A stretch of DNA of 37,071 bases, taken from positions 1-37,071 of IMG/VR virus record IMGVR_UViG_3300030102_004271, one strand, 5' to 3'. The notes beneath the pieces are model-generated. The model ran no database searches, was not told the origin of the DNA, and worked only from the letters and a program-made list of their open reading frames with translations. This DNA comes from a virus. Of the stretch, positions 1 through 37,071 are shown one piece after another. A program made the position numbers and the translations under genes. How positions within the stretch are numbered: the stretch's first letter is position 1; the number at the start of each line of letters is the position of its first letter.

Positions 1-324
1 GAGAGTCTTGGCTTTAATGATACAAAAAATGTATCAGGAAGAATAAGACAAGGATACGAATTGGTAAGAGCTGATGAATATCCTGATTCAGATTATCCGA
101 TTGTAGAAGATGGAAAATACGCAGGAGTGATCGGAGTTGGTGGCCTTGTGCTGACAAGGGTACCGGAAGAGATCGCAAAGCAAAGACAAGATTACTATGC
201 CAAACAAGGTATGGAACAAGTCGAAGCGTTAGACAACGATCTTATGAAGGAGCAGCATCAGAGTATGCCAATCAATATTGATAGGCAGTCTCGTGTAACC
301 TTCGGTGGCTCAAAGAAATCCTAA
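1..324 (+). CDS. Putative head-assembly/minor capsid protein (5' truncated)
   Basis: The reading frame is open from the first base, so the gene is cut at the window edge; the TTG at 61 is internal. The visible 107 residues include a basic RIRQGYELVRADEYPDSDYP stretch, then IGVGGLVLTRVPEEI, and a C-terminal PINIDRQSRVTFGG. From memory this pattern belongs to a conserved marine phage protein encoded just before the capsid genes, where portal and scaffold genes normally lie. No catalytic motif is visible. It sits 57 bp upstream of the next virion gene and probably takes part in head assembly, but that is inferred from position only. Confidence 0.7.
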   Translation, partial: ESLGFNDTKNVSGRIRQGYELVRADEYPDSDYPIVEDGKYAGVIGVGGLVLTRVPEEIAKQRQDYYAKQGMEQVEALDNDLMKEQHQSMPINIDRQSRVTFGGSKKS

Positions 325-381
325 TAAGAATTCTTAACCATCAAAGGATAAATCAATAAATGTCTAAAGGAGGACACAACT

Positions 382-951
382 ATGGCAAATAAAGACGCCG
401 CTTTCGGTTTGAGAGCAATAGGAAAAGTTGGTCAGAACAAAGACAACCAAGGTTTATCCGAGTACAGCATCGCAGCTTCTGCGACTGCTATTTACCAAGG
501 TGACCCAGTAGAAATGTTAGCTACTGGTACAATTGGTGTAGCGGCAGCAGGTGATGTTTTATTAGGACCCCTTAATGGTGTCTTTTTCACTGATGCTTCA
601 ACAAGCAAACCAACATTTGCAAATCACTTGAAGGCATCTAATACAGCAACTGACATTGTCGGTTTCGTATCAGATGATCCGTATGAGAGATTTGAAGTAC
701 AATCAAACAACACAGGTGCTTCTGCACAAACTGATATTGGTAATGTAGCTAATATCGAGTACACTGCTGGAAGTTCACCAAGTTTCGTTTCAAAAGTTGA
801 GTTAGATGATTCAGACTTAGCAACTTCTGATGGCCAATTAAAGGTTATCGGTGTTTCTAGAGACCCTGATAATAATGACTTAAGTTCTGCAAACGTAAAC
901 TTTGTTGTTACAATCAACGAACACTTCTTGAAACAAGAAGCAGGCATATAA
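382..951 (+). CDS. Putative capsid decoration/structural protein
   Basis: A 189-residue protein, rich in Ala, Ser, Thr and Asp, with no membrane segment and no catalytic motif. It starts MANKDAAFGLRAIG and ends in a strand-rich NFVVTINEHFLK segment. A very strong ribosome site (AAAGGAGGACACAACT) precedes the ATG, as expected for an abundant virion protein. It lies 18 bp before the major capsid gene, which is where decoration or head-stabilising proteins are usually encoded. The assignment as decoration protein rests on position and composition; a second capsid subunit is an alternative. Confidence 0.65.
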   Translation: MANKDAAFGLRAIGKVGQNKDNQGLSEYSIAASATAIYQGDPVEMLATGTIGVAAAGDVLLGPLNGVFFTDASTSKPTFANHLKASNTATDIVGFVSDDPYERFEVQSNNTGASAQTDIGNVANIEYTAGSSPSFVSKVELDDSDLATSDGQLKVIGVSRDPDNNDLSSANVNFVVTINEHFLKQEAGI

Positions 952-969
952 TATAAGGAGTATATAATT

Positions 970-1881
970 ATGGCGATAAGTAGAGGACAACTAGTCAAGG
1001 AACTAGAGCCAGGTTTGAATGCCTTATTCGGCCTGGAATATAAACAGTACGAGAATCAGCATGCTGAGATCTACGTTACAGAATCTTCTGACAGAGCGTT
1101 CGAAGAAGAAGTAATGTTATCAGGATTTGCTCAAGCTCAGGTTAAACCTGAAGGTTCTGGAGTGACTTTTGACAATGCTCAAGAGACTTTCACTGCTAGA
1201 TACACTCACGAAACAGTGGCTTTAGCGTTCTCGATCACTGAAGAAGCTATTGAAGATAATCTGTATGACAGATTAGCATCTAGATACACAAAAGCGTTAG
1301 CTAGATCAATGGCACAAACAAAACAAGTTAAAGCTGTTAATCCACTAATTCAAGGATTACCAACTACTAACAATTTCAATTCAGGTGATGGTGTTTCATT
1401 ATTTAACACTTCTCACCCGACAATTGCTGGTACGGTTAAAAACACTTTAACAACTCAAGCTGACCTTAACGAAACTTCATTAGAGCAATCTTTAATTGAT
1501 ATCGCTCAAATGACAGATGAAAGAGGTTTAAAAATTGCAGCAAGAGGATTGAAAATGATCATTCCTTCTGAGCTACAATTCACAGCAGAAAGACTGATGA
1601 AGTCTGAGAAAAGAGTTGGAACAGCTGATAATGATATCAACGCTGTAAGATCTATGGGAATGGTTCCACAAGGTTATGTGGTTAACAATTTCTTAACAGA
1701 TACAGATGCGTTCTATATCACTACAGATGTGCCTAATGGTATGAAATACTTCCAAAGAGCAGCTATTAAAACTGCTATGGAAGGTGATTTTGATACTGGC
1801 AACGTAAGATACAAAGCTAGAGAAAGATACTCATTTGGAGTATCTGACTTCAGAGGTATCTTCGGTGTTGAAGGTGCTTAA
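970..1881 (+). CDS. Major capsid protein (Mu gpT-like, HK97 fold)
   Basis: A 303-residue protein whose organisation matches the gpT-like major head subunit family. An N-terminal region carries FGLEYKQYENQHAEIYV, a middle part has AFSITEEAIEDNLYDRL, and the hallmark DGVSLFNTSHP segment lies near residues 139-149, followed by a helical region (residues about 168-220) and RERYSFGVSDFRGIFGVEGA at the end. It should form the icosahedral shell. The ribosome site is ATAAGGAG. A strong GC-rich stem-loop follows directly after the stop codon, which would allow high expression of this gene relative to those downstream. The length is usual for this family. Confidence 0.85.
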   Translation: MAISRGQLVKELEPGLNALFGLEYKQYENQHAEIYVTESSDRAFEEEVMLSGFAQAQVKPEGSGVTFDNAQETFTARYTHETVALAFSITEEAIEDNLYDRLASRYTKALARSMAQTKQVKAVNPLIQGLPTTNNFNSGDGVSLFNTSHPTIAGTVKNTLTTQADLNETSLEQSLIDIAQMTDERGLKIAARGLKMIIPSELQFTAERLMKSEKRVGTADNDINAVRSMGMVPQGYVVNNFLTDTDAFYITTDVPNGMKYFQRAAIKTAMEGDFDTGNVRYKARERYSFGVSDFRGIFGVEGA

Positions 1882-1892
1882 TACCTAAATTT

Positions 1893-1919
1893 TTGTGGCG
1901 GGACACTGTTCCGCCACAA
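1893..1919 (+). terminator. GC-rich stem-loop after the capsid gene
   Basis: TTGTGGCGG and CCGCCACAA form a perfect 9-bp stem around a 9-base loop, starting 12 bases after the capsid stop codon. It stands out in AT-rich DNA. The downstream bases are ATTAAAAATT rather than a run of T, so it may be a partial terminator, a processing site or an mRNA 3'-end stabiliser for the capsid transcript rather than a full terminator. Confidence 0.45.
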
Positions 1920-1942
1920 TTAAAAATTAGAAAGACAAACCC

Positions 1943-2203
1943 ATGAAAAAATTTATTGTAACTATAATAGCCTACGATCATCACGCAAAATTTGAAGTCC
2001 AGTCCAAGGACGACCCAATTTCTCTTGAACAAGCAATTGTTGACAAACTAGGAGAAAATGATATAAATTGGGAATATACGGGAGATATGTATGACTCTCG
2101 TAAGCACAGAATAACCTATGAGGAGGTTATAAATGGACAACCACATCCAGGAGCTTTACCAACAGAAAAAAGCTCTAGACAAGAAGTGGGAGCAGGAACA
2201 TAA
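1943..2203 (+). CDS. Hypothetical small protein
   Basis: An 86-residue acidic protein of unknown function. The first 65 residues (MKKFIVTIIAYDHHAKFEV, then DPISLEQAIVDKLGENDINWEY) look like a compact alternating strand-helix domain. The last 20 or so are low in structure and share their DNA with the start of the next gene in another frame, an overlap of 71 bases. No convincing Shine-Dalgarno sequence precedes the ATG, only GAAAGAC. It follows the capsid hairpin, so it may be expressed less than the capsid gene. I do not recognise the family. Confidence 0.5.
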   Translation: MKKFIVTIIAYDHHAKFEVQSKDDPISLEQAIVDKLGENDINWEYTGDMYDSRKHRITYEEVINGQPHPGALPTEKSSRQEVGAGT

Positions 2204-2333
2204 GAGTAACGGAAGATATACTCTTGATATGGTTAGAATCGACCACAAAGTTAGAGAGTTGATAAACCATATAAAAATGGCAGAAGCAAAAGCTGCCCAT
2301 AAAACTGCCCCAGAAGTTTCTGTAGCTACTTAG
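2133..2333 (+). CDS. Hypothetical small helical protein
   Basis: A 66-residue, strongly charged, helical protein with an IQELYQQKKALDKKWEQEHK segment and a second helix VRELINHIKMAEAKAAHK, suggestive of a small coiled coil or scaffold-like peptide. It begins inside the preceding gene, but its ATG has an excellent ribosome site (GAGGAGGTTATAA), which argues that this frame is translated. The function is unknown. Its place between capsid and tail genes hints at a head-assembly accessory role, but nothing in the sequence proves this. Confidence 0.55.
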   Translation: MDNHIQELYQQKKALDKKWEQEHKSNGRYTLDMVRIDHKVRELINHIKMAEAKAAHKTAPEVSVAT

Positions 2334-2380
2334 TAAAAAGCTACATCGTTGGAAAAATCCAATCCACACTGTAGGCTCTC

Positions 2381-2409
2381 TTGCACTCTATCAAAAACTG
2401 TTGTATAAA
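2381..2409 (+). promoter_or_regulatory. Candidate sigma70-type promoter
   Basis: TTGCAC (-35, 2381-2386), a 17-base spacer and TATAAA (-10, 2404-2409) lie in the 161-bp gap before the virion gene at 2495. The -35 is poor (three of six consensus bases) while the -10 is good. The gap and the inverted repeat that follows support a regulatory role, possibly a secondary late promoter. Confidence 0.4.
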
Positions 2410-2430
2410 AATCACACTATACATTTAAAA

Positions 2431-2473
2431 AGATTATAGACGCGTATAGTCGACGGCCTAGAGACTATAATCT
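2431..2473. repeat. Inverted repeat in the 2334-2494 gap
   Basis: AGATTATAG (2431-2439) and CTATAATCT (2465-2473) are perfect 9-base inverted copies around a 25-base loop containing the palindromes ACGCGT and GTCGAC. It lies between the candidate promoter and the ribosome site of the gene at 2495, so it would sit in that transcript's 5' leader, or act as an operator. Confidence 0.5.
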
Positions 2474-2494
2474 GTAACCTAGGAGGATATAAAC

Positions 2495-2959
2495 ATGGCA
2501 AGAACTACATTTACAGGACCATTGGTCATCGGAAGAGCAGCATCTAATACTTCTGAAGGCGTTAATGGTGAAATAATAATACAAAACGCAGACGGAAGTA
2601 CTTCATCAGTCGGTGGAACTGCATGGGAAGTTATTACTGCAAGCAAAGCAGCAACAGCTGCTGTAGGTTTTTTCGTAAATAATACTGCACAAGTAGCAGA
2701 TATAATTATTACATTTCCTACAACACCAACTGTGGGGGATACAATACAATTAAAAAATATTACTCCCGCTAATTCAAATTACAGTTTTAACGAATATGTA
2801 TTTTCTTCTGATCCTGGTGGAATTGAAGGAATAGTATCTGGAGCAGGTGGAGCAGGTGGAGCAGCTTTCAATAAAGGAACTTTGCTTTCTAGAGGCTTTG
2901 GAACTACTTCAGGTCAATACGTTTACAGCGGTTCAACATACGGCTGGGTAAGAGTATAA
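2495..2959 (+). CDS. Putative virion protein sharing an N-terminus with tail fibre 1
   Basis: A 154-residue protein, Thr/Ser/Gly/Ala-rich and strand-rich, typical of decoration or fibre proteins. It begins MARTTFTGPLVIG, which closely matches TAFTGPVVVG near the start of the fibre gene at 10031, suggesting a shared attachment motif. A Gly/Ala stretch (GAGGAGGAAF) lies near residues 116-125, and the protein ends YVYSGSTYGWVRV. The ribosome site is CTAGGAGGATATAAAC. A UUCG-capped hairpin follows the stop codon. It could be a head fibre or head-tail decoration protein; no enzyme motif is seen. Confidence 0.65.
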   Translation: MARTTFTGPLVIGRAASNTSEGVNGEIIIQNADGSTSSVGGTAWEVITASKAATAAVGFFVNNTAQVADIIITFPTTPTVGDTIQLKNITPANSNYSFNEYVFSSDPGGIEGIVSGAGGAGGAAFNKGTLLSRGFGTTSGQYVYSGSTYGWVRV

Positions 2960-2967
2960 TTAATTTT

Positions 2968-2993
2968 TATAGAGCTACTTCGGTAGCTCTATA
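2968..2993 (+). terminator. UUCG-capped 11-bp hairpin
   Basis: TATAGAGCTAC and GTAGCTCTATA pair perfectly around a TTCG loop closed by C-G, the exceptionally stable cUUCGg tetraloop in RNA. It fills the gap between two virion genes. No T-run follows; the next bases contain the ribosome site TTAGGAG. It may be an attenuator, RNase barrier or processing site rather than a true terminator. Confidence 0.45.
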
Positions 2994-3009
2994 ACTTAGG
3001 AGAAAAAAT

Positions 3010-3294
3010 ATGAGTTTTAAATCAGATGTATTTGCACAACGAGTAACAGCAGTAGGCGTTGTATTTGAAGGAAGAACAAGACTTAGAGGAATAAGTGTTG
3101 CTTCTGATGGTGGTGGAGCTGGAAGAATTACTTTTTCAGATGCTACTAGTGGAACAGTTCTTTTTGATATTGATATACCCAATACTGATGTATTTGCGTT
3201 TAACATACCGGAAGACGGAGTTTTATTTCCTGGTGGAATTGAAGTAACCTTATTTACTAATATAGCAGCAGCGACTCTGTTATTTGATAAGTAG
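3010..3294 (+). CDS. Small putative virion protein
   Basis: A 94-residue, strand-rich protein containing GVVFEGRTRLRGISVASDGG, ITFSDATSGTVLFDIDIP, and a hydrophobic end IEVTLFTNIAAATLLFDK. It resembles small beta-sandwich tail or decoration proteins that marine phages carry beside connector genes. The ribosome site TTAGGAG lies directly after the UUCG hairpin, with 7 bases to the ATG. It ends 9 bases before the adaptor gene and is probably co-translated with it. The assignment is by composition and neighbourhood only. Confidence 0.6.
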   Translation: MSFKSDVFAQRVTAVGVVFEGRTRLRGISVASDGGGAGRITFSDATSGTVLFDIDIPNTDVFAFNIPEDGVLFPGGIEVTLFTNIAAATLLFDK

Positions 3295-3303
3295 GAGGTC
3301 TAA

Positions 3304-4032
3304 GTGGCTAACACTACTTCAGGAACAACGACCTTTGAAAAAGGGTTTTCGATAGATGAAATAATTCATGAATCTTATGAAAGAATAGCTATGACTGGTG
3401 TAACCGGTCAACAATTAAGTTCTGCAAGAAGATCATTAAATATTATGTTTCAAGAGTGGGCCAACAGAGGTCTTCATTATTGGGAAATTGCAAACAACGA
3501 TTTAACTTTAGTAGATGGTCAAGCTGTCTATACAATGTTTAGATCAACGTCTGATGGTACTTCTGATGCAACTGCAATTTATGGAGTTGATGATGTTTTA
3601 GAAGCTTCATACAGAAATGCAGAAAATATTGATTTTCCATTAACAAAAGTAAACAGATCTGTTTATCAATCGTTTGCAAATAAATCAGCAAAAGGAACAC
3701 CAACTCAATATTTTGTACAAAGATTTATTGATAGAGTAACAATAACTTTATTCTTAACTCCTGGTCCAAACGAAGCTGGTAATAAAATTAATTATTACTA
3801 TGCTAAAAGAATTGATGACGTGGGTAAATATACAAACGATGCGGATGTACCATATAGATTTGTACCATGTATGACTGCAGGACTTGCATACTATTTAGCT
3901 CTAAAATTCAAACCTGAAAGAGTACAAGATTTAAAAATGTTATATGAAGATGAATTACAAAGAGCATTACAAAATGATGGATCTTCTTCTAGTTTATTTG
4001 TAACACCTAGAACTTATTATCCGGAGATATAA
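3304..4032 (+). CDS. Head-tail adaptor (P22 gp4-like)
   Basis: A 242-residue protein with a GTG start behind a strong GGAGG site. It has the pattern of P22 gp4-type head-completion proteins: an N-terminal helix with IIHESYERIAMTGVTGQQLS, then ARRSLNIMFQEWANRGLHYWEI, a strand-rich middle, and near the C-terminus DVPYRFVPCMTAGLAYYLALKF followed by a helix ending the fold. This family forms the ring between portal and tail nozzle in podoviruses. The order adaptor, further connectors, then nozzle matches this role. The length is usual. Confidence 0.75.
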   Translation: MANTTSGTTTFEKGFSIDEIIHESYERIAMTGVTGQQLSSARRSLNIMFQEWANRGLHYWEIANNDLTLVDGQAVYTMFRSTSDGTSDATAIYGVDDVLEASYRNAENIDFPLTKVNRSVYQSFANKSAKGTPTQYFVQRFIDRVTITLFLTPGPNEAGNKINYYYAKRIDDVGKYTNDADVPYRFVPCMTAGLAYYLALKFKPERVQDLKMLYEDELQRALQNDGSSSSLFVTPRTYYPEI

Positions 4033-4035
4033 TAA

Positions 4036-4833
4036 ATGACTAATTTATCAAAAGGTAGATACGCATTAGCAATCTCCGATAGATCGGGTATGCAGTTTCC
4101 ATACAATGAAATGGTAAGAGAATGGAATGGAGCTTTTGTACATATTTCAGAATATGAACCTAAGCAACCACAACTAGATCCGATTCCAACTCCTGGTGAC
4201 CCACAAGGTTTACAAAACGCTAGACCAGATAGAACTGAGCCACCAACTTTTGATATATTACCTGAAGATCCTTTTTCTTCGACTGCAGGATCAAATGTAA
4301 TAACATGTAATTTTCCAAACAGTGGTTATAAAACTGGAGATTTTATAGTTTTTGATGAATTAAAAACTGGTGTATCAGATGTGCCGATTGAAGCTATACA
4401 ATTACAATCTACTTTAAATGGTGCGATTACTGATATTGCTACAACAATAACTTTAAACGATGCAAGTAATTTTCCAAATACTGGATTTATATTTATTGAA
4501 AAAATAAATCCCGTAACATTACTATTTCAAAACGAAACAATTCAATATACAGGTAAAGCTGGTAATGATTTAACTGGCTGTGTGAGAGGAACTGCAGCGC
4601 CATTTAGAGGTGTAACACCGGCAAACACAAAGGCTGGAACACATAATAATGGTGCAAAAGTATTTGGATCTTTTGAAATTACTATGAATTCAAGTACAGT
4701 TCCAAATCCTGGACAACCACCAACAATTACAGTTTTCAATAGTTTTAACTTTACTAATCAAGTAGCAGCTAGTACAACAGCAACAGGAGGCGGTTTACAG
4801 TGTTCGTCAGGACCTGTAGTATTTAAGGCATAA
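4036..4833 (+). CDS. Putative connector/tail structural protein
   Basis: A 265-residue protein encoded 3 bases after the adaptor stop. The N-terminal part (residues about 20-80) is conserved-looking, with MQFPYNEMVREWNGAFVHIS and then a Pro-rich linker. Residues about 130-209 form a small repeat-like beta domain of the type TITLNDASNFPNTGFIFIE, ETIQYTGKAGNDLTGCVRG, followed by a Gly/His/Asn-rich turn. The same domain occurs in interrupted form in the nozzle protein at 6249. Gene order suggests a tail connector component. No enzyme motif is visible. Confidence 0.6.
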   Translation: MTNLSKGRYALAISDRSGMQFPYNEMVREWNGAFVHISEYEPKQPQLDPIPTPGDPQGLQNARPDRTEPPTFDILPEDPFSSTAGSNVITCNFPNSGYKTGDFIVFDELKTGVSDVPIEAIQLQSTLNGAITDIATTITLNDASNFPNTGFIFIEKINPVTLLFQNETIQYTGKAGNDLTGCVRGTAAPFRGVTPANTKAGTHNNGAKVFGSFEITMNSSTVPNPGQPPTITVFNSFNFTNQVAASTTATGGGLQCSSGPVVFKA

Positions 4834-4835
4834 TT

Positions 4836-5522
4836 ATGAATTTTGGAGAATTAAAATCAGATATCAGAAGTTACACAGAAGTTGATAATACAGTATTAAG
4901 TGATGCTGTTCTTACAACTATTGTAAAAAATGCTGAAGCCAGAATATTTAGAGAAACAGATACAGATGACGCTCGTTTCTACGATACAATTACTTTGACT
5001 CCAAATAATAGAGAAGTTGCTGCACCGGCAAATACAAGATTTATAAGATACATTTATATTAATGATACAAACGAAACACCAGCTGTAAGAAAAGCTTTGG
5101 AATACAGAGACACTTCTTTTATGGAAGAATACTACAATACACCAGGCACAGCGGCGGCTGCACCTAATAATATTCCAAGATACTATTCTAACAGAAATGC
5201 TACTACAATTTTTGTAGCCCCGACGCCCGATGCTGCCTACGTGTGCCACGTTGCATATGTCAAGCAACCAGACACAATTACATCAGCAGATGCAACTACA
5301 ACTTATGTATCAAACAATTACCCAGATTTATTATTATATGCATGTTTAGCTGAAACCTATGGTTATTTAAAAGGACCAACAGATATGTTACAATTATACG
5401 AACAATCTTATAGTAGAAGTATGGCTACATATGGTATAGAACAACAAGGTAGAAGAAGAAGAGACGAGTATATGGATGGCACAATCAGAACTGCTATTAA
5501 CTCTCCGTCTCCAGGAGAATAG
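4836..5522 (+). CDS. Phage adaptor-like protein
   Basis: A 228-residue protein starting MNFGELKSDIRSYTEVDNTV, with the helix VLTTIVKNAEARIFRETDTD, a strand-rich middle, and a helical YPDLLLYACLAETYGYLKGP region before a basic C-terminus (QGRRRRDEYMDG). This helix, sheet, helix order is characteristic of small phage head-tail adaptor proteins; I recall similar proteins annotated as 'phage adaptor'. It starts 2 bases after the previous stop and is probably translationally coupled. With the gp4-like protein it likely forms the connector rings under the portal. Confidence 0.65.
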   Translation: MNFGELKSDIRSYTEVDNTVLSDAVLTTIVKNAEARIFRETDTDDARFYDTITLTPNNREVAAPANTRFIRYIYINDTNETPAVRKALEYRDTSFMEEYYNTPGTAAAAPNNIPRYYSNRNATTIFVAPTPDAAYVCHVAYVKQPDTITSADATTTYVSNNYPDLLLYACLAETYGYLKGPTDMLQLYEQSYSRSMATYGIEQQGRRRRDEYMDGTIRTAINSPSPGE

Positions 5523-5530
5523 GATAAAAT

Positions 5531-6238
5531 ATGGCATCAAGTTATTCAAGTGATATAAAACTAGAACTTATGGTAACCGGTGAAAAAGCTGGTTTATGGG
5601 GTAACATTACAAACACGAATCTACAGATTTTGGAACAAGCAGCGAGCGGCTACTTAAACTTAGCTGTGGGTGCAGCTGATGTTAATTTAGTATTAACTGA
5701 TGGTGCTACATCAAATGGTAAAAATTTATATTTTAAATTAACTGGAACGTTAACAGGTAATAGAGTTGTAACTATGCCTGATTCATCAGAAAGAGTATTT
5801 ATTGTAGAAGATGCAACAGATAGATCAGCATCACACTATACATTAACTGTTAAAACTTTTTCAGGAACTGGTGTAACATTACCTGTCGGAAGTAAATCAT
5901 TATTATATTCTGATGGGACAAATGTAAGTCCAGGTCTTTTAACTAAAGGTTACAAATCAACATCTACATCATATACTGCTGTTGGTGGTGATCAAATCAT
6001 TTGTGATACATCTGCGGGTGTATTAACAATTACTTTACCAACAGGTCCTTCTGTTGGATCAGAAGTAAGTTTTATTGACGGTGGACAAAACTACGCTGCA
6101 AATAATTTAACAATTGATCCAGGTGCTGAAAATATTGAAGGTGCTGCAGGATCAATAACTGTTTCAACAAACAATCAAAACTTTACTTTGGTTTATGTAA
6201 ACGCGACTGTAGGCTGGGCTTACAAGGATAAAATATAG
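5531..6238 (+). CDS. Putative tail structural protein
   Basis: A 235-residue strand-rich protein. The N-terminus MASSYSSDIKLELMVTGEKA followed by GLWGNITNTNLQILEQA is a recognisable start for tail and fibre-associated proteins of marine phages, where the GLWG(N)xTN motif recurs. The rest consists of Thr/Ser/Gly-rich strands that look like two similar beta domains (TGNRVVTMPDSSERVFIVED and GVLTITLPTGPSVGSEVSFI). It is encoded directly before the nozzle gene. A spike, fibre-adaptor or collar protein is plausible; no hydrolase signature is seen. Confidence 0.6.
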   Translation: MASSYSSDIKLELMVTGEKAGLWGNITNTNLQILEQAASGYLNLAVGAADVNLVLTDGATSNGKNLYFKLTGTLTGNRVVTMPDSSERVFIVEDATDRSASHYTLTVKTFSGTGVTLPVGSKSLLYSDGTNVSPGLLTKGYKSTSTSYTAVGGDQIICDTSAGVLTITLPTGPSVGSEVSFIDGGQNYAANNLTIDPGAENIEGAAGSITVSTNNQNFTLVYVNATVGWAYKDKI

Positions 6239-6248
6239 GAGGTGAACA

Positions 6249-8981
6249 GTGCCTCTTAGCAAATGGCAAATTAAACCAGGTTTCGATAAACAAAACTCTG
6301 AAGTTGGAGCTGTCGCTCGTTATGTGGGTGGTGACAACGTTAGATTTAGATATACATTACCAGAAAAAGTAGGTGGTTGGAAAGCAGAGGGTGGAGAAAG
6401 TATTTCATCTGTATCAAGAAGATTACACCCATTTAGAGGTAATGACGGTAATCAATATCTAGCAATTGGAACTGATAAGTTTTTATTAATTTATTACGAA
6501 GATAATTTTTACGATATTACACCATATAGAAGTAGTGGCTTTCCATTAACAATTGATGAATTTAAGAATAGTACTTTTAGTTTTACATCGGGTTCTAATG
6601 TCGTAGAAATTACAACACAATCTATTAATGGTTTATCTGCTGGCGATATTGTAGAGTTTAATAACGTTACTCTTCCAACTACAACAGTGGCTTCAACTAC
6701 ATTACAACAATATATTATAGCGGAACAAACTAGTATTCCTTTAACAAGTACAGCTGGATTTTTACCAGCTAATCCAGTTAGAATAGTAAACACAGGTGAA
6801 CAATTAAACTTTACAGGAACTTTTACAAATCATCTTGCCTATACAGAAGAATTTGATAACGCCTGGTGGGGAAAAGCAAGAACCAATATAAGTGCTACAA
6901 ATACAGAAGTTGCTCCAGATGGAACTACTTCAGCAGAAACAATACAACAAGATTTAGCAGCTCCAGCTTCTGGAGCTGTTTTTAGAAACAGTTTAACAGG
7001 TCTAACTCCAGGAGTTAACACTTTTAGTGTATTTGCAAAATATAAACCAGGGTCGAACATTAGTCATATTTATTTACAAGATTTTAGTATGACAGGAGGA
7101 GGTGTCTTAAATAAAACTTATTTTGACATTCAAAACGGAACTGTTGGAACAACTGATCCTCAACACACTGCAACAATAACAAACGTTGGAAACGGTTGGT
7201 ATAGATGTTCTACTACTTTTACTCTTGTAGGAACTGGTGGTAATTTAGCTATATATAGAGCAGATGCAGATAATGGTACTACAGCTACTTTAGGAGATGA
7301 ATATTTTATGTGGGGTGCTAATTTTGGTCCTGGAACAGTTTCCGATTATGCCGTCAATAGAACTACAACGACCCCTGTAACTTCTTTGATAGGTTTAACT
7401 AGAGGAATAAATGGAACTGCAGTTCAACCTGCAAATTCAGGTGCAACTGTTGAATCTTTTACTACTGTGGGATTTAACGATGACGATTTCGAAGATAAAT
7501 TATATGAAGTTAAATCAATAGTATCTGATACTCAGTTTACTGTAGAACAAACCACAAATGCATCACAAACTTTATCTGGAGGATCTGCAACTGTTACTCC
7601 ATTAGAAACTGTAGGTAATCAAATACAACAATTCACTTTTGGTTGGGGTACAGGAGTCTGGGGTGGATCTAATAACTGGGGTCAAGCTGCATCTACAAAT
7701 GGTGTTAATACTCCTCCTGGTTTATGGTCACTATCAAACTTTGGTCAGGTACTTGTTGCAACTATTTTAAATGGTAAAACATTTACATGGAACCCCGCTG
7801 CGGGTAACCCACTCGGGCAGCGAGCGTCTGTATTAACATCAGGTTTTGAAACAGATCAGAATCCAACAAATACTAGAATTAGTATGGTGTCACCAACTAC
7901 AAGACATTTAATTCACATGGGTACAGAAACAACTGTTGGAACGCCATCAACACAAGATGATATGTTTATAAGATTCTCATCGCAAGAACAAATAAATACA
8001 TACGATATTACTGCAGGTAACTCTGCCGGTTCACAAAGAATTCAAGATGGTACAAAAATAGTAGGTGCTATTAAATCAAAAGAAGCAATTTTAATTTGGA
8101 CAGATAATGCTTTATATTTAATGAGACATATCGGTAATCCGTTTGTGTTTGGTTTTGAACAAGTAGGTACTAACTGTGGATTGCTTGGACAAAACGCAGT
8201 TGTAGAAGTTGATGGTGTTGCTTATTGGATGAGTGACAAAGGTTTCTTTAAATATGATGGATCAGTTAAAACACTAGATTGTTCTGTTGAAGATTATGTT
8301 TATGATGATGTTGATTTAACTCAAAGTCAACAAATCTATGCAGGTGTAAATAATTTATATACAGAAGTAAGATGGGATTACCCATCAGCATCATCTGATT
8401 ATAATAATAGATATGTAATATATAATTTTGCAGAAAATGTTTGGTACACAGGTAATACACCGAGAACTTCTTGGGCTGATTCAAATGTATTTGATAAACC
8501 TTTTGCAACAAGTTTTGATAATACTACAAACGGAGATTTTCCCGAAGTTATAGGTGAACCTGCAGCACCAAATGGATATGGTAAAACTATTTTATACAAA
8601 CATGAAGTAGGAACTGATCAAGAAAATTTAGACTCTTCTATAACTAGAATTACATCTAATATTGAATCATTTGATTTTGATATATCTAATCCACAAATGG
8701 GTGATGGTGAGTTCTTTTTATCTATGAGAAGATTTATACCAGACTTTAAAACTTTAGTTGGAACAGCTAGAGTTACTTTAACATTAAAAAGATACCCATC
8801 AGATGCAGGTACACCATCGACATATAGTTCTTTTGATGTTACATCAACAACAGATAAAAAAGATACAAGAGCAAGAGGTAGATTTTTAAGTATAAAAATT
8901 GAAAATCCTGGTCTTACAGATGGTGAAAACTGGAGATATGGTACACTTAGAATTGATATACAACCGGATGGTAGAAGATAA
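6249..8981 (+). CDS. Tail nozzle / DNA-stabilisation protein (P22 gp10-like) with inserted domain
   Basis: A 910-residue protein with a GTG start behind AGGAGGTGAACA. It begins with WQIKPGFDKQNSEVGAVARY and VRFRYTLPEKVGGW, typical of P22 gp10-like stabilisation proteins that build the tail nozzle. The C-terminal half has the usual alternating Gly/Trp and Ile/Leu strands (GVAYWMSDKGFFKYDGSVK) and ends RYGTLRIDIQPDGRR. Residues about 194-374 (nucleotides about 6828-7371) look like an extra carbohydrate-binding-type domain (AYTEEFDNAWWGKA, VAPDGTTSAE, NGWYRCSTTF, MWGANFGPG) set inside another small beta domain. This makes the protein longer than a plain nozzle protein and may add receptor binding. 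Confidence 0.75.
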   Translation: MPLSKWQIKPGFDKQNSEVGAVARYVGGDNVRFRYTLPEKVGGWKAEGGESISSVSRRLHPFRGNDGNQYLAIGTDKFLLIYYEDNFYDITPYRSSGFPLTIDEFKNSTFSFTSGSNVVEITTQSINGLSAGDIVEFNNVTLPTTTVASTTLQQYIIAEQTSIPLTSTAGFLPANPVRIVNTGEQLNFTGTFTNHLAYTEEFDNAWWGKARTNISATNTEVAPDGTTSAETIQQDLAAPASGAVFRNSLTGLTPGVNTFSVFAKYKPGSNISHIYLQDFSMTGGGVLNKTYFDIQNGTVGTTDPQHTATITNVGNGWYRCSTTFTLVGTGGNLAIYRADADNGTTATLGDEYFMWGANFGPGTVSDYAVNRTTTTPVTSLIGLTRGINGTAVQPANSGATVESFTTVGFNDDDFEDKLYEVKSIVSDTQFTVEQTTNASQTLSGGSATVTPLETVGNQIQQFTFGWGTGVWGGSNNWGQAASTNGVNTPPGLWSLSNFGQVLVATILNGKTFTWNPAAGNPLGQRASVLTSGFETDQNPTNTRISMVSPTTRHLIHMGTETTVGTPSTQDDMFIRFSSQEQINTYDITAGNSAGSQRIQDGTKIVGAIKSKEAILIWTDNALYLMRHIGNPFVFGFEQVGTNCGLLGQNAVVEVDGVAYWMSDKGFFKYDGSVKTLDCSVEDYVYDDVDLTQSQQIYAGVNNLYTEVRWDYPSASSDYNNRYVIYNFAENVWYTGNTPRTSWADSNVFDKPFATSFDNTTNGDFPEVIGEPAAPNGYGKTILYKHEVGTDQENLDSSITRITSNIESFDFDISNPQMGDGEFFLSMRRFIPDFKTLVGTARVTLTLKRYPSDAGTPSTYSSFDVTSTTDKKDTRARGRFLSIKIENPGLTDGENWRYGTLRIDIQPDGRR

Positions 8982-9610
8982 TGGCTATTACAATTAGAGT
9001 TCCTGACCCCACAGAAGAATACGAAATAGGTAATCAAAGACAAATCGTAAGAGCTATTAACAATTTTATCCAACAAATAAATTCTCAGTATAAAACTCAA
9101 GGTGACACTTTTAGTGAAATAGAACAGTTATCTTATTTTTTAGGATACTCACCTAGTAAACCTTCTGGTCCTGCTACATCTACAGTAGGTGGCACAACAG
9201 GGGGTATAATTTATAGTAGAATAGGTATAGCAGAATTTGGCGGTGGAGGCTTTGGTCCGGTTGGAAGCTTTCAAGCAAGTAGAAATAGAGGGTATTTAGT
9301 TATTGCTGATGGTATAGGTGCTCTACCCGACCCTGCTACAATAGTGTTCCCCCAACAACCACCTGTTGGAACAAAAGTAGCAGTAACAAATGGTAGTGGT
9401 TATGGTGTTATATTAAAAGGAGGATATGATTCTTCTGGAGATCAAGTTAAAGTAGATGGATATTTTACTGCAACTTTAAATTCATTTCCTGCCGGTCAAT
9501 CTAGAACATTTGTTTATTTTGGAGATGGAGGCTATCCTGCAGGATATAAACCAGGCCCTGGATATGTAGCATATAATACCTGGTATTCTATCGCAAGAGG
9601 GTATAATTAG
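8981..9610 (+). CDS. Putative tail-associated protein
   Basis: A 209-residue protein whose start shares one base with the nozzle stop (TAATG). The N-terminal 60 residues are charged and helical (YEIGNQRQIVRAINNFIQQI), resembling a coiled-coil or virion-attachment segment. The remainder is rich in Gly, Pro and Tyr with strands such as RGYLVIADGIG and KVAVTNGSGYGVILKGGYD. This architecture suggests a small tail or fibre accessory protein anchored by its N-terminus. I do not recognise a named family; the role is inferred from neighbours. Confidence 0.6.
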   Translation: MAITIRVPDPTEEYEIGNQRQIVRAINNFIQQINSQYKTQGDTFSEIEQLSYFLGYSPSKPSGPATSTVGGTTGGIIYSRIGIAEFGGGGFGPVGSFQASRNRGYLVIADGIGALPDPATIVFPQQPPVGTKVAVTNGSGYGVILKGGYDSSGDQVKVDGYFTATLNSFPAGQSRTFVYFGDGGYPAGYKPGPGYVAYNTWYSIARGYN

Positions 9611-9619
9611 GAGTTAATT

Positions 9620-9994
9620 ATGGCAACGAGTTTTAAAAATATGATCTATGATCTCACTCCAACAACGAGTGAGAAAACAGTATATGGAGTTCCCGAAGAT
9701 TCACATGCAATTGTAAATGCTTTTTACGCAAACAATACAGCGCCGTTTACTATTAGTCTAGAAGTTAGATTAGACAGAGGACCTGGAAGACCGTATGTAG
9801 CAAGTCAAACAATTGCGTTTTCTACCACTTTAGATAGTGGTCAATATTTAAATTTACTTACAGGACCGCTTGTGCTAGAAGGCGGAGATAAATTAGTATT
9901 TACAACAAATACCACCGGTAGAGTACAAGGTACAATCGCCGCTATGCAAGTAAATAGAGAGGATCAAGAAACGACACCAATAGGTTCAGTATAA
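9620..9994 (+). CDS. Small putative virion protein (beta-sandwich type)
   Basis: A 124-residue protein with MATSFKNMIYDLTPTTSEKT, then strand pairs HAIVNAFYANNTAPFTISLE and LNLLTGPLVLEGGDKLVFTT. The order of a strand-rich core with a final GxVQGTIAAMQV strand resembles small phage proteins that sit on tails or capsids. It may be related in fold to the 94-residue protein at 3010, which has the same size class and a similar end, but identity is low. The ribosome site is TTAGGAG. It is placed directly before the tail fibre genes. Confidence 0.6.
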   Translation: MATSFKNMIYDLTPTTSEKTVYGVPEDSHAIVNAFYANNTAPFTISLEVRLDRGPGRPYVASQTIAFSTTLDSGQYLNLLTGPLVLEGGDKLVFTTNTTGRVQGTIAAMQVNREDQETTPIGSV

Positions 9995-10030
9995 GCTTGA
10001 TCAAAAATTGAAATAGGAGTATATTTAGTT

Positions 10031-11620
10031 ATGGCAGAAAAAACTACAGCATTCACAGGTCCGGTCGTAGTAGGACTTAATGACAAAAAGGGAGAGATTC
10101 GTTTAACAGATGGTAAGAATGTTAACGAAGCAAAATATTTATCTATCGCAGCTCCTGCAACAATTACATCAGATACAACTTTAACATTTCCAAATGGCGC
10201 AGGTAACCCTGGTCAAATTCTTTCAACAGATGGTAGTGGTAATTTAAGTTGGGTTAATGATTCAGCAGGTAATCCTGCAGGAACAAACGGTCAAGTTCAA
10301 ACAAATGATGGCGGTGTTTTTGGAGCAATTTCAGAAGGAACATCAGGACAGGTTTTAACATCAAGAGGTGCAGGTCTTGCACCAACTTTTCAAACTGCTA
10401 CAGGCGCTGATCCTGTTACAAGTTCTTTAGATATAAATAGTCCAAAAACTATTAGACTTAATGCTGATTATGGTTTGGGTACTGGATCTAATAACACTGT
10501 TATGGGAGGAAATTCTTTTACTACTAATCCTACCGGAGGTCAAAACACAATTATTGGTAGTGATGCTGGTAATAATGCTACTTTAGGTTCAGGAAGTAGA
10601 ACTACAATTGTAGGTGCAAATTCAGGCGGAGGAGCAGGTAGCTCTAACACAATTGTTGGAGCTGAAGTGTTACAAAGTAATGTTTACGGAGACAACACTG
10701 TTGTAGGTACACAGGCGGCGACTAATGGTACTCTTACTCAAAAAACTACAATAGTAGGTTATCAAGCTGCAGAAAATTCTAATCAAAATTCGGATAATAC
10801 TTATGTAGGTTATCAATCTGGAAGAAATATTAGTAATGGAAATAGAAATACTGCTGTAGGTTCAGAAACCTTAATTAATAATACTTCAAACAATGAAAAT
10901 ACTGCAATAGGTTACCGTGCTTTAAATAGCCACAATTCAGGACAACAAAATACTGCTGTAGGTGCCTATGCTTATAGTCAAGGAACTAGTGGAGCTGGTT
11001 CTGCCGGTGTTGGATATAGAGCATTATATAATAATACTGGAAATTTTAATACTGGAATGGGGACTGAAGCATTATTTAGTAACACAAGTGGTTTTGAAAA
11101 TACTGCTGTAGGTCATAACGCTGGTAATAATGTTACTGGAAATAGAAATACATTTGTTGGAAAATCTGCGGGATATAATTTAAATAGTGGTACTAATAAT
11201 ACAATAATTGGTCGTTTTGCAACCTCTTCTGCGGGCACTGTTTCAAACGAAATTACTCTAGGAGATAGCGCTATTGCAACTTTAAGATGTAATCAAACAT
11301 CAATCACTGCTCTATCAGACGCTAGAGACAAGAAAGATATTGAAGACGCGAACATAGGTCTTGATTTTATCAATGATTTAAGACCTGTTAAGTTCGTATG
11401 GGACACTAGAGACGGTGCTAGAAAAGACATTAAAGAAGTCGGATTTATTGCACAAGAACTAGACGAAGTTCAACAAAAACACGGTGTTGAAGATCATTTA
11501 CAGTTGGTTTTAAAAAACAACCCTGATAAATTAGAAGCTGCACCAGGAAAACTTATACCTATTTTAGTTCAAGCCATAAAGGATCTAAAAAAAGAATTAG
11601 ACGAACTAAAAAAGGCGTAA
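10031..11620 (+). CDS. Tail fibre 1 with NTxxG repeats and S74 chaperone
   Basis: A 529-residue protein. The N-terminus (TAFTGPVVVG) is a probable virion anchor. Residues about 150-400 hold about 15 repeats of roughly 17 residues with the core N-T-x-(V/I)-G (for example NTAVGSET, NTAIGYRAL, NTAVGAYAY), as in trimeric beta-helical heads. The last 101 residues are an intramolecular chaperone of family S74 starting at SDARDK, with self-cleavage expected before Ser429 using the Ser429/Lys434 pair, and ending in a coiled coil (LVQAIKDLKKELDELKKA). It should trimerise, fold, then release the chaperone. It is the likely receptor-binding fibre. Confidence 0.85.
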   Translation: MAEKTTAFTGPVVVGLNDKKGEIRLTDGKNVNEAKYLSIAAPATITSDTTLTFPNGAGNPGQILSTDGSGNLSWVNDSAGNPAGTNGQVQTNDGGVFGAISEGTSGQVLTSRGAGLAPTFQTATGADPVTSSLDINSPKTIRLNADYGLGTGSNNTVMGGNSFTTNPTGGQNTIIGSDAGNNATLGSGSRTTIVGANSGGGAGSSNTIVGAEVLQSNVYGDNTVVGTQAATNGTLTQKTTIVGYQAAENSNQNSDNTYVGYQSGRNISNGNRNTAVGSETLINNTSNNENTAIGYRALNSHNSGQQNTAVGAYAYSQGTSGAGSAGVGYRALYNNTGNFNTGMGTEALFSNTSGFENTAVGHNAGNNVTGNRNTFVGKSAGYNLNSGTNNTIIGRFATSSAGTVSNEITLGDSAIATLRCNQTSITALSDARDKKDIEDANIGLDFINDLRPVKFVWDTRDGARKDIKEVGFIAQELDEVQQKHGVEDHLQLVLKNNPDKLEAAPGKLIPILVQAIKDLKKELDELKKA

Positions 11621-11628
11621 TTAAAGGA

Positions 11629-11657
11629 TTGACAACAATCCAAAATATAAATAAAAA
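11629..11657 (+). promoter_or_regulatory. Weak promoter-like site before tail fibre 2
   Basis: TTGACA (11629-11634) is followed after two bases by AATCCAA and, 17 bases after the -35, by TAAAAA. The -10 is poor, but the AATCC element lies at the same offset as in the two strong promoters at 23324 (minus) and 34449. GGATTG and CAATCC also form a small 6-bp hairpin here. Confidence 0.25.
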
Positions 11658-11681
11658 AACAATTTTAAGGAGAAAAATAAT

Positions 11682-13508
11682 ATGGCTACATATGGAAAAA
11701 TTTCAAGTTCACTATTAAATTTTAATAGTACCTCTACTGCAATAGATAACCCTGCAGGTTATTCTGCTACTGAGCGACAAACTATTGCACAAAGATCTGG
11801 ACCTAATTTAAATTTAGGCTTATTTCAATCTACGCCTTATGTTTTAACTCCTCTTGGTGAATTTAGCACTAATCCAATTAAAACCACATCTAATAGATAT
11901 GCTTATGGTAACAACATTACATTAGTAACACCAAACGTAAAAGATTCTCAACCAAATAACGTTATTACTTCAATGAGAGTAAATAGATACGAAGGATCTT
12001 TCATGGATAAAGCTAGAGGTTTGCATGGATCTATAATTATTGGTCATGATATTGGATCAGTAGGTTTTCCAAATGGAACTAATGAAAACTCAGCAAGTGG
12101 TTATGACACTTGGGGAATGGATCTCTACGCTCCTAACATAGTTATAGGAAGTTTTATTTTAGAAGGTCTTGGAAACCAAAGACTTCCATCTGGATATAGA
12201 GCAGGATCATTTGGTGGTAACTGTATTGTAGGTAACCAATTTTATGGTTCTGTAGTTGATGCTAACTTAGACTACGTTCTAAAAGCAGGTGATTATGGTT
12301 CTATCCAAAGTGCTAGAAGAAATACAGTTTTTGGAAATGGTAACTACATGTACGCATTCAGACAAACAAATCAAACCAGAGGATATGCTGGAGTTATTAC
12401 AGATAATACTATTGTAGGACACGGTAATGGTAATAATAGCTATTATGATAATATCGGCGGATATAATGTAGGAGGATATAAAACTCAAATTCTGCCAGAT
12501 AGAAATAATGTGTGCGCTTTTAGAGGTTATAGACAGGCTAATAATACAATAGTTGGAACTTCCAACATGTCTTTCCAGTGGGAGTGGAACAGCGGAGCAG
12601 CACCAATTCCAGGATACTCTAATATGGTGGAAGAACTTGGTAACACTGTAATAGGTCGTAACAATTGCGATGCTAATATTAGAGATTACAATTACGTTGC
12701 AGGAACAAGATTGGATCGTAGTGGTTATAGAGTTCAAATTATAGATAACACAGTTGTAGGAAGCAACAACCAGATGAGAACTTTTATGAATTCTATGAGT
12801 CCGGGTGGTTATGGAACAATAGATAATGTCATGATTGGCCGAAACAACGAGTTTCACAACTTAGCTTCTAATAACACAATTATAGGTAAAAACTGGCTAT
12901 TTAAACCAAATGTTTTTGGTGCAGGTAATGTATCTGATGCTGACAAAAATGTGTTTATCGGTTCCGCAGATCAAAATATATTTTATGGTCCTACTACAGG
13001 TGCTTTTGCTACATTTAAAAACGTATTTATTGGTTCTGATATAAATAGTGGCGCTATAGGATCTCATAGACATCAAAACTGTATAATTATTGGAGCTGAC
13101 GCAACAGCATCATCAAATGGTGTAAACAACGAAATTACTTTAGGAAATAGTTCTATCGCAGCTTTAAGATGTAATGTAACTACAATTACAGCTTTATCAG
13201 ATGCTAGAGATAAAACTAATATTGAACCAATTTCAAATGCTAGTGCTTTCATCAAAGATCTAAAACCAGTGAAGTTTGATTGGAATAGAAGAGATGGCTT
13301 TAAGTCTAGAGAACATGATATGGGATTCTTAGCTCAAGACTTAGATGATGCTCAAAATAAACATGGTATACAGGAACACTTAGATATAGTTTACAAATCT
13401 AATCCTGAAGCTTTAGAAGCGTCATATGGCAAGTTATTACCAATACTTGTACAGGCTTTAAAAGAGCAACAAGAAGAGATTGAAAAGTTAAAATCAACAA
13501 CTAACTAA
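11682..13508 (+). CDS. Tail fibre 2 with S74 chaperone
   Basis: A 608-residue second fibre. The body carries irregularly spaced NTxxG-type motifs (NTVFGNGNYMYAF, NTIVGHGNGN, NTIVGTSNM, NTVIGRNNC, NTVVGSNNQM, NTIIGKNWLF), so it is probably also a trimeric beta-helix, with longer loops than fibre 1. The last 103 residues form an S74 chaperone beginning at SDARDK (Ser506, Lys511) and ending in a charged coiled coil. The chaperone and the preceding EITLGNSSIAALRCN segment are clearly homologous to fibre 1, while the N-terminal 450 residues are not obviously alike. A terminator follows. Confidence 0.8.
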   Translation: MATYGKISSSLLNFNSTSTAIDNPAGYSATERQTIAQRSGPNLNLGLFQSTPYVLTPLGEFSTNPIKTTSNRYAYGNNITLVTPNVKDSQPNNVITSMRVNRYEGSFMDKARGLHGSIIIGHDIGSVGFPNGTNENSASGYDTWGMDLYAPNIVIGSFILEGLGNQRLPSGYRAGSFGGNCIVGNQFYGSVVDANLDYVLKAGDYGSIQSARRNTVFGNGNYMYAFRQTNQTRGYAGVITDNTIVGHGNGNNSYYDNIGGYNVGGYKTQILPDRNNVCAFRGYRQANNTIVGTSNMSFQWEWNSGAAPIPGYSNMVEELGNTVIGRNNCDANIRDYNYVAGTRLDRSGYRVQIIDNTVVGSNNQMRTFMNSMSPGGYGTIDNVMIGRNNEFHNLASNNTIIGKNWLFKPNVFGAGNVSDADKNVFIGSADQNIFYGPTTGAFATFKNVFIGSDINSGAIGSHRHQNCIIIGADATASSNGVNNEITLGNSSIAALRCNVTTITALSDARDKTNIEPISNASAFIKDLKPVKFDWNRRDGFKSREHDMGFLAQDLDDAQNKHGIQEHLDIVYKSNPEALEASYGKLLPILVQALKEQQEEIEKLKSTTN

Positions 13509-13529
13509 TCTTTAACAGAATTTATGATG

Positions 13530-13555
13530 AGCCCCTTATTAAATCAGGGGCTTTT
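13530..13555 (+). terminator. Rho-independent terminator after tail fibre 2
   Basis: AGCCCCT (13530-13536) and AGGGGCT (13546-13552) form a perfect 7-bp GC-rich stem around a 9-base loop, followed by TTT. It lies 21 bases after the fibre stop codon and separates the fibre genes from the glycosyltransferase-like gene and the internal virion genes. Confidence 0.75.
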
Positions 13556-13565
13556 CATGATACAC

Positions 13566-13642
13566 GAAAGAATGAAAATACAAAGATTACGTTACATTCT
13601 TTCTTCAAATAAACCATTGAGAACATTTAATTATAATGTTAT
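13566..13642. promoter_or_regulatory. Inverted repeat and weak promoter before 13663
   Basis: GAAAGAATG (13566-13574) and CATTCTTTC (13595-13603) are perfect 9-base inverted copies with a 20-base loop. Downstream lies TTGAGA (13617-13622) with TATCAA 17 bases further (13640-13645), and a perfect TATAAT at 13632-13637 lacking a matching -35. After a terminator a new promoter is expected here, but I cannot decide which box is used. Confidence 0.35.
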
Positions 13643-13662
13643 CAATATAAACTAGGAGAAAA

Positions 13663-14430
13663 ATGAGAAAAATAGCTATAATTAGTCCCTGCTACAATCA
13701 ATTAAATTTAGATGGAAGATTTGTCACTTCCTTAATAAACACAATTCAACTTTTAAAAAAAGAAGACATTCACGCTGAACATGCTTTTATAGAAAATAAT
13801 AATGTATTAAACTATAACTTAAACAAAGCTGTTCATGTTTTTTTAGAAGACAAAGATTTTACTGATTTTGTTTTCATAAACTCAAATATTCTATTTAATC
13901 CAAAAACTGTTGTGAACATGCTTACAAAATATGAAGCTCAAAGAATTTTAGGTGGTTCGTGTAAAACTGCTGAGTATGATCAAGTTCCTAGATTAGAAAT
14001 AGAACTAGATCTAGAAAAAAAAGAAACAATGCCAGGTGACGCAAACTTACTAAAAGTTAATTCTTTGTTTTTAGGTTTTGTTAAAATTAAAAGAGAAGTT
14101 TTTGAAGAAAACGAAAAAATTTTTGATAAAATATATTTTAAAAATTCTCAAAAAGAAGGTGATGATTTTGAAGAAGAAAAATCTTTTTATTTTACTTTAC
14201 CTGCTTTAGGCGATGAATTTTATTTTAAAGGAACAGGTTATAAATTTTTTAGTAGACTAAGAAAAGAAGCTGGTGAAGATTTATGGTGTAATATTAATTT
14301 TAATGTAGGTCAAACTGATGGTAATTATGTTCATCAATACCCATTAACTGAATTCATTAAAATGGTAGAACATTTTAAAGAACAACAAAAAAAACAAAAA
14401 CCTAAAGAGGAAAAACAAGAGTTGAATTAA
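13663..14430 (+). CDS. Glycosyltransferase-like (GT-A type) protein lacking DxD
   Basis: A 255-residue protein. The N-terminus RKIAIISPCYNQLNLDGRFV, then HAFIENNNVLNYNLNKAV and FVFINSNILFNPKTVVNML, follows the GT-A fold seen in phage glycosyltransferases of the Anp1/GT2-like type. The usual DxD metal-binding motif (consensus FIDxDI) is here N-S-N (residues 74-76). A second conserved block LGDEFYFKGTGYKFF lies near residues 185-199, and the C-terminus is Lys/Glu-rich and probably disordered. The gene is very AT-rich and sits between terminator and internal virion genes. It may modify the fibres or host surface, or be an inactive relative. Confidence 0.6.
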   Translation: MRKIAIISPCYNQLNLDGRFVTSLINTIQLLKKEDIHAEHAFIENNNVLNYNLNKAVHVFLEDKDFTDFVFINSNILFNPKTVVNMLTKYEAQRILGGSCKTAEYDQVPRLEIELDLEKKETMPGDANLLKVNSLFLGFVKIKREVFEENEKIFDKIYFKNSQKEGDDFEEEKSFYFTLPALGDEFYFKGTGYKFFSRLRKEAGEDLWCNINFNVGQTDGNYVHQYPLTEFIKMVEHFKEQQKKQKPKEEKQELN

Positions 14431-14431
14431 T

Positions 14432-15865
14432 ATGGGATTTTTAAAAGATTTAAAAGATAAGTTTGTAGACGACATAATTCCTAACGAATTCAAAAGTGGT
14501 GAGAAGATGAAGAAAACCATTAGGAATTTAATTCCTAATGAATTAGCAGATGTTGCCGTAAAAGCCGCTCCATTCGTTGCACCTTTCAACCCAGGTATCG
14601 CAGCCGCAATGCGTGGTATTGGTAGGTTTGACCAACGTGGAAGTATTAGTGATGCACTAAAACAAGCTGCAGCAACAGGTGCATTTGGATACGCCGCTGG
14701 TAAAATACCTGGCACAGGAGATTATTTTGGAAAAGGTTTTGAAGGTGCTAAAGCTTTAGGTAGTGATGCCATGAGTGGAATCACAAGTATATTTAAAGGC
14801 GGTGGTAAAAATGCTGCTAATGAAATCCTAGAGCAAGCTGGTACCGCTGATGATGTTTATCCTGGTATGAAAAAATCAGGTGGTATTATGGATAGCATTA
14901 GAAATTTAGGCGGTAAGGTAAAAGATAAAAGTTTAGAATATGTTCTTGGTGATGACAAAGAATTTCAATTTAGCGACATTACAGATTTTATATCTGATCC
15001 TAAAAAAATAATTCCAACATTAATGTTAGGAACATACATAAAAGAAAAATTTTTCCCTGGAGAAAAAGAAGAAGATCCTTACGACAAATATTTAGCTGAA
15101 AGAAAAGCAGATGTGGAAAGCTATTTAAGGTTATATGGTCCACAAAATTTTAGAAGAGATGTTCCTAATAATCCATTTACAGAAGAAGAAATCGAGCAAT
15201 TTGTATATGATAATACCCCAGAGTATAGAAGAGACACAGCAGCATCTGGTGGAATAATGAGTGTTCCAAGAGAGAATTATTTTTTAGGTAGTATGAAAGA
15301 TAAATTTAAAAAAAGCGCTGTTATTGGTCCTATTGAAGGAAGGCCAAAACCTTTGGGTAAAGGACTTGATCCAGAAATTGTTTTACAACTTTTTAAAGAT
15401 AAATTTAAAGGTGGTATGGGAAGTGGTAAAGGAAAAGCATTACCCAAATTTTTACCCAGAACAATTAGCAACACAGTTACTGCAGAAGATATAACACTTC
15501 CTATGATGCAAAAAGAAGACGACGGTGGATTAGGCAAATTAATAGCTATGGCTTTAAGAGACGCAAACTTTGATAGAGTAAATCGTGCTTACGGTTCTGA
15601 CGATAAAGTAGAACAAGCTTCGATGATTGAAGATTTAGATATAAATATAAATCCTAAAGGTGTGAAAGAATTAGATATGAGAGAAACAGGTGGTTTTATA
15701 CCACCAGTTGGTGTCAAAGAAAAAGCTGATGATATCCCTGCGATGTTATCAAACAACGAGTTTGTGTTTACTGCTGACGCGGTGCGAGCAGCAGGTGGCG
15801 GGAGCGTAGACAAAGGCGCTCAAAGAATGTATAAAATGATGAAAGAATTGGAGGCAAAAGTATAA
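14432..15865 (+). CDS. Internal virion protein A
   Basis: A 477-residue protein of mixed composition with Gly/Ala-rich, mildly hydrophobic helical segments (residues about 45-90, AVKAAPFVAPFNPGIAAAMR). The C-terminal 60 residues (TGGFIPPVGVKEKADDIPAM, LSNNEFVFTADAVRAAGGGS, MYKMMKELEAKV) form a block that I recall from many marine podoviruses. It starts 2 bases after the previous stop and shares one base with the next start. It is the first of four consecutive genes that likely encode proteins stored in the capsid and ejected with the DNA. No lytic motif is visible. Confidence 0.6.
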   Translation: MGFLKDLKDKFVDDIIPNEFKSGEKMKKTIRNLIPNELADVAVKAAPFVAPFNPGIAAAMRGIGRFDQRGSISDALKQAAATGAFGYAAGKIPGTGDYFGKGFEGAKALGSDAMSGITSIFKGGGKNAANEILEQAGTADDVYPGMKKSGGIMDSIRNLGGKVKDKSLEYVLGDDKEFQFSDITDFISDPKKIIPTLMLGTYIKEKFFPGEKEEDPYDKYLAERKADVESYLRLYGPQNFRRDVPNNPFTEEEIEQFVYDNTPEYRRDTAASGGIMSVPRENYFLGSMKDKFKKSAVIGPIEGRPKPLGKGLDPEIVLQLFKDKFKGGMGSGKGKALPKFLPRTISNTVTAEDITLPMMQKEDDGGLGKLIAMALRDANFDRVNRAYGSDDKVEQASMIEDLDININPKGVKELDMRETGGFIPPVGVKEKADDIPAMLSNNEFVFTADAVRAAGGGSVDKGAQRMYKMMKELEAKV

Positions 15866-16725
15866 TGGCAGTAGCAAATTCACCAGCTTTAGAAGCAGCA
15901 CAAAAAGGTTATTTAGGCGGAATTGTTGATTTAGTAAAAACACCTACAGATACATCTAAATTCGCACCTGAAGTACAAAGAAAATCAGAATTTCAAATGG
16001 CTGCAGAACAAGAAGCAGCTAGAAGAGCTGGGTTAGGAGCTATTACTTACGACCCTACAACAGGTGGTATTAAAAGTATTGGCGCTGGAACAGGTGTTAT
16101 GTCTTTTGAACCTTATTTAGAAAGAGCTGCTCAGTATTCTGGTCCCGATGCTTACAAACAATTTATGTCACCATATCAACAAGATGTGATTGATGTAACT
16201 TTAAATGAATATGATTTACAATCTCAAAGAGGAATGCAAGGTATTGCTGACAGAGCAGTAACTGCAGGAGCTTTTGGTGGTGGTAGAGAAGGTGTTGAAA
16301 GAGCACAGTACCAAACAGAATCAGATAGAAATAGAGCTGCACTTCAAGCTCAACTTTTAGGACAGGCTTATGGACAAGCGCAAACGGCTGCCGGTAAAGC
16401 TTTTGGTGAGCAATCACAACTTGCAACTTTGACACCTGCATTAGAAGGACAAACTATTGCTGGTATGTCTGCTTTAGGTTCTGGAGATCTTGCGTATAGG
16501 CAAGCTGTTGAAGATGCACAGAGACAAGGTGAAAGATTAAAAGCTTATGAACCGTATGAAAGATCAAGCTATTTAGGTGCTGGTCTAGGTTCTTTAGCAT
16601 CTTCCGGAATGTCTGGTCCTATTTCACCATTAGGAACTAGTATGAGTTCAGCTCAATTAAGTCCACTTGAATCAGCATTAAAACTTGGCGGTACTTTAGG
16701 TGGAATATTTGGGAGCATCAGATAA
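15865..16725 (+). CDS. Internal virion protein B
   Basis: A 286-residue Ala/Gln/Gly-rich helical protein. A central block (FMSPYQQDVIDVTLNEYDLQ, then RAVTAGAFGGGREGVERAQY and ALQAQLLGQAYGQAQTAAG) has the heptad-like Ala/Gln pattern of T7 gp14/P22 gp7-like ejection proteins. The C-terminus is Gly/Ser-rich (LKLGGTLGGIFGSIR) and could insert in a membrane. Start and stop overlap neighbours by one base on both sides (TAATG), which suggests strict co-translation in fixed ratio. The ejection role is inferred from position and composition. Confidence 0.6.
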   Translation: MAVANSPALEAAQKGYLGGIVDLVKTPTDTSKFAPEVQRKSEFQMAAEQEAARRAGLGAITYDPTTGGIKSIGAGTGVMSFEPYLERAAQYSGPDAYKQFMSPYQQDVIDVTLNEYDLQSQRGMQGIADRAVTAGAFGGGREGVERAQYQTESDRNRAALQAQLLGQAYGQAQTAAGKAFGEQSQLATLTPALEGQTIAGMSALGSGDLAYRQAVEDAQRQGERLKAYEPYERSSYLGAGLGSLASSGMSGPISPLGTSMSSAQLSPLESALKLGGTLGGIFGSIR

Positions 16726-17669
16726 TGCAAAATATTTTAAAAAGACCAATGTTTAGAAAAGGTGGTCTTACTCAAAGATCAAATTATGATGTCGGTGGAA
16801 TAACTTCAGAAGACGTTTTAAAACAATATGAAATGCTTAAAGGGTCTCTTCCACAACAAAAAGATGATAGGATGCTTAGATATATTTCTAGAGCAGCAGG
16901 TCAAATAGGAAACAAACCACAACCGGGAACTACTGCACTACAAAGAATTATAAATGCCGCTAGTGGTAATCCATTAGAACAACTATTTTCAGAAACAGAT
17001 GAGAGAAGAAAATACGATCAGGGTTTACAATCACTAGCTTTAGAACAAGCTATGGCAGAAAAAAATAGACAAAGAAAACTTTTTGATACTGGAGAAGCTA
17101 GAAAAGCAGATGAGGAAAAAGAACTTAGAATATATGAAGCAAAAAAGAAAATAGATGAACAATTTGGTGGAGCAGATGATAATAGAACAGCTAATCAAAT
17201 AGACTTTGAATATGTAAAAGAAGATTTAGAAGCTAGAGGTATGTCTCCTTACAATGAAGATGGAAGTCTTTCTGAAGATTTTAAAAGAAGTTTTTACTTT
17301 TATAAAACTGGAAAAGAAATAACAGAAGAGGCTACTCAACAATTTGCAATGGTAAATCCAACTGGTGATAAAAGACAAATAGAAGCCGCTTTAGCAAATA
17401 ATCAAATGCAAAGAATAAAACAGTTTCACTTTGATAAAGCCCGAGCTGCAAATATGGATATAGCTACTGTAGATGTATACGAACCTGGAACAGAATTAGA
17501 TAATTATGTTTTATACATAGCAGAAGATGGTGTTATGATACCTGATCCAACTTCACCCGAAGGTGAAAGACCTCTTATGATAACAATACCAGGATCTGCA
17601 TATGTTTTAAGAAAAGGTGATGACGTTAAAATTTACGATATCAATTTTAATGAAATTCAATCTGAGTAG
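16725..17669 (+). CDS. Internal virion protein C (hypothetical)
   Basis: A 314-residue protein. The N-terminus NILKRPMFRKGGL is a short block also common at the start of marine phage internal proteins. Residues about 95-155 form a highly charged coiled coil (LALEQAMAEKNRQRKLFD, EEKELRIYEAKKKIDEQFGG). The C-terminal third is strand-rich (NYVLYIAEDGVMIPDP, ITIPGSAYVLRKGDDVKIYD). It overlaps the previous stop by one base and precedes the 1332-residue protein by 8 bases. The function is unknown beyond probable packaging inside the virion. Confidence 0.55.
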   Translation: MQNILKRPMFRKGGLTQRSNYDVGGITSEDVLKQYEMLKGSLPQQKDDRMLRYISRAAGQIGNKPQPGTTALQRIINAASGNPLEQLFSETDERRKYDQGLQSLALEQAMAEKNRQRKLFDTGEARKADEEKELRIYEAKKKIDEQFGGADDNRTANQIDFEYVKEDLEARGMSPYNEDGSLSEDFKRSFYFYKTGKEITEEATQQFAMVNPTGDKRQIEAALANNQMQRIKQFHFDKARAANMDIATVDVYEPGTELDNYVLYIAEDGVMIPDPTSPEGERPLMITIPGSAYVLRKGDDVKIYDINFNEIQSE

Positions 17670-17677
17670 GAGATGAA

Positions 17678-20600
17678 ATGGTCTCTTACAGTGATTTTAT
17701 AAATCAAAATAAAAAAGAAGAAAAAAAAGAAGATAACGAAAGATCTAATTTAAGAAGAGATACTATTTTAACAGGGCTCTCATTTGGAAGATTTTTTTTA
17801 CCAGGTGATGAATTAAAACCCGAAGCTGAAAACAATCAAAAACTAAGTAATATAGAATCAGCCATGACTGGTATCGCGTCTGGTATGATAAAAGTTCCTG
17901 AAGGTATTATATCATTAGGGGCAGAATTAATTGATTTAGGTTTTGATACAAACACAGCAGCTGACATAGAAATGTTTTTTGAAAAATTAAATCCATTTGA
18001 AGCAGCTTCAGAAGAAAGAGCAATAGGAAGATTAACTGAAGCTTTAGTTCAAATAGGGGTTCCTGGAACAATTGGTGCAAAAGCTGCAACTAAAATAGCT
18101 ACTAAAGCTTTAAATGCAAAAAAAGCTGGTGCTCTTTTAAATTCCTCTGCATCTAATGTTCAAAACGGATTGAAACAAGCTAAAAAATTAAATGAATTAA
18201 CTGGAAGACAAAAATTTGGAACTATTGTAGTTGGAGGTGCTGGTGGTGAAACTTTAGTAGCAGACGTAGAAAGAATAGGGTCTTTTGGTGATTTGTTTGA
18301 AGCAGGTCCCACAAAACTAGATAGATTTGAAACAGAAGGTTCGGAAGATGCAAGTCGAAAATTATTGAACAGATTAAAGTTTGGGACTGAATCTTTAGCA
18401 GTAACACCTTTTGTATATGGTGCGGGAAAAACAATTGCAGCCTTGGCTAAAAAAGGAAAAGAGTTAACATATAGCGACTCTGCTATAGAAAGAGCTGTAG
18501 ACAAATTTGCATCAGTATTTAGATTTAGAGGCGCTAAACCAGTAGAACAAGCTTTAGCAAAAGAAACTGAATCTACTAGAAAAATGGCTGACATAAATTT
18601 TGCTATGGAACAAGTTAAAAGAATAGACAAAGAAATAGATACAATTTTTCCAGAAACAAAAAAGTTTTTATTTCAAGCAAATAAAAAAGAAAGAAAAGAG
18701 TTTTTAAAAGTATTAGATCAAACTTTATTTTCTGGCCCATTGACTAAAGGATTAGATCCAAATTTAAGAATGGAGATTGTTGAGATAATGAGTAAAGCAG
18801 GAGCTAAACCAGAAGGAATTAAAACTGTTATGACTGGTTTAGAAAGAAGTAGAGATTATTTTGTTAACTTAATTGAACAAGCATCTGGAACTCCTGCTGT
18901 AATAGATCTTCCTTCAAATTTAACAGGGGAGCTGTCTAAGTTATTAGGTAATAGAGTTAGAAGTTCTTTATCAAATACTTTTGAAATTTTTGATAATCCT
19001 AATGCAGGTTTTCTTCAATCTTATAAACCAACCAGAGAATCCGTAGAAAAAGTCAAAGAAATTTTTATGAGATACGCTGCAAGAAGTGGACAGCCAATTA
19101 CTCCTGAAATGGCTGAAGGTTATGTAAACGACATTATAAAATCTGTTTCTAAAATGGATCCTAAAAAAGATACTTTGCCAACTTTTCGTTATCCAAATTT
19201 AACAAAAGGGGCTGATGATGCATATAATCTAAAAACATTTAGTCAAACATTAGAAAAAAATTTACCTGATGGTAAAAAATCTTTTGAAGTTATAGGTAAA
19301 GGAAGTAAAGCATTTAGAGAATTGTTTGGTGAAATAGAAGACGCTCGTCACTCAATTTATGAAACAATGTCTCGTTTATCTATCATAACACGTAGAGGAC
19401 AAATGTTTGAAGAAATGTTGAATGCAGATAAAGCTATAAAAGCAGCAGCAAACTCTGCAACACCTTATGGACAAAGAGGTTTTTTTCATGCTACACCTAT
19501 CGCAGCCAAAGAAGCTTTTGGTCCTAATTCAACAATTGTAAAATTACCTGAAAATTTACAAAAATATTTTCCAGATGAAAATATATACACAACTAAAGAA
19601 ATAGCAGAAGGTTTTGAATCAGTCTCTCAACTTCAAAATTTTATGAGAGGTGAAACAGGTGGTCCTTTAGGTAAAACATTTTCTTGGTTGTGGAGAAATT
19701 TATTACTTACACCAAAAGCTGGTGCACAATTTGCAAAAACAATTTTATCGGTTCCAACACATATAAGAAACTTTTTAAGTTCAGGAGTGTTTGCTGTTGG
19801 TAATGGGACAATACTTACAGACCCAAGACTAATAGCAAAAGCTATGAACAATGCTAGAAAAGTAGTTCAAGTAGGGTTAAGAGAACCTGAAGCAATGGCT
19901 AAGTACAGAGAATACTTAGATCTAGGTATTGTAAATACAAACGTTAGAATGGGTGATTTAAAAAATCTTATGAAAGACGTAAGATTTGGGGAAGGAAATA
20001 TTGCAACAGATAGTGTTTTATTTCCAATGTTAAACTCTCTAGGTAAAAACGTAAGTAAAGGTGTTAAAGGTGTTGGTAGATTTATGCAAGATGCATACGT
20101 AGCTGAAGATGATTTTTGGAAAATATATAATTTCGAAGTAGAACTAGAAAGATTAATTAAAGCATACGAAAAGTCTGGAATGAAAGTCGGACCAAATATG
20201 ATAGTTGAATTAAAAGAAAGAGCTGCTGATATTGTAAAGAATACAGTACCTAATTATGGTAGAGTCGGGCAAATTGTACGAGCAGCGAGGATGTCACCTT
20301 TTGGAAACTTTATGTCTTGGCCTTCTGAAATATGGAGAACTGGATACGGTGTATTTAGACAAGGACTAAAAGAATTAAAAGATCCTGTTACAAGAGGAAT
20401 AGGAATGAAAAGATTAGCAGGTATGACTTTTGCAACAGCGGCTTTACCTCTTGCAATCGTAGAAGGCTCTAAAGCTATTTTTGGAGTTTCTGATGAAGAA
20501 GCAGACGCAGTAAATTATTTTGTTGCTCCATGGGCTGTTGACTCTCAAAAAATAATTATAAAAGATCCTATTGATGATGAGTTTTATTACATAGATTGGA

Positions 20601-21676
20601 GTAGAAACAATGTCTATGATACTCTTACTCGTCCATTTCAAACAGTTTTAAACAGTATTCAAAGAGGTATAGAGGATGAAGATGTTTTAATAAAAGGTTT
20701 TACTGAAGGTTTAATTAAATCATTAGGTCAACAAGCTGAACCTTTTGTTTCAGAATCTATTTTTACCGAAGCATTTATGGATATACTATCTAGAGGTGGT
20801 AGAACCAGAGACGGTAAAGTATTATATAACGAAAGAACACCTGATAATGAGAAGTACCAAATTATTACTACTCACTTGGCAAATACATTGATGCCTACAA
20901 CTCAACCTTTTGAAAGAACTGTAAAAGCTATTACTGGAGAACCTGGACCAAGTGGTGACATTTATGAAATAGTTCCAGAGGTTGCAGGTATATTTGGCAT
21001 GAGACCAATTAAAATTGATCCAAAGAAAAGTCTTGGTTATTATTTATACAAATTTCAAACAGATCAATCTGCAGACAGAAGGAATTTTACTGGAGGTAAG
21101 TTCGGTGTTTTAAGTGGTGAAAGAAAAACTCCACAAGATGTTATTGAAAGATTTTTTGTTGCTAACAAACAATTGTTTGAAACTCAAAGAGAGATGAAAC
21201 AAATATTAAATGCTGCTCAAACTTTAGGTTTAAGTGAAGATGAACTATATGAAGTATTTGATGAAAGAGGTATATCTACAAAAACATTAAGTAGATTATT
21301 GGATGGAGAATTTAAACCTTTTGAACCTGGTGACAACATTCTTAGAAGATTTGAAACAATTGCTGAAGATACCGGGGTTCCAAATCCATATCCAGGGGCA
21401 GAACCAATCATAAATAGAATTATTGATGATTTATATAATCAAAATTTAAATGAACCTTTTAGTTTAAGTATTGACAATTATTTACCTCAAATGAACCCTA
21501 AAAACCAACAGTCTTCAATGTTACCACCTACACCTATGCCTAATGCTGGTATGTTTAAAACACCGGTACAACAAAATAACATGTTAGCATCTGGTTTAAC
21601 AAGAATGGAAGAGGTTTATTTATCACCTGAAGAAAAACAAATAAGATTAAAATCGAGAGGAATAAACAATGCCTAA
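17678..21676 (+). CDS. Large internal virion (ejection) protein
   Basis: At 1332 residues this is the largest protein here. It starts with a charged, Lys/Glu-rich segment, continues with long amphipathic helices (residues about 40-330), and has a hydrophobic patch near residues 915-930 (MTFATAALPLAIVEG). A middle region reads RFMQDAYVAEDDFWKIYNFE and SPFGNFMSWPSEIWRTGYG. Its size, helical content and place at the end of the virion operon match the giant ejection proteins of podoviruses (T7 gp16-like in role). I see no transglycosylase or peptidase motif. It overlaps the following small gene by 8 bases. Confidence 0.65.
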   Translation: MVSYSDFINQNKKEEKKEDNERSNLRRDTILTGLSFGRFFLPGDELKPEAENNQKLSNIESAMTGIASGMIKVPEGIISLGAELIDLGFDTNTAADIEMFFEKLNPFEAASEERAIGRLTEALVQIGVPGTIGAKAATKIATKALNAKKAGALLNSSASNVQNGLKQAKKLNELTGRQKFGTIVVGGAGGETLVADVERIGSFGDLFEAGPTKLDRFETEGSEDASRKLLNRLKFGTESLAVTPFVYGAGKTIAALAKKGKELTYSDSAIERAVDKFASVFRFRGAKPVEQALAKETESTRKMADINFAMEQVKRIDKEIDTIFPETKKFLFQANKKERKEFLKVLDQTLFSGPLTKGLDPNLRMEIVEIMSKAGAKPEGIKTVMTGLERSRDYFVNLIEQASGTPAVIDLPSNLTGELSKLLGNRVRSSLSNTFEIFDNPNAGFLQSYKPTRESVEKVKEIFMRYAARSGQPITPEMAEGYVNDIIKSVSKMDPKKDTLPTFRYPNLTKGADDAYNLKTFSQTLEKNLPDGKKSFEVIGKGSKAFRELFGEIEDARHSIYETMSRLSIITRRGQMFEEMLNADKAIKAAANSATPYGQRGFFHATPIAAKEAFGPNSTIVKLPENLQKYFPDENIYTTKEIAEGFESVSQLQNFMRGETGGPLGKTFSWLWRNLLLTPKAGAQFAKTILSVPTHIRNFLSSGVFAVGNGTILTDPRLIAKAMNNARKVVQVGLREPEAMAKYREYLDLGIVNTNVRMGDLKNLMKDVRFGEGNIATDSVLFPMLNSLGKNVSKGVKGVGRFMQDAYVAEDDFWKIYNFEVELERLIKAYEKSGMKVGPNMIVELKERAADIVKNTVPNYGRVGQIVRAARMSPFGNFMSWPSEIWRTGYGVFRQGLKELKDPVTRGIGMKRLAGMTFATAALPLAIVEGSKAIFGVSDEEADAVNYFVAPWAVDSQKIIIKDPIDDEFYYIDWSRNNVYDTLTRPFQTVLNSIQRGIEDEDVLIKGFTEGLIKSLGQQAEPFVSESIFTEAFMDILSRGGRTRDGKVLYNERTPDNEKYQIITTHLANTLMPTTQPFERTVKAITGEPGPSGDIYEIVPEVAGIFGMRPIKIDPKKSLGYYLYKFQTDQSADRRNFTGGKFGVLSGERKTPQDVIERFFVANKQLFETQREMKQILNAAQTLGLSEDELYEVFDERGISTKTLSRLLDGEFKPFEPGDNILRRFETIAEDTGVPNPYPGAEPIINRIIDDLYNQNLNEPFSLSIDNYLPQMNPKNQQSSMLPPTPMPNAGMFKTPVQQNNMLASGLTRMEEVYLSPEEKQIRLKSRGINNA

Positions 21677-21845
21677 AAAATCTGCATTACAAAAAATAGA
21701 AGATCACGAAAAGCTTTGTAGAATTATGCAAAAACAAACGTTTGATCAAATAAAAGAATTAAAATCTCAAATAGTTAGGATTGAAAGACTTTTAATTGGA
21801 ACAGCGGCTTTTGTAATAATTAGTTTAGTAGACAAACTTCTTTAA
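21669..21845 (+). CDS. Holin-like small membrane protein (XhlA-like)
   Basis: A 58-residue protein starting inside the end of the 1332-residue gene (MPKKSALQKIEDHEKL). The first 40 residues are a charged helix with heptad character (TFDQIKELKSQIVRIERL), followed by a single hydrophobic segment, residues about 41-53 (LLIGTAAFVIISL), and VDKLL. A cytoplasmic coiled coil plus one C-terminal membrane helix is the layout of haemolysin XhlA-type holin proteins. The stop codon overlaps the stop of the convergent helicase gene. It lies far from the endolysin, so the lysis role is inferred from layout. Confidence 0.6.
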   Translation: MPKKSALQKIEDHEKLCRIMQKQTFDQIKELKSQIVRIERLLIGTAAFVIISLVDKLL

Positions 21846-23272
21846 ATCCAAGATTTAATTTCTTCACCCATAATTTGACTAGCAATGTTTTGTTTTTTAC
21901 GCAAAGCTAAAACTATTCTGTCATCAACTGTATCTTCAGAAATAATATCAATATAAGTCATAGGTTTAGTTTGACCAATACGATCTATACGCGCTTCTGA
22001 TTGTTGTCTCTTTTCTAAATCATAACCATTAGAAAAATAAATCATTGTACTTGCAGCAGTTAATGTGATACCATATCCGCCGGTTTGTGTCGTACCTATA
22101 AAAAATCTACACTTGTCATCTTCTTGAAACTTCTTTATATTGTCTTGTCTTTTTTCTTGAGGAGTTAATCCATAATAATCAACATAACTATCATCACCAT
22201 ATTCTTTTGATATAGCATTTATAATTTTGTTAATATCTCTTTGATACTGAGCCCATATCACAACCTTACCTTCCACTTGTTCTATAATATCTAAAAGTTC
22301 ATCAACTCTTTTACAAGGTAAATCTTTTGTTGACCCATCATCAGCCACAAAATGACCACAAGTAATTTGATGTAAACGCATCAATTGCGTCAAGACTGTG
22401 TTTGTAGTCAAAACTTTGCCATCTAAATGTGCTAATGCAGTTTGCTTCATTTCTTTATAAACCTTCTCTTGTTCAGGAGTTAAAGAAACTGTACGTTTCA
22501 TCCAGGTCTTTTTAGGTAAGTCTAAGCAATCTTCTTTTAAAACTCTGTAAGAAAAAGGTTTAAGTTTATCAGACAGCTCACCAAGATTTCTATATCCAAC
22601 TACAACTTGAACTGTTCTAGCACCTAAATTCATATTACGCATTACAGCGTACCTTGCTCTAAATGTATAAAAAGAATGATGACCTAAAAGATTTGTATCT
22701 AAAAACTCACACTGAGAATATAGATCTAACGGTGATTTTGTAATAGGTGAACCTGTAAGTATTCTTCTGTACTTAGAATCTTTTGCAATCTTTAAAATGT
22801 TTTTAGTTCTTTTAGCAGATGGATTTTTTATAGTTGTAGCTTCATCAATAGCAATCATAGATTTATGAGATGCTAAAAACTTAGCAGCGAAATCTAAACC
22901 TTTTTTAGTAGAGAACGCTTCTACGTTCATAATTAAAATATGTAGATCAGTTCCTGTTTCAAACAAAGTATTTAATTCTTTTAGTTTTGGTTTGGTATGT
23001 GATGCAGTCCAAAGAACAGATTTCTTTTCAATATGATCTACCATGTGTGTAGGTATTTCAGAGTCGTACCAGTTTTTGTATACACCTTTAGGTGCAATCA
23101 AAAGCAAACCATTTATATCGCCTTTGTCATAAAGCATAGATACATTATCAATTAATACTTTTGATTTACCCGTACCCATTTCCATAAAATACGCATATAC
23201 TTCTTTATCCCAAGACATTTCTAAAGCTTTAAGCTGATGCGCAAAAGGCTTTGTTTTAAATTTATAGAACAT
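21842..23272 (-). CDS. SNF2-family DEAD/DEAH-like helicase
   Basis: A 476-residue SF2 ATPase of SNF2 type. Motifs in order: Q-like FAHQLKALEMSW (10-21), Walker A MEMGTGKSK (30-38), motif Ia LLLIAPKGVYKNW, Walker B IDEAT (142-146), motif III LTGSP (172-176), then in the second domain VVIWAQYQRDINK, TQTGGYGITLTAAS (motif V) and QSEARIDRIGQ (motif VI, arginine fingers near 428/431). It is a complete, probably active translocase with minimal length and no accessory domains. It runs against the rest of the genome and has its own promoter at 23324-23296. Remodelling of DNA during replication or anti-defence activity are both possible. Confidence 0.9.
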   Translation of the reverse strand: MFYKFKTKPFAHQLKALEMSWDKEVYAYFMEMGTGKSKVLIDNVSMLYDKGDINGLLLIAPKGVYKNWYDSEIPTHMVDHIEKKSVLWTASHTKPKLKELNTLFETGTDLHILIMNVEAFSTKKGLDFAAKFLASHKSMIAIDEATTIKNPSAKRTKNILKIAKDSKYRRILTGSPITKSPLDLYSQCEFLDTNLLGHHSFYTFRARYAVMRNMNLGARTVQVVVGYRNLGELSDKLKPFSYRVLKEDCLDLPKKTWMKRTVSLTPEQEKVYKEMKQTALAHLDGKVLTTNTVLTQLMRLHQITCGHFVADDGSTKDLPCKRVDELLDIIEQVEGKVVIWAQYQRDINKIINAISKEYGDDSYVDYYGLTPQEKRQDNIKKFQEDDKCRFFIGTTQTGGYGITLTAASTMIYFSNGYDLEKRQQSEARIDRIGQTKPMTYIDIISEDTVDDRIVLALRKKQNIASQIMGEEIKSWI

Positions 23273-23275
23273 AAT

Positions 23276-23300
23276 ATTTTATACTTTCTAAGTATAAAAT
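23276..23300. repeat. Perfect 11-bp inverted repeat over the helicase promoter
   Basis: ATTTTATACTT (23276-23286), TCT, AAGTATAAAAT (23290-23300) form a perfect inverted repeat. It covers most of the -10 box and the predicted transcription start of the helicase promoter, just before the start codon at 23272. It could be an operator for a dimeric repressor or a 5'-leader hairpin. Confidence 0.65.
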
Positions 23301-23324
23301 AGGATACATTAGGATATTTGTCAA
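23296..23324 (-). promoter_or_regulatory. Promoter for the SNF2 helicase
   Basis: On the minus strand: TTGACA (23324-23319), a 17-base spacer, TATTTT (23301-23296). The spacer consists of AA, TATCCTA, ATG and TATCC, so two TATCCTA copies lie 10 bp apart, the second running into the -10. It begins at the base after the sulfotransferase stop codon, giving the helicase its own transcript. The layout matches the promoter at 34449. Confidence 0.75.
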
Positions 23325-24119
23325 CTATTTATAATTAAATTTTTTACAGTATTTGTCGTATTTTTCCATACAAAGTTCACATGCTCGTGGAAAATTTTTT
23401 GTAAATAATTCCACAGTCGCATTTTTAGGTCTTTGTCTTTTTCCAGGGACTTTTTCTGAAGCTTCAACTCTGTATGATTTTGATTTAAAAGTTTTCATTC
23501 TTTCAGCTAAACCTTGAATTCCTGGAATTTTTTCTTCTAAAGCTTTTATATCTGCTTTCATATTTTCATATCTAATCATATGATCTATTACATATTCACC
23601 ATTTATTTCGTAAAATTTATCCCAATCTTTTATAGGAGAATTCAATGCATAATCCCTAAAATCTTGACCCACTAAATCTGCTTCAAAAAAATAATAGTTG
23701 GATATAAGATAATCAATTGGATGTCTAATAATTGAAACTTTAGTATATGAATTAAAAATATCTTCTCCTATTCTTTTTTTAATTTTTCTAGCTTCTATGT
23801 GATTATAGTATCTCTGACTATTTGCTTCAAATACACGAATAAACTTTCCGAAAGATTGATAACAATCATTATTCATTATATTATTAGCTACTGAATGGTC
23901 GATATCTAATCCCAAAATGTGATCAAAATATTTAACTCCATTGTTTTCATTTTGATAATGAACCTTATTTCGTTCTTGACTAATTTGTTCATCATCTGGA
24001 GTACAAGTTGTAATTATATCTTCTGGACCACAATAATCTCTTAAAGCTAGTTCAAAAGAAGTACCAGCTACTTTAAGTGGTTTTATAAAGATTAATTTAT
24101 GTTTATGTGATATAATCAT
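23325..24119 (-). CDS. Sulfotransferase (PAPS-dependent, Sulfotransfer_2-like)
   Basis: A 264-residue enzyme when started at 24119. The 5'-phosphosulfate loop is KPLKVAGTSFE (residues 13-23) and the 3'-phosphate site is VSIIRHPIDYLISNYYF, with Arg132 and Ser140 as the expected ligands; a family-typical NHIEARKIKKRIG helix precedes it. It should transfer sulfate from PAPS to a glycan or other acceptor, on host envelope or virion. An in-frame ATG at 24149 lies upstream of the predicted -10, so the ATG at 24119, 13 bases after the predicted start of transcription, is preferred. The gene is very AT-rich and inverted, like a cargo (moron) gene. Confidence 0.85.
   Translation of the reverse strand: MIISHKHKLIFIKPLKVAGTSFELALRDYCGPEDIITTCTPDDEQISQERNKVHYQNENNGVKYFDHILGLDIDHSVANNIMNNDCYQSFGKFIRVFEANSQRYYNHIEARKIKKRIGEDIFNSYTKVSIIRHPIDYLISNYYFFEADLVGQDFRDYALNSPIKDWDKFYEINGEYVIDHMIRYENMKADIKALEEKIPGIQGLAERMKTFKSKSYRVEASEKVPGKRQRPKNATVELFTKNFPRACELCMEKYDKYCKKFNYK
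24108..24116 (+). promoter_or_regulatory. Extended -10 promoter for the 24166 gene
   Basis: TGATATAAT is a perfect extended -10 (TGnTATAAT) on the plus strand, 50 bases before the ATG at 24166. It lies inside the first codons of the divergent sulfotransferase gene. No good -35 is visible, as allowed for extended -10 promoters. Confidence 0.45.
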
Positions 24120-24138
24120 TGCTTTCTTTTTAAAAAAA

Positions 24139-24166
24139 TATATATACAACTAAAAGAGAAAGTCAA
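24139..24166 (-). promoter_or_regulatory. Promoter for the sulfotransferase
   Basis: On the minus strand: TTGACT (24166-24161), 16-base spacer, TATATA (24144-24139). The -35 overlaps the first base of the divergent gene's ATG. The predicted transcript starts near 24132, which supports translation from 24119 and not 24149. Confidence 0.6.
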
Positions 24167-24504
24167 TGGCGAAAGTTTATTTAACTCAAGAAATACCTGT
24201 CGATAGAGAAACCGGCAAACCTAAATATAATGTTATGGGTGCAGCTAAGTATGGAGATATTAAAACTCTATTACCCATGTATTCTCAAATGATACTTTCA
24301 CCTGGTCCATTAATTCAGAAACTTAGAACGCTTCTAAAAGACTTTACATCTGAAGACTACCTTTTATTATCTGGTGACCCTGCAACTATTGGTGTTATTT
24401 GTGCAGTTGTTTCTGATATGACAAATGGAAAGTTTAAATTTTTAAAATGGGATAGACAAGAAAAAACTTACTACCCAATAGAAATAGATTTATTTAAAAA
24501 ATAG
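24166..24504 (+). CDS. Conserved phage protein, function unknown
   Basis: A 112-residue protein with KYGDIKTLLPMYSQMILSPG, KLRTLLKDFTSEDYLLLSGD and PATIGVICAVVSDMTNGKFK, and ending in a strand with a WDRQEKTYYPIEIDL motif. I recall proteins with this DYLLL(S/T)GDP signature from many marine phages at the start of the replication module, always without a function. No membrane segment or catalytic motif is seen. It is the first gene rightward of the divergent region and ends just before a strong promoter. Confidence 0.7.
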   Translation: MAKVYLTQEIPVDRETGKPKYNVMGAAKYGDIKTLLPMYSQMILSPGPLIQKLRTLLKDFTSEDYLLLSGDPATIGVICAVVSDMTNGKFKFLKWDRQEKTYYPIEIDLFKK

Positions 24505-24506
24505 TA

Positions 24507-24535
24507 TTGACAAAAGAAAAGTCTAGGATTATATA
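24507..24535 (+). promoter_or_regulatory. Strong sigma70 promoter for the replication operon
   Basis: TTGACA (24507-24512), 17-base spacer, TATATA (24530-24535). TAGGATT (24524-24530), the reverse complement of AATCCTA, abuts the -10. The next start codon is 20 bases downstream of the -10, with AAAGGAA as ribosome site. Confidence 0.8.
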
Positions 24536-24555
24536 CAATTTACGAAAGGAATTGT

Positions 24556-25134
24556 ATGACGATTAATTATGAAGATGATAGACTAGAATCTGTAAATCAA
24601 ATAGATGCCGCAGCTTCTCTGTCAAATAAAGTTATTGAATTAAAAAGTATTGAAGACGAAATTTCTAATGCAGAAAATAGTATTTCAAAATTAAAAGAAA
24701 AAGCAAAAGTATTATCTGAAGTAGAAATACCTAAGATGATGCAAGAAATGAATATTACAAAATTAAAGCTTAAAGATGGTGAATCAGTAGAAGTAAAACC
24801 ATTTTATTATGCATCAATATCACAAGGAAGAGGAGAGACAGATTCTGATTTCTTTGATAGAAAAGCAAAAGCTTTTAAATGGCTTCGAGATAACGGCCTA
24901 GGTGATATTATCAAAAATGATATTACCGTTACCTTTGGTCGGGACGAAGATAACAAGGCTCTGCAATATGCAGAACTTGCGAAGGGTCAAGGCTTTGAAC
25001 CAATGCAGCGCGAAACGGTTCATGCTGTGACTCTGAAAGCGCTAGTCAGAGAGCGTCTTGAGAATAATCTTGAGATGCCTTCTGACATTTTTAAAATCTA
25101 CGCGGGTAACAGTACAAAAATAAAAAGGAGATAA
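24556..25134 (+). CDS. Conserved replication-module protein, function unknown
   Basis: A 192-residue protein. Residues about 25-60 form a coiled coil (VIELKSIEDEISNAENSISK, LKEKAKVLSEVEIPKM), followed by a conserved-looking domain with MNITKLKLKDGESVEVKPFY, AFKWLRDNGLGDIIKNDITV and VHAVTLKALVRERLENN, ending MPSDIFKIYAGNSTKIKRR. I recall this layout from a widespread phage family with no known function, found near single-strand-binding or recombination genes. The second half (24890-25070) is richer in G and C than its neighbours. It starts the operon and ends 2 bases before the next gene. Confidence 0.65.
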   Translation: MTINYEDDRLESVNQIDAAASLSNKVIELKSIEDEISNAENSISKLKEKAKVLSEVEIPKMMQEMNITKLKLKDGESVEVKPFYYASISQGRGETDSDFFDRKAKAFKWLRDNGLGDIIKNDITVTFGRDEDNKALQYAELAKGQGFEPMQRETVHAVTLKALVRERLENNLEMPSDIFKIYAGNSTKIKRR

Positions 25135-25136
25135 CT

Positions 25137-25862
25137 ATGGAAACTAGTAACGAGAAACAAGTGACTATAAAAAAAGAGAATCTGCCTTCAGATATTTTAT
25201 TTGAAGCAGATGCAGCTAAGGGTTTAGAGAATGTAAAGACAGAAAATCTGGCTTTACCAATTCTTAAACTTTTACAAAACGGATCTGGAGAAGCTCAGAA
25301 GCGTAATCAAAATTACGTAGAAGGTGCTGAACCAGGTATGTTCTTAAACACCGTAACTAAAAAAGTTTACGACGGTGCTAAAGGAATAGAGGTTGTACCC
25401 TGCTATTACAAACTTGAATTTCAAGAGTGGGCAGATTTTGGTACAGGTTCAGGTAGACCGGAAAACATCTTTGATGCAAGTTCGGACATACTTAGTAAGA
25501 CTACTAAAGATCAATCAGGAAAAGATCGTCTCGAGAATGGAAACTACATTCTCACAGTCGGTCAACATTTTGTTTTGATTGTTGATGGTGAGATTACAGA
25601 ACCTGCTTTAATCTCTATGAGTTCTTCTCAAGGTAAAGTGAGTAGAAAATGGAATTCAATGATGGCTTCAATTACACTTGAAGGCAAAAATGGTCCTTTC
25701 ACTCCTGCTACTTACAGTCATAAATACGTCCTGTCTTCTGTACTTAACAGTGGTAAAGGAAACCAATGGTATGGCTTCAATGTCGTAAGAGGTGCCATGG
25801 TTGATAATGCATCACTCTACGAAAGAGCGAAAAAGTTTCACAACTCATTCGCCGGTAAATAG
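25137..25862 (+). CDS. Conserved phage protein, possible DNA-binding accessory
   Basis: A 241-residue protein with LALPILKLLQNGSGEAQKRN, EGAEPGMFLNTVTKKVYDG, GIEVVPCYYKLEFQEW and VGQHFVLIVDGEITEPALIS, then a C-terminal WYGFNVVRGAMV. Its strand-rich core and its place before primase and helicase genes are what one expects of a single-strand DNA-binding accessory protein, but I see no diagnostic OB-fold residues or acidic tail, so that remains a guess. The ribosome site is AAAGGAG. It is separated from the primase start by the hairpin at 25873-25900. Confidence 0.6.
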   Translation: METSNEKQVTIKKENLPSDILFEADAAKGLENVKTENLALPILKLLQNGSGEAQKRNQNYVEGAEPGMFLNTVTKKVYDGAKGIEVVPCYYKLEFQEWADFGTGSGRPENIFDASSDILSKTTKDQSGKDRLENGNYILTVGQHFVLIVDGEITEPALISMSSSQGKVSRKWNSMMASITLEGKNGPFTPATYSHKYVLSSVLNSGKGNQWYGFNVVRGAMVDNASLYERAKKFHNSFAGK

Positions 25863-25872
25863 TGTGAATAGT

Positions 25873-25900
25873 GGGCGCCAAAGGGAGACTCGAGGCGCCC
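25873..25900 (+). promoter_or_regulatory. GC-only hairpin abutting the primase start codon
   Basis: GGGCGCC (25873-25879) and GGCGCCC (25894-25900) pair perfectly; the 14-base loop contains AAGGGAG, the only Shine-Dalgarno match for the ATG at 25901. The 3' arm ends at the base before that ATG. Folding would limit ribosome access or bring the loop close to the start codon, so a translational operator is likely. A terminator is less likely because no T-run follows. Confidence 0.6.
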
Positions 25901-27472
25901 ATGTTAGGACAGGATATGACAGACGTATTAAAAAAATTTAAAAGTATATTTGAAGGCTTAGATATAGCCCATGGTGAAACACGTAAAACAGGGGAAATAT
26001 CTTCAAAAGGTAAAAATGTTACTAGGTCTAAAACAATTTCAGAACCACCTACAGACAAGATGTGGCAAGACCATTTAAATGGTACTGATCCTGCATTAGG
26101 TATTATTCCAATAAGAAGAGATAGCACTTGTATTTGGGGTTGTATTGATTGGGATGTATATCCTTTAGATCACAAACAAATAGTGCAAGACCTTAAAAAG
26201 AAAAAGATACCACTAATAGTGTTTAGATCAAAATCTGGTGGTGCACATTTATTTTTATTTACAAAAGAACCAGTTCCTGCAGCCATGATGAGAGATAAAT
26301 TAAAAACATACGCAGCAGCAATTGGTCATGCAAAAGCAGAGATATTTCCAAAACAAGAAAAAATAAATATTGAACGTGGTGATGTTGGTAGTTTTTTAAA
26401 CTTACCTTATCACAATCTAGACAACACTGTTAGATACGCATTTGATAGTAATGGTAATCCAATTTTAGATATTCAAAAATTTTTTGATCACTACGACAAA
26501 ATTGTTTTAACAGTAGATCAATTTAAAAAATTAGAATTAAAAGAAAAAGAAGAAGATGACTTTTATGAAATGCCACCATGTTTAGTTACACTTTTATCTG
26601 ATGGTGTCGGAGAAGGTATTAGAAACGAAACCATGTACAATTTAGGTGTTTATTTAAAAAAAAGATTTTCTGAAGGTGGTTTGTGGAAAAAGAAAATGAA
26701 TCACTACAACTTTAAATATTTTAAACCACCTATTGATGGTGAGGAAATTGTAAAGACTCAAGAGTCATTGGAAAGCAAAGAGTATTTTTATAGATGTAAA
26801 AATGAACCTATATCATCTTTTTGTGATCCTAAGAAATGTATAACAAAAAAATTTGGTGTGGGGGATGAAGATGCACCCGTTCAAACTATATCTCAAATAA
26901 GAAAATATAATTCAGATCCACCATTATTTTTTTGTGACATAGATGGACAAACAGTAATAACTGACACTGCAGTTCTTCATGATCCAGATAAATTTTCTAT
27001 GGCCTGTCTAGAACAAATAGGTAAACCACAAATGCCTACAGCAAAAATTATATGGCGTAAGATGTTAATAAAACTTTTAGAAGAAAAACAAGAAACAGAT
27101 ATTAAGCCTACAGAAGATCTTAAAGTTGATAATCAGTTAAAAGAATACATAGAAGATTTTGTAAACAAAGTTAGGGGTAAAGATATAAATGATATTCAAA
27201 GAGGTGTTGCGTATAGTGATGATATTTATAGTTATTTTAAAATGAAAGATTTTTGGAGACATTTATTAAAAAATAAATGGCCCGACAAAAGATATCCAAA
27301 ACATGTTGTTGTACAAAAGCTACAAACTTTACTAAATATTACAGAAGATTATCCAAAAATAAACGGTAAGACAGTTCGTTGTTTTAAGATGTTAAAGATT
27401 ATATCTGTCGAACCAGAGAAAGCAAAATATGAAAGTCAGGAACCAGCGTGGAAAAGAAAAATAGAACAGTAA
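25901..27472 (+). CDS. DNA primase/PrimPol (archaeo-eukaryotic type) with four-cysteine domain
   Basis: 523 residues from the ATG at 25901; an in-frame GTG at 25871 lies 5' of the hairpin and has no ribosome site. The AEP core shows CIDWDVYPLD with the catalytic D-x-D (83/85), SKSGGAHLFLF (S-x-G-G-x-H, 112-116), and a later GDVGSFLNLPYHN. A second domain has MPPC (Cys227), GVGEGIRNETMYNLGVYL, the helix NFKYFKPPIDGEEIV, YRCK (Cys299), FCDPKKC (Cys308, Cys313): PriCT-like, with cysteines spaced as in PriL-type Fe-S domains. It should make primers for the family A polymerase. It overlaps the helicase gene by 25 bases. Confidence 0.75.
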   Translation: MLGQDMTDVLKKFKSIFEGLDIAHGETRKTGEISSKGKNVTRSKTISEPPTDKMWQDHLNGTDPALGIIPIRRDSTCIWGCIDWDVYPLDHKQIVQDLKKKKIPLIVFRSKSGGAHLFLFTKEPVPAAMMRDKLKTYAAAIGHAKAEIFPKQEKINIERGDVGSFLNLPYHNLDNTVRYAFDSNGNPILDIQKFFDHYDKIVLTVDQFKKLELKEKEEDDFYEMPPCLVTLLSDGVGEGIRNETMYNLGVYLKKRFSEGGLWKKKMNHYNFKYFKPPIDGEEIVKTQESLESKEYFYRCKNEPISSFCDPKKCITKKFGVGDEDAPVQTISQIRKYNSDPPLFFCDIDGQTVITDTAVLHDPDKFSMACLEQIGKPQMPTAKIIWRKMLIKLLEEKQETDIKPTEDLKVDNQLKEYIEDFVNKVRGKDINDIQRGVAYSDDIYSYFKMKDFWRHLLKNKWPDKRYPKHVVVQKLQTLLNITEDYPKINGKTVRCFKMLKIISVEPEKAKYESQEPAWKRKIEQ

Positions 27473-28992
27473 TACCAGGACCTCCAGGAACTGGTAAGAC
27501 ATATAGATTATTAAATCACTATATGACCAAAGAAATAAAAGAAAATAAAATTGATCCTAAAAAGATTTGTTATATTACTTTTAGTAAGTCAGCTGCAGAA
27601 GAAGCAACAGAAAGGTTTGAAGAATTATTTCCAAAAGAAAAACTTGGTTACATAGGAACTATGCATGCATTGGGTGTAAGAGAACTAAACATAGATGTAA
27701 ATGCAAAACTATTAAAAGGTAATAGTCAATGGAATCAATTTAAACTCTATGAACCGATGGCAGCCAGATTAAATACTGATATGAGTATTGATCCTATTAC
27801 AGGTAAAGTTAGATTTAAAGATCCAATACTAACTACAAGAGACTATGCTAAGAATAAAAAAATTTCTATCAATGAAGCTGCAATACAAAGAGGTATGGCA
27901 GGTTGGGCAGATATTGGTGTTGCAGAAAAAATAGATGAGGCGTTGACTCAATATAAAAAAGATACTGGAATCATAGAATTTTATGACATGATTGGTTTAT
28001 TTACGGATAAAATAAAAACTAAAGATAGTTTTTACGATGTTATCTTTTTAGACGAAGCTCAGGATTTAAACGCATTACAGTGGGATATGTTTTTTGAACT
28101 GGAGAAATTAGCTACAAGATCATACATTGCAGGAGACGACGATCAAACTATTTATGGTTTTCAAGGTGCAGATGCGTCTACATTTATAAATCTAGAAGGG
28201 ACCATCGATGAACAAATAAAATCGAGACGAGTACCGAGGAGCGTGCATCGAGTAGCTTTAAACATATTAAATAGACTTGGTGAACGTAGAGAAAAGAATT
28301 GGGAACCGAGAGACGAGGAAGGAGAAGTACATCACAACGCTTCAATAGAAGATATAGATTTTACAAAAGGTAAGTGGATGATACTTGGTCGAACTAACAA
28401 GCTTTGTGAAAAAGCAAGAGATCATTTGTATATGCAGGGATTAAGATACGAATTTACAGGTGACAAGTATCTAGATAAAAATTCCATGTTAGCATATTCA
28501 ACTTGGAAAAGATTAAATAATGGTGCAAGCATTGATTCAAAAGATGTCAAAGTTATGTATTCTTTTTTAAAAGTAAAACTAGGACATTTGAAAAGAGGGT
28601 TTGCAAGCGGTAAAACTTTAGATGGTGTGTATTCTGTAACACTAGAAGAACTAAAACAAAATCATGGTTTACTTGTTGAAGGTAGTTGGGAACATCTTGA
28701 CTTTGATGAAGATACAAAACAATTTATGAAACACTTAATAAAAAATAATCATGATTTATTGAAAGAAGCTGACATTAAAATAATGACACTACATGGATCA
28801 AAAGGAAAAGAATCTGATAATGTAGTTTTATATACAGACTTTGGTGCAGATGAATATCAAAGTAATTTTATTGAAAGTGAGTTTGAAAAGTCACCAGACA
28901 ATGAACACAGATTATTTTTTGTAGGTGTGACAAGAACTAAACAAAGACTTTATTTATTACAATCAGAGGAGGGCACAGGATATGTCATATAA
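27448..28992 (+). CDS. UvrD/Rep-type superfamily 1 helicase
   Basis: A 514-residue protein with a GTG start (ribosome site CAGGA) inside the primase end. Motifs: Walker A GPPGTGKT (11-18), Ia ITFSKSAAEEATERF, II DEAQD (202-206), III GDDDQTIYGFQGA (229-241), V IMTLHGSKGKESDNVVL and VI RLFFVGVTRTKQRLYLL. All are intact, so it is a functional 3'-5' SF1A translocase on family grounds. It is shorter than cellular UvrD. No DnaB-like hexameric helicase is present in the window, so this is the best candidate for the replication helicase, with primase and polymerase in the same operon. Confidence 0.9.
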   Translation: MEKKNRTVIPGPPGTGKTYRLLNHYMTKEIKENKIDPKKICYITFSKSAAEEATERFEELFPKEKLGYIGTMHALGVRELNIDVNAKLLKGNSQWNQFKLYEPMAARLNTDMSIDPITGKVRFKDPILTTRDYAKNKKISINEAAIQRGMAGWADIGVAEKIDEALTQYKKDTGIIEFYDMIGLFTDKIKTKDSFYDVIFLDEAQDLNALQWDMFFELEKLATRSYIAGDDDQTIYGFQGADASTFINLEGTIDEQIKSRRVPRSVHRVALNILNRLGERREKNWEPRDEEGEVHHNASIEDIDFTKGKWMILGRTNKLCEKARDHLYMQGLRYEFTGDKYLDKNSMLAYSTWKRLNNGASIDSKDVKVMYSFLKVKLGHLKRGFASGKTLDGVYSVTLEELKQNHGLLVEGSWEHLDFDEDTKQFMKHLIKNNHDLLKEADIKIMTLHGSKGKESDNVVLYTDFGADEYQSNFIESEFEKSPDNEHRLFFVGVTRTKQRLYLLQSEEGTGYVI

Positions 28993-29203
28993 ATCATTGG
29001 ACAAACAGGTTCAAGGAAATCACTACCAAGATTTTAAAATTCAGCCAGCTGAGTTTATAAATCAAAACAAGTTGCTTTTTGCAGAAGGTAACGCTATAAA
29101 ATACATCTGCAGACATTCGAGGAAAGGAAAACAATACGATATTAAAAAAGCAATACATTATTTAGAAATGATTTTGGAAAGAGATTATGGAGAATTTATT
29201 TAA
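28982..29203 (+). CDS. DUF3310 family protein
   Basis: A 73-residue protein with the DUF3310 signature: QGNHYQDFKIQPAEFINQN, then AEGNAIKYICRHSRKGKQYD and IKKAIHYLEMIL. Members are common in phage replication regions and are sometimes annotated as nucleotide kinases without good proof; the function is unknown. The ATG overlaps the helicase end by 11 bases and is preceded by GAGGAGGGCACAGGAT. Its own end overlaps the polymerase start by 17 bases, so helicase, DUF3310 and polymerase are coupled in translation. Confidence 0.85.
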   Translation: MSYKSLDKQVQGNHYQDFKIQPAEFINQNKLLFAEGNAIKYICRHSRKGKQYDIKKAIHYLEMILERDYGEFI

Positions 29204-31061
29204 CGAAGAAATGTGGAATTCACCAGAGGAATTCAAAGATTTAAGTAATTACAAATATATAGCAATTGACTTAGAGACAAAAGATCCAAACCTAAAAAAG
29301 ATGGGTTCAGGTTCTATAAGAGGTGATGGTGCAATAATTGGAGTAGCTGTTGCAGTAGATGGTTGGTCTGGATATTATTCTTTTGGTCATGAACAAGGTA
29401 ACTTCTTTGCAAAAGAAGCTGTAATGAAATGGGTAAAAGATATCTGCGCTTTACCGTGTCCTAAAATATTTCATAATGCAATGTATGACGTATGCTGGTT
29501 ACGATCATATGGAGTAAAAATAAATGGAATCATTGTTGATACAATGATGATGGCCGCTGTATTAGATGAAAATAGGCTGTATTACTCATTGAATTCATTG
29601 GCTTTTTTAGAGTTAGGAAAAGTTAAAGATGAGAAAGCTTTACAAGATGCAGCAGATAAAGCTGGAATAGATGCAAAATCAGAAATGTATAAACTACCTG
29701 CATCGATGGTTGGAGCATACGCAGAAAAAGATGCTGAACTAACTTTAGAATTATTTAAAAAATTTTCAGGACAAATAAAACAACAAAGCCTACAAAGAAT
29801 ATTTAATTTAGAAACAAATCTATTTCCATTGTTAGTGGATATGAAATTTAAGGGCGTTCGAGTAGATGTTGATAAAGCTCATCGACTAAAAGGTGTATTA
29901 GAGAAAAGAGAAGCACAATGCCTTGCAAAAGTAAAACAAGTAACAGGAGTAGAAACACAAATATGGGCAGCACGATCGATCGCCAAAGTTTTTGACAAAC
30001 TTGGACTACCTTATTCCAGAACTGCAAAAAGTAATTCACCATCATTTACAAAAGCTACACTAGAAAATCACGAAAATCCAGTTGTAAAAAATATTGCAGA
30101 AGCAAGAGAACTAAACAAAGCACACACAACTTTTATAGATACAATATTAAAACATGAACACAATGGACGTATTCATGCTGACATAAATCAGTTAAGATCA
30201 GATGCAGGCGGTACTGTAACCGGACGTTTCTCATATTCTAATCCAAACTTACAACAAATACCTTCAAGAAACAATTTGTTAGGACCTGCAGTACGTGGTC
30301 TTTTTATACCTGAACAAGATTGTGATTGGGGCTGTTTTGACTATTCACAACAAGAACCAAGATTAGTTTTACATTACGCAGCAGAACATCCTATCTTAAA
30401 AAATTCTGAGTCTGTTGTAGAAATGGTATCTAAATTTAATAAAGACCCTAAAATGGATTTCCATAGAATGGTTGCTAATCTTGCAAACATAGAAAGAAAA
30501 CAAGCGAAGACAATTAACCTTGGTTTGTTTTATGGTATGGGTAAAGCAAAACTTCAACAGTCTTTGGATTTGGAAAACAAAGAAGATGCAGACCAATTGT
30601 TTAATAACTACCATGACAGTGTTCCTTTTGTAAAAGGTCTTATGGATGCCACAATGAGAGATGCTCAAAAAGATGGTGAGATTCAAACGATTGCCGGTAG
30701 AGTTTGTAGATTTGATAAGTGGGAAGAAGCAAGGTTTGCTCCAGGTGAACTAAGGGCACCCATGACGTATGAAGAAGCGAGGGGCAAGTATGGTGAAGAT
30801 AGAATTAGACGGGCCTTTACTTACAAAGCTTTAAATAAATTAATTCAGGGTTCTGCGGCAGATATGACTAAACAAGCTATGTTAGATTTGTATGAAGAAG
30901 GTATTACACCACATATACAAGTACATGATGAACTTGATATATCTGTTGAGTCTGAACATCAGGCACAAAAAATTATTGCAATAATGCAAGATGCAGTTAA
31001 ACTTGCAGTAAAGAACAAGGTAGACTACGAGAAGGGTCCAACTTGGGGCGATGTAAAATGA
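29187..31061 (+). CDS. DNA polymerase I family (family A) with 3'-5' exonuclease
   Basis: A 624-residue protein. The exonuclease domain is complete: Exo I DLET (Asp28, Glu30), Exo II HNAMYD (Asn97, Asp101), Exo III YAEKD (Tyr178, Asp182). The polymerase domain has RSDAGGTVTGRFS, motif A FDYSQQEPR (Asp385), motif B RKQAKTINLGLFYG (Arg437, Lys441, Leu445) and motif C VHDEL (580-583). Leu445 aligns with E. coli Phe762, a position that varies (Phe/Tyr/Leu) among marine phages. There is no 5'-nuclease domain. This is the replicative polymerase, with proofreading. Confidence 0.95.
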   Translation: MENLFNEEMWNSPEEFKDLSNYKYIAIDLETKDPNLKKMGSGSIRGDGAIIGVAVAVDGWSGYYSFGHEQGNFFAKEAVMKWVKDICALPCPKIFHNAMYDVCWLRSYGVKINGIIVDTMMMAAVLDENRLYYSLNSLAFLELGKVKDEKALQDAADKAGIDAKSEMYKLPASMVGAYAEKDAELTLELFKKFSGQIKQQSLQRIFNLETNLFPLLVDMKFKGVRVDVDKAHRLKGVLEKREAQCLAKVKQVTGVETQIWAARSIAKVFDKLGLPYSRTAKSNSPSFTKATLENHENPVVKNIAEARELNKAHTTFIDTILKHEHNGRIHADINQLRSDAGGTVTGRFSYSNPNLQQIPSRNNLLGPAVRGLFIPEQDCDWGCFDYSQQEPRLVLHYAAEHPILKNSESVVEMVSKFNKDPKMDFHRMVANLANIERKQAKTINLGLFYGMGKAKLQQSLDLENKEDADQLFNNYHDSVPFVKGLMDATMRDAQKDGEIQTIAGRVCRFDKWEEARFAPGELRAPMTYEEARGKYGEDRIRRAFTYKALNKLIQGSAADMTKQAMLDLYEEGITPHIQVHDELDISVESEHQAQKIIAIMQDAVKLAVKNKVDYEKGPTWGDVK

Positions 31062-31070
31062 GGAGTTTTT

Positions 31071-31721
31071 ATGGCGTATCTAAACGTAAACGTACCACCG
31101 ACTTATGCACAAATAAGAAGGGAGTATTTATATGATCTTAAAAAACATCATGGAGAAGTTGAAGATTGTATCATCTTTGGTCTTAGCGCTCTTACAGGTC
31201 GTGCAATATTATTCCATGCTATTATGGAAAACGGTGCAATATTCTATCGCTTACCTATTAGCGCTTTTATTCAAAAGGGATTTGATGCATCCGGAGTGCC
31301 CACAAGACGACTTGATGAACTTCAGCTTTGGAATTGTTTTAGTTACTATCCTGCTGTTAATCGTTGGGATATATTAGACGGTCAAGCAGGAAAATACATA
31401 GGAAAAGATAAAAAATGGCACCATGGTAAATATTTATTTACTGTTGACTTTGCACATCCTGAAAGTAATATACTAGACACTGATCATTCAGAGATTCCGC
31501 ACGAACATAAGTGCGCACACATTATTGCCTTAGATGACGGCAATTTTGCAGCACAACCTAACAATAGATGTATATGGGACATACCTTCTTTCACTGTAAA
31601 GGACAGTATTCCTGACTGGAAAGTGCAAACCTCTGAGTGGAACGTTGAAGATAGTAAAGCATGGCGGACAGAAGATACCGACAAGTTTTTCTATGAAATA
31701 GAGGAGAAGAAAAATGATTAA
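31071..31721 (+). CDS. Conserved phage protein, function unknown
   Basis: A 216-residue soluble protein rich in Trp, His and Asp: TYAQIRREYLYDLKKHHGEV, EDCIIFGLSALTGRAILFHA, IFYRLPISAFIQKGFD, LQLWNCFSYYPAVNRWDILD, DFAHPESNILDTDHSEIPHE, HKCAHIIALDDGNFAAQPNN. The repeated His/Asp/Cys pattern could bind a metal, but no named family fits. I recall similar proteins beside polymerase genes of marine phages. The ribosome site is TGAGGAG, 10 bases after the polymerase stop. Its stop overlaps the next tiny gene (ATGATTAA). Confidence 0.65.
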   Translation: MAYLNVNVPPTYAQIRREYLYDLKKHHGEVEDCIIFGLSALTGRAILFHAIMENGAIFYRLPISAFIQKGFDASGVPTRRLDELQLWNCFSYYPAVNRWDILDGQAGKYIGKDKKWHHGKYLFTVDFAHPESNILDTDHSEIPHEHKCAHIIALDDGNFAAQPNNRCIWDIPSFTVKDSIPDWKVQTSEWNVEDSKAWRTEDTDKFFYEIEEKKND

Positions 31722-31797
31722 AAAAATATTAGGATGGGCCTGGACTATAATTTGTTGGCCTTGGAAAAAATTAGTAAAATGGCTTTGGACTAAATAA
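31714..31797 (+). CDS. Trp-rich cationic 27-residue peptide
   Basis: A 27-residue ORF with a near-ideal ribosome site (GAGGAG, 7 bases from the ATG) overlapping the preceding stop. It starts MIKKILGWAWTII and ends WPWKKLVKWLWTK: six Trp, six Lys, no acidic residue. Such an amphipathic, Trp-rich, cationic chain should bind or insert into membranes, as Trp-rich antimicrobial peptides and very small phage lysis or inhibitor peptides do. The function is unknown; candidates are a mini-holin, a host membrane inhibitor or a chance ORF, the last made unlikely by the ribosome site and the coupled overlap. Confidence 0.55.
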   Translation: MIKKILGWAWTIICWPWKKLVKWLWTK

Positions 31798-31800
31798 TTT

Positions 31801-31929
31801 ATGTCTGATTTGTGTAAACATTGTTATCACCCTTGTCATTGTGGCGAAGATAATGATCTGCATGCAGATGAGTATGGTGTTTGCACTTGTGAAAAGTGTG
31901 AACACCAAGAAATAATTGACGAAGAGTAA
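31801..31929 (+). CDS. Cys/His-rich 42-residue protein (zinc-binding-like)
   Basis: A 42-residue ORF three bases after the Trp-rich gene. CKHCYHPCHC (residues 5-14) and CTCEKCEH (residues 28-35) give seven Cys and four nearby His, ending with an acidic tail. This is enough for one or two zinc sites in a small finger or metal-buffering fold. It ends 4 bases before the next gene. No Shine-Dalgarno sequence is evident, so coupling to the previous stop is likely. The function is unknown; a protein-binding zinc finger is the simplest guess. Confidence 0.55.
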   Translation: MSDLCKHCYHPCHCGEDNDLHADEYGVCTCEKCEHQEIIDEE

Positions 31930-31933
31930 TTTA

Positions 31934-32359
31934 ATGGCGCTTAAAATTGGAGAGGAACAATCTGTGCAAATGCCGATGAAGACGGTTGCCTCGTTGATCG
32001 CCCTCGTCGCACTCGGCACGTGGGCTTATTTCGGAGTGATTGAAACCCTCAACAAGCACAGCACTAAACTAGAGCTTATGGAAAAAGATCTAGAAGCTAA
32101 TAGTGAGTTTAGAGTAAAGTATCCAAGAGGAGAACTTGGTCAATCTTCAGGAGAATCTGAGCTTTTTATGCTTATGGAACATATGAGTGGTGTAGTAAAA
32201 GATATTGAAACAGAATTAAAATCGATGAGAAATAACTCTATCAATATTAATTTTTTAAAAGAACAAGTTACAAAATTAAATGAAGATGTTGAATCTTTAA
32301 AAGATGCGGATAGAGATATGAAATATATTAATGGAGATAAAGACGAATGGAGCAAGTAG
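31934..32359 (+). CDS. Membrane protein with coiled coil, function unknown
   Basis: 141 residues from the ATG at 31934; an in-frame TTG at 31916 lies inside the preceding gene. The single membrane helix is residues about 16-34 (TVASLIALVALGTWAYFGV), followed by KHSTKLELMEKDLEAN, a short conserved-looking FRVKYPRGELGQSSGESELF, and a long C-terminal coiled coil (INFLKEQVTKLNEDVESL). I recall this R-x-K-(W/Y)-PRGELG motif in many marine phages. The membrane-helix codons (31960-32050) are GC-rich, about 55% by my count, unlike the rest of the gene. A lysis (holin/spanin-like) or virion role is possible but unproven. Confidence 0.65.
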   Translation: MALKIGEEQSVQMPMKTVASLIALVALGTWAYFGVIETLNKHSTKLELMEKDLEANSEFRVKYPRGELGQSSGESELFMLMEHMSGVVKDIETELKSMRNNSININFLKEQVTKLNEDVESLKDADRDMKYINGDKDEWSK

Positions 32360-32565
32360 TAATAGCATTAATGCTTTACTTAAATGGAAAAGCAATAGAA
32401 TGGGTTTATAAACCTGACATCATGTCTTGCTTAAAATCAAAAAGAGTAGCCATGAGGGAAACCAGTGGTGGTGATAGAGTAGTTTTTAAGTGTGAAAAAA
32501 AGAATGTTATTCTTGAAGAAGACCCTATGACAAGATATGGTTACAGAATTAGAAAAATAATATGA
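32347..32565 (+). CDS. Small Cys-pair protein (paralogue 1)
   Basis: A 72-residue protein with strand VVIALMLYLNGKAIEWV, helix DIMSCLKSKRVAMRE and strand RVVFKCEKKNVILEE; Cys28 and Cys49 could form a disulfide. It aligns with the C-terminal part of the next gene (VVFAVCIFELEDGEK, DMVDCLKEKRAAL, SFLFSCDKVNAEVKI), so the two are tandem paralogues. It has no clear signal peptide of its own. The start overlaps the previous gene by 13 bases and the end overlaps the next by 4 (ATGA). The function is unknown. Confidence 0.6.
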   Translation: MEQVVIALMLYLNGKAIEWVYKPDIMSCLKSKRVAMRETSGGDRVVFKCEKKNVILEEDPMTRYGYRIRKII

Positions 32566-32978
32566 TGAAAATATTACAAATTTTAATAGCAATTGTTGCT
32601 ATGGGTTTTTTGGTAAACATAGTCAAAGCTGATGAAGCAGCAGATGTTGCAAAACAAAAAGGACTAGTTGATCTATCTCCATCTAAACCAGAAACTGGTG
32701 TAGTATTTGCTGTATGTATATTTGAATTAGAAGATGGAGAAAAAAAATTAGTAGACCATAGACACGCTGACGATATGGTAGACTGTTTAAAAGAAAAACG
32801 TGCAGCTTTACAAAAATATAAAACAGAAAAAGGTGAAGGAAAAGTAACAGAAAGTTTTTTATTTTCATGTGATAAAGTAAATGCAGAAGTAAAAATTGAA
32901 GAAGATGGAACTTGGCATATAATAAAGATACTTGGAAGACATGATGCAGCATACAAAAAGAAAAAATCCTACGAATAA
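32562..32978 (+). CDS. Secreted Cys-pair protein (paralogue 2)
   Basis: A 138-residue protein with a typical signal peptide (KILQILIAIVAMGFLVNIVK, cleavage likely after the Ala of VKA, residue 23). The mature part repeats the fold of the previous protein: VVFAVCIFELEDGEKKLV, DDMVDCLKEKRAAL and SFLFSCDKVNAEVKIEEDG, with Cys52, Cys75 and Cys103, then a basic tail. Export to the periplasm suggests a role in lysis, superinfection exclusion or envelope change. It starts by ATGA overlap. Its last 35 bases overlap a small basic gene in another frame. Confidence 0.65.
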   Translation: MMKILQILIAIVAMGFLVNIVKADEAADVAKQKGLVDLSPSKPETGVVFAVCIFELEDGEKKLVDHRHADDMVDCLKEKRAALQKYKTEKGEGKVTESFLFSCDKVNAEVKIEEDGTWHIIKILGRHDAAYKKKKSYE

Positions 32979-33084
32979 TTATGCAAAAGAACTTAGAACT
33001 CCTAAGTATAAATCACGTGTAATACAATCAAAAAAAGTATATACTAGAAAAGGAAATAAAAATGAATTTAACACGGAACTTTAG
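32944..33084 (+). CDS. Small basic protein hidden between two genes
   Basis: A 46-residue ORF that begins in the end of the secreted protein gene and ends inside the start of the endolysin gene, so it fills what otherwise looks like an 83-bp gap. The protein is basic (NYAKELRTPKYKSRVIQSKK, then VYTRKGNKN) and I recall a closely similar Y-A-x-x-L-R-(T/S)-x-K-Y-x-x-R-V block in small marine phage proteins. GGAAGA precedes the ATG. It probably binds nucleic acid; the function is unknown. Overlap in two frames is the main reason it would be missed. Confidence 0.6.
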   Translation: MQHTKRKNPTNNYAKELRTPKYKSRVIQSKKVYTRKGNKNEFNTEL

Positions 33085-33544
33085 TCTTCAAGAGCTAATC
33101 AAATCAGATACAGCTATTCGTAAAGGGATTGATAATAATCCTAATGCAGATCAAGTAGAGAAATTAAAAAGACTATGTGAACAAGTTCTCCAGCCGGTAC
33201 GTGATCACTTCGGGAGGGTCAAAATAACGAGCGGATACCGTTCCCCTGAGCTTTGTGTTGCTATTGGTAGCTCTATAAATTCACAGCATGCCAAAGCCGA
33301 GGCCGCAGACTTCGAAGTAATTGGTGTAGATAATGCTGAAGTAGCTGATTGGGTATACATGAACTGTCAGCCAGATCAGCTCATTTTAGAATACTATACT
33401 CCGGGAGAACCTAATAGCGGATGGATTCATGCAAGTTGGGTAGAGTTTCAACCAAGAGCTCAATATATGAGAGCATATAGAGATAAAGAAACAAAGAAAA
33501 CAAAATATCAACCCATTACGGGGAAAGCAGTAGACTTGGTCTAA
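33062..33544 (+). CDS. Endolysin, M15-type peptidase
   Basis: A 160-residue peptidase of the M15 (L,D-/D,D-peptidase) class. ITSGYRSPELCVAIG leads to SQHAKAEAADFEV with zinc ligands His76 and Asp83, the catalytic base is probably Glu110 (DQLILEYY), and the third ligand is His123 in WIHASW. The N-terminus NFSLQELIKSDTAIRKGIDN is typical for the family. It should cut the peptide side chain of peptidoglycan at lysis. There is no signal peptide, so a holin is needed. The ribosome site is AAAAGGAAAT. A GC-richer patch covers 33190-33320. Confidence 0.85.
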   Translation: MNLTRNFSLQELIKSDTAIRKGIDNNPNADQVEKLKRLCEQVLQPVRDHFGRVKITSGYRSPELCVAIGSSINSQHAKAEAADFEVIGVDNAEVADWVYMNCQPDQLILEYYTPGEPNSGWIHASWVEFQPRAQYMRAYRDKETKKTKYQPITGKAVDLV

Positions 33545-33768
33545 TGTCCGACAAAGTTTTTAAAGTATTTAGTAGAATAGATACCGTTACAGGGCACTGT
33601 CAACATTGTGATGAAGACTCTATTTTAGTTGCAATTGTTTCTGAATTTTATAGATGCACTAATTGTGGATCTGATACTAGACAACATGTAAATGGTAGTA
33701 TAAGGTATCTACAATTATCTGAAAGAGATAAAGAATGGTTAAGACAATATAAAGATGGCAAAGCGTAA
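33544..33768 (+). CDS. Zinc-ribbon protein
   Basis: A 74-residue protein whose ATG shares one base with the endolysin stop (TAATG). Two CxxC knuckles, CQHC (19-22) and CTNC (38-41), are separated by 15 residues in a strand-rich region (ILVAIVSEFYRC), giving a classic four-Cys zinc ribbon, followed by GSIRYLQLSERDKEWLRQYK. I recall similar short proteins in many marine phages without an assigned role. Zinc ribbons of this size usually bind nucleic acid or a protein partner. It overlaps the next small gene by 14 bases. Confidence 0.7.
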   Translation: MSDKVFKVFSRIDTVTGHCQHCDEDSILVAIVSEFYRCTNCGSDTRQHVNGSIRYLQLSERDKEWLRQYKDGKA

Positions 33769-33889
33769 GTTTACAAATTTTACACCAAGACCAAAACCTC
33801 GTAAAAGACCTAGACGTCACGCTAAAAAACTTAATAAACATGCTAAACGTTCTTATAAAAAATATAACAGGCAAGGAAGAAAGCAATGA
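33755..33889 (+). CDS. Very basic 44-residue protein
   Basis: A 44-residue ORF packed between two genes with overlaps on both sides (14 bases upstream; ATGA downstream). It is almost half Lys, Arg and His (FTPRPKPRKRPRRHAKKLNK), with a C-terminal SYKKYNRQGRK. It should bind DNA or RNA electrostatically, like a small nucleoid-type or ribosome-associated peptide. I recall the FTPRPKPRKRP start from other marine phages, which supports reality. No obvious Shine-Dalgarno sequence is seen, so it probably depends on coupling to the zinc-ribbon gene. Confidence 0.6.
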   Translation: MAKRKFTNFTPRPKPRKRPRRHAKKLNKHAKRSYKKYNRQGRKQ

Positions 33890-34452
33890 TAAAAAATATA
33901 CACACACATTTTACTTTTGTAAAAAATTATGATGATATTAAAAACTTAAAAGAAAAAGTTTTAAAATACACAAAAGAAGATTGGGAAAAATACGACTACA
34001 GACAAAAAAATTATCAAGTTCATAATAGTACAAAAACAATTCCATTAATTTGGAATGAAATGGATAAAGATGGTCTAAGAAATTTAGACAAAGATAAAAG
34101 AAAATTTTGGCCTGAAGCTGATAAATACAAAACAGATTTAGATTTATTATCTAATATTTTAAAAGAAAAATATGGCGAAGGTTTTATTTCTAGTGCAATG
34201 TTAATTAATCTACCGTCGAGATCAATTATTTTTCCACACGTAGATAATTATGATCCGTATTTTGATAAAGTAAATAGAACTCACTTAGCTATCATAACTG
34301 ATGATGAAGTCAGATTTACTGTTGGAGGAGAAGAAAAAAATATAAAAGAAGGTGAGATATTTGAAATAGACAATAGTAATAAACTTCATGACGTTAAAAA
34401 TAACTCAGAAATAGATAGAATTCATTTATTAGTGGATTGGTTACTCTCTTGA
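33886..34452 (+). CDS. Aspartyl/asparaginyl beta-hydroxylase-like 2OG-Fe(II) oxygenase
   Basis: A 188-residue protein. The C-terminal half has the pattern of the Asp/Asn beta-hydroxylase family: FPHVDNYDPYFDKVNRTHL (His118, Asp120, Arg131, His133), a strand pair VRFTVGGEEKNIKEGEIFEI, KLHDVKNNSEIDRIHLLVDW (His168, Asn172, Arg178, Asp184). His118 and His168 are the expected iron ligands and Arg178 the 2-oxoglutarate ligand. The family hydroxylates protein side chains or small substrates; the phage target is unknown. The gene is highly AT-rich and ends exactly where the next promoter begins. Confidence 0.75.
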   Translation: MIKNIHTHFTFVKNYDDIKNLKEKVLKYTKEDWEKYDYRQKNYQVHNSTKTIPLIWNEMDKDGLRNLDKDKRKFWPEADKYKTDLDLLSNILKEKYGEGFISSAMLINLPSRSIIFPHVDNYDPYFDKVNRTHLAIITDDEVRFTVGGEEKNIKEGEIFEIDNSNKLHDVKNNSEIDRIHLLVDWLLS

Positions 34453-34477
34453 CATTAATCCTAAAATATCCTATATA
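34449..34477 (+). promoter_or_regulatory. Promoter with tandem WATCCTA repeats
   Basis: TTGACA (34449-34454), 17-base spacer, TATATA (34472-34477). The spacer reads TT, AATCCTA, AAA, TATCC, so two 7-bp copies (34457-34463 and 34467-34473) lie 10 bp apart, as in the helicase promoter. It starts inside the stop codon region of the oxygenase gene and drives the gene at 34497. Confidence 0.8.
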
Positions 34478-34496
34478 GATATAAAAGGAGAAAGAT

Positions 34497-34691
34497 ATGA
34501 GTGAAAAAAAACTAACATTAAAGGCAACTGGTATTTCACCAAAACAATGGGGTGTGTTGATACTAGAACTTAACTTAATGAAAAAAGCATGGAAGCCTTA
34601 TGGGGTTAAATTAGATCTTCAAGCACCGGGAGTAAAAGCAATTGTCGAAAAAGGAACTAGACGATATGACTTTAAGGGAACTGACAAATAA
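34497..34691 (+). CDS. Small conserved phage protein
   Basis: A 64-residue basic protein: KLTLKATGISPKQWGVLILE, LNLMKKAWKPYGVKLDLQA, then PGVKAIVEKGTRRYDF. I recall the ISPKQW and ELNLMKKAW motifs from short marine phage proteins found in accessory regions; none has a known function. It is the first gene behind a strong promoter with two operator-like repeats and has a good ribosome site (AAAAGGAGAAAGAT), so it may be an abundant early product, possibly acting on a host target. The end overlaps the next ORF by 26 bases. Confidence 0.65.
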   Translation: MSEKKLTLKATGISPKQWGVLILELNLMKKAWKPYGVKLDLQAPGVKAIVEKGTRRYDFKGTDK

Positions 34692-34800
34692 ATTAGATAA
34701 GTTAGCTAATCTCTGGAATAAAACTAAAAATCTTAAATATAAAAAAGAATGGTACGCGCTAATTAAGCGGGTACCTTCGGCTTTGGTTTCGGAACAATAA
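34666..34800 (+). CDS. Small hypothetical protein, overlapping
   Basis: A 44-residue ORF starting in the end of the previous gene: MTLRELTNKLDKLANLW, then NLKYKKEWYALIK. The helix-rich first 34 residues look like a real small domain (L-x-x-L-x-x-L-W, K-Y-K-x-E-W-Y), but the last 10 overlap the terminator hairpin and the convergent gene. No clear ribosome site is visible, although coupling to the upstream gene is possible. The function is unknown. Confidence 0.45.
   Translation: MTLRELTNKLDKLANLWNKTKNLKYKKEWYALIKRVPSALVSEQ
34741..34776 (-). terminator. Minus-strand terminator with stop codon in the loop
   Basis: On the minus strand GGTACCCGCT (34776-34767) and AGCGCGTACC (34760-34751) form a 10-bp stem with one mismatch around TTAATT, followed by ATTCTTTTTT (34750-34741). 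The TAA stop of the minus-strand gene (34765-34763) lies in or at the edge of the loop. It is a good rho-independent terminator for that gene. Confidence 0.7.
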
Positions 34801-35026
34801 TATTCAATTCTTTACATTCAAATTTAACGACCATTTTATTAGTCTCAAGAAGAGTTACATCAAACTCTTCATCTTCTGTTAATCTTTTAAATGTCTGCTG
34901 AGCAAGGCCATAACCATTTATCACACAATCATAATGTGTGTTAAATTGAAAACCTGCATAATGGCTAGATGGACATTGACCCGTAACCATTGAGCATAAA
35001 TAAAGAACTAATATAAATTTAGTCAT
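34763..35026 (-). CDS. Secreted Cys-pair protein (third member)
   Basis: An 87-residue protein on the minus strand. The hydrophobic start FILVLYLCSMVTGQ is a short signal peptide or lipoprotein-like leader (Cys11, Cys18). The mature part has HYDCVINGYGLAQQTFKRL and MVVKFECKELNIIVP with Cys34 and Cys71, resembling the helix-plus-strand Cys pair of the two paralogues at 32347 and 32562, then a Pro/Lys tail (KPKPKVPA). It has a strong ribosome site (AGGAGTCA) and its own terminator, so it is an independent transcription unit set against the operon. A periplasmic role is likely; the exact job is unknown. Confidence 0.7.
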   Translation of the reverse strand: MTKFILVLYLCSMVTGQCPSSHYAGFQFNTHYDCVINGYGLAQQTFKRLTEDEEFDVTLLETNKMVVKFECKELNIIVPKPKPKVPA

Positions 35027-35063
35027 TGACTCCTGTTGTAATTTTTATATAAAATCCTATATG
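35026..35063 (+). promoter_or_regulatory. Promoter region for the ribbon-helix-helix gene
   Basis: TTGACT (35026-35031) with TATAAA 16 bases later (35048-35053) is one possible promoter. TTGTAA (35036-35041) with TATATG (35058-35063), also 16 bases apart, is another and shares the AATCCTATAT context (35053-35062) with the promoter at 34449. An AATCCTA copy lies at 35053-35059. The region also holds the ribosome site of the divergent gene ending at 35026. Confidence 0.55.
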
Positions 35064-35092
35064 TCAGAAATAATCGTGAAAGGATATAACAA

Positions 35093-35263
35093 ATGACAGA
35101 TATAAGCAAATATAAAAGTATAGCAATTGATCATGACTGCTATAATAAATTAACGAAACTATCGAAACATCTCGCACCTAAACATGCCAAATTGTCCAGG
35201 GCACAAGTCGTAAAGGTATTAGTCGAAGAGAAAGTGGAGAAGTTGAATGGCAAACTTAGATAA
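35093..35263 (+). CDS. Ribbon-helix-helix-like small DNA-binding protein
   Basis: A 56-residue protein with ATG at 35093 and AAAGGAT as ribosome site. KYKSIAIDHDCYNKLTKLSK gives a short strand followed by a helix, and KLSRAQVVKVLVEEKVEKL a second helix; this strand-helix-helix layout, with IAID in the strand and LSRAQVV at the second helix start, fits the Arc/MetJ-type ribbon-helix-helix fold. Such proteins dimerise and bind short tandem operators. It lies just behind an AATCCTA site, which suggests autoregulation. It overlaps the next gene by 17 bases. Confidence 0.6.
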   Translation: MTDISKYKSIAIDHDCYNKLTKLSKHLAPKHAKLSRAQVVKVLVEEKVEKLNGKLR

Positions 35264-35516
35264 AGAAATATGTCCCGTATGCAATGGCAACGGGTATGTA
35301 CTATCCGGTTTAAGTGTTTATCAATGTAGTTACTGTGATTCTCAGGGCGAGATACCGAAGCGAGAAGCGAGTGTCGAGGAGCTACAGAAAATGATTGAAG
35401 AGTTTAAAATACATAGAGGAATCTTACAGGGCAAAATAAAACAACAAGCTTCAAAGATTGCTGAATTAGAAAATGTTTTAAGTATTCAAGAATATAAACG
35501 CAAAGCATTATCATGA
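35247..35516 (+). CDS. DnaJ-type zinc-finger protein with coiled coil
   Basis: An 89-residue protein. CPVCNGNGYV (9-18) matches the CxxCxGxG motif of the DnaJ central zinc finger, and CSYCDSQGEI (27-36) is the second half of the pair. It is followed by a charged coiled coil (VEELQKMIEEFKIHRGILQG, KQQASKIAELENVLSIQEY). There is no J domain. Such fingers act in protein-protein or protein-DNA contacts in phages. Codons 35340-35390 are GC-rich compared with the rest. It ends in an ATGA overlap with the endonuclease gene. Confidence 0.75.
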   Translation: MANLDKEICPVCNGNGYVLSGLSVYQCSYCDSQGEIPKREASVEELQKMIEEFKIHRGILQGKIKQQASKIAELENVLSIQEYKRKALS

Positions 35517-35962
35517 TTAACGAATCTGATTTAGCATACATCGCCGGTTTATTTGACGGTGAAGGTAGTATTTCTTACAAACAATACATGCGTAAGAGAG
35601 CTAATAATAAAAAAGCATATCCAACCTGGCAGATAAGAATGGAAATTGCCATGACTGATCAATCTGTTTTGATGTGGGTTTGTGAAGTTTTAGGTGTAGG
35701 AACTGTAACTCCAAAAAGATACAAAACACCATACACTGTCGGCTGGAAGAAACAATGGCGTTGGAGATGCAGTCATCAAGATGCATATTACGTGGCACGT
35801 TTGCTTTGGCCATATGCACATGTAAAACTAGAGGGTGTACAAAAAATAATTGAACACTACGCATCTAGAAAATTAAAAGTAAAAAACCAAGACAACATTG
35901 TAGATTTAGAAACCTACAGGAAAGGAAAAAATGAAGTTAAGGGACCCGAAAGTATCAACTAA
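35513..35962 (+). CDS. LAGLIDADG homing endonuclease
   Basis: A 149-residue protein with one LAGLIDADG motif, YIAGLFDGEGSI (residues 9-20), in which the acidic residues Asp and Glu needed for catalysis are present, then a beta-sheet of DNA-binding type (YPTWQIRMEIAMTDQSVLMW, CEVLGVGTVTPKRYKTPY, YYVARLLWPYAHVKLEGVQ). With a single motif it should act as a homodimer. It is free-standing; no intron is seen around it. It starts by ATGA overlap and its end overlaps the next gene by 32 bases, so it is embedded in the operon. Confidence 0.85.
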   Translation: MINESDLAYIAGLFDGEGSISYKQYMRKRANNKKAYPTWQIRMEIAMTDQSVLMWVCEVLGVGTVTPKRYKTPYTVGWKKQWRWRCSHQDAYYVARLLWPYAHVKLEGVQKIIEHYASRKLKVKNQDNIVDLETYRKGKNEVKGPESIN

Positions 35963-36305
35963 ACCAAAAATAACTAACGCAGATGATGTAATAAGTACGT
36001 TAGAATTTAGAAATGAAAAGTTACATAAAAAATGTAACAAGCTTATGGAAGAAGCGAAGAAAAATGAAGAGGAGATATCAGAACTAAATGAGTATATTGA
36101 TTCTTTAGAAGCACAAATCACTGATTACAAAAGAAGATTTGTCCCTGACTTTAAAATGTTAAGTGAGGGTGGTGAGTCGGTTCCAATATCTGATTTAAAA
36201 ATTATGTCAGACAAGGCCAGACGTTCTATGGCTAAACGATTCCTTAAAAAATATGGTGAGGAATGGGTTCGAGTTAATATTTTAGAGAATAAAAATCTTA
36301 AATGA
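35931..36305 (+). CDS. Coiled-coil protein, function unknown
   Basis: A 124-residue protein with a Lys-rich N-terminus, a coiled coil in residues about 22-68 (STLEFRNEKLHKKCNKLMEE, ISELNEYIDSLEAQITDYKR) and a C-terminal helical region (DLKIMSDKARRSMAKRFLKK, YGEEWVRVNILENKN). The ribosome site AGGAAAGG lies inside the endonuclease gene. Its end overlaps the next start by 4 bases. No known family recognised; position beside nuclease genes suggests a DNA-metabolism accessory. Confidence 0.6.
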   Translation: MKLRDPKVSTKPKITNADDVISTLEFRNEKLHKKCNKLMEEAKKNEEEISELNEYIDSLEAQITDYKRRFVPDFKMLSEGGESVPISDLKIMSDKARRSMAKRFLKKYGEEWVRVNILENKNLK

Positions 36306-36505
36306 GAAAAGCACGAATTGTTAAAGACATAAAAGTTGCTAAACATAAATTTTTGTTAGAAATATATTTAGCACTAGAAGGTCATAAAGATGTCTGTTGG
36401 GAGATATTTCCTCAAAACTATTCCGGTGCATTGTATGCTTTTTCTAATAAAAAAAGATTAGAGAAATTAATAGAGAGAAAATATTTATACGAGCCTAAAA
36501 AATGA
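36302..36505 (+). CDS. Small hypothetical protein
   Basis: A 67-residue basic protein, ARIVKDIKVAKHKFLLEIYL, ALEGHKDVCWEIFPQNYSGA, LYAFSNKKRLEKLIERKYLY. It overlaps both neighbours by 4 bases (ATGA), which supports translation in a coupled chain between the coiled-coil and exonuclease genes. No motif or known family is recognised. Confidence 0.6.
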   Translation: MRKARIVKDIKVAKHKFLLEIYLALEGHKDVCWEIFPQNYSGALYAFSNKKRLEKLIERKYLYEPKK

Positions 36506-37071
36506 AATGGAATAAAAAATATACTTACCCTACATCGACAAGATCATTAGTAAATGATGAGAGGATCTATGATGTATCTCACGAAAAATTACCAAGTGTT
36601 ACAACTATATTATCAGCTACTCAGCCGCAAGATAAGCTAGATGCTATCGCTAAATGGAAGGCACGTGTAGGCGCTGAAGAAGCAGATCGTGTCAAGAATA
36701 CGGCAGCTAATAGAGGCACTGCAATGCATAGTATTTTAGAGGGTCATATACTTGGAAAAGAGGTCTTAGATCTTACTGAGATGGGTCAGGAAGCTCATTC
36801 TATGGCTAAAACGATCATAGACAAGGGTTTACCTGATTTAGAGGAAATATGGGGCTCTGAGGTGGTTGTAAGCTACCCTGGGCTGTATGCTGGGGCAACT
36901 GATCTAGTTGGAATTTATATGGGGCGTGATAGTATAATAGACTTTAAACAATCTAACAAGCCTAAACGTGCGGAGTGGATAACTGATTATAAACTTCAAA
37001 TGGTTGCCTATGCGATGGCCCATGACTTTGTGCATGGTTCTGAAATCGAGCAAGGAGTTATATTGATGTGT
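36502..37071 (+). CDS. PD-(D/E)XK exonuclease (3' truncated)
   Basis: 190 residues are visible before the window ends without a stop. The protein has LPSVTTILSATQPQDKLDAI, RGTAMHSILEGHI (His of the N-terminal helix), SEVVVSYPGLYAGATDLVGI (catalytic Glu and Asp), SIIDFKQSNKPK (the D/E-x-K site as D-F-K) and YKLQMVAYAMAHD (Gln/Tyr helix). This is the order of phage exonucleases of the Cas4/MGME1-like PD-(D/E)XK group. It would process DNA ends in replication or recombination. It starts by ATGA overlap with the previous gene. Confidence 0.8.
   Translation, partial: MKWNKKYTYPTSTRSLVNDERIYDVSHEKLPSVTTILSATQPQDKLDAIAKWKARVGAEEADRVKNTAANRGTAMHSILEGHILGKEVLDLTEMGQEAHSMAKTIIDKGLPDLEEIWGSEVVVSYPGLYAGATDLVGIYMGRDSIIDFKQSNKPKRAEWITDYKLQMVAYAMAHDFVHGSEIEQGVILMC

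Follow-up and report, generated by a model that had tools for sequence, protein, structure and literature searches.

The gp34-primase junction and its hairpin

The DNA analysed here, referred to as the window, is a stretch of 37,071 nt (37 kb) whose source is a virus record. A G+C-rich hairpin lies in it between a gp34-like gene and a gene for an AEP-type primase. The features of this junction, and a second hairpin of the same window, are as follows.

1893-1919, plus strand: second strong intergenic hairpin, immediately downstream of the major capsid gene (970-1881); similar position, different loop
25137-25862, plus strand: Pam3 gp34-like gene; predicted OB-fold, single-stranded-DNA-binding-protein-like (Pfam PF23977, 2.9e-57)
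25860-25870, plus strand: conserved 5' flank TAGTGTGAATA with the gp34 stop codon (alignment of relatives)
25871-25879, plus strand: 5' arm of the 9-bp stem (folding; covariation)
25880-25882, plus strand: 5' side of the 3x3 internal loop (pairing counts)
25883-25890, plus strand: conserved octamer GGGAGACU, which forms a G.U pair, a G-C pair and a GAGA (GNRA) tetraloop (both pairs covary)
25891-25893, plus strand: 3' side of the 3x3 internal loop (pairing counts)
25894-25902, plus strand: 3' arm of the stem, ending with the A and T that begin the non-conserved ATG 25901
25906-25909, plus strand: AGGA, the likely Shine-Dalgarno (SD) sequence of the primase gene, 6 nt before ATG 25916 and outside the loop (sequence)
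25916-27472, plus strand: primase gene (AEP-TOTE type; PF22548 2.3e-14, phrog_21866 2.3e-85, run from 25901); start conserved in relatives

The sequence at 25873-25900 reads GGGCGCC-AAAGGGAGACTCGA-GGCGCCC, and the full hairpin, GTGGGCGCC-AAA-GG-GAGA-CT-CGA-GGCGCCCAT, extends over 25871-25902. The first-pass annotation had described a 7-bp stem ending one base before an ATG. This stem is present, but it is 9 bp long (25871-25879/25894-25902), with G25871.T25902 and T25872-A25901 added to the 7-bp part. The ATG at 25901 directly abuts the 7-bp part, with zero bases between, and contributes two bases to the longer stem. The 3x3 internal loop, the G.U pair, the G-C pair and the GAGA tetraloop are stacked above. 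The minimum free energy of a 68-nt region was -21.3 kcal/mol (z = -3.65), and none of 200 shuffles was equally stable. Hairpins with at least 7 G-C pairs occur twice in the whole window and never in 40 dinucleotide shuffles of it. Model R1 had one match above 20 bits in the window, the gp34-primase hairpin itself (43.7 bits). The sequence, the folding z score and the shuffles confirm that the compact G/C hairpin reported at the primase junction is real.

The G+C-rich hairpin of an intrinsic (Rho-independent) terminator is present in the window, but its U-run is not: the stem is followed by GTTAGGACA, and only 1 of 37 non-redundant phage contexts has a T-run. No match to Rfam release 15 reached the gathering threshold in the window or in seven host loci, and region 25700-26050 had no covariance-model match up to E 5. 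A promoter scan of 23-32 kb of the window gave no excess over shuffles. The flank TAGTGTGAATA may pair with TTCAC.ACT within the gp34 end, a weakly supported pairing spotted by eye. Elsewhere in the window, a gene of the replication region (31071-31721) matches a PHROG family called ferredoxin (3.9e-73). On the minus strand, at 21842-24149, a SNF2-type helicase gene and a sulfotransferase-like gene interrupt the run of plus-strand genes and reverse the GC skew.

The product of the gp34-like gene was modelled with AlphaFold (pLDDT 86, 31 sequences). Foldseek found no match to this model at E <= 0.001, so the OB-fold assignment is suggestive. A second structural aligner placed the phiC31 RDF at Z 8.9 (rmsd 3.7, 154 aligned), and the RB69 and T4 gp32 cores at Z 6.5 and 6.1. 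Numerous OB folds of SSB and RPA proteins scored Z 3-5, and all but one of the OB-fold neighbours were under Z 8. From the model, gp34 is likely an OB-fold single-strand-binding protein.

Primase translation was thought in the first-pass annotation to start at ATG 25901, with its SD sequence in the loop of the hairpin. Alignment of relatives indicates ATG 25916 as the conserved start. The site of ATG 25901 is ATG in 35 of 58 relatives, ACG in 17, ATA in 4 and otherwise in 2. Only 7 of the 35 ATG stay open for 100 codons, which means that the site opens into primase in 7/58 relatives, and in the closest relative (L001) the ATG is out of frame. The letters GGGAG do stand in the loop; as an SD sequence they did not hold up, as the AGGA of the conserved start lies outside it. 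GGAG is missing in 25 of 80 HTVC027P-type junctions (GCGAGAGU, GCUAGCGU and GGGAAACU), and the fold is retained there. Because flips of the closing pair destroy GGAG and the 25901 start opens in so few relatives, a functional SD in the loop is refuted. A conserved SD of the regulated gene within the hairpin, as in an SD-sequestering operator, was not found.

The foot of the hairpin lies 3-33 nt before the primase start. The spacer between them contains AGGA, GGAG or GAGG in 9 of 43 contexts and lacks them in 34, compared with 26 of 34 gp34 starts, for which the 15 nt preceding the start were covered. Because the hairpin is near the start and an SD is seldom in the spacer, primase translation is probably weak or affected by the hairpin, judging from these sequences. 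Thus, the earlier suggestion of translational control survives as a possible effect of the hairpin on the primase start and fails in its SD-in-loop form.

Conservation and covariation among relatives

Relatives were chosen by protein similarity and not by the presence of a hairpin. The gp34 query gave 80 loci, of which 79 were kept after L032, which ends within the gene, was dropped. A G+C-rich hairpin follows the gp34 stop at the gp34-primase junction in 79/79 loci of this set and in 80/80 of the HTVC027P-like set. In the gp34 set, 46 loci have a GGAGAC loop with six paired inner stem positions, a further 12 have GGAGAC with one C.A mismatch, and the other 21 have another hairpin, so that junctions without GGAGAC still bear hairpins. 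Counted by reading, GNRA loops (GAAA, GCAA, GCGA) occur in 10 of these 21. The unrelated junction hairpins of L053, L071 and L074 are followed by seven T, like classical terminators. In the HTVC027P-like clade, 55 of the 80 loci have GGAGAC, 22 have GCGAGAGU, 2 have GCUAGCGU and 1 has GGGAAACU. A GNRA-capped hairpin with a covarying closing pair, with GAGA and GAAA loops, is found throughout this clade except in the two GCUAGCGU loci.

Covariation was counted in two sets. The first, A1, comprised 95 distinct cores; the G+C-rich outlier L241 was left out of 96, and L001, identical to the window, was represented by the window. All cells pair in A1, with double-sided changes in 6 of 10 pairs, a result matched by 0 of 500 shuffles. 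A1 and R1 were built partly from pattern-selected loci, and since the search pattern fixes GGCG/CGCC, the conservation of those columns in A1 is no evidence. The counts free of this bias come from protein-selected loci, namely the junction counts, the second covariation set and the first two of the three G.U/A.C sets described below.

The second set, A3, comprised 40 protein-selected leaders, kept of 80 after identical leaders were merged and L612, whose start did not fit the search expression, was omitted. In these leaders, 97% of cells pair, compared with 38-50% with slid partners. One outer pair appears as G-C, C-G, A-U and U-A. At the tetraloop, 23 leaders have a G-C closing pair and 17 have C-G. 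Two of the five shuffle measures were unexceptional (double-change pairs, 141/500; further pair types, 164/500). The first-pass annotation had proposed covariation analysis as a check, and had named absent compensatory changes and poor conservation of the stem as evidence against its reading. Both compensatory changes and conservation were found.

G.U pairs outnumber A.C pairs by 33:1, 47:1 and 35:2 in three sets, in which cores were kept only when five of six inner pairs formed; L024, with one extra base on its 3' side, falls outside the pattern. Because G.U far outnumbers A.C, the strand bearing GGGAGACU is the folding strand. The primase gene is co-directional with the hairpin in 147 of the 156 distinct viral contexts listed. 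Together, the G.U excess and the co-directional primase indicate mRNA as the folding molecule. The data indicate that a conserved, covarying RNA structure lies before the primase gene, far beyond chance.

A second hairpin upstream in many phage leaders is a weak lead (mean z -0.84 over 37 contexts, 11 of them below -1, compared with +0.33 downstream). Small AT-rich palindromes, one or two per leader and differing in sequence, separate the gp34 stop from the GC hairpin in L239, L245, L254, L294 and L602-L623; examples from the leaders are CACTGGTCAGTG, TGTAGCTACA and GTTAC..GTAAC.

Occurrence in other phages and in SAR11 chromosomes

Viral contigs scanned with a pattern that left the flanks free gave at least 119 stretches. 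The hairpin precedes a primase homologue in 147 of the 156 distinct viral contexts listed, and in 132 of these 147 it also follows a gp34 homologue. Five of the remaining nine lie between a T7-like capsid gene and a tail-tube-A-like gene (L249, L260, L261, L283 and L317; identified via HTVC031P). Two others have gp34 but no called primase, one is near a contig end, and one belongs to a G+C-rich phage (L241). The isolates with the hairpin are HTVC027P, where it lies at the primase gene, between gp03 and gp04 and around 1831-1864 of MN698241, and HTVC031P, HTVC142P and HTVC168P (blastn). A search of 15 phage records with R1 found one strong copy in 13. HTVC023P had neither an R1 match nor a GGAGAC hairpin, and 023Pt_psg01 had no GGAGAC hairpin and an R1 match of 13 bits only.

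The capsid/tail-tube-A junction was sampled in 15 T7-like pelagiphages (HTVC031P and 14 others) of 32 Pelagibacter records. All 15 have a G+C hairpin there, with GGGAGACU in 4, GCGAGAGU in 1, a shared loop AACACWGACAA in 7 and other loops in 3. The loop shared by these 7, a second conserved one (AACACAGACAA/AACACUGACAA), is present in HTVC011P too, just after a GGGAGACU hairpin; the junctions with it are L628-L632, L634, L635 and L639. The capsid gene of the window (phrog_371) is likewise followed by a hairpin, with 7 G-C pairs. Among relatives of the window, a hairpin follows the capsid gene in 72 of 74 readable cases, 6 of the 80 loci being incomplete there. Their loops are of several kinds, CACAA and UUCG among them, and a T-run is present in 12/72.

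The hairpin also occurs in bacterial chromosomes. Seven Pelagibacteraceae genomes appeared in a scan of genome contigs, with one copy each. Among 197 SAR11-family genomes, 85 have an R1 match at E <= 0.01, a single match in 84 of the 85, and the other 112 have none at this threshold. Of 289 genomes drawn from the class, two gave a match, both of them already known SAR11; because strict prefilters were used, absence elsewhere in the class is provisional. The host copies have the same architecture of stem, internal loop and GGGAGACU as the phage copies, and at least six T occur within 9 nt after the stem in 22 of 50. A conserved block of about 65 nt lies upstream of the host hairpin in 35 aligned loci. 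The phage copies share the hairpin and not this block. The left neighbours vary and include a phosphomannomutase gene, a DmdA-like GCV_T-fold gene, tRNA-Ser (by eye) and island genes, and the right gene, NlpC/P60-like, TauE or others, is usually convergent. No tRNA was called by a tRNA scan of seven host loci; of the loci aligned afterwards, many show an obvious tRNA-Ser on inspection. From these sequence features, the host locus can be read as a gene for a small RNA, present in one copy and ending in a terminator hairpin.

Within the host block (SAR11 chromosomes, L460-L494, L515-L529), GAATC is present in 35/35 aligned loci. In one SAR11 subgroup the block has TATCCACATACAAC and GAGTCTTAA, often just after tRNA-Ser. 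Two general roles of the host copies were considered and rejected. A common SAR11 terminator loop does not fit one R1 match in 84/85 positive genomes, and AGGGAGACT occurs three times in 400 kb, one of them being the hairpin. A chromosomal replication origin was hinted at by DnaA-box-like and GANTC words, and the GC skew, followed along 400 kb in one genome, did not support it.

Possible roles of the hairpin

The sites have a common arrangement: the end of an abundant product (capsid, probable SSB, small RNA body), the hairpin, and then a gene of lesser need (primase, tail tube) or nothing. The relative protein amounts are judged here from the usual roles of such proteins. The T7 T-phi terminator lies between the major capsid and tail-tube genes. 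In phage LUZ100, an "apparent strong terminator" after the capsid gene is likened to that of T7 (PMC10134795). Because the sites, including the capsid hairpin of the window, share a position after abundant-product genes, and because of the likeness to the LUZ100 terminator, the best-supported role is attenuation or the formation of 3' ends. The two hairpins of the window with at least 7 G-C pairs, which follow the capsid gene and gp34, agree with it.

At middling confidence, and from sequence comparison, we believe that the hairpin is a SAR11-adapted intercistronic RNA 3'-end or attenuation element, placed where a gene with an abundant product is followed by one of lower need. It would fold in the sense transcript directly after the stop codon of gp34, the abundant-product gene that probably encodes the phage SSB, and the primase would be needed in smaller amounts. 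At the gap between the two genes, the hairpin would end or trim part of the transcripts, protect the 3' end of gp34 mRNA and crowd the primase start region, so that expression would be stepped down from gp34 to primase. SAR11 phages would use a special cap, the octaloop GGGAGACU, above a stem that is otherwise free to vary, and a SAR11 factor (RNA polymerase, nuclease or RNA-binding protein) would read this cap. Such a factor is suggested because the same cap stands on the single-copy, terminator-like hairpin of SAR11 chromosomes.

Since only 1/37 phage contexts has a T-run, the phage hairpin is no canonical intrinsic terminator. It resembles the T7/LUZ100-type terminator in its intergenic position after an abundant-product gene, but unlike that type it lacks the U-run and carries a conserved GNRA octaloop. 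The terminator-like host hairpin has the same stem, internal loop and GGGAGACU, whereas the phage copies lack its T-run and are closely followed by a start codon. A generic terminator or stabiliser would leave the octaloop conservation and the closeness to the primase start unexplained, a point against the attenuation reading. The pelagiphages HTVC023P and 023Pt_psg01, which lack the GGAGAC hairpin, and the 112 SAR11-family genomes without a match at E <= 0.01 also weigh against it. With the octaloop conserved, the T-run lacking in phages and the primase start close, there is room for protein binding.

One form of protein binding is a translational operator of the downstream gene, in which primase itself (as T4 gp43 does) or the SSB-like gp34 would bind the capped hairpin and block the start region. 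The short distance from hairpin foot to primase ATG and the scarcity of SD sequences in the spacer are consistent with this, as is the resemblance of the predicted gp34 fold to the T4/RB69 gp32 cores (Z 6.1-6.5). The hairpin of the T4 gene 43 operator has a UAAC loop, lies about 40 nt upstream and is bound by gp43 (PMC3014915). The parallel drawn with it in the first-pass annotation holds in general geometry only, in that a hairpin and its loop, both conserved, stand a short way before the ribosome-binding region of a replication gene; protein binding is putative in our case. In contrast to the T4/RB69 operator, the phage hairpin has a GNRA cap, lies 3-33 nt from the start and also occurs in non-replication and host contexts. 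The octaloop is found before the T7-like tail-tube gene and, in SAR11 chromosomes, beside convergent genes, where neither protein is an obvious partner, and the SD in the loop is not conserved. These points make the operator unlikely. With the octaloop in T7-like phages and in SAR11 chromosomes, the suggestion that one of the two proteins encoded upstream exerts control is not supported as a general rule.

Less likely still is mimicry of a host factor's target, in which the phage RNA would copy the 3' hairpin of a SAR11 small RNA to recruit or titrate its host protein. The occurrence of block and hairpin once per genome in 84/85 positive SAR11 genomes, the left neighbours that differ from locus to locus, as expected of a small RNA gene standing on its own, and the same octamer on different stems are in line with it; against this, the host small RNA is itself a candidate and its block of about 65 nt is missing from the phage copies. 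A DNA-level signal, such as a hairpin for single-strand priming or a replication origin near the primase gene, is highly improbable. It would account for the position in a replication gene cluster and for the DnaA-box-like word TATCCACA adjoining the host copies of one SAR11 subgroup, but T7-like phages have the hairpin between structural genes, many host copies have a T-run behind them, and in the one genome sampled the GC skew showed no clear switch in the 200 kb flanking each side of the host copy. An ordinary stable hairpin with no specific role would fit the fact that stable hairpins commonly have GNRA caps; this is hardly credible, for the covarying stem already contradicts it, and the strictly kept position and the octaloop in unrelated settings also speak against it.

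The attenuation reading can be carried one step further, as a tentative and rather doubtful proposal. A SAR11 factor may be specific for GGGAGACU-capped hairpins above an internal loop. In the host, a single small RNA would be its target. To set the ratio of an abundant to a scarce protein, the hairpin would have been adopted independently by two or more phage lineages that are unrelated (Pam3-like/HTVC023P-type and T7-like Autographiviridae). A conserved RNA signal common to such phages, T7-like pelagiphages and the host would offer a way into the study of how the most abundant bacteria of the ocean control their genes after transcription.

The hairpin was not described in the portions available to us of the literature on pelagiphage hairpins, terminators and transcriptomes, Pelagibacter RNA motifs, SAR11 sRNA, conserved phage hairpins and GNRA intercistronic hairpins, and the words "terminator" and "intergenic" do not occur in the main text of PMC12753301, which deals with RNA-seq of HTCC1062 under infection by HTVC027P and HTVC022P. 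The rhtB-associated element of "Cand. Pelagibacter ubique" is described as a single hairpin with a conserved loop and bulge, about half of the examples being followed by 6-9 U (Meyer et al. 2009, PMC2704228). Compared by this text description, it is like the SAR11 hairpin in being a single hairpin with a conserved loop, with U-runs in part, from SAR11 and marine metagenomes, and the two are possibly related. Unlike the host hairpin, next to which an NlpC/P60-like, TauE or other gene in most cases runs convergently, the rhtB element lies 5' of rhtB, proC or liv genes.
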